DNA from: Rhodococcus spelaei
Lineage (GTDB): Bacteria; Actinomycetota; Actinomycetes; Mycobacteriales; Mycobacteriaceae
Reading direction: 5' to 3'
Assembly: GCF_006704125.1 (NCBI RefSeq)
Contig: NZ_VIGH01000004.1
Span: forward strand, 124,001 to 188,000
DNA: 64,000 nucleotides
The notes beneath the pieces are model-generated. The model made no database searches, was not told the origin of the DNA, and was given only the letters and a program-made list of their open reading frames with translations. A program made the position numbers and the translations under genes. Below, one piece after another: positions 1-64,000 of the stretch; positions within the stretch are counted from its first letter, which is position 1; every line of letters begins with the position of its first letter.

Positions 1-145
1 CGCGGGCGACCGTCGCCTCTGCTCCTGCACGAGAGCATGTCCCCGGCGAGCACACCCCCGCTGTCGCGATCTCACCGGCGTTGCACGCGGAATAGCGTTG
101 TGACGGCGACAGTGGGGCTGCGCAGTCCCTGCGCCCACCTCGAAA

Positions 146-1087
146 TCAGGGCAGCAGCACGAACTTTCCGCTCGCGTGCGGACCCTGAAGCTCGACGTGG
201 GCCTGCGCCGCGGCGTCGAGTGGGAAGGTCTTCGCGACGAGGACGTCCAGCTTGCCGCGCCCGGCGAGTTCGATCAGCTCGGACCGCGCCTCGAACCGGA
301 TCCGCGTGCTCTCCGGGCTCCCCGCGCCGATTGCGGGGAAGCCGTCCTGCGCGGCCCGGCCGAACGCGACGATCGTGACGATGCGGTCGCGGTCCGAGAC
401 AAGGGCGAGCGAGGTGTCGATCGCCTCGTCGGTGCCTGCGGTGTCGAAGGCGGCGTCGACCCCGTTCGGGGCGGCGGCGCGCACCCGGTCGAGCAGACCG
501 TCGCCGTACGCGACGGGCACCGCGCCCAGGCTGCGCAGGTAGTCGTGCTTGGACTCGCGGGCGGTGCCGATCACCGTGGCGCCGCGGGCGACCGCCAGTT
601 GCACGGTGAGCGCGCCGACCGCGCCCGCCGCGCCGTGGATGAGCAGGGTGTCGCCGGCTCCGACCCGGGCGGTGGTCAGCGCGTCGACCGCCGTCGTCCC
701 CGTCGCGAGCAGTCCGGCGGCCTGCTCCCACGGCAGCGTCGACGGCTTGGGCAGCACGTCGCCGGCATCGAGGTTGAGTAGCTGGGTGTAGGTGCCCTTG
801 CCGGGGTGGAGGATCACCTCGTCGCCCACGGCCAGCGGGCCCGCGGGGCCGGCCGCGCCCTCGCCCACCGCGACGACCACGCCTGCGCCCTCGAGTCCGG
901 GGCGGACCGGCAGCGTGGCGGGGTCGGAGCCGAACGCCCCGCTGTACGTCTTGAAGTCGAACGGGTTGACGCCGACGGCGCGCAGTTCGACCTGCACCTG
1001 TCCAGTCCCGGGCGCCGGCACCGGCTCGTCGATCACGGTGAGGACCTCGGGTCCTCCGAACGCTGTCGCTACCACCGAATTGGCCAT
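146..1087 (-). CDS. NADP-dependent zinc-type alcohol dehydrogenase/quinone oxidoreductase family protein
   Basis: A 313-residue medium-chain dehydrogenase/reductase. The N-terminal GroES-like half has the PAPGTGQVQVELRAVGVNPFD stretch usual in quinone oxidoreductases, and the Rossmann half carries an IHGAAGAVG nucleotide-binding loop near residue 150. I see no structural-zinc cysteine cluster, so it is probably a zinc-independent NADPH quinone or enone reductase; the substrate cannot be read from sequence. It is divergent from the TetR gene that follows, and that regulator is the obvious candidate to control it. The start is the ATG closest to the intergenic space; no clear ribosome-binding site is visible. 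Confidence 0.88.
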   Translation of the reverse strand: MANSVVATAFGGPEVLTVIDEPVPAPGTGQVQVELRAVGVNPFDFKTYSGAFGSDPATLPVRPGLEGAGVVVAVGEGAAGPAGPLAVGDEVILHPGKGTYTQLLNLDAGDVLPKPSTLPWEQAAGLLATGTTAVDALTTARVGAGDTLLIHGAAGAVGALTVQLAVARGATVIGTARESKHDYLRSLGAVPVAYGDGLLDRVRAAAPNGVDAAFDTAGTDEAIDTSLALVSDRDRIVTIVAFGRAAQDGFPAIGAGSPESTRIRFEARSELIELAGRGKLDVLVAKTFPLDAAAQAHVELQGPHASGKFVLLP

Positions 1088-1163
1088 GTCTGGCCAACGA
1101 CGCGGCGGCGGTCGTCTATTCCGTCGGAGCGGCGTCAGCCCCTTCTCTGCACTCGGATCAATT

Positions 1164-1193
1164 TTGGACTCGGTGCAAGTTTGGGTCTAGGCT
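1164..1193 (+). promoter_or_regulatory. Leaderless promoter of the TetR gene
   Basis: TTGGAC at 1164-1169, an 18-bp spacer, and TAGGCT at 1188-1193. The GTG start follows after only six bases, so transcription should begin at or next to the start codon and no Shine-Dalgarno is needed. This supports the GTG at 1200. Confidence 0.6.
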
Positions 1194-1199
1194 GGGACC

Positions 1200-1820
1200 G
1201 TGACCACCCCACCGGGCCTGCGTGCGGCGAAGAAGCTGGAGACGTGGCGTTCGCTGCGTGCCGCCGCCGTCGAGCTCGTGTCGGCACGCGGGTTCGACGC
1301 GGTGAGCGTCGAGGAGATCGCCGCCGCGGCGAACGTCTCCAAGAGCACCCTGTTCAACTACTTCGACTCCAAGGAGTCGCTGCTGCTCGACCCCGACCCC
1401 GAAGACTCCGAGCGCTGGCAGGCACTGGCGGATGCCCGTCCGCACGATGAGCCGATGTGGGAGTCGTTGCTGGAGATCGTGATCGGCAGCGCGGGACGCG
1501 ATGGCTCGAAACTGTTGCTGCGCAAGAGTGTCATCGAGCAGTGCCCGACGCTGTTCCAGTCCGCCTGGGCGTCGAGCGAACCGTTCCGGTGCTTCGTCCG
1601 CGGCTGGGTGACGCAGCGGCTCGCCCCGGACAACGACGCCTTCCGGGTGGCCCTCGTGGTGAACACCGCGTTCGCGGTCGTGCACGCCGCCTACCGATCC
1701 TGGGAGCCCCAAGAGGGGCCGGACCGGTTCACCGCTCTGGTCCGCGACGGATTCGCGGCCGTCGGTGACGGTTTTCTCCAACTCGGCGGGCCGCCCGCCC
1801 CCGGCACCGGAAAGTCCTGA
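1200..1820 (+). CDS. TetR/AcrR family transcriptional regulator
   Basis: A 206-residue one-component repressor. The N-terminal 60 residues form a TetR-type helix-turn-helix (VEEIAAAANVSKSTLFNYF), followed by a divergent ligand-binding helical domain. The GTG start is supported by a well-placed leaderless promoter. It is divergent from the quinone-oxidoreductase-like gene, the usual arrangement for a local repressor and its target. The ligand is unknown. The downstream DedA gene starts 9 bases after the stop and may be co-transcribed. Confidence 0.9.
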   Translation: MTTPPGLRAAKKLETWRSLRAAAVELVSARGFDAVSVEEIAAAANVSKSTLFNYFDSKESLLLDPDPEDSERWQALADARPHDEPMWESLLEIVIGSAGRDGSKLLLRKSVIEQCPTLFQSAWASSEPFRCFVRGWVTQRLAPDNDAFRVALVVNTAFAVVHAAYRSWEPQEGPDRFTALVRDGFAAVGDGFLQLGGPPAPGTGKS

Positions 1821-1829
1821 GGCCGCCCG

Positions 1830-2483
1830 GTGAACGCCCTGCTCGAGCGCTTGCAGACCCTCGACTCCCTGGTGGTGTACGCGGTGGTCACGGCGCTGGT
1901 GTTCACCGAGGATGCACTCCTGCTCGGCTTCGTGATTCCCGGCGAGACCGCGGCGATTCTCGGCGGGGTCGTCGCGAGCCAGACGCATGCGCAGCTCTGG
2001 CTGATGATCGTGCTCGTGGTCGCGGCGGCCGTGCTCGGTGACACCGTCGGTTTCGGGATCGGCCGCCGGGTCGGACCGCGAATCCTGCAGCTGCCGTTCC
2101 TGACCGGCCGTCGACGGCTCGACGGGGCACAGGAACTGCTGCGTCGACACGGCGGACCCGCGGTGTTCGTCGGCCGGTTCGTCGCCTTCATCCGGACCGT
2201 CATGCCCCCGCTCGCGGGGATCAGCGGGATGCCCTACCGACGCTTCCTGGCCTTCAATTCCGTTGCGGCGCTGGTGTTCGGAGTCGGCAACGTGCTGCTC
2301 GGTTTCGTGGCCGGCAACTCCTACGAGAAGGTCGAGAAGGCGGTCGGCGGCGGCACCGGTGTCCTGATCGCCGTCGCCGTGCTGGCGGTGGCGATCTGGT
2401 GGCTGCGCCGACGGCGCACCGCGACATTCACGGTCGCGGCGGAGCCGGCGGTCGCCGAGGGTGTGCACACTCCGGGAGGCTGA
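1830..2483 (+). CDS. DedA family membrane protein
   Basis: A 217-residue integral membrane protein of the DedA/VTT family. Family marks are the FTEDALLLGFVIPGETAAILGG region near residue 30, the F-G-R-F-V-A-F-I-R-T motif near residue 115 and a basic C-terminal tail after the last membrane segment. DedA proteins are linked to lipid-carrier or phospholipid flipping and envelope homeostasis; the substrate here is not evident. It starts as GTG 9 bp after the TetR stop. Confidence 0.9.
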   Translation: MNALLERLQTLDSLVVYAVVTALVFTEDALLLGFVIPGETAAILGGVVASQTHAQLWLMIVLVVAAAVLGDTVGFGIGRRVGPRILQLPFLTGRRRLDGAQELLRRHGGPAVFVGRFVAFIRTVMPPLAGISGMPYRRFLAFNSVAALVFGVGNVLLGFVAGNSYEKVEKAVGGGTGVLIAVAVLAVAIWWLRRRRTATFTVAAEPAVAEGVHTPGG

Positions 2484-2539
2484 CCACCCGAACCCGCGCA
2501 ACTCCCGGACCGGCGTCGCCGGTGGTCGGGATCGCGCTG

Positions 2540-2833
2540 ATGGCGGTCGGCAAGCCGTGGCGTGAGCGGCGGGAGGTCCGGCGCATCCTGGCACACCGCA
2601 CGACGATGATGGCCGACGCGCAGGGCGCCGCCCGCGAACACGGCATCGCGACCCGCACCGAGGTACTCGCGAAGTACGGCGCCGGGGAGTCGGCCGCATC
2701 CGCCGAGGTACTCGAGGACGAGGACGAGCAGGCAGGCGACGCGTTCACCAACTACGGTCGCTCGCTCGCCGGGATCGACGGCGACGGCTACGCGGGCGAG
2801 GGCGGCAGGCATCGCCGGCCGGACCAGTCGTAG
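2540..2833 (+). CDS. Small hypothetical protein
   Basis: About 97 residues from an ATG at 2540 (an in-frame GTG at 2522 is also possible). It is charged, with an acidic centre (EVLEDEDEQAGD) and no signal peptide or membrane segment. I do not recognise a domain. The C-terminus converges on the LCP gene, with stops only a few bases apart. Codon use is GC3-rich like a real gene, but the reading is not otherwise supported. Confidence 0.5.
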   Translation: MAVGKPWRERREVRRILAHRTTMMADAQGAAREHGIATRTEVLAKYGAGESAASAEVLEDEDEQAGDAFTNYGRSLAGIDGDGYAGEGGRHRRPDQS

Positions 2834-2836
2834 GGG

Positions 2837-4501
2837 TCAGTCGACGCAGGGGGTGCCCTGGTCGGCCGCGATCGGGGCGCCCTGCGGCCCGGCGGTCGGG
2901 GCGGCCGGTGCCGGAACGCCCGGGCTCGCGGTGCTGGCGGCGGGCGCCGGTACCTGCGTGGTCGGCGGGGTGAGATCGACGCCGACGCTGTCCGGTCCGA
3001 GCGTCACGGCGACCCGGTTCGTGGGCAGCGCGGAGTCTGCGACTGCGGTGACGCCGTACCGGTCGGCGAGCGTCGCGGCCAGGCCCTCGCCGCCGGTGCC
3101 GTACCGGATGTCGGTCGAGGTGACCGCGGACCCGGTGGACAGGGAGCCCGTCCGGTAGCCGAGGGCGGCCATTTCGGACGCGGTCGAGGCGGCCAGCCCG
3201 GCGTGGTCGGTGCCGTTGACCACGTCGACAGTCTCGTGCCCGGACGGCTTGGTCGCCGGAGCGGTCGTGGTGGGCCAGCCGGTCGGATCGCCGGTGGCGA
3301 ACAGTCGGCTCACCTCGGTGCGCAGCCTGGTGACGTCGACCTTGTTGACGTCCTGGCCGTTCACGGTCGCGTACCCCTCGATGGGCAGGGTGTAGAAGTC
3401 CAGGTCGCCGCCGGTGAGGTTGGAGGCCTGCGAGGCGAACTTGACCGGATCCATGCCGGAATCGATGACGATGTCCTTCTTCGCCGCGTCGACCAGACCC
3501 TGCATCTTGCCGAGGTTGCCGATCACGCCGGTCGACTTCAGGTTCGCGATCACCGCGGAGATGAACGCCTGCTGGCGGTGGGTGCGGTCGAGGTCCCCGT
3601 TGTCGAGTCCGTGCCGCTGCCGCACGAACGCGAGTGCCTGCGACGGGTCGAGTGTCTGCTTGCCTGCGGGGAAGTTCGCCCCGGAGTAGTCGTCGTGCAC
3701 GGGGGCGTTCAGGCACACCTGCAGCGGTCCGAGGGCCTGGGCGATGTTGTAGAAGCCGATCAGGTTGACCTCGGCGAAGTGGTCGATCGGCACGTGCAGC
3801 AGGTTCTGCACGGTGGTCAGGGTGGACTTACGCCCCACCTCGCGGGACTTCTGTTCGAGTTGGGCGGCATCGGTGACGCCGGTGTCGCGCAGCCGGGTCT
3901 CCTCGTCGGCCTTCGCGAGCCCGTACGCCTCCTTGATCTTGCGCATGCCGTAGCCCGGGACGTTGACGTAGTCGTCGCGGGGGATGGCCGCGGCGCTGGC
4001 CCGACTGCCGTCGCCCGGCACGTGCAGGAGCAGCAGCGTGTTGGTGTTGTATCCGCCGACGTCGCTGTCGCCGGCGTGCAGTTTGTCGGTGACGAACTGA
4101 GCGGGCAGGTCGCTGCCGTCCATGGCCTTGCGGCTGTCGAGGCCGATGAGCAGGATGTTCGTGTCGCCGTGCACGGACCGCGGGGCGTCCGGTGCCAGCG
4201 CCTTCAGGGCGTCCGAGGTGTACATCCCCGAGGTCAGGCCGGCCTGCGCGGCCCAGCCGATTCCCACCCCGGCCAGCACGACCGCCGACATGGTCCCGGC
4301 CACGATGCGCATCCCCCGCAGCCCGGCGGCCGGGCGCCGGCGGGTCCGGGTCGGCCGATGGCTGTGCCTGCCCCGCCGGTGGTCCCGGCGCGGCCCGTCA
4401 TGGCCCGGCGACGCCGAGGTGGAGGAGTACGACACGAAGGCCACGGTACCGATCGATGCGGGGGAGTCCGGCGGCCGCATTCGCGTGGCGGGCTGCGGCA
4501 T
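2837..4501 (-). CDS. LytR-CpsA-Psr (LCP) family protein with LytR C-terminal domain
   Basis: LCP enzymes transfer polymers such as arabinogalactan from lipid carriers to peptidoglycan, outside the membrane. This protein has an Arg/His-rich cytoplasmic N-terminus, one membrane segment (about 65-85), then the LCP core with DTNILLIGLDSR, NTNTLLLLHV and AAIPRDDYV, including the Arg and Asp residues that hold the prenyl-pyrophosphate. FVRQRHGLDNGDLDRTHRQQ is the second signature. A LytR_C domain follows from about residue 420, and the tail is Pro/Ala-rich. I chose ATG 4501; an upstream in-frame ATG at 4579 would add 26 residues. Confident family call; the exact ligase role is inferred. Confidence 0.9.
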   Translation of the reverse strand: MPQPATRMRPPDSPASIGTVAFVSYSSTSASPGHDGPRRDHRRGRHSHRPTRTRRRPAAGLRGMRIVAGTMSAVVLAGVGIGWAAQAGLTSGMYTSDALKALAPDAPRSVHGDTNILLIGLDSRKAMDGSDLPAQFVTDKLHAGDSDVGGYNTNTLLLLHVPGDGSRASAAAIPRDDYVNVPGYGMRKIKEAYGLAKADEETRLRDTGVTDAAQLEQKSREVGRKSTLTTVQNLLHVPIDHFAEVNLIGFYNIAQALGPLQVCLNAPVHDDYSGANFPAGKQTLDPSQALAFVRQRHGLDNGDLDRTHRQQAFISAVIANLKSTGVIGNLGKMQGLVDAAKKDIVIDSGMDPVKFASQASNLTGGDLDFYTLPIEGYATVNGQDVNKVDVTRLRTEVSRLFATGDPTGWPTTTAPATKPSGHETVDVVNGTDHAGLAASTASEMAALGYRTGSLSTGSAVTSTDIRYGTGGEGLAATLADRYGVTAVADSALPTNRVAVTLGPDSVGVDLTPPTTQVPAPAASTASPGVPAPAAPTAGPQGAPIAADQGTPCVD

Positions 4502-4649
4502 CGTCGACCTGGGAATCTCTTTACCAAGCCATACGACCCCTCGGTCAGGATTGCGGATTCGTTGGGGATGCATTGGCATGACCTTGAATCATGATGTGAC
4601 GCACAACATTCCACTCGTTTCCGGGTGATCTCAGGGGCACACTGGTGCG

Positions 4650-5597
4650 GTGTCGTTCGTCGATGTCCCGCTGACGCTGTCCACCGCCCTCTCGTCCTGG
4701 CGCTGGGACGTCCCGACCCTCGTCGTGGTGGCGGCGCTGGGCGGCGGCTACGGGCGCGCCTACTCGATCGCGGCGCGCCGCGGCGCGGGGGTCGGCCGGG
4801 GGCGGCTGCTCTGCTTCCTGCTGCTCGGCTGCGCGCTGTGGCTGGTCGCCGCGTTCAGCTTCGTCGGCGTGTACGCCGACACCCTGTTCTGGGTGCGGGC
4901 ACTGCAGGTGGTGCTGTTGTTGTTCGTCGTCCCGTTCGGGCTCGCGCTGGGCAAACCCGTCACGGTCGCGCGCGCCGCCCTCGGCGAGACCGGACGCGCG
5001 CGGGTGGACGCCGTCGTCGGCAGCCGGGCCGCGCGGGCATTGACCTACCCGGCCACGACGTCGCTGGCGATGCTGGCGACGCCGTGGCTGCTCTACCTCA
5101 CTGGGTGGTACCCGGCGGTGCTCGAGCACCAGGGCGTCGACCAGCTGACCCGGCTGCTGCTGGTCGCGGTCGGCTTCGGCTACTTCTACTCACGGCTGCA
5201 GGTCGACCCGGTGCCGCACCGGTACTCGCAGATGATCTCGCTGGCGATCACGGTCGTCGAGGTGATCGGGGACGGCGTGCTCGGCATCGTGATCTGGCTC
5301 GGACCCGAGATCGCCGCGGAGTACTACCAGCAGTTCGCGCGGAGCTGGGGGCCGGATCGGCGCACCGACCAGGCGATCGGAGCCGGCATCCTGTGGCTGC
5401 TCGGCGACGTGATCGGGATTCCTTTCCTGCTGGTGCTGATGCGCGCGTTCAGCCTCGACGACCGCGCGCAGGCTGAGGCGATCGACGCCGAACTCGATGC
5501 GGTCGAGCACGCGACCCCGGCCGTCGAGGCGGAGGCCTCGGGGGGATTGTGGTGGGAGCAGGACCCACAGATGCAGGAACGATTCCGCAGGCAGTAG
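4650..5597 (+). CDS. CtaG-type cytochrome c oxidase assembly membrane protein
   Basis: A 315-residue polytopic protein with about seven hydrophobic segments, matching the caa3-type CtaG family (VRALQVVLLLFVVPFGLALGKP; WLLYLTGWYPAVLEH). These proteins help insert copper into cytochrome oxidase and are common single genes in actinomycetes. It starts with GTG in the divergent space with the LCP gene, and no clear Shine-Dalgarno is seen. No oxidase subunits are nearby. Confidence 0.82.
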   Translation: MSFVDVPLTLSTALSSWRWDVPTLVVVAALGGGYGRAYSIAARRGAGVGRGRLLCFLLLGCALWLVAAFSFVGVYADTLFWVRALQVVLLLFVVPFGLALGKPVTVARAALGETGRARVDAVVGSRAARALTYPATTSLAMLATPWLLYLTGWYPAVLEHQGVDQLTRLLLVAVGFGYFYSRLQVDPVPHRYSQMISLAITVVEVIGDGVLGIVIWLGPEIAAEYYQQFARSWGPDRRTDQAIGAGILWLLGDVIGIPFLLVLMRAFSLDDRAQAEAIDAELDAVEHATPAVEAEASGGLWWEQDPQMQERFRRQ

Positions 5598-5667
5598 ACG
5601 CCCAGCCACAGAGAAATCTCATACCCCTGCCACCGTCGTCCCACATACCGCCCGTACCTTCGGGAGT

Positions 5668-7038
5668 ATGGTTGCCGCACATGTGAATCCGTCCCGCCTA
5701 CGCCGTTGGTGGCCCGGCCTCGTCGTGGCCGTGGTGCTGCTGGTGGTCGTCGGGGCAGGCGCGGCGTACTGGATCGGGACGGACCGCTCCACGGGCAGCA
5801 GGGTCGTTGCGATCGTGAACGAAGACTCCGGGACCGTCACTGCAGGCAAACAGGTGCGTACCGGGGATCAGGTGGTCGCCTCGCTGCAGGAGTCGGACGC
5901 GTTCGCCTGGGAGGTAGTGGACGCCGACGCCGCCACCGATTCGAAGTACCTCGCCTCGGTGACCATCCCCGAGGACTTCTCCGCGACGGTGGCTTCGCTG
6001 GGCACCACCACCCCGCGTCAAGCCCAGTTGTCGGTGCACCGCAACGGCGGCTCGGCGGCTGACGCCGACGCGATGTCCGCGCTGACGGCCACGGTCTCGG
6101 AGCAGACCGGCGCCAACGGCATCAAGAACCTGCTCAGCGGCATGTCGTCGGCGCGCAGTCAGCTGCAGCAGACCCTGCTGCCGGCCCAGCTGCTCGCGAC
6201 CGCGACCGGCGCCGCGGACACGCAGGCCCAGCAGCTGCTCGGCAGTGTCGACTCGGTGCTGCCGTACCTGAAGACCGCCAACGACGGCGCGAACCAGCTG
6301 GTGGACGTCGCCGGCAAGGTGTCGGGAATGGTCGGGCAGGCCAGCGGCCCCGCCGGCGAGCTCTCCACGCGACTGACCTCTCTCGGTGTCACCATCGGCG
6401 ACCTCACCACGGGCACGGCGCGACTGCAGGGCGGGCTCGGCGCGGCAACGAAGGCCTTGCGCGCATCCGGGCTGGACGCCGGCAACGCGGCCGGGGCGCT
6501 CGAGCGGACCGTCGCCGACCTCGGCGAGGTGTCCAGCCAGCTGACCGCCGTCACCAAGCTGCTCGGTTCCGGCGTGGGTCCGGACACCGACCTCGGTGAC
6601 GCGCTGAGCAGCGGTTTCGGCCAGCTGCGGGACGTGTCCGCGCAGCTGAGCAGCGCGGGCGAACAGTTGCAGGCCGGTATCGGGCCGATCGCGCAGCAGG
6701 CGCCGCAGATGTTGGGCGAGACCAAGAATCAGATCCTGGCCGGCATCACCCAGCTCAAGACCGTGTCGGCGCAACTCAACGACCAGCTCGGCAAGGGCGT
6801 GGGGGCCATCCCGGTGCGCAATGCCGCGCAGCAGCAGCAGATCTCGACGGTGCTCAGCGCGCCGGTGTCGGTGGTCGAGACCGGCGGAGCCGCGGGTCCG
6901 GGACTGCTGACCGCGCGGAACGCGGCGATCGGTTTCGCCGCGACCACGTTGCTGCTTGCCTGCGCGCTGGGGTGGTCGCTGAGACGCGGGCGTCCGGTGT
7001 CCGTTTCTGCCGAATCGGACGGCGTCGATGCGTCATAG
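5668..7038 (+). CDS. YhgE/Pip-like membrane protein
   Basis: A 456-residue protein with one membrane segment at residues 14-36, a long extracytoplasmic region and a second membrane segment near the C-terminus (about 412-436). The first 150 residues resemble the YhgE/Pip N-terminal domain (IVNEDSGT..., followed by a SVTIPEDFSATV segment). The middle is Ala/Gln/Leu-rich heptad sequence likely to be helical or coiled-coil. The topology fits an envelope-spanning tether or an ESX/phage-infection-type protein; the function is unknown. ATG 5668 is preceded by TACCTT and seven bases, a leaderless arrangement. Confidence 0.7.
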   Translation: MVAAHVNPSRLRRWWPGLVVAVVLLVVVGAGAAYWIGTDRSTGSRVVAIVNEDSGTVTAGKQVRTGDQVVASLQESDAFAWEVVDADAATDSKYLASVTIPEDFSATVASLGTTTPRQAQLSVHRNGGSAADADAMSALTATVSEQTGANGIKNLLSGMSSARSQLQQTLLPAQLLATATGAADTQAQQLLGSVDSVLPYLKTANDGANQLVDVAGKVSGMVGQASGPAGELSTRLTSLGVTIGDLTTGTARLQGGLGAATKALRASGLDAGNAAGALERTVADLGEVSSQLTAVTKLLGSGVGPDTDLGDALSSGFGQLRDVSAQLSSAGEQLQAGIGPIAQQAPQMLGETKNQILAGITQLKTVSAQLNDQLGKGVGAIPVRNAAQQQQISTVLSAPVSVVETGGAAGPGLLTARNAAIGFAATTLLLACALGWSLRRGRPVSVSAESDGVDAS

Positions 7039-7044
7039 TGGGGC

Positions 7045-7764
7045 ATGCCGACCACCCGGATTGTGACGACACGGACCCTGAGCATGGCGGCGATCGCCGC
7101 GACGATCGCCCTGACGGCCGCGGGCTGCGGTAACGACGGCGCGTCCGGCGCCGACGGCCGAGCGCACGGCATCACCACCCAGGCCACCGGGAAGGTGGCC
7201 GGCACACCCGACACCCTCACTGTGGTCCTCGGCGTGCAGACCAAGGGCGCCGAGGCCAACGCGACGCTGGCCGCGAACGCGGAGAAGGCCACCGCGTTGA
7301 TCGACACGCTGAAGGCGAAGGGCCTTGATGCCAAGGACATTGCGACCAGCGGACTGTCGGTGCAGCCGACCTACGGGCCCTCCGGCGTGATCACCGGCTA
7401 CCAGGTCGACAACCAGGTGACCGCGACGGTGCACGACATCGGCCGGTCGGGCGAGCTGATCGACGCGGCCGCCGCCGCGGCGGGCGACGCGGTGCGGGTG
7501 CGGGACACCACCTTCTCGATCGCCGACGACGGCGAGCTGCGCGCGCAGGCCCGCGAGCGCGCGGTGCGGCAGGCGCAGGCACAGGCCGGCCAGATCGCCT
7601 CCGCCGCCGGGGTGGGTCTGGGCGCGGTCCGCTCGATCACCGAGGTACCCGCGAGCGGACCGGCGCCGATGCCGGGCGTGTTCGCCGACCGGGTGCCGAC
7701 GCCGATCCAGCCGGGCAGTCAGGAGCTGAGTGTGACGGTCGAGGTCGTCTACGACGTCGACTGA
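7045..7764 (+). CDS. SIMPL domain (DUF541) lipoprotein
   Basis: A 239-residue exported protein. The signal peptide ends in a lipobox TAAGC (Cys28), so it should be lipid-anchored outside the membrane. The rest is a SIMPL/DUF541 domain: a TGKVAGTPDTLTVVLGV start, the conserved Y-x-V-x-N-Q-V-T-x-T-V segment near residue 115 and the A-R-x-x-A-V-x-x-A-x-x-x-A heptads. The biochemical role of the family is unclear. It begins six bases after the Pip-like gene and is probably in the same transcript. Confidence 0.85.
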   Translation: MPTTRIVTTRTLSMAAIAATIALTAAGCGNDGASGADGRAHGITTQATGKVAGTPDTLTVVLGVQTKGAEANATLAANAEKATALIDTLKAKGLDAKDIATSGLSVQPTYGPSGVITGYQVDNQVTATVHDIGRSGELIDAAAAAAGDAVRVRDTTFSIADDGELRAQARERAVRQAQAQAGQIASAAGVGLGAVRSITEVPASGPAPMPGVFADRVPTPIQPGSQELSVTVEVVYDVD

Positions 7765-7773
7765 ACCGTCTCG

Positions 7774-8715
7774 TCAGCGGAGCAGGTCCCACCGCCCCGG
7801 ATCGCACTCCAGCGCGGGCCGGTCCCAGTTCCCGAGGTCGGCCGCGGCGCTGTAGGTCTCGTGCAGGAACTCGAGCACCGTGGCATCCGGGTCGGCGGCT
7901 GTGCGGACCGCCTCGTAGGGGAGCAGGAACTGCTGGAACTCGGTGCTGTAGAAGGCGTCCCGCGGTCCGACCGGGTAGTCGGCGAAACCGTCCGGCGCCG
8001 GGTAGCAGTACGAGTAGAAGGCGCCCTCCTCGCCGCCGCCCGGCCAGAAGCCGCAGCTGCTCAGTTCGTGCGAGTAGCCCTCGACCATCACCCAGTCGCC
8101 GCAGTTGGGTGCCCCGCCCGGATGGGTGGGTGCGGACCGGCCGGAGAATCGGGTGCAGGCCAGATCCATTGCACCCCAGAAGAAGTGCACGGGGCTGACC
8201 TTGCCGATGAAGTGGGAGCGGAACGTCCTGAAGACGCGGTCGGCCTGCACCAGTTGACGCCAGAACAGCTGCGCCGCGTCCGGGGCGTACGCGCAGTGCA
8301 CGGTGTCCTCGGCGAACGGGATGGCAGGCTCGACCTCGTTGGGGGCGGCCTGGATTCGCACGTGGACCCCGAGGTCGGCGAGCGCCTGCATGGTCTCGGC
8401 ATGGAACTGCGCGACCGACTTCGGTTCCAGCGCAACCTCCCCCGCGCGCCCGTCGCTGGTACGCAGGTGCAGGCGGTGGTCGCAGAAGTCGAACTCGACG
8501 TCCAGGGCGCGGCCGCCACACGGGATGGTCCCGGTGCTCAGGCCGCGCGCGGTGACGTACAGCGTCACCTGCCACCAGTGATTGACCAGGGGCGAGAGCG
8601 CCATTCGGACCTTCCCGACAATCTGGGTCCACATGTGCAGCGTGTCCCGGGTGGCGGTCCAGTCGGCCACGCGCAATGCAGGCCAGGTCAGGGCGGTCGG
8701 GTTGTGCTCGGTCAC
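7774..8715 (-). CDS. DUF5996 family protein
   Basis: A 313-residue soluble protein. It has the DUF5996 pattern: WPALRVADWTATRDTLHMW at the start, VNHWWQVTLYVTARGLSTG, then FRSHFIGKVSPVHFFWG and GEEGAFYSYCYPAPDGF. The function is unknown; conserved Trp/His/Phe clusters suggest a small-molecule pocket. I chose GTG 8715 because GGAGG lies 4 bases upstream on the coding strand; an ATG at 8817 would add a low-complexity stretch. It is convergent with the SIMPL gene. Confidence 0.82.
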   Translation of the reverse strand: MTEHNPTALTWPALRVADWTATRDTLHMWTQIVGKVRMALSPLVNHWWQVTLYVTARGLSTGTIPCGGRALDVEFDFCDHRLHLRTSDGRAGEVALEPKSVAQFHAETMQALADLGVHVRIQAAPNEVEPAIPFAEDTVHCAYAPDAAQLFWRQLVQADRVFRTFRSHFIGKVSPVHFFWGAMDLACTRFSGRSAPTHPGGAPNCGDWVMVEGYSHELSSCGFWPGGGEEGAFYSYCYPAPDGFADYPVGPRDAFYSTEFQQFLLPYEAVRTAADPDATVLEFLHETYSAAADLGNWDRPALECDPGRWDLLR

Positions 8716-8863
8716 CGTGCCTCCGTCCGGGTGAATGCTCACCGGTCGTTCGGATTCAGCTGGGGCGTGGGTCGACGAACCGAGTGTATCCACCGTCGCT
8801 TCCGTTCGGCAGGGCACGAGTCAATACCGGCCGACGCCGTCGATTGCGGCCTAAGCTCGAGCC

Positions 8864-9703
8864 GTGGCACACACCGAGTCCTCGTTCATCGGCAAGCACG
8901 GCACCCGCATCGACTACGACGTCTGGACGCCGGACGGGCCGCCGGTCGCGGTGCTGGTGCTCGCACACGGGTTGGGTGAACACGCCCGGCGCTACGACCA
9001 CGTGGTGGAGCGGTTGGTGGGGCTGGGGCTGGCCGTGTACGCGCCCGACCATCGCGGCCACGGGCGGTCGGGCGGCAAGCGTGTCGAGCTCAAGGCGTGG
9101 TCGGACTTCACCGACGACCTGCACCAGCTCGTCGGCATCGCGACCACCGAGCAGCCCGGCCTCGACCTCTACCTGCTCGGACACAGCATGGGTGGGGCGA
9201 TGGCGCTGTCCTACGCGCTCGACCACCAGGACCTGCTGGCTGGGCTGATCCTGTCGGGACCCGCGGTGGACGTGACCACCGGCGTGCCGGGCGTCGTCGT
9301 CGAGGTCGGCAAGATCGTCGGACGCTTCCTCCCGTCGCTGCCGGTGCAGACCCTCGACGCCAACCTGGTCTCCCGCGACCCGGCGGTCGTCGCCGCGTAC
9401 AAGGCGGATCCCTTGGTGCACCACGGCAAGGTGCCGGCCGGCATCGCACGCGGGCTGATCGTCAACGCCGAGTCGCTGCCCGAACGGCTGCCGTCGCTGC
9501 GGATCCCGCTGCTGCTGTTGCACGGCAGCGAGGACGGACTGGCGAACGTGAACGGCAGCCGCATGATCGCCGCGACGGTCACCCTGGACGACCTGACCTA
9601 CACGGAGTACCCGGGGCTGTACCACGAGGTGTTCAACGAGCCCGAGCGCGAGCAGGTGCTCGACGACCTGGTCGGGTGGCTGCAGCCACGGCTCGCGCAC
9701 TGA
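8864..9703 (+). CDS. Alpha/beta hydrolase, monoacylglycerol lipase type
   Basis: A 279-residue serine hydrolase close to bacterial monoacylglycerol lipases: HGLGEH oxyanion loop at 35-40, PDHRGHGRSGG at 61-71, nucleophile elbow GHSMGG with Ser108, catalytic Asp in HGSEDGLAN and His in YPGLYHEVFNEPE. It should release fatty acid from monoacylglycerols in the cytosol. GTG 8864 is preceded by TAAGCT plus six bases, a leaderless start. Confidence 0.9.
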   Translation: MAHTESSFIGKHGTRIDYDVWTPDGPPVAVLVLAHGLGEHARRYDHVVERLVGLGLAVYAPDHRGHGRSGGKRVELKAWSDFTDDLHQLVGIATTEQPGLDLYLLGHSMGGAMALSYALDHQDLLAGLILSGPAVDVTTGVPGVVVEVGKIVGRFLPSLPVQTLDANLVSRDPAVVAAYKADPLVHHGKVPAGIARGLIVNAESLPERLPSLRIPLLLLHGSEDGLANVNGSRMIAATVTLDDLTYTEYPGLYHEVFNEPEREQVLDDLVGWLQPRLAH

Positions 9704-9811
9704 GCCCGCGCCGAAGGTCCCGCGTTCGGGCGTTCGGTTTCGCCCCGCCCGACATGCTCGCGCGGGTAGTCTCCGGGCGCTCGCTGTTTCCCGCACCGAT
9801 AGGTCGCTTCC

Positions 9812-12010
9812 TTGACACGTGACATGTCCCGGCGCCGCTTCATGGCCCTCGGTGCGGGAGCGTTCGGTGCCACCGCGGCGAGCTCGCTGCTGCCGCCCTC
9901 ACTGCAGCAGGTCCTCGCCGCCCCCGTCGCGCCCGGCAGCCTCGGCTCCGTCGAACACGTGGTGCTGCTGATGCAGGAGAACCGGGCGTTCGACCACTAC
10001 TTCGGCACGCTGCGTGGCGTCCGCGGATTCGGCGATCCCAACGCCCTGCGGCTGCGCACAGGCCGGACCGTCTACGAGCAGCCGGCCGGCGACCAGGTGG
10101 TGGTGCCCTTCCCGATTCGCGACTCGGCGCAGGCGCAGCGGATGGACAGTCAGAACGTCACCGCGCTCGACCACGAATGGGCAGGCGGGCACAAGGCGCT
10201 CGCCGCCGGGTGGCATGACGGCTGGGTCCCCGCGAAGACGGCGGCGACGATGGCGCACTACGAACGGCAGGACATTCCGTTCCACTACGAGCTCGCCGAG
10301 TCCTTCACCATCTGCGACGCCTACCACTGCTCGGTGCCGACCTCGACCGCGCCCAACCGCAACTACTGGGTGTCGGGCTACACCGGATTCGAGTCGAACG
10401 GCGCCCGCGCGGTCACCAATTCCTCGTACCTGCCCGGGCATTCGGGATACACCTGGACGACCGTGCCGGAACGGCTGGAGGCCGCCGGGGTGTCCTGGCA
10501 CACCTACCAGGAGTGGGACAACTTCACCGACAACAACCTCGAGTACTTCGTCTCCTTCAAGAAGGTGGTCTCGCGGCTGCTGGGCAGCCCGTCGCTGCTG
10601 CCGTACCAGTTCCCGACGCTGATGGCGCTCTACGGCGGGCTCGGCCTGCTGCCCGCACCCGCGCAGGACGTGCTGCTGCGGTGCCTCGACGAGGCGGTCG
10701 GCCGGCTCGATCCGGCCGACCGGCAGCTGTACGAGCGGGCGCTGCGCCGCGAGCGGCCCGGCCGGCTCGCGGCCCGGTTCCGCGCCGACGTCACGGCGGG
10801 GACACTGCCGCAGGTCTCGTACCTGGTGCCCTCGACCGTGGATTCGGAGCACCCGTCGGATTCCTCGCCGGCCGCCAGCGCGAGCCTCGTGTACCAGGTG
10901 CTCGACGCGCTCGCCTCGGACCCCGAAACCTGGTCGAAGACGGCGGTTTTCCTCAACTTCGACGAGAACGACGGGTACTACGACCACGTGCCGCCGCCGA
11001 TGCCGCCCGCCGGGACCGTCGACGAGTTCGTCGGCGCGGAGGCGCTGGGCCTCGGCCCGCGGGTGCCGATGACGGTCGTCTCGCCGTGGACGGTCGGCGG
11101 CTACGTCTGCTCGCAGGTGTTCGACCACACCTCGATCACCCAGTTCCTGGAGAAGCGGTTCGGGTTCACCCAGCCGGAGATCAGCGGGTGGCGCCGGACC
11201 GTCAGCGGCGACCTCACCTCCGCGTTCGACTTCGGCGCCCCGCACGCCCGGCCGTCGGTGACCCGGCCGCCGGCGGCGCCGCCGCTGAAACCGAGGTGGA
11301 CACCCGCGCCGCCGACCACCGGGCGAATGCCGGTGCAGGAAACGGGTTCTCGGCCTGCCCGCGCGCTGCCGTACCAGCCGGACGCGCACGCCGCGCTCGA
11401 GGCGGGGGCGCTGACGGTCCAGCTGAGCAACTCCGGCGAGCGGAGCGTGCACTTCGCGCTGTACCCGTACGCGGGCGAGTTCGAGACGCCCCGACACTTC
11501 GACGTCATCGGCACCTCGAACAGCTCGGTAGCGCTGCCGCGGGGCAAGTACGACCTGACGCTTCTCGGGCCCAACGGTTTTCGGCGTGAGTTCGCAGGCA
11601 GCGTCAGTGGCGCGGGGGCCGGGGTGTCGGTCCGCAACGCGATCGACGCCGGTGGTCGGGCGGTGCGCGTGACGATCCGCAATGCCGGCGCGGGACCGGT
11701 GACCGTGCGGCTGACCGTCGGCGGGCAGGACAGCGGCGGCGTGATTGCCGCGGGCGCCGAGTCCCACTACACGATCGCGTCGACGCGGGGCTGGTACGAG
11801 GCGGAAGTGACCCTGACCGAGGACGCTGCGTTCCGGCGCCGGTGGACGGGGCACATCGAGAACGGTGCGGAGAGCGTCAGTCAGGGCGCGGTGGTCGTCG
11901 CGGCCACCGGGGACCTGACCTGGTCCGGGCCCGCGCCGGGTGGTTCCGGCTCGACCAATCCGCTGGCGGGATCGTCGTCGCTGCTACCGCTCGGTACCGG
12001 CTCGGCCTAG
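9812..12010 (+). CDS. Phosphocholine-specific phospholipase C, Tat-exported
   Basis: About 730 residues, of the acid-phosphatase-like PLC family found in mycobacteria and Pseudomonas. The N-terminus is a Tat signal (SRRRFMALGAGAFG). The catalytic domain starts with LMQENRAFDHYFG and contains FDENDGYYDHVPPP and the SVPTSTAPNR region. Two C-terminal beta domains (DUF756 type) follow, from about residue 535. It would cleave phosphatidylcholine or sphingomyelin outside the cell. The TTG at 9812 has AGG about 9 bases upstream; ATG 9824 is an equally plausible start and leaves the Tat motif intact. Confidence 0.92.
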   Translation: MTRDMSRRRFMALGAGAFGATAASSLLPPSLQQVLAAPVAPGSLGSVEHVVLLMQENRAFDHYFGTLRGVRGFGDPNALRLRTGRTVYEQPAGDQVVVPFPIRDSAQAQRMDSQNVTALDHEWAGGHKALAAGWHDGWVPAKTAATMAHYERQDIPFHYELAESFTICDAYHCSVPTSTAPNRNYWVSGYTGFESNGARAVTNSSYLPGHSGYTWTTVPERLEAAGVSWHTYQEWDNFTDNNLEYFVSFKKVVSRLLGSPSLLPYQFPTLMALYGGLGLLPAPAQDVLLRCLDEAVGRLDPADRQLYERALRRERPGRLAARFRADVTAGTLPQVSYLVPSTVDSEHPSDSSPAASASLVYQVLDALASDPETWSKTAVFLNFDENDGYYDHVPPPMPPAGTVDEFVGAEALGLGPRVPMTVVSPWTVGGYVCSQVFDHTSITQFLEKRFGFTQPEISGWRRTVSGDLTSAFDFGAPHARPSVTRPPAAPPLKPRWTPAPPTTGRMPVQETGSRPARALPYQPDAHAALEAGALTVQLSNSGERSVHFALYPYAGEFETPRHFDVIGTSNSSVALPRGKYDLTLLGPNGFRREFAGSVSGAGAGVSVRNAIDAGGRAVRVTIRNAGAGPVTVRLTVGGQDSGGVIAAGAESHYTIASTRGWYEAEVTLTEDAAFRRRWTGHIENGAESVSQGAVVVAATGDLTWSGPAPGGSGSTNPLAGSSSLLPLGTGSA

Positions 12011-12022
12011 AGGGGAATTGTC

Positions 12023-12991
12023 ATGTCGCAGTTGACTCATCGCACCGTCGCGGTGAACGGGATCGAGATGCACGTCGCCGAGCGCGGCGAGGGTCGGCCG
12101 GTGGTGCTGTGCCACGGGTTCCCCGGACTCTGGTTCACCTGGCGGCACCAGATCGAGGCACTGGCCTCGGCCGGGTACCGGGTGATCGCGCCCGACATGC
12201 GCGGGTACGGCGGGACCAGTGCGCCGGCGGACGCGAGTGAGTACGACCGTCCGCACACGGTCGGGGACATGGTCGGCCTGCTCGACGCCCTCGACGTCGA
12301 GCAGGCGGTGTTCGCCGGCCACGACTTCGGCGCGCACCTGGTGTGGGACCTGCCGGCCTGGGCCCCGGGTCGGGTGTCGGCGCTGATGCAGCTCAGCGTG
12401 CCCCGCACCCCCCGCCTGCCCGTGCAGCCGAGCGTCGGGTTCAAGTACCTCGCCTCCCAGCACTTCGCGCACGTGCACTACTTCCAGGAACCGGGTGTCG
12501 CGGACCCTGAGTTGGGGGAGCACCCGCGCGAGTTCCTCGCGAAGATCTTCCACGCGCTCAGCGGCGCGAACCGGTACCTCGACTGCTGGGACTTCCCGTC
12601 CGAGGGCAACGGCTACCTGGACGTGCTGCCTCAGCCACCCGCGCTGCCGTGGAACTGGCTCAGCGAGGACGAGTTCGACTACTACGCAGCGGAGTTCACG
12701 AGGACCGGGTTCACCGGTGGACTGAACTGGTACCGAGCCGAGGACGCGGTGTGGGTGCAGAACGAGGCCCTGCACGACCGTCCGATCGAGCTGCCGGTGA
12801 CGTTCATCGCCGGGGCGAAGGACCCCGTGCTCGAGATGATGGGCAGGGAGCCATTCGCGGCGATGCGAAAGCTGGTACCGGGCCTCGTGTCCACCCACGT
12901 GATCGACGGTGCAGGGCACTTCGTGCAGATGGAGAAGCCTGCCGAGGTGAACGCGGCAATGCTCGAGTTCCTGGCCGGCCTGCCCGCCTGA
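12023..12991 (+). CDS. Alpha/beta hydrolase, epoxide hydrolase family
   Basis: A 322-residue alpha/beta hydrolase with epoxide-hydrolase marks: HGFPG at 31-35, nucleophile loop GHDFGAHLVW with Asp101, cap-domain tyrosines and a terminal DGAGHFVQMEKP with the catalytic His. It would hydrolyse an epoxide to a diol. A purine-rich GAGGGG lies upstream of the ATG. It starts 12 bases after the phospholipase stop and may share its transcript. Confidence 0.88.
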   Translation: MSQLTHRTVAVNGIEMHVAERGEGRPVVLCHGFPGLWFTWRHQIEALASAGYRVIAPDMRGYGGTSAPADASEYDRPHTVGDMVGLLDALDVEQAVFAGHDFGAHLVWDLPAWAPGRVSALMQLSVPRTPRLPVQPSVGFKYLASQHFAHVHYFQEPGVADPELGEHPREFLAKIFHALSGANRYLDCWDFPSEGNGYLDVLPQPPALPWNWLSEDEFDYYAAEFTRTGFTGGLNWYRAEDAVWVQNEALHDRPIELPVTFIAGAKDPVLEMMGREPFAAMRKLVPGLVSTHVIDGAGHFVQMEKPAEVNAAMLEFLAGLPA

Positions 12992-13033
12992 CGGCCTGAC
13001 CGCCCGCCCCCGTCGGGTTGCCCGCCGCCTCAC

Positions 13034-13082
13034 GGTGATGGGAACCAATAGCCAGTTAGACCGAGCGAAGGTTCCCATCACC
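13034..13082. repeat. Family A intergenic palindrome, copy 1 (likely bidirectional terminator)
   Basis: GGTGATGGGAACC at 13034-13046 and its exact reverse complement at 13070-13082, with a 23-base spacer containing AGTTAGACCGAG. It lies between two converging genes. The arm sequence recurs at 29.5, 45.4 and 61.6 kb. Confidence 0.8.
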
Positions 13083-13108
13083 CTGTGGAGAGGGGCGGCG
13101 GGCCGCGA

Positions 13109-13546
13109 CTACTTGATGGTCGCGAGCGAGGCCAGGGTGCCCGAGCAGGCGTCTGCCACCTCGGCGCCCTTCTTGTCGAAGTGTGCGGTGAAGAACTCCG
13201 CGTGGTCGGCGTGCTCGTGGAAGTGGTGCGGGGTGAGCACCGCAGAGAACACCGGCACGTCGGTGTCGAGCTGCACCCGCATCAGACCGTCGATGACGGC
13301 CGACGCGACGAACTCGTGCCGGTAGATGCCGCCATCGACCACCAGGCCCGCGGCGACGATCGCGGTGAAGCGGCCGGTGCGGGCGAGGCGCTGCGCGTGC
13401 AGCGGGATCTCGAAGGCTCCCGGGGTCTCGAAGTACTCGATCTCGGAGGGATCGTGACCGAGCTCGCGCCACCGGGCGGCGAAGGCGTCGCGTGCATGGT
13501 CGACGATGGACCGGTGCCAGGTGGCCTGGACGAAGGCAATGCTCAT
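13109..13546 (-). CDS. ribH: 6,7-dimethyl-8-ribityllumazine synthase, type II
   Basis: A 145-residue enzyme of riboflavin synthesis, joining the ribityl-aminouracil with dihydroxybutanone phosphate. Conserved PGAFEIP (42-48), AAGLVVDGGIYRHEFV with a probable catalytic His at 77, and VFSAVLTPHHFHEH are present. The YRHEF and HHFH sequences match the type II form (as in Brucella RibH2) rather than the capsid-forming type I. No other rib gene is adjacent, so it may be a second, unlinked lumazine synthase. TAGCAT sits six bases before ATG 13546, a leaderless start. Confidence 0.88.
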   Translation of the reverse strand: MSIAFVQATWHRSIVDHARDAFAARWRELGHDPSEIEYFETPGAFEIPLHAQRLARTGRFTAIVAAGLVVDGGIYRHEFVASAVIDGLMRVQLDTDVPVFSAVLTPHHFHEHADHAEFFTAHFDKKGAEVADACSGTLASLATIK

Positions 13547-13692
13547 GCACAAATGCTAGAGCCGGACAACGTCGCGACACCAGCGGGACCGGCGATTGCG
13601 GCGAGGTTCCGTACCGATTGGTTTGAATATGGCTGGTGTGCAGTCGGATTCGTCGAACGGGCCGATCGCGGCGCCGTCCGTACAGTGGGAGC

Positions 13693-14448
13693 ATGGACAA
13701 GCCCGACGTGACACTCGAGAACTCCGACGCGGTCTACGACTACTACCTGGCTCACCAGCAGAACCGGCTGCTCGCCAAGGCCGCGTACGCGACGCTCGCC
13801 TACCGGTTCCGCCCCCGGATCAGGTACGCGGAGGGCGTGCGGGAGCGGTTGCGGGAGTTGGTGCGCTCGAACACCCGGCTGGTGCTGGCGGTCAACCACC
13901 TCACGGAGCGGGACCCGTACACGGTGGCCGGCGCGGCCTGGCGCAGCCCGCTGCGACAGGTGATCGGGCGGACCAGGGTGCTGGCGAAGGACGAGCTGTT
14001 CGCCGAGCCGACGCGGCGTGACCGCATCGACCTGATGGGCAGCATCCCGGTCTTCCGTGGCAAGAACCACGGCATGCGGGCGGTCAACGCGGCTGGTCAG
14101 CGGATGATGGACGTGTGTGCCGAGCGGATGCGCCGAGGCGACGACGTGGCCATCTTCCCGGAGGGTACCTGCAACGAGGAGGACCCGACCCGGCTCCAGC
14201 GGATCGGCAGCGGGATCGGTCACATCACCAGCCGGGCGATGAAGCTCGGCGTGCGCCCGGCTCTGGTGCACATGGGGATCAGCTACGGTCCGGGCGTCGA
14301 CCGGTACGCCGACGACGCCGCCGTGCGCGGGGCCAGTGTGTACTTCACGACCCCCGTGACCGACCTGCCCGAGAAGCCCGCGGAGATCGCCCGGCTGGTT
14401 CAGGCGGGGTTGCAGGACGCCGTCGACGGCGCGGTGGCCCGGTACTGA
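13693..14448 (+). CDS. Lysophospholipid acyltransferase (PlsC family)
   Basis: A 251-residue 1-acylglycerol-3-phosphate acyltransferase-like protein. The catalytic NHxxxxD box is NHLTERD (His69, Asp74), the substrate box is FPEGT at 155-159, and there is a P-V-F-R-G-K-N segment between them. No strong membrane anchor is seen. It is divergent from ribH. ATG 13693 is preceded by TACAGT and six bases, so it is likely leaderless. Confidence 0.88.
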   Translation: MDKPDVTLENSDAVYDYYLAHQQNRLLAKAAYATLAYRFRPRIRYAEGVRERLRELVRSNTRLVLAVNHLTERDPYTVAGAAWRSPLRQVIGRTRVLAKDELFAEPTRRDRIDLMGSIPVFRGKNHGMRAVNAAGQRMMDVCAERMRRGDDVAIFPEGTCNEEDPTRLQRIGSGIGHITSRAMKLGVRPALVHMGISYGPGVDRYADDAAVRGASVYFTTPVTDLPEKPAEIARLVQAGLQDAVDGAVARY

Positions 14449-14458
14449 CGCCGCTCCT

Positions 14459-14474
14459 ATACCCCCTTGGGTAT
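14459..14474. promoter_or_regulatory. CsoR/CstR-type operator upstream of the rhodanese gene
   Basis: ATACCCCCTTGGGTAT, a 6+4+6 inverted repeat with the C-tract/G-tract core typical of CsoR-family operators, 32 bases before the rhodanese start. In known cases such sites are bound by Cu(I)-sensing CsoR or persulfide-sensing CstR. No csoR-family gene is in the window. Confidence 0.65.
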
Positions 14475-14505
14475 GCTGGGGTGAGACGACGAAAGAGGGA
14501 GCGCA

Positions 14506-14814
14506 ATGCAGCAAGTGGACCTGGCCGGCCTGGACGAGGCGCTGGCGGCGGGCGCACCGGTGATCGACGTGCGCGAGGCCGACGAGTACGCGCAGGGTCA
14601 CGTACCCGGTGTGGCGCTGATCCCGCTCAGCGAGTTCGCCGGACGTGTCGGCGAGATCCCTTCGGCACCAACAGTGTTCGTCATCTGTGCGATGGGTGGC
14701 CGGAGCGCGCAGGCGGCGAACTTCCTCAACGCGTCGGGCATCAACGCAGTCAACGTCGTCGGCGGCACCGACGCGTGGGTCGCCTCGGGTCGCCCCGTCG
14801 AGACCGGCGCCTGA
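14506..14814 (+). CDS. Single-domain rhodanese (sulfurtransferase)
   Basis: A 102-residue rhodanese. DVREADEYAQGHVPGV is the usual CH2A motif and the active-site loop is CAMGGR with Cys61 as persulfide carrier. Such short rhodaneses move sulfane sulfur in the cytosol. AGAGGGAG precedes the ATG. The CsoR-like palindrome just upstream suggests induction by persulfide or copper stress. A 15-bp unit spanning the stop codon is repeated three times. Confidence 0.92.
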   Translation: MQQVDLAGLDEALAAGAPVIDVREADEYAQGHVPGVALIPLSEFAGRVGEIPSAPTVFVICAMGGRSAQAANFLNASGINAVNVVGGTDAWVASGRPVETGA

Positions 14815-14847
14815 AAAATCGGCGCCTGACAGATCGGGGCCTGGCGA
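14803..14847. repeat. Three tandem 15-bp units at the rhodanese 3' end
   Basis: Units start at 14803, 14818 and 14833; the first two share CGGCGCCTGA and the third differs by a few bases. The first unit contains the rhodanese stop codon. Probably slippage; no function is implied. Confidence 0.6.
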
Positions 14848-14851
14848 GGCG

Positions 14852-15217
14852 TCAGAAGTTCATCGTCAGGTTGTGCCTACCGGGGTTCATCCAGTCGGTG
14901 ACAACCGCCTTACCCGGTGCCTGGGCGGTGCCGCCGCACCCTACGACGACCCGGAATCGCCCGGCGTCGTAGGTGGTGAAGGTGTAATTCTGGGTCCAGC
15001 TGTGGCCGCCGCCGTCGCTGAGTTTGCTCGGGCCGGACTCGCCCTTCTCGCTGACTACCCACGCACCGGTCGGTCGCGACTTCTGCTGTGCCGAGTTCTG
15101 GCAGGTCACCGTGCCGAAGACGGTCTGCGGCGTCAGGGCCTGCGCGGATGGGGCGGCGAGGAGGGCGGCCGCGGCAACGAGAGTCGCGGCGGCAGGTGCG
15201 GCTGTGAGCAAGCGCAT
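14852..15217 (-). CDS. Small secreted protein, unknown
   Basis: 121 residues with a clear signal peptide (MRLLTAAPAAATLVAAAALL, cleavage near AQA, residue 27). The mature part is about 94 residues with two cysteines (39 and 94) that could form a disulfide, and aromatic/beta-rich sequence such as HSWTQNYTF. No domain is recognised. Upstream in-frame sequence to 15646 lacks coding character, so the ATG at the signal peptide was chosen. It converges on the rhodanese gene. Confidence 0.75.
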   Translation of the reverse strand: MRLLTAAPAAATLVAAAALLAAPSAQALTPQTVFGTVTCQNSAQQKSRPTGAWVVSEKGESGPSKLSDGGGHSWTQNYTFTTYDAGRFRVVVGCGGTAQAPGKAVVTDWMNPGRHNLTMNF

Positions 15218-15297
15218 CTTCGAGCCTTTCGATTGCGAGGGCTTTCGAAATCGACCGATGCAGAGTCTACGGCCGCAGCCGCGCCGTGTGGCTCGAA

Positions 15298-15675
15298 TCA
15301 GGCGCGTCGCCACGCTCGGTCGTAGGCGTTCTCCTGCGCCTCCCGTGCGGCGCGGCGGCGCGGATTCTCCAGGTCCTGCGGCAGCCCGTTCTTCTGCAGG
15401 CGCCGGGCCCGGTTCTGGTCCATGTAGACCACCGAGTAGAACAGCGCCAGCAGCACGCCGAGGAGGACCATCGACCCTCGTAGCCACAGTGGGCCGGGGA
15501 AGAGCATGAACACCGCGAACAGTGGCAGGAACGGGACCATCGCGCGGATCAGGTGCCGGATCAGGAAGTGGTCGCCGGTCAGGTCGCGGAGGACCCAGGC
15601 GTGCATCGAATCGGGCAGCTTCGCGCCGCAGGCGTAGGCGACCCACTGCAGCGGGTTCGGTCGGGTGGCGCTCAT
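15298..15675 (-). CDS. DUF5313 membrane protein
   Basis: 125 residues: RPNPLQWVAYACGAKLP at the N-terminus, two adjacent membrane segments (about 45-85) and a basic C-terminus (NRARRLQKNG). This matches the DUF5313 family of actinomycetes, of unknown role. Its ATG overlaps the stop of the MarR gene by four bases, so the two are translationally coupled. Confidence 0.8.
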   Translation of the reverse strand: MSATRPNPLQWVAYACGAKLPDSMHAWVLRDLTGDHFLIRHLIRAMVPFLPLFAVFMLFPGPLWLRGSMVLLGVLLALFYSVVYMDQNRARRLQKNGLPQDLENPRRRAAREAQENAYDRAWRRA

Positions 15676-16130
15676 GGGTTCAGGGCTCCTGCCTCGAGTG
15701 CGGCCTTGTTGATGTCGGTCAGGACGCGGTGCAACTCCTCGAGCTGTGGGAGCCCGACGCCGAGTGCCGCGACCACGGCCGGTGGGATCAGTTCGGCCTG
15801 CGCGCGCAGGTCGCGTCCGGCGTCGGTCAGGTCGACCACCAGCGACCGTTCGTCCTCGGTGCTGCGGCTGCGGGTGATCAGACCCGAGGCTTCGAGCCGC
15901 TTGAGCAACGGCGAGAGGGTCGGCGAATCCAGTTGCAGCGCAGCGCCTATCGATTTCACGGACATGGGCGCCTCGCCCCAGAGTGCGAGCATCACCAGGT
16001 ACTGCGGGTGCGTCAGGCCCATCGGTTCGAGCAGCGGTCGGTAGACGGAGAGCACCGCCCGGTTGGCGACGGCCAGCGCGAAGCAGACCTGGCGGTCCAG
16101 TGCGAGCGGATCGGATTCGACGGCAGTCAC
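15672..16130 (-). CDS. MarR family regulator, OhrR-like
   Basis: 152 residues with the OhrR pattern near the N-terminus (LDRQVCFALAVANRAV) including Cys16, the position of the peroxide-reactive cysteine in OhrR. The winged helix follows (SVKSIGAALQLDSPTLSPLLKRL, DERSLVVDLT wing). It would be a repressor released by organic hydroperoxide or another oxidant. No ohr gene is adjacent; instead it is coupled to a DUF5313 gene. GTG 16130 has TACGCT seven bases upstream, a leaderless start. Confidence 0.85.
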   Translation of the reverse strand: MTAVESDPLALDRQVCFALAVANRAVLSVYRPLLEPMGLTHPQYLVMLALWGEAPMSVKSIGAALQLDSPTLSPLLKRLEASGLITRSRSTEDERSLVVDLTDAGRDLRAQAELIPPAVVAALGVGLPQLEELHRVLTDINKAALEAGALNP

Positions 16131-16187
16131 ATAAAGAAGCGTACACGAATAGATCGCGCACTAACTAAATCTGCGACGCACATCCGC

Positions 16188-16244
16188 TGAACGGGAGTTC
16201 ATGGTCCGGTTTCGAGTCGAGAACGGACCGTGAACTCCCGTTCA
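16188..16244. terminator. Long stem-loop 3' of the TIGR03086 gene
   Basis: 21-base arms at 16188-16208 and 16224-16244 (TGAACGGGAGTTCA core) pair with one G-T wobble around a 15-base loop. It lies just past the stop of the minus-strand gene ending at 16272 and upstream of the OhrR-like gene, so it probably isolates the two. Confidence 0.7.
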
Positions 16245-16271
16245 ACGCTGCGCGGAGCGGGTGGGGGGCTG

Positions 16272-16844
16272 TCACGGGCGGCGGCCGAGGCAGGCGGCGA
16301 GCCGGTCGATCGCCGGTGTGTCGTCGGCGACCTCCTGCGGCGGACCGAAGGGGCTGCGGTCGGGCGGGATGGCGGACAGCTTGCTGCGGGTGAATTCGAG
16401 CGCCTGCTCGGACATTGCGTCGGGGAAGTGGACCGCCTGCCCCGTCGCGCGGGCAAGGTCCCAGCCGTGGGTGAGGATCTCGGTGATCCGCAGGTGCAGT
16501 GCCACGATGCCGGGAACCGTGCCGAACGGCACCGTGACCTGCTGCTCGCGCACCCCCGGCCGGCGAAACGCCGCGAGCACCGCGTCTGCGGCGTCGCGGT
16601 AGGCGGCAGCCGGGTCGGAGCCGAGCGACTCGACGGGCGGCGGGCCGGGGATGCCGGCAGGCTGACGTCGGTTCACGACCTCGGCGAACATCTGGTTACC
16701 GGCGACCATGTGTGCGACCAGTTGGCGGACGCTCCAGTCGGTGCACGGTGTCGGCGCGTCCCACTGGTCGTCGCGAACGGCGGCGACCAGCTCCGTCGTG
16801 TCGGCGAGGACTCGGGCGAGTTGGTCTTCAGGTGAAGGAGCCAT
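16272..16844 (-). CDS. TIGR03086 family protein (mycothiol maleylpyruvate isomerase N-terminal/DinB-like fold)
   Basis: 190 residues. PTPCTDWSVRQLVAHMVAGNQMF at residues 32-54 and LHLRITEILTHGWDLARATGQ near 120 are the family signatures; the conserved histidines (H45, H116-117 area, H126) would bind a metal. Relatives are mycothiol-dependent or metal-binding enzymes of the DinB superfamily. The substrate is unknown. Confidence 0.85.
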   Translation of the reverse strand: MAPSPEDQLARVLADTTELVAAVRDDQWDAPTPCTDWSVRQLVAHMVAGNQMFAEVVNRRQPAGIPGPPPVESLGSDPAAAYRDAADAVLAAFRRPGVREQQVTVPFGTVPGIVALHLRITEILTHGWDLARATGQAVHFPDAMSEQALEFTRSKLSAIPPDRSPFGPPQEVADDTPAIDRLAACLGRRP

Positions 16845-16881
16845 TCATCCGTCGTACCACCGCCGTCACCCGAGCGGAACC

Positions 16882-17577
16882 TTAAAACAGGCGCGATACC
16901 GGGGTGGTCGGGTCGATGGTGACGCCCATCCGGCGCAGGTTTCCGTCGAGCACCTGCCAGATGGACACGGTGAGAAAGTCGGCGAGCTGGTCGATGCCGA
17001 CTTCGGACTGCGAGCTGCTCAGCCAGCGGTTGACGCTGACGTCGACCAGTCCGATCAGTCCGAACGCCATCGTCTCGGCCAGGGCCGGATCCTTGCCCTG
17101 CGTGCGCAGGATCGCGTCGAGCATCGCGCTGAGCTGCACCGCGATCGCGGTCTTGGTCCCGGTGACCGCCCGTGATCCGGTGGTCCGGTGGCTGGCCGAT
17201 CCGATGCCGAGGAACTGGTGCAGTCGCGGCGACTCGACGATCCAGCGCAGGTAGTTGTCGACGGCGTTGGCGATGGCCTCCTCGATGGTGCCTTCGGGGG
17301 TCAGTCCCGGGGTCACGTGCTCCATCAGTCGTTCGAGGATCCGGGCCCGCAACTGTTCGTCGAGGTCGCCGCGGTCTTTGAAGACCCGGTAGACCACCGA
17401 CCGGGGCACGCCGGCGCGCTCGGCGATCTGCTTGACCCCGATGTCCGCGCCGCCCTCGTCGATCGCGGCCATGGCGGCGTCGAGGATCCGGTCCCGGCGG
17501 TCGGCCTTGTGGTCGTCCCACCGGGTGGCGCGGCCGTCCGATTCGGGGCGCGGGGCGGCATCGACCTTCTCTGGCAT
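16882..17577 (-). CDS. TetR family regulator of the adjacent beta-oxidation operon
   Basis: About 231 residues. It has a TetR helix-turn-helix (VKQIAERAGVPRSVVYRVFKDRGDL) and a C-terminal all-helical domain. It is divergent from the thiolase-led operon, with a palindrome and a direct repeat between them, so it most likely represses that operon and responds to an acyl-CoA. ATG 17577 was chosen; 17625 would extend it into the probable operator. Confidence 0.88.
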   Translation of the reverse strand: MPEKVDAAPRPESDGRATRWDDHKADRRDRILDAAMAAIDEGGADIGVKQIAERAGVPRSVVYRVFKDRGDLDEQLRARILERLMEHVTPGLTPEGTIEEAIANAVDNYLRWIVESPRLHQFLGIGSASHRTTGSRAVTGTKTAIAVQLSAMLDAILRTQGKDPALAETMAFGLIGLVDVSVNRWLSSSQSEVGIDQLADFLTVSIWQVLDGNLRRMGVTIDPTTPVSRLF

Positions 17578-17608
17578 CGACCACACGATACCCACACAGG
17601 TGATTGAC

Positions 17609-17648
17609 GGGACAGTGTGTCTCACTTAGTTTAGTGGGACAGCGTGTC
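17609..17648. promoter_or_regulatory. Candidate TetR operator and promoter of the beta-oxidation operon
   Basis: Two features overlap. One is an imperfect palindrome with arms GTCTCACT (17619-17626) and AGTGGGAC (17633-17640), 7 of 8 complementary. The other is a direct repeat GGGACAGYGTGTC at 17609-17621 and 17636-17648. A TAGTTT box at 17627-17632 could be a -10, which would put the operator on the promoter. Confidence 0.5.
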
Positions 17649-17681
17649 GCAGACAGTTTCGTCTCTCACTCAGGAGTGGAA

Positions 17682-18884
17682 ATGGGCAACAGGGTTTTCG
17701 TCGTCGGCGTCGGGATGACGAAGTTCGAGAAGCCGGGGGCCCGCGAGTGGGACTACCCGGACATGGCCCGGGAGGCCGGCACCAAGGCCCTCGAGGACGC
17801 CGGCATCGACTACCGCCAGGTGGAACAGGCCTACGTCGGTTACGTCTACGGCGAGTCCACCTCCGGCCAGCGCGCCGTCTACGAGTTGGGCCTGACCGGC
17901 ATCCCGATCGTCAACGTCAACAACAATTGCTCGACCGGCTCGACCGCGCTGTACCTCGCGACGCAGGCCGTCAAGAGTGGCCAGGCCGACTGCACCCTCG
18001 CGCTCGGCTTCGAGAAGATGCAAGCAGGCTCGCTCGGCACCATCTACGACGACCGCGAGCAGCCGATGATGCGGCACCTGCTCGCGCTCGCGGAGCTGCA
18101 GGAGTTCGCGATGCCGCCCGCGCCGTACATGTTCGGCGCCGCCGGCAAGGAGCACATGGAGCGGTACGGCACCACCGAGGAGCAGTTCGCCAAGATCGGC
18201 GTCAAGAACCACAAGCACTCCCTGAACAACCCGTACGCGCAGTTCCAGGACGAGTACACGCTCGAGGAGATCCTGGCGTCGAAGCGGATCTACGGCCCGC
18301 TGACCAAGCTGCAGTGCTCGCCGACCTCGGACGGTTCCGGCGCCGTGATCGTGGCGAGCGAGGCGTTCGTCGACAAGCACGGCCTCGCCGACCAGGCCGT
18401 CGAGATCGTCGGACAGGCCATGGTCACCGACATGGAGTCCACGTTCGCGGACCGGAGCGCGATCAGCCTCGTCGGCGCCGACATGACCCGTGTCGCCGCC
18501 CGCAAGGTGTACGAGCAGGCCGGCATCAGCGCCACCGACGTCGACGTCATCGAGCTGCACGACTGCTTCTCGACCAACGAGCTGCTGACCTACGAGGCGC
18601 TCGGCCTGTGCCCCGAGGGTGACGGCGGCAAGCTCGTCGACGCCGGCGCCACCACCTACGGCGGCCAGTGGGTCGTCAATCCGTCGGGCGGCCTGATCTC
18701 CAAGGGGCACCCCCTCGGCGCGACCGGTCTGGCCCAGTGCAGCGAGCTCACCTGGCAGCTGCGCGGCACCGCCGACGCCCGGCAGGTGTCGGCCGCCGCG
18801 ACCACGTCCGGGGTCGCGCTGCAGCACAACATCGGTCTCGGCGGCGCGGTGGTCGTCACCGCCTACCGGCCCGCCAATCGCTAG
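17682..18884 (+). CDS. SCP-x-type thiolase / lipid-transfer protein
   Basis: 400 residues of the SCP-x/Ltp thiolase group. The nucleophile is in [11 protein letters not shown] (Cys83), with HDCFSTNE near 290 and the GHPLGATG motif near 345. It should carry out the thiolytic or retro-aldol final step of side-chain beta-oxidation of bulky CoA esters. ATG 17682 follows an AGGAG. It is the first gene of a five-gene operon (thiolase, SRPBCC, MaoC, SDR, ACAD). Confidence 0.9.
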
Positions 18885-18925
18885 TCATCCAACCCAGAAC
18901 ATCCTCACCCGCAAGGAGTTTCGTC

Positions 18926-19357
18926 ATGGCTTCCGTTTCCGTCTCCGCCTCGCTGCCCGCCGCCCCCGAGAAGACCTGGTCCGCGCTCTCCGACCTGTCC
19001 CGCTGGGAGGAGTGGTTGACCATCCACCAGGGCTGGAAGAGCGAACTGCCCACCGAGGTCGCGCTCGGTGCCAACTTCACCGAGGTCGTCTCGGTGATGG
19101 GCATGGCCAACAAGATCGAGTGGACCGTCACCGAGGTGGACGCCCCGAACCTGGTGAAGATCGCGGGCACCGGCATGGCCGGCGTCACCGTCGAGTTCAC
19201 CCTCAAGGTCGAGCCGGAGGGCTCGGGTTCCAAGGCCGTCATCGACGCCAGCTTCAAGGGCACCATGATCGTCGGCCCGATCGGCAAGGCCGTTGCCAAG
19301 AACGCCGCCGCGGACCTCGAGGCCTCCCTCGCCAAGTTCGCCGAGCTGGTCGGCTGA
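18926..19357 (+). CDS. SRPBCC (START/Bet v1-like) family protein
   Basis: 143 residues with the polyketide-cyclase/START fold pattern: ASVSVSASLPAAPEKTWSALSDLSRWEEW, the WTVTEVDAPNLV centre and a long C-terminal helix. It forms a hydrophobic cavity and probably binds or ferries a lipid intermediate for the operon. AAGGAG precedes the ATG. Confidence 0.85.
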   Translation: MASVSVSASLPAAPEKTWSALSDLSRWEEWLTIHQGWKSELPTEVALGANFTEVVSVMGMANKIEWTVTEVDAPNLVKIAGTGMAGVTVEFTLKVEPEGSGSKAVIDASFKGTMIVGPIGKAVAKNAAADLEASLAKFAELVG

Positions 19358-19364
19358 CGCCCTG

Positions 19365-20270
19365 ATGAATGCGCCGGTCGACAGGGAAAACGCAGTCGAG
19401 TTCGACTCGTCGGGTCTCGGTCAGTGGACCGACGAGGAACGCTTCGAGGTCACCGCCGAACGGATCGCCGAGTACGCCGCGGCCACCAACGACCCGATCG
19501 AGCGGCACCTGCGCGGCGAGATCGCCCCGCCGGTGTTCGCGGTGGTGCCGGCCTTCTTCTCGATGGCACCCGCCGCGCTCTCGGTGGCGCCGGTCGAACT
19601 GTTGATGAAGTTGGTGCACGGCGAGCAGGACTTCCACTTCCACCGCCCGATCTACCCCGGCGACACACTGGTGGTGCGGGCCAAGCCGACCGGGTTCGAG
19701 GGCCGCGAGAACGGCTCGACCGTGGTCGTGTACGTCGAGACCCGCACTGACACGGGCGAACTGGTCAACGAGCAGTGGATGACCGCGTTCTTCCGTAAGT
19801 CCGACGCAGGTCCCGGAGTGGGTGACAAGGCGCCCGAGCATCGCTTCGACGAGGCGCTGCGCGGCACTGCTCCGGCGGCGTCGGTTACCGCGCACATCGA
19901 CAAGGACCAGACGTTCCGGTACTCGCCGGCCTCGGGCGACCCGATGCCGATCCATCTCGACGACGAGATCGCGCGGATGTCCGGACTGCCCGGGATCATC
20001 AACCACGGCCTGTGCACCATGGCGTTCACGTCCTGGGCCGCGCTCACCGAGCTGTCCGACGGCAGGACCGAAAGGCTGCGCCGGCTCGCGGTCCGCTTCG
20101 CCAAACCGGTTCTGCCCGAACAGGACATCGAGACGCGGTTCTGGGCTGCGCCCGTGAGTCCTTCTGGTCCGCAGGGGGGCCGAAAGGACTCACAGGCGTA
20201 TGCCTTCGAGACCACCGTCGGCGACGAACTGGTCATCAAGGACGGCCTCGCCGTCATCTCCGACAGCTGA
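19365..20270 (+). CDS. Two-hotdog MaoC-type enoyl-CoA hydratase
   Basis: 301 residues. An N-terminal FAS1-dehydratase-like hotdog (about 15-140) is followed by a MaoC hotdog (about 160-300) with the hydratase loop near SGDPMPIHLDDEIARMSGLPGIINHG (the Asp/His pair). It is the 2-enoyl-CoA hydratase step, like the hydratase part of peroxisomal multifunctional enzyme 2. It starts eight bases after the SRPBCC stop. Oddity: residues about 263-277 are encoded by a palindromic repeat (family B) lying in frame between two beta strands of the MaoC hotdog. Confidence 0.88.
   Translation: MNAPVDRENAVEFDSSGLGQWTDEERFEVTAERIAEYAAATNDPIERHLRGEIAPPVFAVVPAFFSMAPAALSVAPVELLMKLVHGEQDFHFHRPIYPGDTLVVRAKPTGFEGRENGSTVVVYVETRTDTGELVNEQWMTAFFRKSDAGPGVGDKAPEHRFDEALRGTAPAASVTAHIDKDQTFRYSPASGDPMPIHLDDEIARMSGLPGIINHGLCTMAFTSWAALTELSDGRTERLRRLAVRFAKPVLPEQDIETRFWAAPVSPSGPQGGRKDSQAYAFETTVGDELVIKDGLAVISDS
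20154..20193. repeat. Family B palindrome inside the MaoC coding sequence
   Basis: GTGAGTCCTTCTGGTCC (20154-20170) and GGCCGAAAGGACTCAC (20178-20193) form a long hairpin. The same sequence, slightly changed, is intergenic at 32813-32860. Here it is read in frame as VSPSGPQGGRKDSQ without a stop. Confidence 0.8.
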
Positions 20271-20305
20271 ATCTGCTGTCACCACATTTTGAGGAGGCCT
20301 CACCA

Positions 20306-21175
20306 ATGGGAAGCTTGGACGGACGCGTTGCGATCATCACCGGCGCGGGACGCGGCATCGGCCGCGAGCACGCGCTGCTGTTCGCGCGGGAGGGCGCCAG
20401 CGTCGTGGTCAACGACCTCGGCGGCGCCAACGACGGGTCCGGCTCCGACGCCGGACCGGCCCAGCAGGTCGTCGACGAGATCGTCGCGGCCGGTGGGAAG
20501 GCTGTCGCGAACACCGACAACGTGGCCGACTGGGCCGGCGCGAAGGCGCTGGTCGACCAGGCCGTGAGCGAGTTCGGTCGACTCGACGTGCTGGTCAACA
20601 ATGCGGGGATCCTGCGCGACGCGTTCATCGCGGGCATGGAGGAGAGCCAGTGGGACGCGGTGATCGCGGTGCACCTCAAGGGGCACGCGGCCACCCTGCA
20701 CCACGCCGCCGCGTACTGGAAGGCGCAGTCCAAGGCGGGCGAGCCGGTCAGTGCGGCGGTCGTCAACACGTCCTCGGCGTCGGGCACGTTCATGCCGAAC
20801 GCCGGCCAGGGCAACTACGGAGCAGCCAAGGCGGGCATCGCCGCGCTGACCCTGGTCGCCGCGGACGAACTCGAGCGCTACGGCGTACGGGTCAACGCGA
20901 TCGCGCCGATCGCCCGCACCCGACTGACCCTCGCCACGCCGGGCATGGGTGCGCTGTTCGCCGCCGAGGTCCCCGAGGGCGAGTTCGACGCGTTCGCACC
21001 GTCGAACATCTCCCCGCTGGTGGCCCGACTCGCCTCCGCGGACTGCAAGCTCACCGGCAAGGTGTACGCGGTGCAGGGCGGCGGCATCACCGAGCTCGCC
21101 GGCTGGCACGACGTCACCACCATCGAGTCCGAGGGGCCGTGGACCATCGACGACCTCGCCGACCGGCTGGGCTGA
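20306..21175 (+). CDS. Short-chain dehydrogenase, 3-hydroxyacyl-CoA dehydrogenase (HSD17B4-like)
   Basis: 289 residues. Nucleotide loop TGAGRGIGREHA at 13-24, VVNDLGG acidic-loop (NAD preference), NNAGILRD, catalytic NTSSASG and YGAAK. The insertion and the GREHA sequence match the dehydrogenase domain of multifunctional enzyme 2. It would oxidise the hydroxyacyl-CoA made by the MaoC hydratase next door. GAGGAGG lies upstream of ATG 20306. Confidence 0.9.
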   Translation: MGSLDGRVAIITGAGRGIGREHALLFAREGASVVVNDLGGANDGSGSDAGPAQQVVDEIVAAGGKAVANTDNVADWAGAKALVDQAVSEFGRLDVLVNNAGILRDAFIAGMEESQWDAVIAVHLKGHAATLHHAAAYWKAQSKAGEPVSAAVVNTSSASGTFMPNAGQGNYGAAKAGIAALTLVAADELERYGVRVNAIAPIARTRLTLATPGMGALFAAEVPEGEFDAFAPSNISPLVARLASADCKLTGKVYAVQGGGITELAGWHDVTTIESEGPWTIDDLADRLG

Positions 21176-21180
21176 CGACC

Positions 21181-23385
21181 ATGGCGCGCAACAGTTACGA
21201 GCTCGGCCTCGGCCTGAGCGAGGAGCATACGGCGCTGGCCGACTCGGTGCGGGCGTTCGCCGAGCGGACCATCACCGCCGAGCAGGTCCGGGCGGCAGTC
21301 GACGCGAAGTCGGAAGCAAAGTTCCCCGAGTTCTGGTCGGCGTTGGTCGGGCAGGACCTGCTGGGCCTGGCGGTCCCGGAGGCGCAGGGTGGGCACGGCG
21401 CCGGCCTGCTCGGGCTGGCGGTGGCACTGGAAGCGTTGGGGCGCACCGTTTCTCCCGGCCCCTTCGTGCCGACGGCGCTGGCGGTCGCGGTGCTCGCGGC
21501 CGCCGACTCGAAGGTCGGCATCGAGGTGCTGCCGGGTCTGCTCGACGGGTCCCGGACCGGGGCGGTGGCGCTGGGGCAGGGGCAGTTTCACGTGGAACCC
21601 GACCAGGGCGGCTACCGCCTGACCGGTGTGGCCGACGCGGTGCTCGGCGGCGAACATGCCGACGTGCTGCTGCTGCCGGCCACCATCGGCGACGAGACCC
21701 GCTGGGTGGTAGTCGATTCCGCCGACGTGACCGTCACCGCACAGGACAGCATCGACGTGCTGCGCGGCTCGGCTCGGGTGCAGGCCGACGGCATCCGAGT
21801 GGACGCCGGCCGGGTGCTCGACGGACTCGACGAGAGGCGGGTGCGCTCGATCGCGACCGTGGTGCTCGGCGCGGAGGCGGTCGGCGTGATGTCGTGGTGC
21901 GTGTCGACGGCGTCGGAGTACGCCAAGACGCGGATCCAGTTCGGCCGACCGATCGGCCAGTTCCAGGGCGTCAAGCACAAGTGCGCGCACATGGGCATCG
22001 CGCTGGAGAAGGCGCGGGCGGTGGTGTGGGACGCGGCGTCCGCACTCGACTCCGGTGACACCACAGCCGATTTCGCGGCGGACGTGGCAGCGGTGATCGT
22101 GCCGGATGCGGCCGTGCAGGTGGCGCAGGACTGCATCCAGGTGCACGGCGGCATCGGGTTCACCTGGGAGCACGACGCGCATCTGTACTACCGCCGCGCA
22201 CTGTCGTTGCGGGGCGTGCTCGGCACCCGCGAGGACCGGGCCGACCGGGTCGCGGCCCAAGCGCTCGCGGGCGTCACGCGGGCATCGGTGATCGAACTGC
22301 CGGACGAGGCCGAGCCGATCCGCGAGGCCGTCCGCGCCGAACTTGCCCCGGTCGCTGCGATCGAGGACGAGGACGATCAGCTGATCGCGCTCGGCGACGG
22401 CGGCTGGGTGCAGCCGCACCTGCCCGAGCCGTTCGGGCGCGGCGCGGGACCCTTGGAACAGATCGTCATCTCGCAGGAGATCAGGGCGGCGGGGATCGCG
22501 ATGCCGCAGCTGCTGATGGGCGGCTGGGCGGTCTCCGCGGTGGTCGGGCACGGAAACGAGCAGCAGAAGCAGGACCTGGTGGTCCCCACCCTGCGCGGCG
22601 ATCTCGTGTGGTGCCAGCTGTTCTCCGAGCCGGGTGCCGGATCGGATCTGGCGGCGTTGAGCACCAAGGCCGAGAAGGTCGACGGTGGTTGGAAGATCAC
22701 GGGACAGAAGATCTGGACCACCGTCGCGCAGTTCGCGGACTGGGCGATGCTCATCGCGCGCACCGACCCGTCCAAACCCAAGCACGAGGGCATCACGTAC
22801 TTCGTGCTGGACATGTCCACTCCGGGCGTGACGGTGCGGCCGCTGCGGGAGATGACCGGCTCGGCGCTGTTCAACGAGGTATTCCTCGACGACGTCTTCA
22901 TTCCCGACGAGAACGTGATCGGCGCGGTGAACGACGGCTGGCATGTCGCGCGCACCACCCTGGCCGGCGAGCGGGTGGCGTTGAGCCAGAAGATGGAGGC
23001 CTACGCCAGTGACAGCGACCTGCTGGCGTTCGTCGCGGGCCGCGAGCTGGGCCCCGTCGGGCGGTTCCACTTCGGCGAGTTGATCGCCGAGAGTCAGGCC
23101 ATCGACCTGATCGGGTCCCGCATCGTGCTCAAGCAGTTGTCGGGTGTGGACGTGAGCACCACCTCGTCGGTCGGCAAACTGTTGGGTATGGGTCTGGGAC
23201 AGTCGATCTCGGAGTTCGTGGTCGCCGAGCTGGGGGCGGCGGGCGCCGTTGCGATACCCGGACAGCCGAGCGACAAGGCGATGGAACAGCTAATCGCCGG
23301 GCGTGCGACGACCATCTACGGCGGCACCACCGAGGTGCAGCTGAACGTGATCGGCGAGCGGATGCTGGGGTTGCCTCGGGATTGA
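21181..23385 (+). CDS. Fused double acyl-CoA dehydrogenase (FadE34/ChsE3-like)
   Basis: 734 residues, about twice the usual length. Two ACAD units lie head to tail. Residues 1-365 end in IQVHGGIGFTWEHDAHLYYRRA; residues about 375-734 carry WCQLFSEPGAGSDLAALSTKA, the FAD/CoA loop, and end in TIYGGTTEVQLNVIGERMLGLPRD. Mycobacterial sterol side-chain dehydrogenases are heterotetramers of two unlike ACADs, or a fused single chain as in FadE34. This gene has the fused form, so it probably desaturates a bulky CoA ester. It starts five bases after the SDR stop and closes the operon. Confidence 0.88.
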   Translation: MARNSYELGLGLSEEHTALADSVRAFAERTITAEQVRAAVDAKSEAKFPEFWSALVGQDLLGLAVPEAQGGHGAGLLGLAVALEALGRTVSPGPFVPTALAVAVLAAADSKVGIEVLPGLLDGSRTGAVALGQGQFHVEPDQGGYRLTGVADAVLGGEHADVLLLPATIGDETRWVVVDSADVTVTAQDSIDVLRGSARVQADGIRVDAGRVLDGLDERRVRSIATVVLGAEAVGVMSWCVSTASEYAKTRIQFGRPIGQFQGVKHKCAHMGIALEKARAVVWDAASALDSGDTTADFAADVAAVIVPDAAVQVAQDCIQVHGGIGFTWEHDAHLYYRRALSLRGVLGTREDRADRVAAQALAGVTRASVIELPDEAEPIREAVRAELAPVAAIEDEDDQLIALGDGGWVQPHLPEPFGRGAGPLEQIVISQEIRAAGIAMPQLLMGGWAVSAVVGHGNEQQKQDLVVPTLRGDLVWCQLFSEPGAGSDLAALSTKAEKVDGGWKITGQKIWTTVAQFADWAMLIARTDPSKPKHEGITYFVLDMSTPGVTVRPLREMTGSALFNEVFLDDVFIPDENVIGAVNDGWHVARTTLAGERVALSQKMEAYASDSDLLAFVAGRELGPVGRFHFGELIAESQAIDLIGSRIVLKQLSGVDVSTTSSVGKLLGMGLGQSISEFVVAELGAAGAVAIPGQPSDKAMEQLIAGRATTIYGGTTEVQLNVIGERMLGLPRD

Positions 23386-23399
23386 GTCGGCTACGCGGC

Positions 23400-23436
23400 A
23401 GCGGATCCCGGAGTTCGTCGGACTCCGGGACCCGCT
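23400..23436 (+). terminator. Terminator of the beta-oxidation operon
   Basis: 15-base arms (AGCGGATCCCGGAGT and its complement with one mismatch) separated by seven bases, 14 bases after the ACAD stop. Confidence 0.7.
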
Positions 23437-23445
23437 CTGCTGTCG

Positions 23446-23748
23446 TTACGGTCTCTGCAGAATTGAGCGGTTGTAGTAGCCGTCGTCGTCCTCATCGGCG
23501 GGGCGATCGGTCGCCGTCGCGTCGGATGCGTTCTCCGCCAGCGCCATCAGGGCGGTGATGCGGGGATCGGCGCCGAGTTCGCCGCGCAGGTCCCGTGCCT
23601 GCACCTCGGCGTCGCGGCGGGCGGACTCGTACGCCTCGACGTGCTCGCACCCTCCCCAGAGTGCGAATGTGCTGGTCAGGACGATAGCACGAGGTCGGAG
23701 AGGGCGAAGTCGGTCGGAGCGGGCGGGCCGGGCAGGGCCTGCACACAC
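23446..23748 (-). CDS. Hypothetical protein, uncertain
   Basis: 100 residues from a GTG. The C-terminal 75 residues look protein-like (a charged helix EAYESARRDAEVQARDLRGEL, then DPRITALMALAENASDA and an acidic tail), while the first 22 are Arg/Pro-rich and less convincing. No domain or ribosome-binding site is recognised. It occupies the 450-base gap between the ACAD and ligase genes. It could be spurious. Confidence 0.35.
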   Translation of the reverse strand: MCAGPARPARSDRLRPLRPRAIVLTSTFALWGGCEHVEAYESARRDAEVQARDLRGELGADPRITALMALAENASDATATDRPADEDDDGYYNRSILQRP

Positions 23749-23833
23749 CTTTTGTCGCGATCACCCTGGCAAAGAACGAATGAACGCCCAGTAGGGGTGT
23801 GACGGCGACGAAACGTGTGTGTGATCGAGGTCG

Positions 23834-25255
23834 TTAGTGGCCGGGGTGACCGTCGAGCGCGACGAACCGCCGAAGTTTCCCGGTCGACTCGTGTCGCTCG
23901 AGCCGGTCGACGACGCGGACACGCACCTCCGCGTCCGGCAGCCGATGCCGGCGCAGAGCGGCCACCAGCGACGAAGTCAGTGTGGCCGTGTCGGGTCGGC
24001 CCACCACGAGGATCTCCGCCCCGGCGCTGGTCTGCCGAACCTGGTACTCGGAGACGCGAGGATCGGTGCCGAGCACGTGGCGGAACGCGCTCGCGGGCAC
24101 CGTGCACAACCCGTAGTGGAAGTCGTCGTCACGGCGGCCGGCGATGTCGGCCACCCGCACGAACGCGCTTCCGCAGGAGCACTGTCCAGGCAACATCGTG
24201 ACCTGGTCGCCGAGGTCGTAGCGAATGAACGGGAACGTCCGGTTGGCGAGCCCGGTGGCGAGGGTCCTGGCGGCGGGTTCGTCGTCAGGGACCGGCACAC
24301 CGGCCTCGTCGACGCGTTCGAGTACCACCTCGTCCTCGCACACGTGCAGCCCGTCGGCGTGCCCGCACCCGACCGCCTGCACGCCGATCTCGGTCGACCC
24401 CCACAGGTTGTGGATCGGCACGTGCCAGGCGTCACGCACGGCCTGTCGATCCTCGTCGAGCAGGGGCTCGGAGTTCGTGCTGACCCGGGCGAGCTCAAGC
24501 TCCAGGTCGCCCGCCAGGGCCGCGCGGGCCAGCCGGCCCACCACCGTCGCGTACCCGACGAGATGGGTCGGCCGGGCTGCCGCGACCGCGGCGAGGACCT
24601 CGTCGAACGGTGCGCGCGCGGGGATCACGACGGTGTCCATCCCCGGTGCGGTCGCCACGTCGAACAACGGAGTGCTGGCATGCGGAGGCTCACCGGCCGT
24701 GAGCACCGCGAGGCGGGTTGCACGTGGCAGCGGCGGACCCCGCAGCTCCTCCCGCGCCTGGAATCGCCAGGCGAGGCAGGCGAAGGACACGAACAGCTCC
24801 CAATCCCACGCGTACACACCCCGCACACCGCTCGACCCGCCGGAGCTGAAGATCTGCTGACCGCCCGGCGTGTACGAAAACCACGGTTGTTCGGCCAGGA
24901 TGCGCTCTGCTGCGCGGCGGTCCAGGTCGGGGACCGTCACGATGGTGTCCCACTCGTCCTGCGCCTCCTGCTTGGTCATCACCGGCAGACTCGCCAGGTC
25001 GGCGACCGTGGCGGTAGACGGATCGAGGTCACGCAATCGTCGCGAGTGAAAAGGCGACCGCTCGCGGGCGTATCCGAGCAGCGCCCGCAGCCGCTGGTCG
25101 CGGTAGCGCTCGATCTGTTCCCGCGACCAGTCCATGCGCCCGATGTGGTCCTCGAACGCCGCGTGCACCGCATCGAGGTGTGCGTCGCGTACGCGCCCGT
25201 ACGCCGCTCTCGGATCGCGCACCTGAGGGCTGCTGTCGTGGACCGATCGGGACAT
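23834..25255 (-). CDS. PaaK-like AMP-forming CoA ligase
   Basis: 473 residues in the phenylacetate-CoA ligase/coenzyme F390 synthetase group. The P-loop-like FSSGGSSGVRG lies near residue 137, NLWGSTEIG near 283 is the A5 motif, and FIRYDLGDQVTMLPGQC near 340 is the A7-A8 region. STGKLRRF at the end supplies the A10 lysine. It should activate an aryl or other carboxylic acid to its CoA ester. GGAGAAG precedes the ATG. It stands alone and is divergent from the next operon. Confidence 0.85.
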   Translation of the reverse strand: MSRSVHDSSPQVRDPRAAYGRVRDAHLDAVHAAFEDHIGRMDWSREQIERYRDQRLRALLGYARERSPFHSRRLRDLDPSTATVADLASLPVMTKQEAQDEWDTIVTVPDLDRRAAERILAEQPWFSYTPGGQQIFSSGGSSGVRGVYAWDWELFVSFACLAWRFQAREELRGPPLPRATRLAVLTAGEPPHASTPLFDVATAPGMDTVVIPARAPFDEVLAAVAAARPTHLVGYATVVGRLARAALAGDLELELARVSTNSEPLLDEDRQAVRDAWHVPIHNLWGSTEIGVQAVGCGHADGLHVCEDEVVLERVDEAGVPVPDDEPAARTLATGLANRTFPFIRYDLGDQVTMLPGQCSCGSAFVRVADIAGRRDDDFHYGLCTVPASAFRHVLGTDPRVSEYQVRQTSAGAEILVVGRPDTATLTSSLVAALRRHRLPDAEVRVRVVDRLERHESTGKLRRFVALDGHPGH

Positions 25256-25401
25256 CGTCTTCTCCGCGCCAGAGGAGATCTTGGGTCAGATCGTGCACCT
25301 GCCGACCAGTCTTCCACAGCTGCGAAATCAGATCATCCCCGCGAACGCGCCGCGGCGATCCGGGCGAGGCTGCCTGCCGTCACAGAACAGGCTCGGGGAC
25401 A

Positions 25402-25992
25402 ATGAACGCCATGGCGACCGTTCAACCCTCGGCGAGCGACGAGAACTTCGCAACGCTGCAACAGGACCCGTTCTTCGACGTGGTCACCGACCTGATCTCC
25501 GGGTACCTTGCCGATGCGTTCGACGATCCGGCCGGCGGGGAGGTGGATCGATGGACGCTGAGCGCGCTGCCGGCGACCAACAGTGCCGCGGAGCGGCAGC
25601 GGCTGTTCACCCTCAACGTCGGGCCGATGGAGGTGCTCTTCGTCGAGCGGTTCACGGAGGGCGGCGAGGTGGTGGACTACCGCACCGGGCTGTATGTGTC
25701 GGCATCCGCGCTGAACGCCGAAACCGGTTGCACACTGGACGAACTCGCGCTCCGAACGCCGCTGGTACGGATGCAGCCCACCTCGATGGCATCCGCGGAC
25801 GGGGACGGCGTCCTGCTGGACTGGTTCCTCTCCGACGAGGGCGCCGACGAGCAGTTCTTCGAGCTGCCGCTGGACAAGGCGACCCGGCCCCTCGCCGAAC
25901 ATCTCGTCACGAAGGGCCGCGGGCCCTACGCCCAGTTCCACAACCGCGCGTTCGCGGCCCACGTCCTCGCGCAGGAGACGACCGATGAGTGA
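25402..25992 (+). CDS. Hypothetical protein, first gene of a DUF6308/PP2C trio
   Basis: 196 residues (an ATG at 25411 is also possible). Soluble, acidic, no signal or membrane segment; sequence such as RLFTLNVGPMEVLFVERF and DWFLSDEGADEQFFELPLD suggests an alpha/beta globular domain. I do not recognise it. Its stop overlaps the next gene by eight bases, so the three genes 25402-27460 are one translationally coupled operon. Confidence 0.7.
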   Translation: MNAMATVQPSASDENFATLQQDPFFDVVTDLISGYLADAFDDPAGGEVDRWTLSALPATNSAAERQRLFTLNVGPMEVLFVERFTEGGEVVDYRTGLYVSASALNAETGCTLDELALRTPLVRMQPTSMASADGDGVLLDWFLSDEGADEQFFELPLDKATRPLAEHLVTKGRGPYAQFHNRAFAAHVLAQETTDE

Positions 25993-26629
25993 CGACCTGC
26001 CGATCCGACTGCCGCGGGTCCTGCGGGACGGGGACGACGACGCAGCCGTCGACGTGCTGCGGGAGTACTTCGCGCGCCCGGTGATCAAGACGGGCCACCT
26101 ACGCACCGGCGCGAGGTGGGACTCGTGGGACCCCAGCGGCAGGCGTGAGGCCGACGCCGACACCTTCACCGCCGACGATCTCGTCGCAGTGACCCTGTTG
26201 TCGGTACAGGTGCCGGCGCAGGGGGCGTGGATCATGCTCGGGGACAAGCACGCCGAGCTCGATCGCCTACTCGTCGAGGTGGGGCCGGACCGCGAGCTCG
26301 TCGACGAACCCGAACCCATGACACCGGAATCGCCGGCCCGGCGACTCGAAACCGCACTGCGGGAGGTCCACGGGATCGGTCGCACCATCGCGTCGAAACT
26401 CATTGCCCGCAAACGCCCGCGGCTGTACCCGATCTACGACGACGTCGTGGGGAGGCAGCTCGGCACGAAGGTCGCGCACCTCGAGCCGGTGCGGCTCTCG
26501 CTTCGCCACCGCGATGGCGAACTGCACCGTCGACTGGTCGACCTGCGGCAGCGGGCGGACCTCCCGGAGTCGGTGCCCGCGGTGCGGGTGCTGGACGTGC
26601 TCGCATGGATGCAGGGCAAGGGATACTGA
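25985..26629 (+). CDS. DUF6308 family protein with helix-hairpin-helix-like segment
   Basis: 214 residues. ADTFTADDLVAVTLLSVQVP and LREVHGIGRTIASKLIARKRPRLYPIYDDVV fit the DUF6308 family. The HGIGRTIASKLIARKRP part resembles a helix-hairpin-helix as found in DNA-binding proteins. The function is not established. It overlaps the preceding gene by eight bases and is followed six bases later by the PP2C gene. Confidence 0.75.
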   Translation: MSDDLPIRLPRVLRDGDDDAAVDVLREYFARPVIKTGHLRTGARWDSWDPSGRREADADTFTADDLVAVTLLSVQVPAQGAWIMLGDKHAELDRLLVEVGPDRELVDEPEPMTPESPARRLETALREVHGIGRTIASKLIARKRPRLYPIYDDVVGRQLGTKVAHLEPVRLSLRHRDGELHRRLVDLRQRADLPESVPAVRVLDVLAWMQGKGY

Positions 26630-26635
26630 TCGACT

Positions 26636-27460
26636 GTGACGGGGAGGCAATGGCGCGAGGTCGTGCCCGACACCGTGCACGACGCGCTCGACACTCATGG
26701 CTGGCGGGTCCGCGCGGCGTCGGCGCGGGGGAGTGCGCACCACGACGCGGCGACGCCACGGCAGGACGCGTACGCGGTGCGGCACGGACGCGGCCGTCTC
26801 GCGGTGGTGGTCTGCGACGGCCTCGGCACGATGGAGTTCTCCCACCTGGCCGCGGAGGCGGCGAGCGCGGCGCTGGCCGATCATCTGCTCACCGCGGAAC
26901 TCGAGGTTTCCGGCGACTGGACCGTGCACCTGCGGGTCGCCTCCCAGGCGGTGACCCGGGCGGCGGGTGACGTGCTCGGTGACAGCGCACCGAGCCTCGA
27001 CGCCGTCGCCGACGTCATGGCCACCACCGTGACCGCCTTCGTCGTCGAGGGGGTCGACGGTGGCGGCCCCTGGCTGGCACACACTGCGACCGTCGGCGAC
27101 AGCAGTGCCTGGTGGCGGCAGACCCGTTCCGGCGCACTCGGATTCGACCCCTGGCTGCTGATGTCCGGAGGGCGTCTGACCCGCAGCGAGGTCGCCGCCA
27201 CGCGTGCGCTCGCCCTCCCGCTGCCCGACGACGCCGTCGTCGCCGGCTCCAGTTACGAGGTAGACCGCGAGGAACTGCTCGTCGTGTGTAGCGACGGCAT
27301 AGGCGACGCGTTCGACGACGGCGGCAGCGCCGTCGCCGCCGGGTTCGCGACCGGATGGACCACCCCGCCGCGGCTGTCCGACCTCGCCGATCGCATCGCG
27401 TCCGAGGAGGCCGGTCACCGCGACGACCGCACCGTCGTCGCGGTGTGGACGCCGCGGTGA
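26636..27460 (+). CDS. PP2C-type protein phosphatase
   Basis: 274 residues. A PPM/PP2C domain is shown by SARGSAHHDAATPRQDAYAV, VVCDGLGTMEFSHLAAE (metal-binding Asp near 61), VCSDGIGDAF near 222 and GHRDDRTVVAVW near the end. These Asp residues bind two Mn or Mg ions and remove phosphate from Ser/Thr. It lacks the usual GGH of motif 2 but keeps the four acidic metal positions as far as I can align by eye. It is co-transcribed with two uncharacterised proteins, which are the likely partners. Confidence 0.82.
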   Translation: MTGRQWREVVPDTVHDALDTHGWRVRAASARGSAHHDAATPRQDAYAVRHGRGRLAVVVCDGLGTMEFSHLAAEAASAALADHLLTAELEVSGDWTVHLRVASQAVTRAAGDVLGDSAPSLDAVADVMATTVTAFVVEGVDGGGPWLAHTATVGDSSAWWRQTRSGALGFDPWLLMSGGRLTRSEVAATRALALPLPDDAVVAGSSYEVDREELLVVCSDGIGDAFDDGGSAVAAGFATGWTTPPRLSDLADRIASEEAGHRDDRTVVAVWTPR

Positions 27461-27469
27461 CAGTCCGTC

Positions 27470-28081
27470 TCAGTTCACCGGCGTCCAGACCCCGCACCGC
27501 TTCGCGGTGAACGCGACGTCCGAGGCCTGGATCGTCACCACTGCCGGCCCGTTCTCGTTGCCGTTGGCGAGGATCTCGTCGAAGTCGCCGCTGGTTCCGC
27601 TGGACCGCTGCCAGTAGCACCCGTTGGTCCCGCTGTTGCGGTAGGTGCCGGGGTTGATGTCCTTGCCCACCAGGAAGATTCCGTCGCCCTTGATGGTGCT
27701 GCGCGCCGCCTCGCGCTCCTTCGGCAGCAGTGCCTGCTCGCGCTGAGCGAGCTCGCCGCTCAGTTTGTCGAGCTGCACCTTGCGGGTGTCGAGCGCGGCG
27801 TTCTCGATCCGGGTCCGGTCGGCCAGGCCCTTCTCGCGCTGCTCGACCGACTGCACTCGCTGCGTCGTCGACTGCTCCTGCGCCGTCGCGGCCTGCTCAC
27901 GCTGCTCGATCGAGGCGATGCGCTCGCCGAACGGGTCCGACCACGCGAGAATGCCGATGCCGACACCGAACAGCAGCGCCGCGACCATCGCGCAGATCCA
28001 CGGCCAGCGGTGCGGCGTGGTGGGGGCGACGGTCGGCGCGGTCGGAACCAGCGGCTCCGTGGAGGGGAAGTACTCGGTCAC
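27470..28081 (-). CDS. Membrane-anchored coiled-coil protein with a conserved C-terminal domain
   Basis: 203 residues from GTG 28081, which has AGGAG six bases upstream on the coding strand. One membrane segment (about 25-45), a coiled coil with Gln/Glu heptads (about 50-115; IEQREQAATAQEQ), then a C-terminal domain starting GDGIFLVGKDINPGTYRNSG with two cysteines. The last domain recurs in many actinobacterial surface proteins but its role is unknown. It converges on the PP2C gene. Confidence 0.72.
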   Translation of the reverse strand: MTEYFPSTEPLVPTAPTVAPTTPHRWPWICAMVAALLFGVGIGILAWSDPFGERIASIEQREQAATAQEQSTTQRVQSVEQREKGLADRTRIENAALDTRKVQLDKLSGELAQREQALLPKEREAARSTIKGDGIFLVGKDINPGTYRNSGTNGCYWQRSSGTSGDFDEILANGNENGPAVVTIQASDVAFTAKRCGVWTPVN

Positions 28082-28509
28082 GTCGAGCTCCTGTGCATAC
28101 GAACGAGGTCGCGCGCCGACGGTTCCTGCCGTCATTGCGCGACGCGCCCTCGACATTTGTGAGAGCCGCACAGACTGACAGAGGGCACCGACAAGTTTCG
28201 CCGCCGCGCATGCGGCGACCTCACCGAGTCGCAGAACTGGGCACGATGGGGTCCGGCGACGAGATCCGCGACACTACCGCGGACCTACTGCACGAGCGCT
28301 TCTCCCGATGGGCGTGAACACCGGTTCCGTGAGGTGCGGTTCGTCCGCAATGTCTGAACGGCATGGAGTTGCCAGCAAACGTGAAGGTGCCTGGCATTGC
28401 GAGCCGCCTCGAGGCGCGGGTACGAATGAGTTGTCGGCCAGTCGTGCAACACATTTCGTCGCAGGCAGGTTCGGCACCGTATCGCACTCATCGACAAAGG
28501 AGTATTCAC
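28082..28509. other. Gene-free stretch
   Basis: 428 bases between divergent genes. I see no convincing reading frame or long repeat. The end carries the ribosome-binding site AAAGGAG (28496-28502) of the short gene at 28510; the start is the 5' region of the coiled-coil gene. Confidence 0.5.
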
Positions 28510-28620
28510 ATGGGTTCATCGAACTCGGATCTCAGTCAGATCGGTTCCATCGCAGGCATTGGCGCCGTACTGCTTGCCCTGGTCGCGGCGGGAACCGGCA
28601 GCGCATCGATGTCGGGATAG
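28510..28620 (+). CDS. 36-residue small membrane-active or secreted peptide
   Basis: A short frame with an ideal AAAGGAG seven bases before ATG. The peptide is Ser/Gly-rich with one hydrophobic helix (about residues 11-29, IGSIAGIGAVLLALVAAGTG) and no basic N-terminus. It lacks a normal signal sequence. Small signal-less peptides of this kind occur in Corynebacteriales as mycomembrane porins (PorA/PorH type), but similarity here is only in size and style. A perfect stem-loop 80 bases downstream could end the transcript. Confidence 0.6.
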   Translation: MGSSNSDLSQIGSIAGIGAVLLALVAAGTGSASMSG

Positions 28621-28700
28621 CAGGTCTCGTTCGTCTCCCCCCGACGACATCCGGCCCGCGCCCGATCGGGTGGGGCCGAATGTCGGGCCATTGGTGGACC

Positions 28701-28736
28701 GACGTCACGCCGCAGGCGGACCTGCGGCGTGACGTC
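28701..28736. terminator. Perfect 16-bp stem-loop
   Basis: GACGTCACGCCGCAGG at 28701-28716 pairs perfectly with 28721-28736 around a CGGA loop. It lies between the 36-residue gene and the converging M50-like gene and is likely a bidirectional terminator. Confidence 0.75.
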
Positions 28737-28786
28737 CCGGATCGGTGCGATGGCGGTCCCTCGCCCGCGGCTGTGACCTCGGCGCA

Positions 28787-29443
28787 CTAGACGAGGTACT
28801 GGGCCCGCCACGCCAACACTCCGGTCCCCACGCACACCCCCGCCAGCAGGACCACCCACAGCCACCGCGGCAGGTGGGTGAGGTTCCGCAGCTGGTCGAG
28901 ATCCGAGTGGCCCGAGCGGGTCCCGGCAGCCTCGACGACCGTGCGCAGGTTCCCGATGAGCAGCAGCCAGATGGCGACGTAGCCGAACTGCAGCTGTAGG
29001 GAGGCTGATCCGAAGTAGGCGACGACGCCGAATGCGGCACCGCTGACCACCAGCACGAGGAGGCCGAAGAGGTTCCGGATGAACGGCAGCATCACGACCA
29101 TCAGTCCCACGGTGCCCCACAGCAGGATTCGGAGCCAGCCGCCCGCAACGAGGGCGGCACCGCCGAGGCCGAGCAGGGACGGCGCGAGATAGCCCGCCGC
29201 GGCAGTCAGCACCATCCCGGGCCCGCGCGGCTTACCGCGGGAGAGCGTCAGACCCGAAGTGTCCGAATGTAATCGGATCCCGGTCAACCGTCGCCCCGTC
29301 GCGACCGCGGCAATGGCGTGGCCCGCCTCGTGCGCGAGTGTCACCGCGTGCCGGGACAGCGGCCACAACGGCCGCAGCAGCACGAGCGCGGCCGCAACGA
29401 CGATCGGCAGGTAGGTGGACCACTGGTCCCAGTCCGGATTCAC
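28787..29443 (-). CDS. M50-like membrane metalloprotease family protein
   Basis: 218 residues, six or so membrane segments. HEAGH at 38-42 is the zinc-binding motif, and AAGYLAPSLLGLGGAAL follows. It matches the peptidase M50B-like group common in actinomycetes. It may cleave within the membrane, but no adjacent anti-sigma or signalling partner is seen. Confidence 0.85.
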   Translation of the reverse strand: MNPDWDQWSTYLPIVVAAALVLLRPLWPLSRHAVTLAHEAGHAIAAVATGRRLTGIRLHSDTSGLTLSRGKPRGPGMVLTAAAGYLAPSLLGLGGAALVAGGWLRILLWGTVGLMVVMLPFIRNLFGLLVLVVSGAAFGVVAYFGSASLQLQFGYVAIWLLLIGNLRTVVEAAGTRSGHSDLDQLRNLTHLPRWLWVVLLAGVCVGTGVLAWRAQYLV

Positions 29444-29485
29444 CCGACCATCGTGCCAACCCCGCCCGGCGACACCGACACCGCC

Positions 29486-29536
29486 GGGTGAAGGGAACCT
29501 TCAACCAGGTAGACAGGGTGAAGGTTCCCTTCACCC
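29486..29536. repeat. Family A palindrome, copy 2
   Basis: 18-base arms, GGGTGAAGGGAACCTTCA (29486-29503) and its exact complement (29519-29536). It lies between two minus-strand genes, 3' of the amidase, where it probably acts as a terminator. Confidence 0.8.
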
Positions 29537-29575
29537 TGGGCTGGCGTGGGTGTCTTGGTGTGTGGGGGAAGGGGG

Positions 29576-31006
29576 TCAGCCCTGGATGCGGCGGAACGGT
29601 TGCGCCTGCTCGAGTTCGAATGCCAGTTCCAGCAGGGTCCGCTCGTCGCCGTGCGCCGCCGAGAAATGCGACGCCAGCGGAAGTCCCGTCGCGGTCTGGT
29701 GCAGTGGAAGCGAGATCGCGGGACCGCCGGCGGCGTTGTTCAGCGGGGTGAACGCCGTGTAGTCGACCAGCTTTCGGAACAGGTCGTCGAAACTCTGCGT
29801 CGGGGAGAGGAACCCGAGCGGCGGGGTGGTGTGCGCGACCACCGGCGACAAGATCACGTCATACTTCGCGAAGGCGTCCGCGTAGACCCGCTGGGTGCGC
29901 CGCAACCGGTAGAGGACGCGGGGCGTCTTCGCGATGTTCTTGCGGTACATCGCGGCCAGGCCGCGGGAGAGGTTGTCGGTCTTGGCCTTGTCGAAGTCGG
30001 AGCCGAACATCTTCTTGCCCCCGCTGCTGATCGCGAAGGACAGGAATCCCCAGTACAGGCCGAAGTCCTCGACGAACGACGGTCCGACGGGCATCGGTGC
30101 CTCCTCCACGCGATGCCCCAGACCGGCGAGTAGGTCCGCGGTCGCCTGCACGGACGCCCGCGTCTCGTCGTCGGTGCGGAAACCGTTGACGGAGTCGACG
30201 ATGACGCCGACGCGCAGCCTGGTCGAGCTGGGTCCCTCGACTAGCCGAACCGGCGGAAGTTTCGGGTTGCGGTAATGGTTTTCGGCGGCCGCGTAGTACC
30301 GGGCGGTGTCCCGGACCGTCCGGGTGACGACGCCCTGCGTGACCACGCGGATCGGCATCGACTGGTCCATCGGGTCCGCCACGGTGCGGCCGCGGGTCGG
30401 CTTGAGGCCCACCAGTCCGCAGGCGGCGGCCGGGATCCGGATCGAGCCGCCGCCGTCGTTGGCGTGCGCGATCGGCACCACACCGGCCGCGACCAACGCC
30501 GCGGACCCGCCCGACGACGCACCGGAGGAGAACTCCGGGTTCCACGGATTGTGTACTGGCTCGCCGGCCGCGTACTCGGTGGACGCACTGAACCCGAACT
30601 CGGGCAGTCTGCTCTTGCCGAGTGAGACCAGGCCGGTGGACAGCAGTTGGGTGACGACGTCGCTGTCCCGGTCCGCCGGCTTCGGGGTGAAGGCCGCGCT
30701 GCCGTGGCCGGAGGGCAGCCCGGTGACGTCGACGTTGTCCTTGACGATGGTGGGGACACCGCCGAACACGCCGCGGCGCGGCGCGTCGGCCTGTGCGAGG
30801 GCCCGGTCGTAGTCGGCGAACTGCACCGCGTTGAGTCCCGCCTGGACCGACTCGGCCCGCTCGATCGCGGCCGCCACCACCTCGCGGGCCGAGGCCTGCC
30901 CGGACGCGACCAGCTCCGCGACCCCGGTGGCGTCGAGGTCGCCGAGGGCGTCGTCGCGGAAGGCGTGCACACGGAAGGCGGGGACTCGGGTGCTGTCGCT
31001 GCTCAT
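29576..31006 (-). CDS. Amidase (amidase signature family)
   Basis: 476 residues. The Ser-cisSer-Lys triad is Lys89 (VPTIVKDNVD), the SSGGSA stretch at 164-169 and Ser188 (DGGGSIR). GLVGLKPTRGR follows. It hydrolyses an amide, with no clue to the substrate. The window shows only a short gap to the ABC-F gene; both are on the minus strand and may be co-transcribed. Confidence 0.9.
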   Translation of the reverse strand: MSSDSTRVPAFRVHAFRDDALGDLDATGVAELVASGQASAREVVAAAIERAESVQAGLNAVQFADYDRALAQADAPRRGVFGGVPTIVKDNVDVTGLPSGHGSAAFTPKPADRDSDVVTQLLSTGLVSLGKSRLPEFGFSASTEYAAGEPVHNPWNPEFSSGASSGGSAALVAAGVVPIAHANDGGGSIRIPAAACGLVGLKPTRGRTVADPMDQSMPIRVVTQGVVTRTVRDTARYYAAAENHYRNPKLPPVRLVEGPSSTRLRVGVIVDSVNGFRTDDETRASVQATADLLAGLGHRVEEAPMPVGPSFVEDFGLYWGFLSFAISSGGKKMFGSDFDKAKTDNLSRGLAAMYRKNIAKTPRVLYRLRRTQRVYADAFAKYDVILSPVVAHTTPPLGFLSPTQSFDDLFRKLVDYTAFTPLNNAAGGPAISLPLHQTATGLPLASHFSAAHGDERTLLELAFELEQAQPFRRIQG

Positions 31007-31043
31007 GGGGTCCTCGGGGTCGCGGGTGCGGGTTCTCGCCAGC

Positions 31044-32642
31044 CTAGGCGGGCGGGTCGATCTCCGACAGCCCCTCCTCGGTCAGCTCGAGCCACCGCGT
31101 CGGACCGATCTCCCGCAGGAACGGGAGGTCGTGGCCGGCGACGATCAGGGCGCCCCGGAACTGGGCGAGTGCCTCGGTGAGGTGGCGGAGACTCGGCAGG
31201 TCCAGGTTGTTCGTGGGCTCGTCCAGCAGCAGCAGCCGTGGCGGCGGTTCGGCGAGCAGGATCGTGGCCAGCGCGGCCCGGAGCCGTTCCCCGCCCGACA
31301 GGGCAGCTGCGGGCACATCGGCGTCGCGGCCGCGGAACAGGAAGCGGGCCAGGCGTCCGCGAATCTGCTCGTCGGCGGCGTGCGGGGCGGCGTCGGCGAC
31401 GTTCTGTGCGAGCGTGCGGGATTCGTCGAACACGTCGAGTCGCTGCGGTAGTGACCGCCACGGCACCGACGGCGACGCCTCGGAGACCGCGCGCAGCAGC
31501 GTGGACTTGCCGATCCCGTTGCGGCCCACCAGCGCGATGCGCTCCGGCCCGATGACCGACAGTTCCACTCGCTGACCGCTCGCCAGGGTGGTGTCGAGCT
31601 CGAGCACCCGCTGTCCCGGGTGAACGACGCTGTCGGGCAGGTCGATTCGGATCTCCTTGTCGTCGCGGACCGCGTCCTCCGCTTCGGTGAGGGTGCGACG
31701 TGCGTCGTCGAGTCGATCGGCGTGCACGCCACGCAACTTGCCGGCCGACGCCTGGGCCTGCCGCTTGCGTTCGCCGGCCAGGATCCGCGGGATGCTCGAC
31801 TCCGTCTTCTTGCCGTAGCGCTGACGGCGGTCGATCTTCGTCTGCGTCTCCACCAGTTCCCGGCTCTGCCTGCGGACGTCGGCGCGCGCATCGCGGACCG
31901 CGGCCCGCGCCGCCTCCTGCTCGGTGTCGACCGCGTCGAGATAGTGGGCGAAGTTGCCGCCGAAGAACCGCAGTTCCCCGGACCGCAACTCGGCAATCGT
32001 GTCCATCCGGTCGAGCAGCTCGCGGTCGTGGCTGACGATCACTGCGATACCCGCGAACTGGTCGATCGCCGCATACAACCGCGACTTCGCCCGCAGGTCC
32101 AGGTTGTTCGTGGGTTCGTCGAGCAGCAGTACCTGTGGTTCGGCGAGCAGCGCGGCGGTGACACCCAGCAGCATCGTCTCGCCGCCGGACAGGGTGCCGA
32201 CAGTGCGGCCCAACGACTCTGGCGTGCCCGCGACGTGGGCGAGGCCGAGCCGGTCCAGGGTCGCGACGGCCCGCTCCTCGACATCCCACTGTCCCGTGGC
32301 CACCGCGAAATCGTCGTCCATTCCCTGCCCGGACTCGATGCGGTGCACTGCTTTTCGTTGCGGCTCGATGCCGAGCACCGCGTCGACGGTGCGAGTGGGG
32401 TCGAGCGTGAGGTCCTGTCGCAGGTAGGCGAGGTCGCCCGCGACGGTCACCGAACCGCGGTCGGGGGTGAGTCTGCCCGCGATCAGGCGCAGCAGGGTGG
32501 ACTTGCCGACGCCGTTGCGGCCGACGAGACCCGTGCGACCGCCCGGGAAGACGCCGTCGACTCCGTCGAAAACCTGTTCGCCGTCGGGCCACGAGAAGGC
32601 GAGGTCGGACAGGGTGAACGAGGACAGGGTGCGTGAGGGCAT
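31044..32642 (-). CDS. ABC-F family ATP-binding protein
   Basis: 532 residues with two ABC cassettes and no membrane segments: GRNGVGKST at 41-49 and GRNGIGKST near 370, LSGGE in each half, and LLDEPTNNLD twice. A charged linker (RQSRELVETQTKIDRRQRYGKK) lies between them. ABC-F proteins act on the ribosome, relieving stalled translation or antibiotic block. ATG 32642 has AAGGAG upstream; the frame is open further upstream as an Arg-rich stretch, so a longer N-terminus is possible. Confidence 0.9.
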   Translation of the reverse strand: MPSRTLSSFTLSDLAFSWPDGEQVFDGVDGVFPGGRTGLVGRNGVGKSTLLRLIAGRLTPDRGSVTVAGDLAYLRQDLTLDPTRTVDAVLGIEPQRKAVHRIESGQGMDDDFAVATGQWDVEERAVATLDRLGLAHVAGTPESLGRTVGTLSGGETMLLGVTAALLAEPQVLLLDEPTNNLDLRAKSRLYAAIDQFAGIAVIVSHDRELLDRMDTIAELRSGELRFFGGNFAHYLDAVDTEQEAARAAVRDARADVRRQSRELVETQTKIDRRQRYGKKTESSIPRILAGERKRQAQASAGKLRGVHADRLDDARRTLTEAEDAVRDDKEIRIDLPDSVVHPGQRVLELDTTLASGQRVELSVIGPERIALVGRNGIGKSTLLRAVSEASPSVPWRSLPQRLDVFDESRTLAQNVADAAPHAADEQIRGRLARFLFRGRDADVPAAALSGGERLRAALATILLAEPPPRLLLLDEPTNNLDLPSLRHLTEALAQFRGALIVAGHDLPFLREIGPTRWLELTEEGLSEIDPPA

Positions 32643-32765
32643 GGATGCTCCTTCGAGGTGGGTGCGGGGCGCGCGGGTACGGCGAGTACCGCGGCGCCGA
32701 GAGCGCGTCACAACCTCTATGCGAGCAAGGGCCCTTCTCCGATCGTCGACAACAGGACGGACCCC

Positions 32766-32794
32766 AGGCTAGGGCGGTCGGACCGGGTCGGCAA
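32766..32794 (-). promoter_or_regulatory. Probable promoter of the ABC-F gene
   Basis: On the minus strand TTGCCG (32794-32789), a 17-base spacer and TAGCCT (32771-32766). It predicts a 5' leader of about 115 bases before the ATG. Confidence 0.5.
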
Positions 32795-32812
32795 GTGAAT
32801 TAGGCGCTGCGC

Positions 32813-32860
32813 GCCCGTGAGTGCTTCTGGTCCCTCTGTGGGCCAAAAGTACTCACGGGC
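32813..32860. repeat. Family B palindrome, intergenic copy
   Basis: Arms 32813-32833 and 32841-32860 (GCCCGTGAGT ... ACTCACGGGC) form a hairpin almost identical in sequence to the element embedded in the MaoC gene at 20154. It is 3' of the gene ending at 32873, so terminator activity is plausible. Confidence 0.75.
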
Positions 32861-32872
32861 GGCGAAGCCGCC

Positions 32873-33430
32873 TCAGATCTGCGGACCCTCGGTGCGCAGG
32901 TCGTCGACCTTGCTCATGGCCTCGCGCAGTTCCGCGAGCCACTCCTCGGCGTGCTGGCCGGCCAGTCGGACCGTCCAGGCCAGCGCGTCCGCGCGGGACC
33001 GGGCCACGCCGGCGTCGACCAGCGTGTCGAGCACCTTGCGCTCGGGTTGACGCAGCCGCGTCATGACCGGCACCGCGAGGTGGGTGAACAGCACGTGCTG
33101 CTCGCCGAGTGTCACCCCCCACGCCACCTTGCGGCCGTAGCGGGCCTCGGCCTCGTCGGCGATCCGCATCCGGTCGGCCCGGGTGCTCTCACGGAACCGG
33201 GAGATGCGTCCGTCGACCGCGGCCGGGGTGGTGTCCTCCGGAGCCGGCAGTTCGCCGGTCACCACGATCTCCTCGCGGTCCACCTCGACCGTCGCCGGCC
33301 CGGTGAACCAGTCGTCGGGAAGTCGGCCGGCGAACCACTCGGTCGCGTCGGAGGCGTCGGGAGCCTGCGCCTGCTGCCATCCGCCGGGCCTGCCGAATCG
33401 CCGACCGCCCGGACCCTGTGCGTTCCTCAT
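32873..33430 (-). CDS. Hypothetical protein with C-terminal helix-turn-helix-like region
   Basis: 185 residues from ATG 33430, which has AGGTGAG upstream. A basic, Gly/Gln-rich start, WFAGRLPDDWFTGPATVEVDREEIVVTGELP in the middle, and a helical C-terminal third (LDTLVDAGVARSRADALAWTVRLAGQHAEEWLAELREAM) that resembles a short DNA-binding or dimer region. I do not recognise a characterised family. It starts 34 bases after the Lrp gene on the same strand. Confidence 0.7.
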   Translation of the reverse strand: MRNAQGPGGRRFGRPGGWQQAQAPDASDATEWFAGRLPDDWFTGPATVEVDREEIVVTGELPAPEDTTPAAVDGRISRFRESTRADRMRIADEAEARYGRKVAWGVTLGEQHVLFTHLAVPVMTRLRQPERKVLDTLVDAGVARSRADALAWTVRLAGQHAEEWLAELREAMSKVDDLRTEGPQI

Positions 33431-33464
33431 CGTTCTCACCTCGGAAATTGCCGTGATTACTTGA

Positions 33465-34604
33465 TTACAGTGATACGCCTCTTTCCGTCGGAGCGCCATG
33501 GCCGGTGGCCAGTCGGGCCGCCTCGACCGGGTCGGACCACACGTCCATCGGGACCACCCCGGTACTGCGTCCCGCACTGTCGAGGAGCCGGCCCATCCGC
33601 TTGGTGAACCCCAGTGCGACCGTCCGGTCGACGATCCGGAGCGAGGGCGTGCGCTCGGCGAGCAACTGCTCCAGGCGTTGGGCGTTGTCGAGAGAACGCA
33701 GCCACGTGCAGTACAGGAAGTTGGTCGACCCCCCGGTCATTGCCATGCATGCACGGGTCTCGGGCAGCGTGACGAGCTTGCGGGCGATCGACTCCGACTC
33801 GTCGGCAGGCACCCGCCCCCAGACCCACAGGGACACCGGCCACCCCGACAGCGGCTGCGCCACATCGCAGCGGAACACCACCGACCCGCTCGCGACCATC
33901 GTCTGCAGCCTGCGTCGCACGGTGCTCACACTGCGGCCGAGGCCCGCGGCGAGATCGGTCAGCGAGGTGCGCCCGTCCACACACAGCCTCCGGACGAGTT
34001 GCCGCTCGGTCTCGTCGAGCGGTCGCAGCATCCTGCTGCCGGCCCGACCGGACGAGCCCAGGTGTGCCCTCTGCTCGGCGTCGAGCGATCGCAGTCGCCA
34101 GTCGCCGCCGACCGCATACGGCCTGGTGACCAGGTGCGTCCGGGTTGCGCGGACGCCGTCCAGCGGTCCGATGGAGTCGAGTACGTAGCGTGACAGTGCG
34201 GTCAGGTCCGGCACTCCCACGGTCAGCAGCAGGTCGCGTCCACCGCTGGTGTGCTCGACCGTCATCACGTGGGGCCACCGGGCGAGGGCCGCCGCGGTCT
34301 CCTGCACCCGACGGGCGTCGCAGTCGATCTCGATGAACGCCGCGATCTGCGGCCCGCCGGGGTGTGCCGTCACCCACGCGATCCCCGCCTCGACCAGCCT
34401 CGACCAGCGCCTGGCTGCGGTGACCGGGTCAACACCCAGCGCCTTGCCGACCGTGGACCACGGGGCTCGCGGATCGAGTTGCAGCGTGTTGATCAGCGCC
34501 AGGTCGATCTCGTCCACGTCGTCCCGACCGGCAAATTCCTGACTGTCAACTGTGTTCACGACAAAATCCTGCAATTCAGAGGCTGTGACGGACGTCATGA
34601 CCAT
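33465..34604 (-). CDS. Double Lrp/AsnC-type transcriptional regulator
   Basis: 379 residues, twice the usual Lrp length. Two HTH plus ligand-like repeats: residues about 32-165 (LINTLQLDPRAPWSTVGKALGVDPVTAARR) and about 190-340 (VRRLCVDGRTSLTDLAAGLGRSVSTVRRRL). A pseudo-dimer in one chain is likely. GAGGAATC precedes ATG 34604. It is divergent from the M20 amidohydrolase, its probable target. Confidence 0.85.
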   Translation of the reverse strand: MVMTSVTASELQDFVVNTVDSQEFAGRDDVDEIDLALINTLQLDPRAPWSTVGKALGVDPVTAARRWSRLVEAGIAWVTAHPGGPQIAAFIEIDCDARRVQETAAALARWPHVMTVEHTSGGRDLLLTVGVPDLTALSRYVLDSIGPLDGVRATRTHLVTRPYAVGGDWRLRSLDAEQRAHLGSSGRAGSRMLRPLDETERQLVRRLCVDGRTSLTDLAAGLGRSVSTVRRRLQTMVASGSVVFRCDVAQPLSGWPVSLWVWGRVPADESESIARKLVTLPETRACMAMTGGSTNFLYCTWLRSLDNAQRLEQLLAERTPSLRIVDRTVALGFTKRMGRLLDSAGRSTGVVPMDVWSDPVEAARLATGHGAPTERGVSL

Positions 34605-34653
34605 GATTCCTCACGGCCGGATGCGTCCGGCGACATCGCTCGAAGGAGTAACC

Positions 34654-35859
34654 GTGTCGATACGTGACGACGCCCGCGACCTGCATGGCGACCTGGTGCA
34701 GCTGCGCCGCGCCCTGCACGCCGAGCCCGAGGTGGGCCTGCACCTGCCCCGCACCCAGGAGAAGGTGCTCGTGGCGCTGGACGGGTTGCCGTTGCAGCTG
34801 TCCACCGGTTCGGCCCTGAGCTCGGTGATCGGCGTGCTGCGCGGCGGGAAGCCCGGCCCGACGGTGCTGCTGCGCGGCGACATGGACGCGCTGCCGGTGG
34901 CCGAGCGCACCGGGCTGGACTACACGTCCCGCAATCCCGACCGGATGCACGCCTGCGGTCACGACCTGCACACCTCGATGCTGGTGGGGGCCGCGAAGCT
35001 GCTGTCCGCACACCGCGACCAGCTGGCCGGCGACGTGGTGTTCATGTTCCAGCCCGGCGAGGAGGGCTACGACGGTGCCCGGCTGATGATCGAGGAGGGC
35101 ATGTTCGACGCGTCGGGTTCGCGGCCGATCGCCGCGTACGGGCTGCACGTCAGCGCGTCGGGGCTCCCGAGCGGAGTGTTCACCACCCGGCGGGGACCCG
35201 TGCTGGCCGCGTCCGATGCGGTGCAGGTGACGGTCCGGGGCCGCGGCGGGCACGGGTCGGCGCCGCACAGAGCCCTCGACCCCATCCCCGCGGCGTGCGA
35301 GATGGTCACCGCCCTGCAGACATTCGTCACCCGGTCGTTCGACCCGTTCGACCCGGTGATGCTGACGGTCGGCGCATTCCAGGCGGGCACCGCGAACAAC
35401 GTGATCCCCGACGAGGCGCGGTTCGACGCCACCGTGCGGTCGTTCTCGGCGGAGAGCCACGCCCGGGTCCGGGACGGGTTCGCTCGGGTCTGTGCCGGGA
35501 TCGCCGCGGCGCACGGGCTCGAGGTGGACGTCGACTATGTGGACCAGTACCCCGTGACCGTGAACAACGATGTCGAGGCCGAGTTCGCCGCCGACGTCGT
35601 CGGCGAGGTGCACGGGGAGGAGCGGTTCGTCTGGACGCCGCAGCCCGCGACCGGCTCGGAGGACTTCTCCCGCGTGCTCGACGAGATCCCCGGCGCGTTC
35701 GTGTTCCTCGGCGCGCGCCCGGGGGACAAGGACCCCGCCACCGCCGCGTACAACCACTCGCCGCTCGCGGAGTTCGACGACGGCGTGCTCGGGGACGGCG
35801 CCGCGCTCTACAGCGAACTCGCGCTGCGACGACTGGCCCAGAGTCGACCCGCCGCCTGA
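34654..35859 (+). CDS. M20 family amidohydrolase
   Basis: 401 residues. LLRGDMDALPVAERTG (metal Asp), MHACGHDLHTSML and QPGEEGYDGA are the hippurate/IAA-amino-acid hydrolase signatures, with the dimer domain starting near DAVQVTVRGRGGHGSAPH. It would release an amino acid from an N-acyl derivative. GTG 34654 has AAGGAGTAACC upstream. Divergent from an Lrp-type regulator, an arrangement that fits amino-acid-derived control. Confidence 0.88.
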   Translation: MSIRDDARDLHGDLVQLRRALHAEPEVGLHLPRTQEKVLVALDGLPLQLSTGSALSSVIGVLRGGKPGPTVLLRGDMDALPVAERTGLDYTSRNPDRMHACGHDLHTSMLVGAAKLLSAHRDQLAGDVVFMFQPGEEGYDGARLMIEEGMFDASGSRPIAAYGLHVSASGLPSGVFTTRRGPVLAASDAVQVTVRGRGGHGSAPHRALDPIPAACEMVTALQTFVTRSFDPFDPVMLTVGAFQAGTANNVIPDEARFDATVRSFSAESHARVRDGFARVCAGIAAAHGLEVDVDYVDQYPVTVNNDVEAEFAADVVGEVHGEERFVWTPQPATGSEDFSRVLDEIPGAFVFLGARPGDKDPATAAYNHSPLAEFDDGVLGDGAALYSELALRRLAQSRPAA

Positions 35860-35886
35860 AGCCGGAGTCCGCATAGTCTCGAGGCC

Positions 35887-37758
35887 ATGCGAATGAAGCT
35901 GGGTGTGGCGATCGTCGCGGTGTCGGGGCTGGTCTGGGCGACCACGGCGTGTAGTAGCGGACCGACCGAGACGGAGACGGCAGCGCAGCAGTTCGCCGAC
36001 GCGCTCACCCAGCGCAACGCGCAGGCGGCGGCCGCGCTGACCTCCGACCCCGCCGCCGCGTCCGCGGCGATCACGCAGCTGTTCGACGGGCTCGCGCCGC
36101 AGGATGCCACGTTCACCGTGGCCTCCACCGACAGCGACAAGGGCACCTTCACCCTCGCAGCGGACTGGACGCTCGGTGCCGCGCCCACCACCGCCGCGAC
36201 GTCGGCGGGACCGGCACCGACCACCGCCCCCACGACCACCCCGTCCCCGCAGCCGCCCGAGAAGTGGAACTACACCACCACAGGTGGCGGGCAGGTGGTC
36301 GCCGACGGCGGGAAGATCCCGTGGGACGCCCAGCTGCTCGCACCCGGACTGACCGCGGACACCACGCTGCGCTACACCACCCTGTCCGGCGGGTCACCGA
36401 AGGTGCTGGCCGACAACGGTTCACCGCTGATGGCGGAGCAGACGGTGACACTGGTGAACGTCGACCCCGCGAAGACGCCCGACCCGGCGGCGACCGCGGG
36501 TGCGCTCGCGCCGCTGCTCACCCCCGTCGCGCCGACCGTCACTGCCGCATCACTGCAGTCGGATATCACTGGGGCACAGGGCAAGACCGTCACCACGATA
36601 ACCCTGCGCGACGCCGACGTCGCGCCCATCGCGGAGCGGCTCGCCGCCGTCCCCGGCGTCACCCTGGTCAAGCAGACCCGACTGCTCACCGTCGACAAGG
36701 CCACCAGCTCACCCGCGCTGGACGGACTACGCGAGCTGTGGCAGCAGGGCCAGGACGCCTCCGCCGGCTGGGCCGTGCAGTTGGTGCACGCAGACGGGTC
36801 CGCCGACAAGGTGGTCGGCCGCGACGGGACGGCCGCGCCCGACATCGCGAGCACGCTCGATCCGGCGGTGCAGACCGCCGCGCAGGCCGCGATCGCGACG
36901 CTGCCGCAGCAGGCCGCGGTCGTGGCGATCCGGCCGTCCACCGGCGCGTTGCTCGCCGTTGCGCAGAACGATCCCGCCAACGCGCAGGGTCCGATCGCGC
37001 TGACCGGTCTGTACCCGCCCGGCTCGACCTTCAAGACCGTCACCACTTCCGCTGCGCTGCAGCAGGGTTCGGTCACCCCAGACACGGTGCTGCCGTGCCC
37101 GGGCACCGCGAACATCGAGGGTCGCACCATCCCCAACGACGACAAGTTCGACCTCGGCGCGGTGCCCCTGCACACCGCGTTCGCGCGGTCCTGCAACACC
37201 ACCATGGGGCAGCTCGCGGTAGCGATGCCGCCCACCGCGCTGCACGACGCCGCCCTGCAGTTCGGCCTCGGCGTGGACTACGTGACGCCCGGTCTGACCA
37301 CCGTCACCGGCAGCGTGCCGGCCGCGGACACCCCCGCCGAGCGCGTCGAATCCGCAATCGGGCAGGGTCAGGTCACCGCGTCCCCGTTCGGGATGGCGAT
37401 GGTCGCGGCGTCCATCGCGCGCGGCTCGACACCGCTGCCCATGCTGGTGGCCGGGAAGCCGGGCGTCGCCAACGCGACCCCCACCCCCGCGCCGGCCGTG
37501 GTCACCGAGCAGCTGCGCACCATGATGCGGGAGACCGTGACCGCGGGCACCGCAACACAACTCGCGGACATCCCCGACCTACGCGGCAAGACCGGGACAG
37601 CCGAGTTCGGCGACAACACCAGCGCGCACGGCTGGTTCGTCGGCGTCGACGGCGATGTCGCTTTCGCGGTGTTTGTCGCCGGCGCCAACAGTTCTGCCCC
37701 CGCCGTCGACGCGGCGGGCCGGTTCCTGCGGCCGATCCAGCCCGTGCTGCCCCGGTGA
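35887..37758 (+). CDS. Penicillin-binding protein lipoprotein (transpeptidase)
   Basis: 623 residues. The signal ends in a lipobox (TTAC, Cys22), so it is membrane-tethered outside. An NTF2-like/MecA-N-like region (about 25-110) and a Pro/Thr linker lead to a dimer domain and the transpeptidase: STFK with Ser380, SCN at 435-437 and KTGTAE from 568. It is homologous in layout to mycobacterial PBP-lipo. It makes peptidoglycan cross-links. A TAGTCT box seven bases before the ATG suggests a leaderless start. Its stop overlaps the next GTG by four bases. Confidence 0.92.
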   Translation: MRMKLGVAIVAVSGLVWATTACSSGPTETETAAQQFADALTQRNAQAAAALTSDPAAASAAITQLFDGLAPQDATFTVASTDSDKGTFTLAADWTLGAAPTTAATSAGPAPTTAPTTTPSPQPPEKWNYTTTGGGQVVADGGKIPWDAQLLAPGLTADTTLRYTTLSGGSPKVLADNGSPLMAEQTVTLVNVDPAKTPDPAATAGALAPLLTPVAPTVTAASLQSDITGAQGKTVTTITLRDADVAPIAERLAAVPGVTLVKQTRLLTVDKATSSPALDGLRELWQQGQDASAGWAVQLVHADGSADKVVGRDGTAAPDIASTLDPAVQTAAQAAIATLPQQAAVVAIRPSTGALLAVAQNDPANAQGPIALTGLYPPGSTFKTVTTSAALQQGSVTPDTVLPCPGTANIEGRTIPNDDKFDLGAVPLHTAFARSCNTTMGQLAVAMPPTALHDAALQFGLGVDYVTPGLTTVTGSVPAADTPAERVESAIGQGQVTASPFGMAMVAASIARGSTPLPMLVAGKPGVANATPTPAPAVVTEQLRTMMRETVTAGTATQLADIPDLRGKTGTAEFGDNTSAHGWFVGVDGDVAFAVFVAGANSSAPAVDAAGRFLRPIQPVLPR

Positions 37759-38492
37759 GCGCGGCGCACTACCTGCTGCTGGTCGTCGCCGGATTCGGGG
37801 CGGGACTGGTCGGGTTCGTCACCGGCCTGGCCTCGATCATCTCGTACCCCGCGCTGCTGGCGGTCGGGCTGACGCCGGTCGCCGCCAACGTCACCAACAC
37901 GGTTGCGATGGTCGCGGTCGGTGTCGGCGGCACCGCGAACTCGCTGCGCGAACTCACCGAGATGGGCCCGCGGCTGTGGCGCTGGGCGGCGGTGAGCGGC
38001 GTCGGGGGACTGGTCGGCGCGCTGATCCTGTTGTGGGCGCCCGCAGGGTCGTTCGAGACCGTCGTCCCGTATCTCGTCGCGGTCGCGTCGCTGGCCTTGT
38101 TGCTGCAGCCGCGGATTCGGAAACTCGCCGGTGGCAAGGAGTTCCCGGTGCTGTACCCGGCGGCGCTCGGGGTGGTCGCGATCTACGGCGGCTACTTCGG
38201 AGCCGGTGCGGGCGTGATCTTCCTGGCGCTGACGCTGATCTGCACCGGACTGTCGGTGTGGCGGGCCACGATCCTCAAGAGCTTCCTGCTCGGGATTGCG
38301 AATCTTGTGGCCGCCATTGCCTTCTCGATGTCCGGTGAGGTGAACTGGGGTGCCGCGGCGGCGATGGCGCTCGGTGCACTGCTCGGCGGCTGGTGCGGAC
38401 CTCCGGCGGTGAAGGTGATCCCGCCGACCGTGCTGCGGATCGCGGTCGCGCTCGCCGGGTTCGGGTTGGCGGGCTGGCTGGCGCTGAAGTGA
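37755..38492 (+). CDS. TauE/SafE family exporter
   Basis: 245 residues, seven to eight hydrophobic segments. VAGFGAGLVGFVTGLASIISYPALL and GGYFGAGAGVIFL are the paired internal repeats of the sulfite exporter TauE/SafE family. It moves a small anion across the membrane; the substrate is unknown. Coupled to the PBP gene through a four-base overlap (GTGA). Confidence 0.85.
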   Translation: MSAAHYLLLVVAGFGAGLVGFVTGLASIISYPALLAVGLTPVAANVTNTVAMVAVGVGGTANSLRELTEMGPRLWRWAAVSGVGGLVGALILLWAPAGSFETVVPYLVAVASLALLLQPRIRKLAGGKEFPVLYPAALGVVAIYGGYFGAGAGVIFLALTLICTGLSVWRATILKSFLLGIANLVAAIAFSMSGEVNWGAAAAMALGALLGGWCGPPAVKVIPPTVLRIAVALAGFGLAGWLALK

Positions 38493-38498
38493 TGCCGG

Positions 38499-39968
38499 TC
38501 AGTGCACGCCGCGCATCATCTTGCTGATCCACGGCGCCAGCAGCACCATCACCACGCCGACCGTGATGGATGCCAGGCCCACCCACATGAAGTACGGGGC
38601 CTGGTCGTCGGTGTCGTAGTGCTTGGCCAGCGTGCCGGCCAGGGAGGAGCCGAGCGCCACCGACAGGAAGAACAGTGCGACCATCTGCGTGTGGAACGCC
38701 TTGGGCGCCAACTTCGTCGACAGTGACAGCCCGACGGGGGAGAGGAACAACTCGGCGAAGGTGAACAGCAGCAGGATGAACGCGAGGCCCAGCAGAGGGG
38801 TGCCGTTCGCGCCGCCCCCGGCGAACGGAAGGAACGCCAGGAACGCCAGGCCCATGATGGTGGTGCCTGCCGCGAACTTCAGCGGCGAGGACGGTTGGCG
38901 CGGACCGAGTTTCGTCCACATCGCGGCGAACACGCCCGCGAAGACGATGATGAACACCGGGTTGATCGACTGCACCCACGAGGCCGGGAACTCCCAGCCG
39001 AAGAGGTTCCGGTCGAGGAACTTGTCCGCGTAGATCGCGACCACGGTGAACTGCTGCTGGAACAGCGACCAGAACGCCGCGCTGGCCAGGAACATCGGAA
39101 TGAACGCGATCACCCGGCTGCGTTCGGTGCTGGTGATGTGCCTGCTGCTCAGGATCAGTGCGAAGTAGCCGACCGCGGCGACGATGGTCAGCCCGACCAC
39201 CACGTCGGACAGGTTGTCGGCGGTGATCACCCCCGTCAGGCAGAGCACCGCCACGACCACCAGCGCGGCGACGCCGCCCGCCGCGTACCGCCACAGCACG
39301 GGACCGGCCAGCGGGTTCAGCGGCCGCGCACCGATCCCGGCGAGACGCTTGCGGCCGACGGTGTACTGGATCAGTCCCAGCGCCATACCGATCGCGGCGA
39401 GCGCGAACCCGGCGTGGAAGCCCCAGTTCTTCTGCGCCCACCCGGTCAGCAGCGGACCGACGAAGGCGCCCAGGTTGATTCCCATGTAGAAGATGGAGAA
39501 ACCGGCGTCGCGGCGCTCGTCGCCCTCCGAGTACAGGTCGCCGACCAGCGAGGTGGCGTTCGCCTTGAGACCGCCGCTGCCGACCGCGATCGCGACCAGT
39601 CCGACGCCGACGCCCGCCAGTCCCGGGATCACGGACAACGCGATGTGGCCGAGCATCACCAGGACGGCAGCGTAGAACAGCGTCCGCTCGGAGCCGAGGA
39701 TCCGGTCCGCGATCCAGGCGCCGAGGATCGTCGAGAGGTAGACCATGCCGCCGTAGGCGCCGACGATGCTGACCGCGGAGGTCTCCGAGAGCCCGAGTCC
39801 GCCGTCGGTGGCCGAGTAGTAGAGGTAGTACGCGAGGATGCCCTGCATCCCGTAGAAGGAGAACCGCTCCCACATCTCGACGCCGAACAGGTTGGCCAGC
39901 GCGAACGGCTGACCGAAGAACCCGTGGTCGGACTGGGGACTCCGGGGTGGCGACTCGAGTTCGCTCAT
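38499..39968 (-). CDS. POT family peptide transporter
   Basis: 489 residues with about 14 membrane segments. FFGQPFALANLFGVEMWERFSFYGMQGIL at residues 15-43 contains the ExxER-type motif (E-M-W-E-R-F) of proton-coupled di/tripeptide transporters, and FYMGINLGAFVGPLL near 170 is the second PTR2 signature. It should import short peptides with protons. Confidence 0.9.
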   Translation of the reverse strand: MSELESPPRSPQSDHGFFGQPFALANLFGVEMWERFSFYGMQGILAYYLYYSATDGGLGLSETSAVSIVGAYGGMVYLSTILGAWIADRILGSERTLFYAAVLVMLGHIALSVIPGLAGVGVGLVAIAVGSGGLKANATSLVGDLYSEGDERRDAGFSIFYMGINLGAFVGPLLTGWAQKNWGFHAGFALAAIGMALGLIQYTVGRKRLAGIGARPLNPLAGPVLWRYAAGGVAALVVVAVLCLTGVITADNLSDVVVGLTIVAAVGYFALILSSRHITSTERSRVIAFIPMFLASAAFWSLFQQQFTVVAIYADKFLDRNLFGWEFPASWVQSINPVFIIVFAGVFAAMWTKLGPRQPSSPLKFAAGTTIMGLAFLAFLPFAGGGANGTPLLGLAFILLLFTFAELFLSPVGLSLSTKLAPKAFHTQMVALFFLSVALGSSLAGTLAKHYDTDDQAPYFMWVGLASITVGVVMVLLAPWISKMMRGVH

Positions 39969-40039
39969 CGGAAAGCTGTCCCACGGCGGACGTGGCCACG
40001 CCGGGTTGTCGCCAAGTTGTTAGCGGGACCCGCCCCCGC

Positions 40040-40417
40040 TCAGTGCGCGGTGGAACGCTTGCGCACCAGTGCGTAGATCGCCCGCCAGCCGAGCAGGAAC
40101 AGCGCGAGCACACAGGTGGCCACGATGATGAAACTGAATGCGGTGCCCTGTCCGCCGATCACCCGCAGGATCATCCCGCCCGCGACCGTGCAGATCCAGA
40201 TGATCACCCCGGCGGGGATCACCGAGGCGGGCAGCGACTTGTTCCGGTACAACCCCTCGTTCGCCGCCCAGCCGATCGCGAGCCCGCCGAGGAACGGCCA
40301 GGCCGTGCTGACCAGGCCGGCGACGGCGTTGGCCTCGTCGTGACTGCGGCGTCCGATCGCGCAGAACACGATGACGAGCACGATGTCGACGACCAGAACC
40401 GGCAATACCTTCTTCAC
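40040..40417 (-). CDS. DUF3054 membrane protein
   Basis: 125 residues with four membrane segments (starting VLPVLVVDIVLVIVFCAIGRRSHDE). Matches DUF3054. The GTG at 40417 is preceded by TACCCT and seven bases, a leaderless start; the frame extends upstream without coding character. The function is unknown. Confidence 0.82.
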   Translation of the reverse strand: MKKVLPVLVVDIVLVIVFCAIGRRSHDEANAVAGLVSTAWPFLGGLAIGWAANEGLYRNKSLPASVIPAGVIIWICTVAGGMILRVIGGQGTAFSFIIVATCVLALFLLGWRAIYALVRKRSTAH

Positions 40418-40545
40418 GCCGACCAGGGTAGGCCCGCGCGAAGAGTTCCCTTTGGGCGGGACGGACCGTTTCAGGTTTCGGCATCCGGACCTACCGTGAG
40501 CCGCGACACACCTGATCGGAACCGACACGCCAGGAGGCAATGAGA

Positions 40546-42090
40546 ATGACGCAGTGGAACGAGGAGTGCGACGTTCTGGTGGTGGGCTCGGGCGGAGGCG
40601 GCGTCACCGGCGCCTACACCGCGGCCCGCGAGGGACTGTCGGTGATCCTGGTGGAGGCCACCGACAAGTTCGGCGGTACGACGGCCTACTCCGGCGGCGG
40701 GGGAGTGTGGTTCCCGTGCAACCCCGCCCTCCAGCGCGCCGGCACCGACGACACCATCGAGGACGCACTCGAGTACTACCACTCGGTCGTCGGCGACCGC
40801 ACCCCGCGTGAGCTGCAGGACGCCTACGTCCGCGGCGGTGCGCCGCTGATCGAGTACCTCGAGCAGGACGAGAACCTGAAGTTCGAGATGCTGCCGTGGC
40901 CGGACTACTTCGGCAAGGCCCCCAAGGCGCGACTGGACGGCCAGCGCCACACCATGCCGTCCGTACTGCCGGTGTCGGAAGCGCCCGAGTTGCGAGAGGT
41001 CGTGCGCGGACCGCTGGATGCCGACCGGCTCGGCACGCCCGCGCCCGACGACTACTTCATCGGTGGGCGGGCGCTGATCGCCCGCTTCCTCAAGGCGATC
41101 GAGAAGTACCCCGACGCCACGCTGCAGCGCAGCTCCCCGCTCGTCGAGTTGGTCGTCGAGGGCGATGCGGTGGTCGGCGGCATCGTCGAACGCGACGGCG
41201 AGCGCGTCGCGATCCGCGCCCGGAAGGGTGTGCTGCTGGCGGCCGGCGGCTTCGAGGGCAACGACGAGCTGCGCCAGAAGTACGGCGTGCCCGGCGTCGC
41301 CCGCGACACCATGGGCCCGTCGGCCAATCTGGGTAAAGCCCACCAGGCCGGCATCGCGGTCGGAGCCGACACCGACCTGATGGAGCAGGCCTGGTGGTCG
41401 CCGGGCATGACGCATCCGGACGGCCGCTCGGCGTTCGCGCTGTGGTTCACCGCCGGCATCTTCGTCAACCAGGACGGCAAGCGGTTCGTCAACGAGTCCG
41501 CGCCCTACGACCGGCTCGGCCGCGACATCATCGCCCAGTTGGAGGACGGCTCGGCCACCTTGCCGTACTGGATGGTCTACGACCACAAGGAGGGCGAACG
41601 CCCGCCGGTCAACGCCACCAACGTGTCGATGGTCGAGACGGAGAAGTACGTCGAGGCCGGTCTCTGGCACACCGGCGACACCCTCGAGGAACTCGCCGCC
41701 AAGATCGGCGTGCCGGCGGAGAACCTGGTGGCCACCGTCGCGCGCTTCAACGAGATGGCCGGCAAGGGCGTCGACGAGGACTTCGGTCGCGGCGACGAGG
41801 CCTACGACCGCGCATTCTCGAACGGTGAGCCGCCGCTGGTGACCATCGACCAGGGCCCGTACCACGCGGCCGCGTTCGGCATCTCGGACCTCGGCACCAA
41901 GGGCGGTCTGCGCACCGACACCGCAGCGCGGGTGCTCGACAAGTCGGGCAATCCGATCCCGGGCCTGTACGCGGCGGGCAACACGATGGCTGCGCCGAGT
42001 GGCACCGTCTACCCCGGCGGGGGTAACCCGATCGGTACCAGCATGCTGTTCGGCCACCTCGCCGTGAAGGACATGGTCGGCGGCAAGTAG
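40546..42090 (+). CDS. FAD-binding dehydrogenase, 3-ketosteroid delta1-dehydrogenase-like
   Basis: 514 residues. GSGGGGVTGAYTAAREG is the FAD-binding loop at 14-30. It keeps the three tyrosines used by KstD enzymes: Tyr121 in WPDYFGK, Tyr in ESAPYDRLGR and Tyr in VYPGGGNPIG. It therefore probably removes hydrogens from the C1-C2 of a 3-ketosteroid-like ring, though the true substrate is not proved. ATG 40546 was preferred over 40540 because AGGAGG is then eight bases away. Confidence 0.85.
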   Translation: MTQWNEECDVLVVGSGGGGVTGAYTAAREGLSVILVEATDKFGGTTAYSGGGGVWFPCNPALQRAGTDDTIEDALEYYHSVVGDRTPRELQDAYVRGGAPLIEYLEQDENLKFEMLPWPDYFGKAPKARLDGQRHTMPSVLPVSEAPELREVVRGPLDADRLGTPAPDDYFIGGRALIARFLKAIEKYPDATLQRSSPLVELVVEGDAVVGGIVERDGERVAIRARKGVLLAAGGFEGNDELRQKYGVPGVARDTMGPSANLGKAHQAGIAVGADTDLMEQAWWSPGMTHPDGRSAFALWFTAGIFVNQDGKRFVNESAPYDRLGRDIIAQLEDGSATLPYWMVYDHKEGERPPVNATNVSMVETEKYVEAGLWHTGDTLEELAAKIGVPAENLVATVARFNEMAGKGVDEDFGRGDEAYDRAFSNGEPPLVTIDQGPYHAAAFGISDLGTKGGLRTDTAARVLDKSGNPIPGLYAAGNTMAAPSGTVYPGGGNPIGTSMLFGHLAVKDMVGGK

Positions 42091-42094
42091 CCAC

Positions 42095-42146
42095 ACACGA
42101 GCGAACCCGCCGTGGCCCTGTCGGGCCGCGGCGGGTTCGCTCGTGT
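42095..42146. terminator. Bidirectional terminator
   Basis: 18-base perfect arms ACACGAGCGAACCCGCCG (42095-42112) and complement (42129-42146) between the KstD-like gene and the converging YceI gene. Confidence 0.8.
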
Positions 42147-42157
42147 ACGTGGGTGGA

Positions 42158-42709
42158 TCAGGCCTGCAGGCCGGCCTCGATCTCGAGGGTGATGGTGATC
42201 TTGTCGCCGACGACGGCGCCGCCGCCCTCGAGCGGCATGTCGATGCTGATGCCGAAGTCCCTGCGGTTGATCACGGTGCTGGCCTCGAAGCCGGCGACCG
42301 GGCCGTTGCCCATGCCCGGGTTGACGCCGTTGAACTCGAGCTTCAGCTCGACCGGGCGGGTGACGCCGTGCAGCGTGAAGTTGCCCTCGACGACGAAGTC
42401 CTCGCCCTTGGCGCGGACACCGGTGGACGCGAAGGTGGCGGTCGGGAACTGCTCGGCGTCGAAGAAGTCGGCGGTCTTGAGGTGGCCGTCGCGCTGCTCG
42501 TTGTCGGTGGTGATGGACCCGACCTGGATCTGCGCCTCGACGGAGGGGGTGCCGTCGGCGGCGACCGTGACGGCGCCCGAGAAGTCCTGGAAACGGCCGC
42601 GAACCTTGCTGACCATGAGGTGGCGAACCGAGAAGCCGACGGTGGAGTGGCTGGCGTCGATGGCCCAGGTGCCGGGGGTCAGGGTGGGGAGGGCGGTGGC
42701 GGTGGTCAT
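42158..42709 (-). CDS. YceI family protein
   Basis: 183 residues. It has the YceI lipocalin-like pattern: PGTWAIDASHSTVGFSVRHLMVSKVRG and the EAQIQVGSITTDNEQRDGHLKTADFFDAEQFP region. It binds a long isoprenoid or lipid in a beta-barrel. No signal peptide is visible, so this form is probably cytosolic. GGAG precedes the ATG. Confidence 0.92.
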   Translation of the reverse strand: MTTATALPTLTPGTWAIDASHSTVGFSVRHLMVSKVRGRFQDFSGAVTVAADGTPSVEAQIQVGSITTDNEQRDGHLKTADFFDAEQFPTATFASTGVRAKGEDFVVEGNFTLHGVTRPVELKLEFNGVNPGMGNGPVAGFEASTVINRRDFGISIDMPLEGGGAVVGDKITITLEIEAGLQA

Positions 42710-42812
42710 GGGGGCTCCTCTGCACGGTGGCTAGCTGATTGAATGTTCAACCTCTTGCTGGGTCCAACGGTGCCACCGCCGGTTCGCTTCCCGCAACCGA
42801 GTGTGGCGTCGG

Positions 42813-44519
42813 TCACATCGGCCCCGGAGCGGCCGTTCCGGTGACCGTGGCCAGCACCGCGCGCAGCGCGGACGCCGTCACCGACCGGTCGAGGGCGACG
42901 CCCCACTCGACACGACCGCCGACCCGGCACTGCGCGAACGTGACCGCCTGCGCATCCCGGCCCGACGTCGTCGACTGCTGCGTGAGTGCGAGGACCTCGA
43001 GGTCGATGCCGCGCTCGGACAGGACCCGGGCCAGTGCATCGACCGGGCCGGTGCCGACGGCGTCGCCGTTCACCGCGATCTCGCCGGAGGTGGCACGGAT
43101 CCGGAGCCGGTCGCCGTTCGCGAGGTGCTCGACGGTCCACTGCTGCAGTACCCCGTGGTGGAAGTAGTGCTCCTGCAACAACTCCCACAGCTGCTCCGCG
43201 CTGATCTCTGCGCCGCTGCTGTCGGTCGCCTGCTGCACCCGCTTCGCGAAGTCGATCTGCAGCAGTCGCGGCAGGTCGATGCCGTAACCCGACTGCAGCA
43301 GGTACGCGATGCCGCCCTTGCCGGACTGACTGTTGACCCGGATCACCTCGGTGTAGTCCCGGCCGACGTCACGCGGGTCGATCGGCAGGTACGGCACCTC
43401 CCACGGGTGTCGGGCCGGATCGGCGCCGGCCGTCTCCGCGCTCGCATGGTGGTGCGCGAAGCCCTTCTTGATCGCGTCCTGATGCGTGCCCGAGAAGGCG
43501 GTGTAGACCAGGTCGCCGCCGTACGGGTGCCGGGGGTGAACCTCGATCCTGTTGCAGTACTCCACGGTTCGGCGAACCGAGTCGATGTCGGAGAAGTCGA
43601 TCATCGGGTCGACGCCCTGGGCGTGCAGGTTCAGGGCGAGCGTCACCAGGTCGACATTGCCGGTGCGTTCACCGTTGCCGAACAGACAACCCTCCACTCG
43701 CTGCGCCCCGGCCAGGACCGCCAGTTCGGCGCAGGCCACGCCGGTGCCGCGGTCGTTGTGCGGATGCACCGACAGGATCACCGACTCGCGGCGGGCGAGG
43801 TTGTGGTGCATGTACTCGATCTGGTCGGCATACACGTTCGGTGTCGAAATCTCCACGGTGGCAGGCAGGTTGTGGATCACCGGACGGTCGGGTGAGGCGT
43901 CCCACAGCTCGGTGAGGCTGTCGCAGACCTGCAGCGCGAAGTCGGGCTCGGTCAGGTTGAACACCTCGGGGGAGAACTCGAAACGGACGCCGGGTGTCGC
44001 GTCACCGCCGCGGGCGACATCCTGCGCGGCATCGAGGATCAAGCGGTGCAGCGTGTCCCGGTCATGTCCGAGCACGACGGACCGCCAGGTGGGAGCTGTC
44101 GCGGTGTACATGTGCAGCACGACGTTCGGCAGCCCACGCACCGACTCGTAGGTGCGTTCGATCAGATCGGTGCGGGCGGCGGTGAACACGACGATCGTCA
44201 CGTCGTCCGGCACCAGGTCTTGCGTGGCGAGGTCGCGGACGAAGTCGAAGTCGGTCTGGCTGGCGGACGGGTATCCGACCTCGATCTCCTTGTAGCCCAT
44301 GGCAATCAGCTGCTCGAACAGTTGGCGCTTGCGCTGCGGGTCCATCGGTTCGGCGAGGGCCTGGTTTCCGTCGCGCAGGTCCACCGGGACCCACAGCGGG
44401 GCGACGGTGGTCCGGTTCGTCGGCCAGGTGCGGTCGATCGGCGGTACCGGCACCCGCTCGTCGTACGGACGGTAGCGGTGGCTGGGCATGGCGGACGGGG
44501 TCTGGCGGTTCCAGTTCAT
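42813..44519 (-). CDS. leuA: 2-isopropylmalate synthase
   Basis: 568 residues, the long actinobacterial form. It has [58 protein letters not shown] (metal-binding His and Asn) and a C-terminal leucine-binding LeuA_dimer domain from about 435. It condenses acetyl-CoA with 2-ketoisovalerate in leucine synthesis, and leucine inhibits through the C-terminal domain. ATG 44519 has GGAGCTCGCC upstream. Expression is preceded by a leader-peptide attenuator and a promoter overlapped by a FadR-type operator. Confidence 0.95.
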
Positions 44520-44564
44520 GGCGAGCTCCAGGCGAATCGGAGGGTCGACCGGCACGGCGGAACC

Positions 44565-44602
44565 CCGCGACGGGGGGCCGGTCCGGTCAGACCCCGTCGC
44601 GG
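44565..44602 (-). promoter_or_regulatory. leuA attenuator hairpin
   Basis: On the transcript CCGCGACGGGG (44602-44592) pairs perfectly, 11 of 11, with CCCCGTCGCGG (44575-44565). The first arm lies in the leader peptide's last codons and the stop codon lies in the loop, so ribosome position on the leader decides whether this hairpin forms. Confidence 0.75.
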
Positions 44603-44631
44603 CGGTGAAGGAGAAGCCCGCGGAAAGCCAT
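44587..44631 (-). CDS. leuL: leuA leader peptide, Leu-Leu-Leu
   Basis: A 14-residue frame [14 protein letters not shown] followed by TGA. Three leucine codons in a row, CTT CTC CTT, include CTT, which is rare in this GC-rich sequence. It starts seven bases after a TAGCGT -10 box, so it is leaderless. Slow translation at the leucine codons when leucyl-tRNA is short would change folding of the overlapping hairpin. Too short for standard gene finding. Confidence 0.78.
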
Positions 44632-44638
44632 GACGGGT

Positions 44639-44667
44639 ACGCTAGGCCTTATCAGCTTGTCTGACAA
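44639..44667 (-). promoter_or_regulatory. leuL-leuA promoter
   Basis: Minus-strand TTGTCA (44667-44662), 17-base spacer, TAGCGT (44644-44639), then seven bases to the leader ATG. A near-consensus sigma-70-type promoter with a leaderless start. Confidence 0.7.
44657..44667. promoter_or_regulatory. FadR/GntR-type operator
   Basis: TTGTCTGACAA, a perfect palindrome with the TnGTnnnACnA pattern of FadR-subfamily operators, 14 bases before the GntR gene start and overlapping the -35 of leuA. Confidence 0.65.
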
Positions 44668-44681
44668 CCCGAGGAGTTCAC

Positions 44682-45371
44682 GTGGCCGCGCCGTTGCGCC
44701 GAAACCTGCTGGCCGATCAGGCCGCCGACCTGCTGCTTCGCCGACTTGCCGCCGGGGAGTGGGAGGTCGGGGCGAAGCTGCCGGGGGAGACCACCCTCGC
44801 CGCCGAACTGGGGGTCGGGCGGTCGACCGTCCGGGAGGCGCTGCGCATGCTCGGCGGGCAGGGCCTGCTGCGGGCGCGGCAGGGCGCCGGCGTCTTCGTC
44901 GAACGCACCGAACCGGCACGCGGGGAGGGCTGGGAGTCGGTGCTGCGTGCGGAGACCGTCGCCGCGGTCGTCGAGGTGCGCAACGCGATCGAGGTCGAGG
45001 CGGCCCGTCTCGCCGCGGGTCGGGCCGACGAGGAGGACGTTCGCGCGATGCGCGTCGCGCTCGACAGACGCGGCGAGGCGTTCGCCGAGGGGGACCGCGA
45101 GTTCGTCGAGGCCGACATCGCCGTGCACCGCGCCGTGATCGTCGCCGCGCACAATCCGGTCCTGACCGAACTGTTCGAGACCTTCGTGCCGCGGCTGACC
45201 GACGCGATGCTGGAGTTGGTCGACCTGCTCGGTGTCCGCGACAGCGATCCCGACCTCGATGCCGACGGGCACCTCGCTCTGGTCGACGCGGTCGCGTCCG
45301 GCGACGCGGATGCCGCCGTCGCGATCAGTCGGGCGCACCTCGAGTCGATGCTGGCGGCTGTTCGTCGCTGA
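44682..45371 (+). CDS. FadR-subfamily GntR transcriptional regulator
   Basis: 229 residues. An N-terminal winged helix (GAKLPGETTLAAELGVGRSTVREALRMLGGQGLL) and a C-terminal FCD helical bundle with metal-binding residues (HRAVIVAAHNPVL; D and H positions). GTG 44682 has GAGGAG upstream. The TTGTCTGACAA palindrome between it and leuA suggests it represses itself and probably also leuA. Confidence 0.88.
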   Translation: MAAPLRRNLLADQAADLLLRRLAAGEWEVGAKLPGETTLAAELGVGRSTVREALRMLGGQGLLRARQGAGVFVERTEPARGEGWESVLRAETVAAVVEVRNAIEVEAARLAAGRADEEDVRAMRVALDRRGEAFAEGDREFVEADIAVHRAVIVAAHNPVLTELFETFVPRLTDAMLELVDLLGVRDSDPDLDADGHLALVDAVASGDADAAVAISRAHLESMLAAVRR

Positions 45372-45392
45372 GCGCGGCGCCGTCCACCGGTC

Positions 45393-45443
45393 GGGTGATG
45401 GTTCCCTTCGCCCAGTCAGACCGAATGATGGTTCCCCTCACCC
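45393..45443. repeat. Family A element, copy 3 (direct-repeat variant)
   Basis: TGATGGTTCCCTTCGCCC at 45396-45413 recurs at 45426-45443 with two changes. The spacer AGTCAGACCGA matches that of other family A copies. Here the left arm is in the opposite orientation, so only the outer ends (GGGTGA/TCACCC) pair. It overlaps the 3' end of the next gene by six bases. Confidence 0.65.
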
Positions 45444-46622
45444 GGGGTGGTGGTGGTCCTCGGTGGGGTTGGTGAGCGGGTTGGTGAGCGGGTCGGTGAG
45501 CGGGTTGGTGAGCGGATTGGGGGGCTGCGCGCGGTTCTGCAGGCCCTGCTGCTCGGCGCGCTCGAGTTCGACGTCGAACTCCAGGTCCTCGTGCTGGTGC
45601 CCGCGGAACAGGAAGAGGAAGACCACCCAGCCGGCCAGCGCGACCAGGATGAAGCTGACCCCGCGGTACACGAACGCCGCGGCCACGGCCTGCGAGGCGC
45701 TGATGCTGGCCGCGGTGGTCAGTGTCGCGATCAGTGTCGCGTCGACGAAGACCAGGCCCCCCGGCGCCAACGGGATGGTCGCGACCGCCTTGCCCGCCGC
45801 GAACGCGATCAGCAGTCCCGACAGCAGCGGGTCGGCCCCGATCGCGTAACAGGCGAAGGCAAGGCACACCACGTCGCCGATCCGATGCACCGCCGACCAG
45901 CACAGCGTGATCGCGGCGTCCTTCTTCCCCAGCTGCACCGACTCGAGCTGGGTCAGCGTCTCGCGGACGGTGTGCATCCCGGTGTCGGCCGGCTTCCCGC
46001 GCATCGAGTTGACCCGGACGAGCACCCAGCGGGCACCGGACTCGATCGAGCTCGGGTGTGCGGAGACGTAGCGGACCGCGAGCACCAGGGCGATCAACCC
46101 GACGAGTGAGAACGTCAGCGTGAACGGGCTGACCGAGCCGCCGACCAGCAGTGCGCCGCCGAAACCGAGCAGGGCCAGGCCCGCGGCCGCGATCACCCCG
46201 GAGATCGCGAGCTGCCAGGACGCCACCACCGGGCTCGCGCCCCAGCGCCGCGTCTCCCGGTAGGTGAAGGCGGTCGAGAAGACCTGACCCGCGGGCAGCG
46301 TCACCGCCATCGCGGTCGACGCGTAGACCACAGCGACCGACTTGCGCTGGCTGACCTCCACCCCGCCGGCGTGCAACAGCTGCTTCTGCACGCGGCCGTA
46401 CCCGCTGAGCGAGACCGCCTGCGCGAGAATGCAGGCGGCCAGCCAGCCCCAGTGGATTTCGGTGAGCGCCCGCCAGGACTCGTGCAGTCGTGGCCACAGG
46501 TACACGCCCTCCGCGCACAGCAGCGCGACGACCAGGAGGCCGGCGACCCATTTGACCCACCAGAAACGACCGCGGCGACGTTCGGGGACGCCCCCGTTCG
46601 GGTCCGGCTGCGGCGCTACCAC
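45438..46622 (-). CDS. Lysylphosphatidylglycerol synthase TM region/UPF0104-type flippase-like protein
   Basis: 394 residues with about eight membrane segments; GRVQKQLLHAGGVEV and LPAGQVFSTAFTYRETRRWGASPVV match the LPG_synthase_TM/UPF0104 group. This position next to the mmpL3 block fits Rv0204c in Mycobacterium. It has no catalytic domain, so it probably flips or moves a lipid. The C-terminus is a tandem NPLT/DPLT repeat encoded by a 12-bp DNA repeat. Confidence 0.8.
   Translation of the reverse strand: MVAPQPDPNGGVPERRRGRFWWVKWVAGLLVVALLCAEGVYLWPRLHESWRALTEIHWGWLAACILAQAVSLSGYGRVQKQLLHAGGVEVSQRKSVAVVYASTAMAVTLPAGQVFSTAFTYRETRRWGASPVVASWQLAISGVIAAAGLALLGFGGALLVGGSVSPFTLTFSLVGLIALVLAVRYVSAHPSSIESGARWVLVRVNSMRGKPADTGMHTVRETLTQLESVQLGKKDAAITLCWSAVHRIGDVVCLAFACYAIGADPLLSGLLIAFAAGKAVATIPLAPGGLVFVDATLIATLTTAASISASQAVAAAFVYRGVSFILVALAGWVVFLFLFRGHQHEDLEFDVELERAEQQGLQNRAQPPNPLTNPLTDPLTNPLTNPTEDHHHPG
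45466..45520. repeat. 12-bp tandem repeat encoding an NPLT tail
   Basis: About 4.6 copies of GGGTTGGTGAGC (third copy with one change). On the minus strand it encodes four-residue units NPLT or DPLT at the C-terminus of the membrane protein. Whole-codon units allow length change without frameshift. Confidence 0.85.
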
Positions 46623-46675
46623 TAGCCCAGACTAGCCAACGGCCGGCGAATCACCCGCCAACACCGGACCGACGG

Positions 46676-48190
46676 TCACGGGTACCGGATCGGGCTCGCC
46701 AGGTGGGTCACGCGGTTCCGGCCCCGCAACTGCACCTGCTCACCGAGCTCCCACTGGGCCTGCTCCTCGTCGTCGGCGAAGTACACGGCGCTGGTCGAGG
46801 CCAGCACCCGGCTCGGGCGCAATTTGGCCAGCTCGGTGAGCCGGGACGCCTCGTTGACCGGGTCGCCGATCACCGTGTATTCGAAACGCTCTGCGGCGCC
46901 GATGTTTCCGGCCACCGCGAGGCCGGCCGACACGCCGATTCCGATGTCGAGGCCGGTGATGTCGTTGAGCGCGAACCGCAGCTCCCGCGCGGCAGCCAAC
47001 GCCGCGGCCGGGGCGTCCGGCCGGTCCAGCGGGGCGCCGAAGATGGCCAGGGCCGCGTCGCCCATGAACTTGTTGACGAAGCCGTGATGACGGTCGACCA
47101 CGTCGACGACCACCCGGAAGAACTCGTTGAGCAGGCTGACCACCTCGCCCGGTGGCTGCTCGGCCGCGGCCCCGGTCGAGCCCACCATGTCCACGAACAG
47201 CACCGCAACGAAGCGGGTCTCGCCGCCGAGTTCGGTGCCGAACTGCAGCGCGCGACGCGCCACGTCCTCGCCGACGTGCTGACCGAACAGCTCGCGCAGC
47301 ACCCGACGCTCGGCCGAGTCCGCCATCATCCGGTTGAAGCCGACCTGCAGCCGGCCGATCTCGCTGCCGTCGAACACCTCCACCTGCACGTCGGTAGCGC
47401 CACGCTGGACCCGCTCGATGGCCCGGCGCAACTGGCGGATCGGGTCGGAGACCTGGCTGGCCGTCAACATCGACAGCACGAACGCGGTGGTGATCGTCAT
47501 GCCCGACAGCAGCAGGATCGCGACCGCCAGCGAGTTGGTGGAGAACTGCAGGTCGGTGCTCAGTTGAGTGGCACACAGCAGGATGATGCCGATGACCGGC
47601 ATCAGCGTGCCCAGCCCCCAGGTCATCGCCATCCGGGTGCCGACGCCCGGTGCCAGCGTCCGGTCGAACCGGCCTTCACTCAGCGCCCGCGCCGCGACCG
47701 GTCGCAGGATGCGCTCACCGAGCATGTAGGTGAAACCGAACGTGGTGGTCGCGGCCATGCAGACCGTCACCACCACCGCGACCGCCAGTTCTGGCATCTC
47801 CGAGGCGGTCAACGCCACGAACAGGATCCCGCCGAACACCCACAGGATCAGGTGCACGATGGCCTGCCGGAGCGGGGCGTGCAGGGCGGCCATCTGCTCG
47901 CTGCGGGTCGGGGGCCCGCCGCGCAGCTGCCAGCGGATCACCGAGCGCAGCATCATCGCGGCTGCACCGAGGCTGACGACTCCCGCCAGGAACAGGTAGA
48001 TGCCGAAGACGATGCCGTTGCGTACCCGGTCCGCGATGATCGCGTCCGTCTCCGTGATCGGCAGCCCGTACCTGATGAACGCCAGCACCAGAACGGCACC
48101 GATGAAGTTCGCCAGGATCATCGACCCCATGTAGAGCGGCCAACGACTGCGCATGGTCAGCGCGACCGCTCGATAGGAGGATGCCAGCAC
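46676..48190 (-). CDS. Membrane-anchored class III adenylate/guanylate cyclase with HAMP domain
   Basis: 504 residues. About six N-terminal membrane segments, a HAMP domain (about 250-305; VSDPIRQLRRAIERVQRGATDVQVEV) and a cyclase homology domain with both metal aspartates (FVDMVGST and KFMGDAALAIFG) and a DPVNEASRLTELAK dimer segment. It makes cAMP, similar to mycobacterial six-TM cyclases such as Rv3645. I chose GTG 48190, which sits seven bases after TAAATT, over TTG 48199. Confidence 0.88.
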   Translation of the reverse strand: MLASSYRAVALTMRSRWPLYMGSMILANFIGAVLVLAFIRYGLPITETDAIIADRVRNGIVFGIYLFLAGVVSLGAAAMMLRSVIRWQLRGGPPTRSEQMAALHAPLRQAIVHLILWVFGGILFVALTASEMPELAVAVVVTVCMAATTTFGFTYMLGERILRPVAARALSEGRFDRTLAPGVGTRMAMTWGLGTLMPVIGIILLCATQLSTDLQFSTNSLAVAILLLSGMTITTAFVLSMLTASQVSDPIRQLRRAIERVQRGATDVQVEVFDGSEIGRLQVGFNRMMADSAERRVLRELFGQHVGEDVARRALQFGTELGGETRFVAVLFVDMVGSTGAAAEQPPGEVVSLLNEFFRVVVDVVDRHHGFVNKFMGDAALAIFGAPLDRPDAPAAALAAARELRFALNDITGLDIGIGVSAGLAVAGNIGAAERFEYTVIGDPVNEASRLTELAKLRPSRVLASTSAVYFADDEEQAQWELGEQVQLRGRNRVTHLASPIRYP

Positions 48191-48297
48191 AGCGACCAAT
48201 TTAGCGCTGCGGTGCAGACAGTCGACGATGCGGACTCGGGAAACGGCCGTCCGGGCACGTCCCGCAAAACCTCCGCGCGGCCGATAGGCTCGCCCGG

Positions 48298-49458
48298 GTG
48301 ACCGCGAACGAGTCGCCCGAGACTCGACCGCGGGGGGCCGACGCCGCGTCGGTGCACCCGCTGGTCCGAGTCAGCGCCGAGTGGACCTGGCGACTGCTGG
48401 TGCTCTTCGCCGGCCTACTGACCCTCGGCTACCTGGTCCACAAGCTCGACACCGTGGTGATCCCGGTCGGGCTGGCGCTGCTCGCGTCAGCGCTACTGTC
48501 CCCACTGGTCAACTGGCTCCAACGGAAAGGCGTCCCGCGGTCCGCGGCCGTCGTCGTCGTACTGGTCGGCGCGATCGGCCTCGTCGCCGGCATCATGACG
48601 TTCGTCATCGAACAGTTCATCACCGGACTGCCCGGACTGACCGACCAGTTCACCCACTCCGTCAACCAGATCCAGGACTGGCTGACCTCGGGGCCGTTCC
48701 ACTTCTCCGAGGAACAGATCCGCCAGGCCGGCGACTCGGTGGTCAAGTCGATCCAGGACAACAAGCAGGCCCTCACCAGTGGAGCCCTGACCACCGGCAA
48801 GGTCATCGGGGAACTGTTCACCGGCGCGGCGCTGACGTTGTTCACCCTCATCTTCTTCCTCTACGGCGGCGAGCAGGTCTGGGCGTTCGTCACCCGGATC
48901 ATCCCGACCCGTTCGCGTGAGCGGGTCCGCCTCGCGGGCAGCCAGGGCTACGGTTCGCTCGTCGGCTACGTGCGCGCGACAGTCGCGGTCGCGGCGGCCG
49001 ACGCCCTCGGTATCGGGGCCGGACTGGCGATCCTCGGGGTCCCGCTCGCGCTTCCGCTGGCCTCGTTGGTGTTCATCGGTGCATTCATCCCCATCGTCGG
49101 TGCCTTCCTCACCGGGTTCGTCGCGGTGCTCGTCGCGCTGGTGACGAAGGGACTGATCACCGCGCTGATCACGCTCGGCATCATCATCGGGATCATGCAG
49201 CTCGAGGGGCACGTGCTGCAGCCGCTGCTGCTGGGCCGGGCGGTCCGGCTGCACCCGCTGGCCGTGGTGCTGTCGATCACCACCGGCATCGTGCTGGCCG
49301 GAATCGTCGGTGGTCTGCTCGCGGTGCCGATCGTCGCGGTGCTGAACACCGCGGTCCGGTCGCTGCTCGCGGAGGATCCCGAAGAGGTCCCGGACGAGGT
49401 CGACATCGAGGACCCGCACCTGCCGCTGTTCCCGGCCATTCCCGACGAACCTGAGTAA
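48298..49458 (+). CDS. AI-2E/PerM family transporter
   Basis: 386 residues with about seven membrane segments and the family's central domain (GYVRATVAVAAADALGIGAGLAILGVPLALPLASLVFIGAFIPIVGAFL). It occupies the place of Rv0205 beside mmpL3. The substrate is unclear; the acidic C-terminus is cytoplasmic. GTG 48298 follows TAGGCT and seven bases (leaderless). Confidence 0.88.
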   Translation: MTANESPETRPRGADAASVHPLVRVSAEWTWRLLVLFAGLLTLGYLVHKLDTVVIPVGLALLASALLSPLVNWLQRKGVPRSAAVVVVLVGAIGLVAGIMTFVIEQFITGLPGLTDQFTHSVNQIQDWLTSGPFHFSEEQIRQAGDSVVKSIQDNKQALTSGALTTGKVIGELFTGAALTLFTLIFFLYGGEQVWAFVTRIIPTRSRERVRLAGSQGYGSLVGYVRATVAVAAADALGIGAGLAILGVPLALPLASLVFIGAFIPIVGAFLTGFVAVLVALVTKGLITALITLGIIIGIMQLEGHVLQPLLLGRAVRLHPLAVVLSITTGIVLAGIVGGLLAVPIVAVLNTAVRSLLAEDPEEVPDEVDIEDPHLPLFPAIPDEPE

Positions 49459-49485
49459 CTCTGCGGCGCCGCATATTCTGGTGCC

Positions 49486-50112
49486 ATGGATGCAAGGGAT
49501 CTGCGGGTGTCCGACGCCGAACGCGAGCACGTGGGGCAACTGCTGCAGCGTGCGGTCGGGCAGGGCATGCTCTCGCTCGGGGAGTTCACCGAACGGATGG
49601 ACACCGCACTGGCCGCCAAGACCCGCGGCGAGCTGAACGCGGTGCTCTACGACCTGCCCGGGATGCGGGTGGTCACGGACGAGGCGCCGCGGCAAGCGGT
49701 CCCAGCGCCCGGTCCGACCTACGCCGCGCCGAGTCCGGTGCCGACGCCGACGAACGCCGTGCGCGCCACCATGACCTCGGTGACCCGCAAGGGGCCCTGG
49801 CAGGTGCCGCCGACGCTGCATGTGAACAACAAGTTCTCCAGCGTCACCCTCGACTTCAGCGAGGCGGTGATGCAGACCCAGGTGGTCGAGCTGATCGTCG
49901 ACGACGTCTGCGGGACCACAACGCTGATCGTCCCGCCCGAAGCGACGGTCGACCTCAACGGCGTCGACACCGTCGGCGGCAGCACCACCAACCGGGTGCG
50001 CACCGGACCTGCGGCCGGACCGCTGCACCTGGTGGTCCGCGGGAAGGTCCGGTTCGGGTCGATCACCGCCAAGCATCCGTTCGGGACGTCCTGGAAGCGG
50101 ATGCTCGGCTGA
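49486..50112 (+). CDS. DUF1707 (SHOCT-like) and LiaF-C-like domain protein
   Basis: 208 residues. DARDLRVSDAEREHVGQLLQRAVGQGMLSLGEFTERMDTALAAKTRGEL is a DUF1707 domain at 1-50, then a Pro-rich linker and a beta-rich C-terminal domain (VDDVCGTTTLIVPPEATVDLNG) like cell-wall-stress LiaF-C. ATG 49486 follows TATTCT and six bases (leaderless). The exact role is unknown. Confidence 0.8.
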   Translation: MDARDLRVSDAEREHVGQLLQRAVGQGMLSLGEFTERMDTALAAKTRGELNAVLYDLPGMRVVTDEAPRQAVPAPGPTYAAPSPVPTPTNAVRATMTSVTRKGPWQVPPTLHVNNKFSSVTLDFSEAVMQTQVVELIVDDVCGTTTLIVPPEATVDLNGVDTVGGSTTNRVRTGPAAGPLHLVVRGKVRFGSITAKHPFGTSWKRMLG

Positions 50113-50116
50113 GACA

Positions 50117-50157
50117 CCCCCAGTTCTCCCCGAGATCGCAGCGGGAAGAACCGGGGG
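50117..50157. terminator. Bidirectional terminator
   Basis: Arms 50117-50132 and 50142-50157 pair at 14 of 16 positions, between the converging DUF1707 and mmpL3 genes. Confidence 0.65.
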
Positions 50158-50163
50158 AGCCGG

Positions 50164-53043
50164 TCACTCGCGCTTCTGGCGGGCCAGCAACTCGCTGACG
50201 CTGACCGTCGGCGCACCCTCGGTGTGCCGGTGACGGCCCGGCTCGAGAGGGGGCTCGACCGGATCGTCGGCGGGGGCAGGCACCTGCGGGGCGGGCCGCT
50301 GCGGTGCGGGCGGCTGCGGTGCCGGTGGGACGGGGGCCGCGGCCCGAGGTGCGGGCGCGGGCATCGGCGCGGTGGGCATCGGCGCGGCCGCGGCAGGCCG
50401 CGGCGGAACCGGACGTGCCTGCGGCGGAACCGGCCTCGGCTGGGACGTCGCCTGTGGCTGTGGCGTCGCCCCGTGCCCGTTCTGCGACATCCCGTTCTGG
50501 GCGGGCACCCCGTGCGGGGCGTTCGGGACCGGCACGTTCGCCGGCTCGCGCGCCGGCATCCGGAGGTCCTGCAGCCAGCTCTCGATCGGGCGGTCCTGCG
50601 CGGACGGGGTCGATTCCGCCGCACGCGGCGCGGGCACCCGCGCCGACGGACTCGACGGCGCCGGCTGGGGGCGCTGCGTCATGGCCTCGGTCTTCGGGCT
50701 CACCCGGGGGATCGGTTCGGTCAGCGGCTCGCCGACCAGCGGCTCCACCGTCGCTGCGATGCGCTGGGCGGCCGCGGTCCTCGGTGGCAGCACCCGTTCG
50801 ACGGCGTCGCGGGTCAGCGGGTTCGAGGCGCGCGCCGGGACCGGCTCGACCGGTGCCATCACGACACCGACCGCGGCGATCTCGGGCACGTTCTCCGGCA
50901 TCCGCTCGTCGGCCAGGATCGGCTCGCCGAGGCCGAGTCGCTCCTGGATCCGCTTCATCCAGGCGGGCGCCCACCAGCAGTCGTCGCCGAGCAACTTCAT
51001 CGTCGCGGGCACCAGGAACATGCGGATCAGGGTCGCGTCGATGACGAGCGCCGCGATCATGCCGTAGGCGATGTACTTCATCATCACCAGTTCGGAGAAT
51101 GCGAACGCGCCGGTGACGACGATCAGGATCAGTGCGGCGGCGGTGATGAGGCGGCCGGTGTGCGCGGTGCCGACCCGCACCGCCTCGGTGGTGCTGGCGC
51201 CCTGCGCGCGCGCCTCCACCATCCGCGACAGCAGGAACACCTCGTAGTCGGTGGACAGACCGTAGATGATCGCCATGATCAGCACCAGCACCGGCGACAT
51301 GATCGGTCCGGGCGTGAAGTTGAGTAGGCCCGCGCCGTTGCCGTCGATGAAGATCCAGGTGAGGATGCCGAGCGTGGCGCCAAGGCCCAGTGCCGTCATC
51401 AGCACGGCCTTGATCGGCAGCACCAGCGATCCGAACGCCAGGAACATCAGCAGCGTCGTCAGCAGCACGACCAGCGTGACCATCAGTGGCAGGTTGTCGA
51501 GCAGTGCCTTGATGGAGTCCTGCTCGATGGCGGGTGTACCGCCGACCAGCACTTTCACGCCGTCGGGGACTTCCATCGCGCGGAGGTAGTCGATGGTCGC
51601 GGCGGAGTCGTTGCGGTTGACCAGGCCGGCCTTGAAGACGGTCACGTCGTCCTTGGTCGGGTTGTTCACCGTGAACTTCTCGACCAGACCTGGGGCCGCG
51701 CTCGCCTCCTTGACGATCTGGGTGATCTGCGCGCCCTTGGCGCCCTCGATCACCAGCTTGACCGGCTCGGACCGGGAGTTGGGGAACAGTTCGTTGAACT
51801 CGCCCTGTGCGACGCGGGTCGGGTTGTCGGGCGGCAGGTAGGTCTCGTTGATGCCGCCGAACTTGATGTTCGAGATCGGGATGGTCAGCAGCAGCAGGCC
51901 GATCACGATCGGGATCGCGACCTTGAGTGGGTGCTTCATCACCCACTGGGTGAGCCGACCCCAAATGCTGGACTCGATCTCGTCGGTGGTCTTGGTCTTG
52001 CGCATGAACTTCAGACCGAGGGCGTCGACCCGCTTGCCGAGGATGCCCAGAATCGCGGGGAGCACGGTCACCGAGATCATCGCGGCCAGGATGACCGCCG
52101 CGATCGCGCCGTAGGCGACCGACTTGAGGAAGCCCTGCGGGAAGATCAGCAGGCCGCCGAGGCTCGCGACGATCATCGTCGCCGAGAACACGACCGTCCG
52201 GCCCGCGGTCATCACCGTGCGCCGGACGGCGTCACCGGTGCTGTAGCCCTCGGCGATCTCCTCCCGGAACCGGCTGACCATGAACAGGCCGTAGTCGATC
52301 GCGAGGCCGAGGCCGATCAGCGAGACCACCGGTGAGACGAACGAGTTGACCTCGGTGAAGTGGGTGATCAGCTTGACCACACCGTTCGCGGCGATGATGG
52401 TCAGCCCGCCGACGATCAGCGGCAACGCGGCCGCGACCACACCGCCGAAGATGAAGAACAGCAGCACGCCGACGGCGGGAATCGCGAGGATCTCCATCCG
52501 GTGCACGTCGTTGGCCATCGTGTCGTTCAGCGTGCCGGTGACCGGCTGCAGGCCGGTCAACTGCACGTCGACGCCCGGGATGTAGAACTGGTCGCGCACC
52601 TTCTTGAAGTTGGCCGCGACCTCGGTGTCGTTGGCGCCGGCGATACCCACGCTGGCGAGGGCGTGTTCCTTGCTGGCGTCGGTGAACAGGGCCAGCTTCG
52701 TCGACCAGTAGCTGCCGTTGACCTTGAGGATCTGCTCCGGGTTGTTCCGTGCGAGCTGATCGAGGTGCTGGGTGATCTTCGCCGCGAACGCCGGGTCGTC
52801 GACCGTCTTGCCGTCGGGCGCGGTGAAGAGCAGCACCACGTCGGCGTTGGTGTCGCGCCCGAAGGTGCCGTCCGCCAGCTTGGCCGCGGCCACGGACTCC
52901 GAGCCCGGATCGTCCCAGCCGCTCTGGCTCAGGTGGTTCTCCAGGCCGAGGCCGTACGCCCCGAGGCCGAGCATCAGCGCGACCATCACCCCGATCACCG
53001 TGAATCGGAGGCGGTAGACGATGCGGCCCCAGCTGGCGAACAC
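50164..53043 (-). CDS. mmpL3: MmpL3-type trehalose monomycolate transporter
   Basis: 959 residues, an RND/MMPL exporter. It has 12 membrane segments in two halves, each with a periplasmic porter domain (about 30-185 and 395-515). The proton-relay Asp-Tyr pairs are Asp250-Tyr251 and Asp599-Tyr600, matching the known MmpL3 relay. A Pro/Ala-rich cytoplasmic tail follows from about 735. MmpL3 carries trehalose monomycolate across the inner membrane and is essential in mycobacteria. Gene order (NYN gene and trmB behind it, AI-2E and P-loop genes around it) supports orthology. GTG 53043 overlaps the stop of the previous gene. Confidence 0.92.
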   Translation of the reverse strand: MFASWGRIVYRLRFTVIGVMVALMLGLGAYGLGLENHLSQSGWDDPGSESVAAAKLADGTFGRDTNADVVLLFTAPDGKTVDDPAFAAKITQHLDQLARNNPEQILKVNGSYWSTKLALFTDASKEHALASVGIAGANDTEVAANFKKVRDQFYIPGVDVQLTGLQPVTGTLNDTMANDVHRMEILAIPAVGVLLFFIFGGVVAAALPLIVGGLTIIAANGVVKLITHFTEVNSFVSPVVSLIGLGLAIDYGLFMVSRFREEIAEGYSTGDAVRRTVMTAGRTVVFSATMIVASLGGLLIFPQGFLKSVAYGAIAAVILAAMISVTVLPAILGILGKRVDALGLKFMRKTKTTDEIESSIWGRLTQWVMKHPLKVAIPIVIGLLLLTIPISNIKFGGINETYLPPDNPTRVAQGEFNELFPNSRSEPVKLVIEGAKGAQITQIVKEASAAPGLVEKFTVNNPTKDDVTVFKAGLVNRNDSAATIDYLRAMEVPDGVKVLVGGTPAIEQDSIKALLDNLPLMVTLVVLLTTLLMFLAFGSLVLPIKAVLMTALGLGATLGILTWIFIDGNGAGLLNFTPGPIMSPVLVLIMAIIYGLSTDYEVFLLSRMVEARAQGASTTEAVRVGTAHTGRLITAAALILIVVTGAFAFSELVMMKYIAYGMIAALVIDATLIRMFLVPATMKLLGDDCWWAPAWMKRIQERLGLGEPILADERMPENVPEIAAVGVVMAPVEPVPARASNPLTRDAVERVLPPRTAAAQRIAATVEPLVGEPLTEPIPRVSPKTEAMTQRPQPAPSSPSARVPAPRAAESTPSAQDRPIESWLQDLRMPAREPANVPVPNAPHGVPAQNGMSQNGHGATPQPQATSQPRPVPPQARPVPPRPAAAAPMPTAPMPAPAPRAAAPVPPAPQPPAPQRPAPQVPAPADDPVEPPLEPGRHRHTEGAPTVSVSELLARQKRE

Positions 53044-53756
53044 TATTGAACTCCTTGACGCCCGATGAGCAGGGCTGACAGCGGTCTGAACGGCTGCAAC
53101 CAGGCGCCCTCGTCGGGGAGCGAGTCGAGGCTCACCCGCGGCAGCGGCTCGCGGAACACCCCGGGGATGTCTTCGAGGTCGACGAACTCGAGGATCTCCG
53201 AGGCGACCGCCCAGCTCGCGTGCTCGCGGAAGCCGAGAACCTGGACGGGGACGCCGGTTGCTGCGATGTCCTCCAACGGCTCGCGAAAAGCCTGCCCGTC
53301 GGCGGAGGCGACCATGATGCCCGCCAGGCCACCGTCACGCGCGCGAAGGGCGATGTGGTCGAGCATGTCGGCGTCGACATCGCTGTCCTCATCGATCTTC
53401 GGCTTGGCGAACACCGCGAAACCCACATTACGCAAGGCCTCGACCCACGGGCGGACGACGTCGGCGCTGCCGGGAGCGATGTTCGTGAACACCGTCGCCT
53501 CCGGTTCGAGGCGCACCGCGCTGGTGCCCGACAGTTCCGCCGTGCGGCCGAGCAGCCACCGGCCGAGCGCGTCGAATCGTGGCCGGTAGGCGGCGGTCGG
53601 ACGACCGCCGAGGATGGCGCCGAGCCCCATGTCGAGGTTGGGTGCGTCCCACACCAGCAGCACCCGCCGCGGGTGGCGCACCTCACCTGCGTCCGTGCCG
53701 GGTGAGTTCGCCCCCACTGCGGTGCCGGTGTCCGGTAATCGCTCGCTGACGCTCAT
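53043..53756 (-). CDS. NYN-domain protein (Rv0207c-like)
   Basis: 237 residues. VLLVWDAPNLDMGLGAILGG at 31-50 and SDVDADMLDHIA, MVASADGQAF are the acidic clusters of the NYN (PIN-like) nuclease fold. It may cleave RNA. It lies between trmB and mmpL3 in one operon with overlaps at both ends (ATGA with trmB, one base with mmpL3), as in mycobacteria, but its link to mycolate export is unknown. Confidence 0.85.
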   Translation of the reverse strand: MSVSERLPDTGTAVGANSPGTDAGEVRHPRRVLLVWDAPNLDMGLGAILGGRPTAAYRPRFDALGRWLLGRTAELSGTSAVRLEPEATVFTNIAPGSADVVRPWVEALRNVGFAVFAKPKIDEDSDVDADMLDHIALRARDGGLAGIMVASADGQAFREPLEDIAATGVPVQVLGFREHASWAVASEILEFVDLEDIPGVFREPLPRVSLDSLPDEGAWLQPFRPLSALLIGRQGVQ

Positions 53757-54514
53757 GCTTCGACCTTTCCCCAGATCAGTTCGGTGATCGGACGGCCGAC
53801 GCGGTGCGCCTTGTCCTCGAACTTGGTGACCGGGCGTTCGTGGGTCATCGGCGATTCGATGTCGCCGGCGGCGAGTTCGTCCCAGTCCAGCCGGGTCAAC
53901 CGGGGTTCGGCGTCGCCGGTCTCGGCGATCCACTCGGCGTACTCGGCGTGATCGGTGGCCACGTGCAGCACGCCGCCGGGCATCAGCCGGTCGGCGATCA
54001 GGGAGAAGGTCGGGGCCTGCAGCAGCCTGCGCTTGTGGTGCCGCGCCTTGGGCCACGGGTCGGGGAAGAACACGCGCGCCCCGGTCAGCGACGCCGGCGC
54101 CAGCATGTTCTCCAGCACGTCCATCGCGTCGCCGCGCAGCACCCGGATGTTCGAAATGGACTCGCGCTCGACGGCCTGCAGCAGCTGCGCCAGGCCGGGG
54201 CGGTACACCTCGACGGCCAGCAGGTTCACGTGCGGTTCCGCCTTGGCCATCGCGGTGGTCGCGGTGCCGGTCCCGCAGCCGATCTCGACGATGGTCGGGG
54301 CCTGCCTGCCGAACCATGCCGCGGTGTCGAGCGGCTCGTCCGACACGTCGGCGCCGATCACCGGCCACAGACGATCCCAGGTCTGCTGCTGGGGGTCGGT
54401 CAGTGCGCCGCGGCGCGATCGGAAACTGGTTACCCGGGGGTACAGGCGGGAGCCCTGTTCGGCGGCTCCAGCCACCCGGGGTTCGGCGTCATTCACCGGA
54501 CCATTGTCACGCAT
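53753..54514 (-). CDS. trmB: tRNA (guanosine(46)-N7)-methyltransferase
   Basis: 253 residues. SAM-binding VEIGCGTGTATTAMAKAEP, then FFPDPWPKARHHKRRLLQ, the TrmB signature, and THERPVTKFEDKA near the end. It methylates G46 in the variable loop of tRNAs. First gene of the trmB-NYN-mmpL3 operon. The start is ATG 54514; GTG 54496 is possible. Confidence 0.93.
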   Translation of the reverse strand: MRDNGPVNDAEPRVAGAAEQGSRLYPRVTSFRSRRGALTDPQQQTWDRLWPVIGADVSDEPLDTAAWFGRQAPTIVEIGCGTGTATTAMAKAEPHVNLLAVEVYRPGLAQLLQAVERESISNIRVLRGDAMDVLENMLAPASLTGARVFFPDPWPKARHHKRRLLQAPTFSLIADRLMPGGVLHVATDHAEYAEWIAETGDAEPRLTRLDWDELAAGDIESPMTHERPVTKFEDKAHRVGRPITELIWGKVEA

Positions 54515-54803
54515 GCGGCCGGTTTCCGGCAGCGGGGCCTTAAGGGGAACTTGAGAGTTTCCTGGGAAGCGACGCCGCCGACCGCGGGCGCTCCGGACCG
54601 CGCTGTCATCGGGGAGCGCCTCCGGAATCGTCTCGACCAGCGCGTTCAGGGCCGTGCGCCGGATCGCGCACCGGTCGACGCTTCGGCTGTATTCCAGGTG
54701 TGACGGCCTCGGGCGCGTGCAATCATCGTTATCGGACGCGCCGGGGAGGGCGCGCCGACTTCTCCGTATTTCTCTGTGCATCTCTTGTGGGGGTGGTGAC
54801 GTG

Positions 54804-55565
54804 ATGCCGTCGACGGGTGTGGACCGACTGCTGCAGACGCTCGGCGAGGCGGACCCGACGGCCGCGGCGACGATCGCTCGGGCGACCCGACTGCTCGGCG
54901 CCGCGGTGCGCGTCGAGGTCACCGGGCGGGCCGGGGTCGGGAAGTCGGCGGTCGCGGCGTCGCTGGGCCCGGTCCCGGGAGCGGCGGTCGAGCAGACCGC
55001 GTCGTGGGACGTGCCGGGCGCCGCCGACCCCGACCTGACCGCGGACGTCGTGCTGCTGGTCGTCCTGGACCCGCCGAGGTCCGCGGACCGGGCGGCCCTG
55101 CGGGAGGCGGGTGAGCGGGCCGTACTCGTGCTGAACAAGGTGGACACACTCGGCGACCCGGCCGCGGCGGCCGACCACTGCGCCGACGAACTCGGGACGT
55201 CGTGCCTGCCGACGTCGACGGTCGGCGAAGGGAGCGGGATCGGGGCGGTCCGGCACGCGGTCGCGGCCCGGGTGGCGGCGGTGCGGGCGGACCGGTCGGC
55301 CGCACTGCTCGCGGCGTTGCGGTCGCACACCGGCATGGCGGCTGTCCGAGACCCGATCGAGGAGTACCTGGCTGGCGACGAGGGCGTCCGGCTCGCCGCG
55401 ACGGCCACCGGGGAACCCGTCCCGGCCGACGAGAGCAGGCCGCAGGCGCTGCGCCGGGCCGTCGACTGGCGTGACCGGATGGCCGCGAGCCGGGACGCGC
55501 GCGCGATGCGCGCGGCACTCACCCTGCAGCGCGACGCCGTCCGGTCCTGGGGTCGCGATGGCTGA
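54804..55565 (+). CDS. P-loop GTPase-like protein (Rv0209-like)
   Basis: 253 residues. An intact Walker A, GRAGVGKS, lies at 41-48; DVPG at 69-72 fits the G3 motif and NKVD at 111-114 the G4 guanine-specificity motif. The C-terminal half is helical and Arg/Ala-rich. A real GTPase by motif, of no named family I can assign. Its stop is eight bases inside the next gene, whose product looks like a nucleotide-binding-dead partner. Confidence 0.75.
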   Translation: MPSTGVDRLLQTLGEADPTAAATIARATRLLGAAVRVEVTGRAGVGKSAVAASLGPVPGAAVEQTASWDVPGAADPDLTADVVLLVVLDPPRSADRAALREAGERAVLVLNKVDTLGDPAAAADHCADELGTSCLPTSTVGEGSGIGAVRHAVAARVAAVRADRSAALLAALRSHTGMAAVRDPIEEYLAGDEGVRLAATATGEPVPADESRPQALRRAVDWRDRMAASRDARAMRAALTLQRDAVRSWGRDG

Positions 55566-57030
55566 GGAGCCGCCCCCGGAACTCGTCTCGGTCGTGCGAC
55601 GCTGGGATCCCGGCACTCTCGCCGATCTCGACCGCCCCGACCCGGCCGACCGGCATCCGTGCGTGTCGGTGCTCGGACTGCCCGGCACGGGTGCTGGTGA
55701 GCTCGCCGCGCGACTGCGGTTCGCTGCGCCCGGGATGCGGTTCGCCGAGCACCCCGACCCGCAGGCGACGGTCGTGCTGATGGTCCTCGACGCGTCGGGA
55801 CCGCTCGGCCGGGAGGAACTGGACCTGCTGCGGTCGGGCACCGCGGAAGCGTGGTCCGTGACGTTCGCGCTCACCGGCACCGACGCGCACCGCGGCTGGG
55901 AGGCGGTGCGTGAACGCGACGTGGCGCTGCTCGCCGACCACGCACCCCGGTTCGCCGGCGCGGTGATCCACCCGGTCTCCGCGGGCGGCGACGAATGTCT
56001 GACGGCCCTGCGTCACGAGCTCGCCGCGGCGCTCGAGCGGGACCGGGCCCGCGTTCCGGACGCGCCCGGCGCCCGGCTCCGCGCGGCCGCGAACCGGACC
56101 CGAGAGCAGGTGCGTTCCACCGCGACCGCTCTGCGGAGCGACGAGGACACGGCGGAGTTGCGTGCGCGGCGGGTCGCGTTGATCGCCGACCGCGACGGCG
56201 TCCGGGCGGAGTCTGCCGCGACGCTGCGCCGACTGACCGCGTTGGCCCGCGTCGACCTGGTACACGACGTCGGCGACCGGGTGCGGGCGCTGTCGGCGAC
56301 CGCCCGCTCCCGGATCGACCGCGCCGACCGGTCGGAGCTGACCCGGTTCCCGGAGTGGCTCCGGGCCCAGGTGGTCGGGCTGACCGCGGACCTGGACGAG
56401 GCGGCGGGTGAGCGGCTGGACCGGATCGCCGCGCAGGTGTCGGGGAGTGCAGGCGATGCGGGGCGGGCGGGGGAGGCGGTGGTCGGGCCGCCGAATCGGA
56501 CGCCCCCTGTGCTGGACGGTCCGGAACCCCGCCATCGTGGTGTCGAGGACCGGATGATGATCCTGGTCGGCGCGTCCGCCGGTCTGGGCCTCGGCCGGCT
56601 GGTGATGGCTCCGATGTCGACGGTGCCCGCGTTGAACCTGGCGAGCATCCCGGTCACCCTGCTGGTCGGTGGCGTCGCGGCCTGGTGGTTGACCCGGGCA
56701 CGCGGGCACCTCGCCGACCGCAACCACCTGCGGCAGTGGGTGGCCGAGTCGCTCGCACAGGTGCGGGCGGCGCTCGAGCAGCGTGCACTGGGACGACTGG
56801 TGGACACCGAGGCCCGCGTCGCCGAGGCGGCGCTCGCTGCGCACCGCCGGCGGGCCGCCGAGGTGGACGAGCGGCTCGCCGGACTGGACCGGCAGTTGCG
56901 TGAGTGCGTGACCCGGACGTCGGGTCGGCTGGCCGCGTGCGAACGCGACCTTGCGGTGCTCGACCGGTATCTGGGTGAAGGTCGGCCGGAACCGGAACCG
57001 GCACCGGGCCGGGTGCGTCCAAGCATCTGA
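55558..57030 (+). CDS. Degenerate P-loop, dynamin-like membrane protein (Rv0210-like)
   Basis: 490 residues. The N-terminal GTPase-like fold has GLPGTGAGE at 40-48 where GxxxxGKS is expected (Lys replaced by Ala46, Ser by Gly47), and TGTD where NKxD is expected. Then come long helices (about 165-320), two membrane segments (about 333-385) and a coiled coil (390-470). This layout is like bacterial dynamin-related proteins. It probably works as a pseudo-GTPase with the upstream protein. Confidence 0.7.
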   Translation: MAEEPPPELVSVVRRWDPGTLADLDRPDPADRHPCVSVLGLPGTGAGELAARLRFAAPGMRFAEHPDPQATVVLMVLDASGPLGREELDLLRSGTAEAWSVTFALTGTDAHRGWEAVRERDVALLADHAPRFAGAVIHPVSAGGDECLTALRHELAAALERDRARVPDAPGARLRAAANRTREQVRSTATALRSDEDTAELRARRVALIADRDGVRAESAATLRRLTALARVDLVHDVGDRVRALSATARSRIDRADRSELTRFPEWLRAQVVGLTADLDEAAGERLDRIAAQVSGSAGDAGRAGEAVVGPPNRTPPVLDGPEPRHRGVEDRMMILVGASAGLGLGRLVMAPMSTVPALNLASIPVTLLVGGVAAWWLTRARGHLADRNHLRQWVAESLAQVRAALEQRALGRLVDTEARVAEAALAAHRRRAAEVDERLAGLDRQLRECVTRTSGRLAACERDLAVLDRYLGEGRPEPEPAPGRVRPSI

Positions 57031-57076
57031 GCGACCGGTCCGGATCCGGCCGGTCATCGAAGCGGAAGGAACCGCG

Positions 57077-57391
57077 ATGATCTTTCAGGACGACCTGCTG
57101 CTCGGCGCCCCTGATCTCGGTGTCGCCGATCTCGGTGAGCACCCGATGGGCGCGGACGTCGGCGAACTCGAGTTGCGTGACCCGACCGTCGACCTGGACG
57201 GGGACGGGGTCCTCGACTCCCGCACAGTCACCGGCTCGGCAGGCGTCGCGATCGCGTCCGATCTGGACGGCGACGGGTTCGCCGATCACGTCACCACCGT
57301 CGAGCAGGACGGTGCGTATGCCGCGTGGGAGGCGCACCGGGACCCGGACGGGACGCTGCAGTGGGAGCGCACCGATCACGGCCGGCTCTAG
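57077..57391 (+). CDS. Small acidic protein with DxDxDG repeats
   Basis: 104 residues. Two DLDGDG motifs (about 40-45 and 60-65; VDLDGDGVLDSR and SDLDGDGFADHV) look like calcium-binding EF-hand/FG-GAP-type loops. No signal peptide. GGAAGGA precedes the ATG. Its stop codon TAG uses the TA target site and first base of the neighbouring MITE. The family is not recognised. Confidence 0.72.
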   Translation: MIFQDDLLLGAPDLGVADLGEHPMGADVGELELRDPTVDLDGDGVLDSRTVTGSAGVAIASDLDGDGFADHVTTVEQDGAYAAWEAHRDPDGTLQWERTDHGRL

Positions 57392-57552
57392 GGCATGTCT
57401 CCCAATCCCCGTTTCGGCGCCCCTGGCGCCCAATCGCCCCCCTGCGGCGTTGTCGTCGTCGCCGATACAACAGCGGTATCGGCTCCTCCTCCGCCTTGCA
57501 GGACGACGATTGCCTCGCCAGGTGCATCCAAGAGGGATTAGGAGACACGCCC
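57391..57552. mobile_element. 162-bp MITE-like element
   Basis: Bounded by about 19-base imperfect inverted ends (GGGCATGTCTCCCAATCCC and GGGATTAGGAGACACGCCC, two differences) and flanked on both sides by TA (57389-57390 and 57553-57554), a probable target duplication. It carries no reading frame of its own and no transposase. It would need a trans-acting IS with matching ends, possibly IS5/IS427-type. Confidence 0.75.
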
Positions 57553-57635
57553 TAGCTGCGATGCCCCGAGCCGTGTCGGCGGATCGGATCAATTCTGACC
57601 CCACCCGTAACGGAAAACGCGAAAGCCCTGAGGAA

Positions 57636-57688
57636 CTGGACGCTTGTCCGTATAAAGGTCCGTGTGGGTGAACAGCGTCGCCCACACG
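57636..57688 (+). promoter_or_regulatory. Promoter and 5' UTR hairpin of secreted protein 1
   Basis: A 27-base block (57636-57662) containing GGACGCTTGTCC and TATAAAGG is identical to 58608-58634. It is followed by a stem of CGTGTGGG (57661-57668) and CCCACACG (57681-57688). The second copy has a different stem sequence at the same place, so pairing rather than sequence is kept. The last 30 bases before the ATG are also identical in the two copies. Confidence 0.6.
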
Positions 57689-57754
57689 AAACCTCTACAC
57701 AGGGCCTCCGCACGCCCGATGGCGGGGCCTGTACTTGATCGAACGGAGATCTAC

Positions 57755-58480
57755 ATGTCCCGATCCTCGATGGCCCGCGTTGCCGCGGCCGCCGCGTCCG
57801 GTGCACTCGTCGTGGCCGGTGTGACCGTCGGTGTCGGCTTCGGCGCGGGCACGGCCGCTGCGGCCGGCACCTGCAACCAGAGCAGCCAGGTGAGCAAGAG
57901 TGACATCACGACCCTCGGCATCACGCACAACTACTCGAAGACGGTCTCGGCCGCCGAGGCGTCCCCCGGCACCGAGGTCACCTACACGACCGTGGTCTCG
58001 ACGACCGGCATCGGCAACCCGTACGTCAACACCATCAACGACATCCCGCCCGCCGGCTTCGGCGCGCCGGTCAAGGCGACGGTCACCGCGTACCAGGTCG
58101 GCATCCCGACCGGTGAGCACGAGAGCGAGGTGACCCCCACCCAGAACGGCAACGGCTGGAAGGTCACCAATACCGGTTGGTCGGTCAACTCCTCGAACCC
58201 GGTCACCCTGAAGATGACCTACAAGGTTCCGGACAACGCCGCGCTCTTCTCGCAGGTCACCAGCGGTGGCACCGGTGTGGCCGGCACCGTCGGCGTCTCG
58301 AACGAGATGCCCAACCTGACCGCGTGCTTCACCGTGCGTCTCCCCAATGCAGGCGAGGCGACCACCGGCAGCCTGGACATGGCGGGCCTCGGCTCCTCGG
58401 AGGGCCAGCTCAGCTCGACCGGCTCGGTCTCCGACGTCCTGGGCGACACGATCACCAAGGCGCTGAAGAACGGTAGCTAG
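57755..58480 (+). CDS. Secreted protein, paralogue 1
   Basis: 241 residues. A signal peptide (1-38, ending AAAA) precedes a beta-rich mature domain with two cysteines, 40 and 191, that could pair. TEVTYTTVVSTTGIGNPYVNTINDIPPAGF resembles the DUF11-type Ig-like domain. The product is likely exported to the cell surface. I do not recognise a named family. It is 88% identical (213 of 241, counted by eye) to the next gene, with no gaps. GGAGATCTAC precedes the ATG. A strong terminator follows. Confidence 0.78.
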   Translation: MSRSSMARVAAAAASGALVVAGVTVGVGFGAGTAAAAGTCNQSSQVSKSDITTLGITHNYSKTVSAAEASPGTEVTYTTVVSTTGIGNPYVNTINDIPPAGFGAPVKATVTAYQVGIPTGEHESEVTPTQNGNGWKVTNTGWSVNSSNPVTLKMTYKVPDNAALFSQVTSGGTGVAGTVGVSNEMPNLTACFTVRLPNAGEATTGSLDMAGLGSSEGQLSSTGSVSDVLGDTITKALKNGS

Positions 58481-58502
58481 TCCGGCCGTGGACTACTGAA
58501 CA

Positions 58503-58541
58503 CCTCCGGCGGTGACGAGCGCGGCTCGCCGCCGCCGGAGG
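58503..58541 (+). terminator. Terminator of secreted protein 1
   Basis: CCTCCGGCGG (58503-58512) pairs with CCGCCGGAGG (58532-58541), extended inside by CGAGC/GCTCG. The following gene has a similar hairpin, so the whole unit was duplicated. Confidence 0.8.
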
Positions 58542-58607
58542 CCTTTGTCGGGTACGGCCGCGATCGTCACGACCAGTTCCGCGAATTTCCGGCAAAGGCC
58601 TGTGAAG

Positions 58608-58657
58608 CTGGACGCTTGTCCGTATAAAGGTCCGAGTGTGTGACTGCGATCACGCAC
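58608..58657 (+). promoter_or_regulatory. Promoter and 5' UTR hairpin of secreted protein 2
   Basis: Second copy of the 27-base promoter block (58608-58634), followed by GTGTGTGA (58636-58643) pairing with TCACGCAC (58650-58657), eight pairs including one wobble. Confidence 0.6.
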
Positions 58658-58727
58658 ATCGAAACGTCTACGCAAGGCTTCCGCGCGCCCGACAGCGGGG
58701 CCTGTACTTGATCGAACGGAGATCTAC

Positions 58728-59453
58728 ATGTCCCGATCCTCGATGGCCCGCGTTGCTGCGGCCGCCGCCTCCGGTGCACTCGTCGTGGCCGGTGTGACCG
58801 TCGGTGTGGGCCTCGGCGCAGGTACCGCCAGTGCGGCCGGCACCTGCAACCAGAGCAGCCAGGTGAGCAAGAACGACATCAGCACCTGGGGTATCACCCA
58901 CAACTACTCGAAGACGGTCTCGGCGGCGCAGGCCGCTGCCGGCACCAACGTCACCTACACCACGGTGATCTCGACGACCGGCATCGGCAACCCGTACGTC
59001 AACACCATCAACGACATCCCGCCCGCCGGCTTCGGAGCGCCGGTCAAGGCCACGATCACGGCGTTCCACGTCGGCATCCCGACCGGCCAGCAGGAGGAGG
59101 AGGTGACCCCCACCCAGAACGGCAACGGTTGGAAGGTCACCAACACCGGCTGGTTCGTGAACTCCGGGAACCCGCTCACGCTGAAGATGACCTACAAGGT
59201 TCCCGGCGACGCCGCGATCGGCTCGCAGGTCACCAGCGGCGGCACCGGTGTGGCCGGCACCGTCGGCGTCTCCAACGAGATGCCGAACCTGACCGCCTGC
59301 TTCACCGTCCGCATCCCGAACCCGGGCGAGGTCACCACCGGCAGCCTGGACATGGCGGGCCTCGGCTCCTCGGAGGGCCAGCTCAGCTCCACCGGCTCGA
59401 TCTCCGACGTCCTCGGCGACACGATCACCAAGGTCCTCAAGAACGGCAGCTAG
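58728..59453 (+). CDS. Secreted protein, paralogue 2
   Basis: 241 residues, tandem paralogue of the preceding gene with the same signal peptide, cysteines (40, 191) and length. Differences cluster in exposed-looking segments (EHESE to QQEEE near 121-125; GWSVNSSNPV to GWFVNSGNPL near 141-150), while the NDIPPAGFGAPVKAT core and C-terminal 60 residues are nearly unchanged. It has its own copied promoter and terminator, so the two can be expressed separately. Confidence 0.78.
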   Translation: MSRSSMARVAAAAASGALVVAGVTVGVGLGAGTASAAGTCNQSSQVSKNDISTWGITHNYSKTVSAAQAAAGTNVTYTTVISTTGIGNPYVNTINDIPPAGFGAPVKATITAFHVGIPTGQQEEEVTPTQNGNGWKVTNTGWFVNSGNPLTLKMTYKVPGDAAIGSQVTSGGTGVAGTVGVSNEMPNLTACFTVRIPNPGEVTTGSLDMAGLGSSEGQLSSTGSISDVLGDTITKVLKNGS

Positions 59454-59476
59454 TTCCTCGCGGTAACGACTGACGC

Positions 59477-59514
59477 CTCCGGCGGTGACGATGAACGAAT
59501 CGTCACCGCCGGAG
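59477..59514 (+). terminator. Terminator of secreted protein 2
   Basis: Perfect 16-bp arms CTCCGGCGGTGACGAT (59477-59492) and complement (59499-59514) with a six-base loop, then TTGT. Confidence 0.85.
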
Positions 59515-59770
59515 TTGTCTGTACGCCGCGAACGATCGCTGAATCGGTCCTGTGAGGCATCCGACCAGACCCGATTCCCGCAAGAGGGACGGGCAGAGTT
59601 AACCTCTTAGCAGGACACCCGGCGCCCGTGTCGTCCGCCACCGTGTGCAACCACTCGCACGCGGCGGTCGAACAGCGGGTAGCACCCCGCCGAGAGGGAG
59701 CAATCGGCTCCATCGCATGCCTCTTCCGGCGTGCGGTCGACTCGATTCCGGCACACCCAGGGAGAGTTTG

Positions 59771-61594
59771 ATGACCTCAGCGACCATTCCAGGTCTGAAC
59801 GGTACTGACGCGCCTACCTCGCATGGCGAGCTGCTCGCCTGGGTCCGCGAGGTAGCCGAGCTGACGCAGCCGGACCGTGTCGTGTTCGCGGACGGTTCCG
59901 ACGAGGAATGGGACCGCCTGACCACCCAGCTCGTCGAGGCCGGCACCTTCACCCGTCTGAACGACGAGAAGAAGCCCAACTCCTTCCTCGGCAACTCCGA
60001 CCCGTCGGATGTGGCGCGCGTGGAGTCCCGCACCTACATCTGCTCCCGCGAGGAGATCGACGCCGGCCCCACCAACAACTGGATGGACCCGACCGAGATG
60101 CGGGCCCTGATGACGGACCTGTACCGCGGCTCGATGCGCGGTCGCACCATGTACGTGGTGCCGTTCTGCATGGGCCCCCTCGGTGCTGCCGACCCGAAGC
60201 TCGGCGTGGAGATCACCGACTCCGAGTACGTCGTCGTCTCCATGCGCATCATGACCCGCATGGGCCAGGCCGCACTGGACAAGCTGGGCACCGACAAGCC
60301 GTTCGTCAAGGCGCTGCACTCCGTGGGCGCGCCGCTGGCCGAGGGCCAGGCCGACGTCCCGTGGCCGTGCAACGACACCAAGTACATCACCCACTTCCCC
60401 GAGGACCGCGAGATCTGGTCCTACGGCTCCGGCTACGGCGGCAATGCCCTCCTGGGCAAGAAGTGCTACTCGCTGCGTATCGCGTCGGCCATGGCCCACG
60501 ACGAGGGCTGGCTGGCCGAGCACATGCTGATCCTCAAGCTGATCTCGCCGGAGGACAAGGCGTACTACGTCGCGGCGGCCTTCCCGTCCGCCTGTGGCAA
60601 GACGAACCTCGCGATGATCCAGCCGACCATCCCCGGTTGGCGTGCCGAGACCCTCGGTGACGACATCGCGTGGATGCGCTTCGGTGAGGACGGCCGGCTC
60701 TACGCCGTCAACCCGGAGTTCGGCTTCTTCGGCGTCGCGCCGGGCACCAACCACGGTTCCAACCCGAACGCCATGAAGACGGTCGAGGCCGGCAACACGC
60801 TGTACACCAACGTCGGGCTCACCGACGACGGCGACGTGTGGTGGGAGGGCCTCGAGGACAAGCCCGAGCACCTCATCGACTGGAAGGGCAACGACTGGAC
60901 CCCCGAGTCCGGCACGCCCGCCGCCCACCCGAACTCGCGCTACTGCACCCCGATGTCGCAGTGCCCGATCCTCGCCCCCGAGTGGGACGACCCGCAGGGC
61001 GTTCCGATCTCGGCGATCCTGTTCGGCGGCCGTCGCAAGACCACCGTCCCCCTGGTCAGCGAGTCCTTCGACTGGCAGCACGGCACCTTCCTCGGTGCAA
61101 CGCTGTCGTCCGAGCAGACCGCGGCGGCCGAGGGTGCGGTCGGCACCGTCCGCCGCGACCCGATGGCGATGATCCCGTTCATCGGTTACAACGCCGGTGA
61201 CTACCTGAACCACTGGATCACCCTCGGCAAGAACGCCGACTCGGCGAAGCTGCCGAAGATCTTCTACGTCAACTGGTTCCGTCGCGGCGACGACGGTCGC
61301 TTCCTGTGGCCCGGTTTCGGCGAGAACTCCCGCGTGCTCAAGTGGGTCATCGACCGCATCGAGCACAAGGCCGGTGCGCAGACCACGCCGATCGGCTTCG
61401 TGCCGACCGCCGCGGATCTCGAGCTCGACGGGCTCGACGTCGACGCCGCGGACGTGGACGAGGCACTGGCCGTCGACGTCGAGGAGTGGAAGCAGGAGAT
61501 CCCGCTCATCACCGAGTGGTTCGAGTTCCTCGGTGAGAAGGTGCCCTCGGGCATCCGTGACGAGTTCGAGGCACTCAAGCAGCGCCTGGGCTGA
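59771..61594 (+). CDS. pckG: Phosphoenolpyruvate carboxykinase (GTP)
   Basis: 607 residues, GTP-dependent PEPCK. The kinase P-loop is FPSACGKTN with the hyper-reactive Cys275 and Lys277; [22 protein letters not shown] and [12 protein letters not shown] are family signatures, and [23 protein letters not shown] lies near the end. It converts oxaloacetate to PEP, the entry to gluconeogenesis. Mycobacteria keep this gene (pckA, Rv0211) after Rv0209-Rv0210, as here. ATG 59771 has GGGAGAG upstream. Confidence 0.97.
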
Positions 61595-61605
61595 CCTACC
61601 GCTCT

Positions 61606-61658
61606 CGGGTGAGGGGAACCTTCAATCGGTCTGACCGGTTGAAGGTTCCCCTCACCCG
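61606..61658. repeat. Family A palindrome, copy 4
   Basis: A 53-base near-perfect palindrome: 26-base arms 61606-61631 and 61633-61658 with one mismatch around a single central T. It follows the pckG stop by 11 bases and probably terminates it. Outer arm GGGTGAGGGGAACCTTCA matches the other family A copies. Confidence 0.8.
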
Positions 61659-61756
61659 TTTCGGGAGTCCGGTTTCGGGGGGACGCGGGCGCAGTGGTGC
61701 AATACATACACAGACAGCGACACCCGGGACCCGTGCGGCCGGGGAGAGGATCAGCC

Positions 61757-62692
61757 ATGAGCCAGATCTACGAGAACGTCACCGAACTGGTCGGACGGAC
61801 GCCGCTGGTGCGGTTGAACCGGGTCACCGACGGGGCGCAGGCCCAGGTTATCGCCAAGCTCGAGTTCTACAACCCCGCCAACAGCGTCAAGGACCGGATC
61901 GGTGTCGCGATCATCGACGCCGCCGAGCAGTCCGGTGAGCTCAAGCCCGGCGGCACCATCGTCGAGGGCACGTCGGGCAACACCGGCATCGCGCTGGCGA
62001 TGGTCGCGGCCGCGCGTGGCTACAAGGTGATCCTGACGATGCCGGAGACGATGTCGACCGAACGCCGGGTGATGCTGCGCGCGTACGGCGCCGAGATCGT
62101 GCTCACTCCCGGCGCCGAGGGCATGGCCGGTGCCGTGAAGAAGGCCGAGGAGATCGTCGCGCAGACCGAGAACGCCGTCCTGGCACGGCAGTTCGCGAAC
62201 CCGGCGAACCCGGCGATCCACCAGCGCACCACCGGCGAGGAAGTCTGGGCCGACACCGACGGCGCGGTCGACATCTTCGTCGCGGGCATCGGTACCGGCG
62301 GCACCCTGACCGGCGTCGGCCGCACCCTCAAGGAGCGCAAGCCCGGTGTCCAGATCGTCGGTGTCGAGCCCGCGGACTCGCCGATCCTCACCGGGGGCCA
62401 GCCCGGCCCCCACAAGATCCAGGGCCTCGGCGCGAACTTCATCCCCGAGATCCTCGACCGCGACATCTACGACGAGATCATCGACGTCGAGCTCGACGAC
62501 GCGATCCGCGTCGCCCGCGACCTCGGCACCGACGAGGGCATCCTCGGCGGCATCTCGGCGGGCGCGAACGTCTGGGGCGCCCTGCAGCTGGCGAAGCGTC
62601 CGGAGAACGCCGGGAAGTTGATCGTCGTGGTGGTGCCCGACTTCGGCGAGCGCTACATCTCCACCCCGCTGTTCGAACACATCCGGGACTGA
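61757..62692 (+). CDS. cysK: Cysteine synthase A (O-acetylserine sulfhydrylase)
   Basis: 311 residues, PLP enzyme. The PLP lysine is Lys45 in [16 protein letters not shown] at 71-77 binds phosphate; [16 protein letters not shown] is present. It makes cysteine from O-acetylserine and sulfide. GGAGAGGATC precedes the ATG. The cysE gene follows five bases after the stop, so the two synthesis steps are in one operon. Confidence 0.96.
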
Positions 62693-62697
62693 GAGTC

Positions 62698-63282
62698 ATG
62701 GGAGTGCTGCGCACGGTTCGGGAGGACCTGCAGGCCGCACGCGGCCACGACCCGGCCGCGCGCAGCAACGTCGAGAACGCCGTCGTCTACTCGGGACTGC
62801 ACGCCATCTGGTCGCACCGGGTCGCGCATCGCATGTGGGCTGTGCCCGCGCTGCGCGGTCCGGCGCGCGTGCTCGCGCAGTTCACCCGGTTCCTCACCGG
62901 CATCGAGATCCATCCCGGCGCGACCATCGGCCGGCGGTTCTTCATCGACCACGGCATGGGCGTGGTGATCGGGGAGACCGCGGAGATCGGCGACGACGTG
63001 ATGCTCTATCACGGCGTCACGCTCGGCGGCAGGTCGCTGGCTAAGACGAAGCGGCACCCGACGGTCGGTAACCGGGTGACGATCGGAGCGGGCGCGAAGG
63101 TATTGGGGCCCATCGTGATCGGCGACGACAGCGCGATCGGAGCGAACGCCGTCGTGACCCGTGACGTCCCGGCGGATTCGATCGCGACCGGTATTCCCGC
63201 GACCATTCGGCACCGCAGTGGCAAGCAGCACGAGGAGTTGGTGGACCCGACCACCTACATCGACCCGGCGATGTACATCTGA
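62698..63282 (+). CDS. cysE: Serine O-acetyltransferase
   Basis: 194 residues, the short bacterial EpsC-type SAT. It has a left-handed hexapeptide-repeat helix ([41 protein letters not shown]) containing the catalytic DHG and HGVTLGG. It makes O-acetylserine for CysK. The C-terminus ends in Ile, as required in CysE for inserting into CysK and forming the cysteine synthase complex. Confidence 0.95.
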
Positions 63283-63299
63283 GCTGATCCACGACAACG

Positions 63300-64000
63300 C
63301 TAGAGGTGCAGGCTCGCCTCGTCCCGCGTGGACAGGGTGAGCACGGCCTTGACGATGTGTGGGTGGCGCTCGAGCCGCGCCTCGAGGTCCCGCAGGATCT
63401 CCGCGACGGTGTGTTCGGCGAAGTCGCCGACCAGGTCGACTCCGGCGACGAGGTAGACCTGGCGCGGTCCGAGGTACTCCATCCGCAGCAGCGTCACCCG
63501 GTCCACCTCGGCCAACGCCAGCAGCGCCTCGAGTCCGCCGTGATGCAGCTGCCCGGACGCCTCCTCGCCGACCAGGAACCGGCGGTTGCGGTCGATGAGC
63601 ACCACCGCGATCACGGCGAGCAGCACGCCGACCGCGATGGACCCGATCGCATCCGGGATGGGGGATCCGGTCAACTGGTGCAGCAGGATCCCGACGAACG
63701 CGATGACGAGACCGATCAGGGCGGCGGCGTCCTCGGCGAACACCGCCCGCACGGTCGGGTCCGAAGTCTTCAGGGCGTGCTCGAGCAGGTCCCGGTCGGC
63801 GTCGTCGGCCTCGTCGCGGATCTGCCTGAACGCCTGCCGGAACGAGATTCCCTCGAGCACGAACGCGATCGCCAGCACCGCGTAGGCCACGCCGAAGTCG
63901 GTGGCCGGCTCGGAGTGGAAGAGCTCCTGGATGCCGTGCGTGATCGAGACCCCGGCGCCGAGGGCGAACAGTCCGAGGGCGGCGAACATCGACCAGATGT
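63300..64000 (-). CDS. Cation diffusion facilitator family transporter, partial
   Basis: At least 233 residues; the 5' end lies beyond the window and the frame stays open through 64000 (IWSMFAALGLF). Membrane segments and the acidic TM (VFAEDAAALIGLVIAF; Asp positions for metal) are followed by a cytosolic ferredoxin-like domain (GPRQVYLVAGVDLV...). It exports zinc, iron or another divalent metal by proton exchange. It is convergent with cysE. Confidence 0.85.
   Translation of the reverse strand, partial: IWSMFAALGLFALGAGVSITHGIQELFHSEPATDFGVAYAVLAIAFVLEGISFRQAFRQIRDEADDADRDLLEHALKTSDPTVRAVFAEDAAALIGLVIAFVGILLHQLTGSPIPDAIGSIAVGVLLAVIAVVLIDRNRRFLVGEEASGQLHHGGLEALLALAEVDRVTLLRMEYLGPRQVYLVAGVDLVGDFAEHTVAEILRDLEARLERHPHIVKAVLTLSTRDEASLHL

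What the first reader, a model, noticed from the sequence alone, without database searches (positions are those of the whole stretch)
44565..44667. Complete leaderless leuA attenuator, overlapped by a GntR operator
Seen: a promoter (TTGTCA, 17 bp, TAGCGT) starts directly at the ATG of a 14-residue frame with three consecutive Leu codons (CTT CTC CTT). The frame overlaps a perfect 11-bp hairpin before leuA. Established: leucine operons use Leu-rich leader peptides for attenuation. Inference: a FadR-type site TTGTCTGACAA covers the -35 region, so leuA may have two layers of control, one by charged tRNA-Leu and one by a neighbouring regulator. Combined use of a leaderless leader peptide and an FCD-type regulator for leuA has, to my knowledge, not been described as a unit.
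Basis: partly seen in the sequence, partly recalled or inferred. Interest (0 to 1): 0.75.

Follow-up and report, generated by a model that had tools for sequence, protein, structure and literature searches.

The report
Doubly gated second leucine-synthesis gene
A spare copy of the first leucine-making gene carries both a known leucine-sensing RNA switch and, right on its promoter, a conserved probable docking site for the regulator protein encoded next door; the same pairing recurs in many actinobacteria, so control by two independent signals is likely but untested at the bench.

Summary
In detail: a 14-codon frame with CTT CTC CTT starts 7 nt after a TAGCGT -10, overlaps a perfect 11-bp hairpin, and TTGTCAGACAA covers the -35. 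Three corrections. (1) The leader is a LEU element (leucine frame plus pseudoknot), described for Actinobacteria in 2005; a leaderless leuA leader is already reported from Streptomyces lividans. No intrinsic terminator was found, so it is not a "complete" classical attenuator. (2) The gene is a second isozyme, LeuA2; the canonical leuA1 has its own LEU element but no such operator. (3) The GntR-operator-LEU-leuA2 arrangement is widespread in Actinobacteria: 75 of the 80 best GntR homologues have leuA2 within 3 kb; 73 of those 75 have TTGTCNG(A/C) within 200 nt of GntR, against 0 of 18 leuA1 upstream regions. Of 21 LeuA2-bearing genomes among 196 sampled, 20 have LEU at leuA2. Six loci lack a recognised LEU element but keep the operator; where another gene separates GntR from leuA2 in Rhodococcus phenolicus, both ends keep a site. 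Two-layer control is well supported by comparison; binding, ligand and output are inferred. New variant of a known kind.

The parts
44657..44667 (.). probable FCD-GntR operator TTGTC-A-GACAA over the leader -35; the only exact copy in the genome; 14 bp before the GntR start codon
   Evidence: fits the FadR-subfamily TKGT/ACMA boxes of PMC4494728
44662..44667 (-). -35-like hexamer TTGTCA of the leader promoter
   Evidence: sequence; not found by the sigma-70 consensus scan
44639..44644 (-). -10 hexamer TAGCGT (TAnnnT), 7 nt before the leader ATG: leaderless transcript predicted
   Evidence: spacing conserved in 89 of 94 leaders
44587..44631 (-). leader peptide [14 protein letters not shown]
44608..44616 (-). 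Leu codon run CTT CTC CTT
   Evidence: CTT is 43% of leader Leu codons against 1.2% in leuA coding sequence
44592..44602 (-). LEU element helix S1, 5' arm (ends 2 nt before the leader stop codon)
44565..44575 (-). LEU element helix S1, 3' arm
44577..44583 (-). pseudoknot helix S2, 5' arm GACCGGC in the loop of S1
44547..44553 (-). pseudoknot helix S2, 3' arm GCCGGTC
44526..44530 (-). Shine-Dalgarno TGGAG of leuA2, possible partner of the Leu codon run
   Evidence: sequence; pairing only weakly supported
42813..44519 (-). leuA2, 2-isopropylmalate synthase isozyme (568 aa)
44682..45371 (+). GntR-family regulator with FCD domain (229 aa), divergent partner of leuA2

Best explanation
This is a LEU-element attenuator on a second leuA isozyme (leuA2), whose promoter is probably occluded by the divergently encoded FCD-type GntR repressor. 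Layer 1 (inferred from conserved architecture): a GntR dimer binds the TTGTC-type site that covers the -35/spacer of the leader promoter and lies beside its own start codon, repressing leuA2 and itself until its ligand, probably a carboxylate from branched-chain or organic-acid metabolism, releases it. Layer 2 (LEU element shown here by structure; mechanism inferred): the transcript starts at the leader start codon, so a ribosome translates the leader at once. When charged tRNA-Leu(GAG) is short it stalls on CUU CUC CUU, just upstream of pseudoknot helix S1, which is then free to form, and the Leu run, which resembles an anti-Shine-Dalgarno, is masked, leaving the leuA2 Shine-Dalgarno open. 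With leucine plentiful the ribosome runs to the stop codon at S1 and leaves, the base stem can form and leuA2 translation falls. leuA2 should be made only when both the GntR signal and leucine shortage are present. LeuA2 keeps the catalytic residues but not the leucine-pocket residues typical of LeuA1, so this control may replace allosteric feedback.
For: LEU element: S1 and S2 form standard pairs in 96.9% of 704 cells, 10 of 18 pairs have changes on both sides, 36 such cells, 0 of 500 shuffles reach this; model hits in 191 of 196 class genomes; the own genome has two strong copies, at leuA2 83.3 and leuA1 82.2 bits. Leaderless: 89 of 94 against 1.0% control; 0 of 63 leuA2 leaders with an SD-like 4-mer at -15..-4. 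Leu sensing: CTT 43% of leader Leu codons against 1.2% in leuA, CTG 9% against 63%; an in-frame expansion of Leu repeats in Kribbella monticola (L086, sequence). GntR pairing: 75 of the 80 best GntR homologues have leuA2 within 3 kb, 72 of them directly divergent; from the leuA2 side 12 of 13 (the thirteenth, L014, is the R. phenolicus locus L095 where GntR lies 2 kb off) and 19 of 19. Site: TTGTCNG(A/C) within 200 nt of GntR in 73 of 75 loci; the other two (L044, L071) carry one at the leuA2 leader; 0 of 18 leuA1 controls. Its distance from the leader start falls mostly into two groups (about -36 and about -30), so it is not simply a -35 hexamer. No recognised LEU but site kept in L034, L050, L060, L062, L091 and L147. 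In R. phenolicus another gene lies between GntR and leuA2 and both ends keep a site. LeuA2 falls on one side of a branch (SH-aLRT 100); R80, D81, H285, H287, N321 in 70 of 70 LeuA2; pocket position Y554 in 18 of 18 LeuA1 but 12 of 70 LeuA2.
Against: No terminator-like hairpin and only middling Leu-run:SD complementarity (Leu run within the best 10% of leader windows in 35 of 81 loci; 23% in the window itself), so the output step is not settled. PMC1262725 reports that in S. coelicolor leader mutations of leuA had some effect but not one consistent with classical attenuation. The second half of the site is not palindromic in most taxa (TTGTCTGAGGA), odd for a symmetric dimer. One of 19 further leuA2 loci (L152) showed no site with the stricter pattern. 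No binding or expression data. The covariance model was built from 40 leaders, 14 of them from the 80 loci scanned with it. All 18 LeuA1 in the tree come from the window's own order.
Confidence: 0.72

Rival explanations
1. Only the LEU element regulates leuA2; TTGTCAGACAA is simply the -35 region and the GntR neighbour controls something else.
For: TTGTCA does serve as the -35 hexamer in the window; binding is untested; two GntR homologues (L054, L075) sit beside amino-acid permease genes instead of leuA.
Against: None of 18 leuA1 genes with the same kind of leader has the site within 400 nt; conservation reaches beyond a hexamer, with T-5, C-4, A10, G11, T13 and G14 each at 84-98% of 80 sites; its position shifts by about 6 nt between lineages; it is present at both genes where GntR and leuA2 are apart; it is retained in six loci without a recognised LEU.
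Confidence: 0.1
2. GntR is an activator or dual regulator: ligand-bound protein at the site helps polymerase at leuA2.
For: Some FCD proteins activate: CitO of Enterococcus binds in the presence of citrate and induces its targets (abstract of PMC4746285, seen in the listing).
Against: The site overlaps the -35/spacer and, in the group at about -30, lies closer still to the -10, a position more typical of repression; it also lies 14-66 nt before the start of the GntR match in 68 of 73 loci, as expected of an autorepressor.
Confidence: 0.15
3. The LEU element acts by Rho-dependent or other transcription termination, or through a protein that binds the pseudoknot, rather than by SD occlusion.
For: PMC1262725 proposed a binding protein; SD occlusion scored only weakly; the conserved pseudoknot is more elaborate than a ribosome-mask model needs.
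Against: Unusual Leu codons and a leaderless start are conserved, which a pure protein-binding model does not need; no protein was tested.
Confidence: 0.4

Closest known systems
LEU element of actinobacterial leuA (Seliverstov et al. 2005, PMC1262725; parts 1 and 2 of 3 of the text read)
   Same: Leu-run upstream frame, pseudoknot, location before leuA; same element here by structure and by its near-identity to the leuA1 leader of the same genome
   Different: Here on a second isozyme with a regulator site on the promoter; no GntR site is mentioned in the parts read
leaderless LeuL1 of Streptomyces lividans leuA (PMC8079986, passages read)
   Same: leaderless Leu leader MRFGLLLLSCRGEGL before leuA, no typical terminator
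   Different: No GntR regulator mentioned in the passages read
FadR-subfamily (FCD) GntR divergons (PMC4494728, passages read)
   Same: FCD regulator beside its target; TTGT-NNN-ACAA fits the TKGT/ACMA boxes
   Different: 'leuA' and 'leucine' occur 0 times in that paper's main text; most relatives of this site keep only the TTGT half
leucine operon leader of enteric bacteria (Rfam Leu_leader, name recalled)
   Same: leader peptide rich in Leu codons
   Different: no Rfam match to the leader at E up to 1; the only hit in 40000-50000 lay elsewhere (40251-40330); no terminator

Membership tests
LEU element (PMC1262725) | upstream frame with a run of Leu codons before leuA | tested here: met
LEU element (PMC1262725) | conserved pseudoknot of two helices | tested here: met
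   both helices with covariation; structure taken from the window sequence, slid controls far lower
LEU element (PMC1262725) | base stem between the Leu run and the leuA Shine-Dalgarno | tested here: inconclusive
classical transcription attenuator | intrinsic terminator hairpin with U run after the leader peptide | tested here: not met
   0 found in 44450-44750
classical transcription attenuator | leader peptide rich in the regulated amino acid | tested here: met
FadR/FCD subfamily of GntR regulators | GntR winged-helix domain plus FCD domain | tested here: met
   PF00392 and PF07729 above cut-off
FadR/FCD subfamily of GntR regulators | operator with TKGT/ACMA boxes | tested here: met
   window TTGT-CAG-ACAA; but 55 of 80 related sites read TTGTCTGAGGA, with the first box only
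FadR/FCD subfamily of GntR regulators | binding of the protein to the site and release by a ligand | not testable with these tools
   needs EMSA or footprinting
2-isopropylmalate synthase | catalytic and metal-binding residues | tested here: met
   for six positions (residue numbers recalled from the M. tuberculosis enzyme); a seventh, E218, was not located by the script
2-isopropylmalate synthase equivalog TIGR00970 | score above curated cut-off | tested here: not met
   682.9 bits against 697.4; it passes the subfamily model NF002991 (776.7 against 455)

The most novel reading that the evidence does not exclude
Actinobacteria share a mobile or ancient two-input unit in which a feedback-relaxed second LeuA is expressed only when an organic-acid signal (via GntR) and leucine shortage (via a leaderless LEU element) coincide, control having moved from the enzyme's allosteric site to its promoter and leader; a third LEU-like element with Leu-Val-Val codons governs a stand-alone LeuA allosteric domain in the same genome and in relatives, forming a small LEU regulon.
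Probability: 0.35. Interest if true: 0.7.

Novelty: new variant of a known kind. Interest (0 to 1): 0.56.

Why it matters
The LEU element was left without a settled mechanism by the 2005 paper, and I found no later study of it in my searches. The leuA2 loci supply natural controls: the same leader with and without the site (leuA2, leuA1), the same site with and without the leader (Rhodococcus ruber L092 against R. fascians L091), and an in-frame expansion of the Leu repeat (L086). They make the LEU mechanism, and the logic of stacking a repressor on an attenuator, directly testable, and they point to a dedicated regulator for a leucine-synthesis isozyme in well-used genera such as Rhodococcus and Streptomyces.

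Tried and rejected
Intrinsic terminator after the leader: none. Rfam family for the leader: none. SD occlusion by the Leu run as a proven step: support too weak, kept as inference. Operator as part of a larger regulon in this genome: only one exact site, so a dedicated local regulator is preferred; degenerate sites were not scanned genome-wide. Operator as mere -35: rejected on position and distribution. Single-sequence fold as evidence: z -1.34, not used. Literature: in the listings (titles and starts of abstracts of 20 of 132, 20 of 29, 15 of 80, 12 of 34, 6 of 6, 2 of 2 and 1 of 1 papers) I saw no paper on a GntR regulator of leuA; the library lacks most subscription journals. S. avermitilis leuA2 is bound by an AraC-type regulator, SAV742 (PMC5107987, passages); whether that gene belongs to the present LeuA2 clade was not tested. 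The context letters printed beside the sites are mis-indexed by my script and are not used; presence and positions are. A label printed says 5% where the script's threshold is 10%; I report 10%.

Full report
What is there. On the minus strand between leuA and a divergent GntR gene the finding's features are all present at the stated places: TTGTCA, 17 bp, TAGCGT, seven bases, then ATG of [14 protein letters not shown], with CTT CTC CTT; the end of the frame forms the 5' arm of a perfect 11-bp hairpin; TTGTCAGACAA covers the -35. The genome is 4.8 Mb in 18 contigs. The nearest named GntR relatives are from Prescottella (70 and 69% identity), so the genus is probably Prescottella or close to it; this was not tested further.

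It is a second leuA. The genome has a canonical leuA1 (TIGR00970 943.8 bits) and the window gene (682.7 bits), 53% identical. Its leader is nearly the same as that of leuA1 from the Leu codons to the pseudoknot. Of 106 LeuA sequences extracted from my loci, 88 were long enough and free of stops (70 LeuA2, 18 LeuA1). A tree of 55 of them (37 LeuA2, all 18 LeuA1; quick method, LG+G4) puts LeuA2 on one side of a branch with SH-aLRT 100; the LeuA1 are all from the window's own order, so the split is tested only against those. R80, D81, H285, H287 and N321 are kept in 70 of 70 LeuA2 and H379 in 69 of 70, but the leucine-pocket region is relaxed: Y554 18 of 18 in LeuA1 and 12 of 70 in LeuA2; A558 16 of 18 and 13 of 70; A565 18 of 18 and 15 of 70 (numbering and pocket membership recalled). 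In an even sample of 196 class genomes of at least 90% completeness, at least 21 carry a LeuA2-type protein (61% identity or more to the window's; the match list was cut at its low end), and each of the 21 has at least two leuA: LeuA2 is an accessory isozyme.

The leader is a LEU element. Seliverstov et al. 2005 (PMC1262725, parts 1 and 2 of 3) described before leuA in most Actinobacteria a Leu-run frame, a pseudoknot and a possible base stem with the Shine-Dalgarno. I located 51 leaders, aligned 44 and kept 40 (L020, L024, L031 and L090 left out for long or shifted loops). On these 40 both helices hold with covariation well above shuffled and slid controls. A covariance model built from them finds the element in 191 of 196 class genomes. 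Leaderless start: TAnnnT 12-13 nt before an in-frame start in 73 of 76 leuA2 and 16 of 18 leuA1 leaders, 1.0% in shuffles. This agrees with S. lividans, where the leuA leader LeuL1 is transcribed leaderless but lacks a typical Rho-independent terminator (PMC8079986, passages). C. glutamicum and C. diphtheriae leuA leaders are also reported (PMC4046766, PMC5784534, passages), though no start site could be assigned for the latter. So the leaderless Leu leader itself is known.

Which codons. Among 324 Leu codons in the Leu runs of 94 leaders, CTC is 47%, CTT 43% and CTG 9%; among 3,676 Leu codons of leuA coding sequence CTG is 63%, CTC 32% and CTT 1.2%. CTC and CTT share one tRNA (general knowledge), so the leader probably senses tRNA-Leu(GAG). 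In Kribbella monticola (L086) the leader has grown in frame to a peptide with many Leu pairs and triplets while the end of the frame is kept (sequence printed).

The GntR layer. The protein has GntR and FCD domains; Asp145, His149 and His197 are invariant and His219 nearly so in 12 aligned relatives, which resembles the FCD metal site (recalled). Of these 80, 75 have a LeuA2-type gene within 3 kb (60-80% identity in the best segment). By the coordinates, 72 are directly divergent, L044 and L095 have about 0.9 and 2.2 kb in between, and in L071 leuA2 lies 2 kb away on the other side of GntR. Five have none: L054 and L075 have amino-acid permeases, L080 and L108 have frames without a Pfam match, L096 has no long frame on that side. 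From the leuA2 side, 12 of 13 loci and 19 of 19 further loci from the class sample have the GntR gene adjacent. The exception, L014, has the same leader and contig length (109,443) as L095, so it is the R. phenolicus locus, where GntR is merely farther away.

The operator. TTGTCNG(A/C) lies within 200 nt of the start of the GntR match in 73 of 75 loci; L044 and L071, the other two, have the site at the leuA2 leader. None of 18 leuA1 genes has it within 400 nt upstream. With a stricter pattern, 18 of 19 class-sample loci have it, L152 not. In 80 aligned sites the commonest core is TTGTCTGAGGA (55) and the full palindrome TTGTC-N-GACAA is in 10 (positions 0-4 and 6-7 are invariant by selection, the flanks are not). 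It lies mostly at about -36 or about -30 from the leader start.

The two layers come apart in nature. Five of the 75 GntR-first loci give no LEU hit at E 0.01 (L034, L050, L060, L062, L091), and in G138 (L147) the one LEU hit is not at leuA2; L062 may be a degenerate remnant. All six keep the operator (sequences), and in L050, L060, L091 and L147 the leuA2 start codon stands 37, 32, 30 and 37 nt after the start of the site (my count), about where the leader would start. In R. phenolicus another gene lies between (a dihydrodipicolinate-synthase-family gene in L014), with a site 20 bp before GntR and another at the leuA2 leader. leuA1 has LEU without the site. These are the strongest arguments that the site acts on both genes and independently of the leader. 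Across the class sample 20 of the 21 leuA2 genes have LEU in front.

Mechanism. Shown by comparison: leader architecture, pseudoknot, leaderless spacing, operator conservation and linkage. [quoted passage not shown] The last is the weakest: the Leu run ranks in the best 10% of windows for pairing with the Shine-Dalgarno in 35 of 81 loci, and published mutations in S. coelicolor did not behave as classical attenuation (as told in PMC1262725).

Novelty. The LEU element, the leaderless leader and FCD divergons are each known. Their combination on a leuA isozyme did not appear in my search listings, which cover open-licence PubMed Central papers only and of which I saw titles and abstract starts. 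I class it as a new variant of a known kind.

Noticed in passing
L115:1495-2083 (own genome, contig C1, element at 44871-44955): A third LEU-like element (39.3 bits) with leader MTRILVVRRRSGV, also leaderless by spacing, stands before a stand-alone LeuA allosteric-domain gene (PF08502, 25.2 bits, cut-off 24.9). In 16 of 18 similar loci of relatives the model hits upstream at E 1e-4 or better, two of them partial (not L122, L126); in the 5 of 19 loci where my frame filter found a leader it reads Ile/Leu-Leu-Val-Val (4) or Val-Val-Val (1) rather than Leu-Leu-Leu.
   Followed up: partly
L086 (Kribbella monticola): The leader peptide has expanded in frame by repeats of a Leu-run unit, a natural amplification of the sensing codons.
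   Followed up: no
L095 and L014 (same R. phenolicus locus): A dihydrodipicolinate-synthase-family gene lies between GntR and leuA2, with a copy of the site at each end.
   Followed up: partly
L054, L075 (mycobacteria): GntR homologues stand beside amino-acid permease genes, with similar sites upstream; a hint at the ligand class.
   Followed up: no
L071 (Frankia sp. R82): Two LEU elements in one locus on opposite strands; the one beside GntR precedes a gene that gave no LeuA match.
   Followed up: no
G027 contig C14:95809-97486, and L039: leuA2-like genes in two pieces that adjoin in different frames, probably broken or a sequencing error.
   Followed up: no
L116 and L117 (own genome): Two weaker LEU-like hits, 30.6 and 25.9 bits, unexamined.
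   Followed up: no
42158-42709 and 40540-42090: Downstream of leuA2 lie a YceI-family gene on the same strand and a convergent FAD-binding dehydrogenase-like gene.
   Followed up: no
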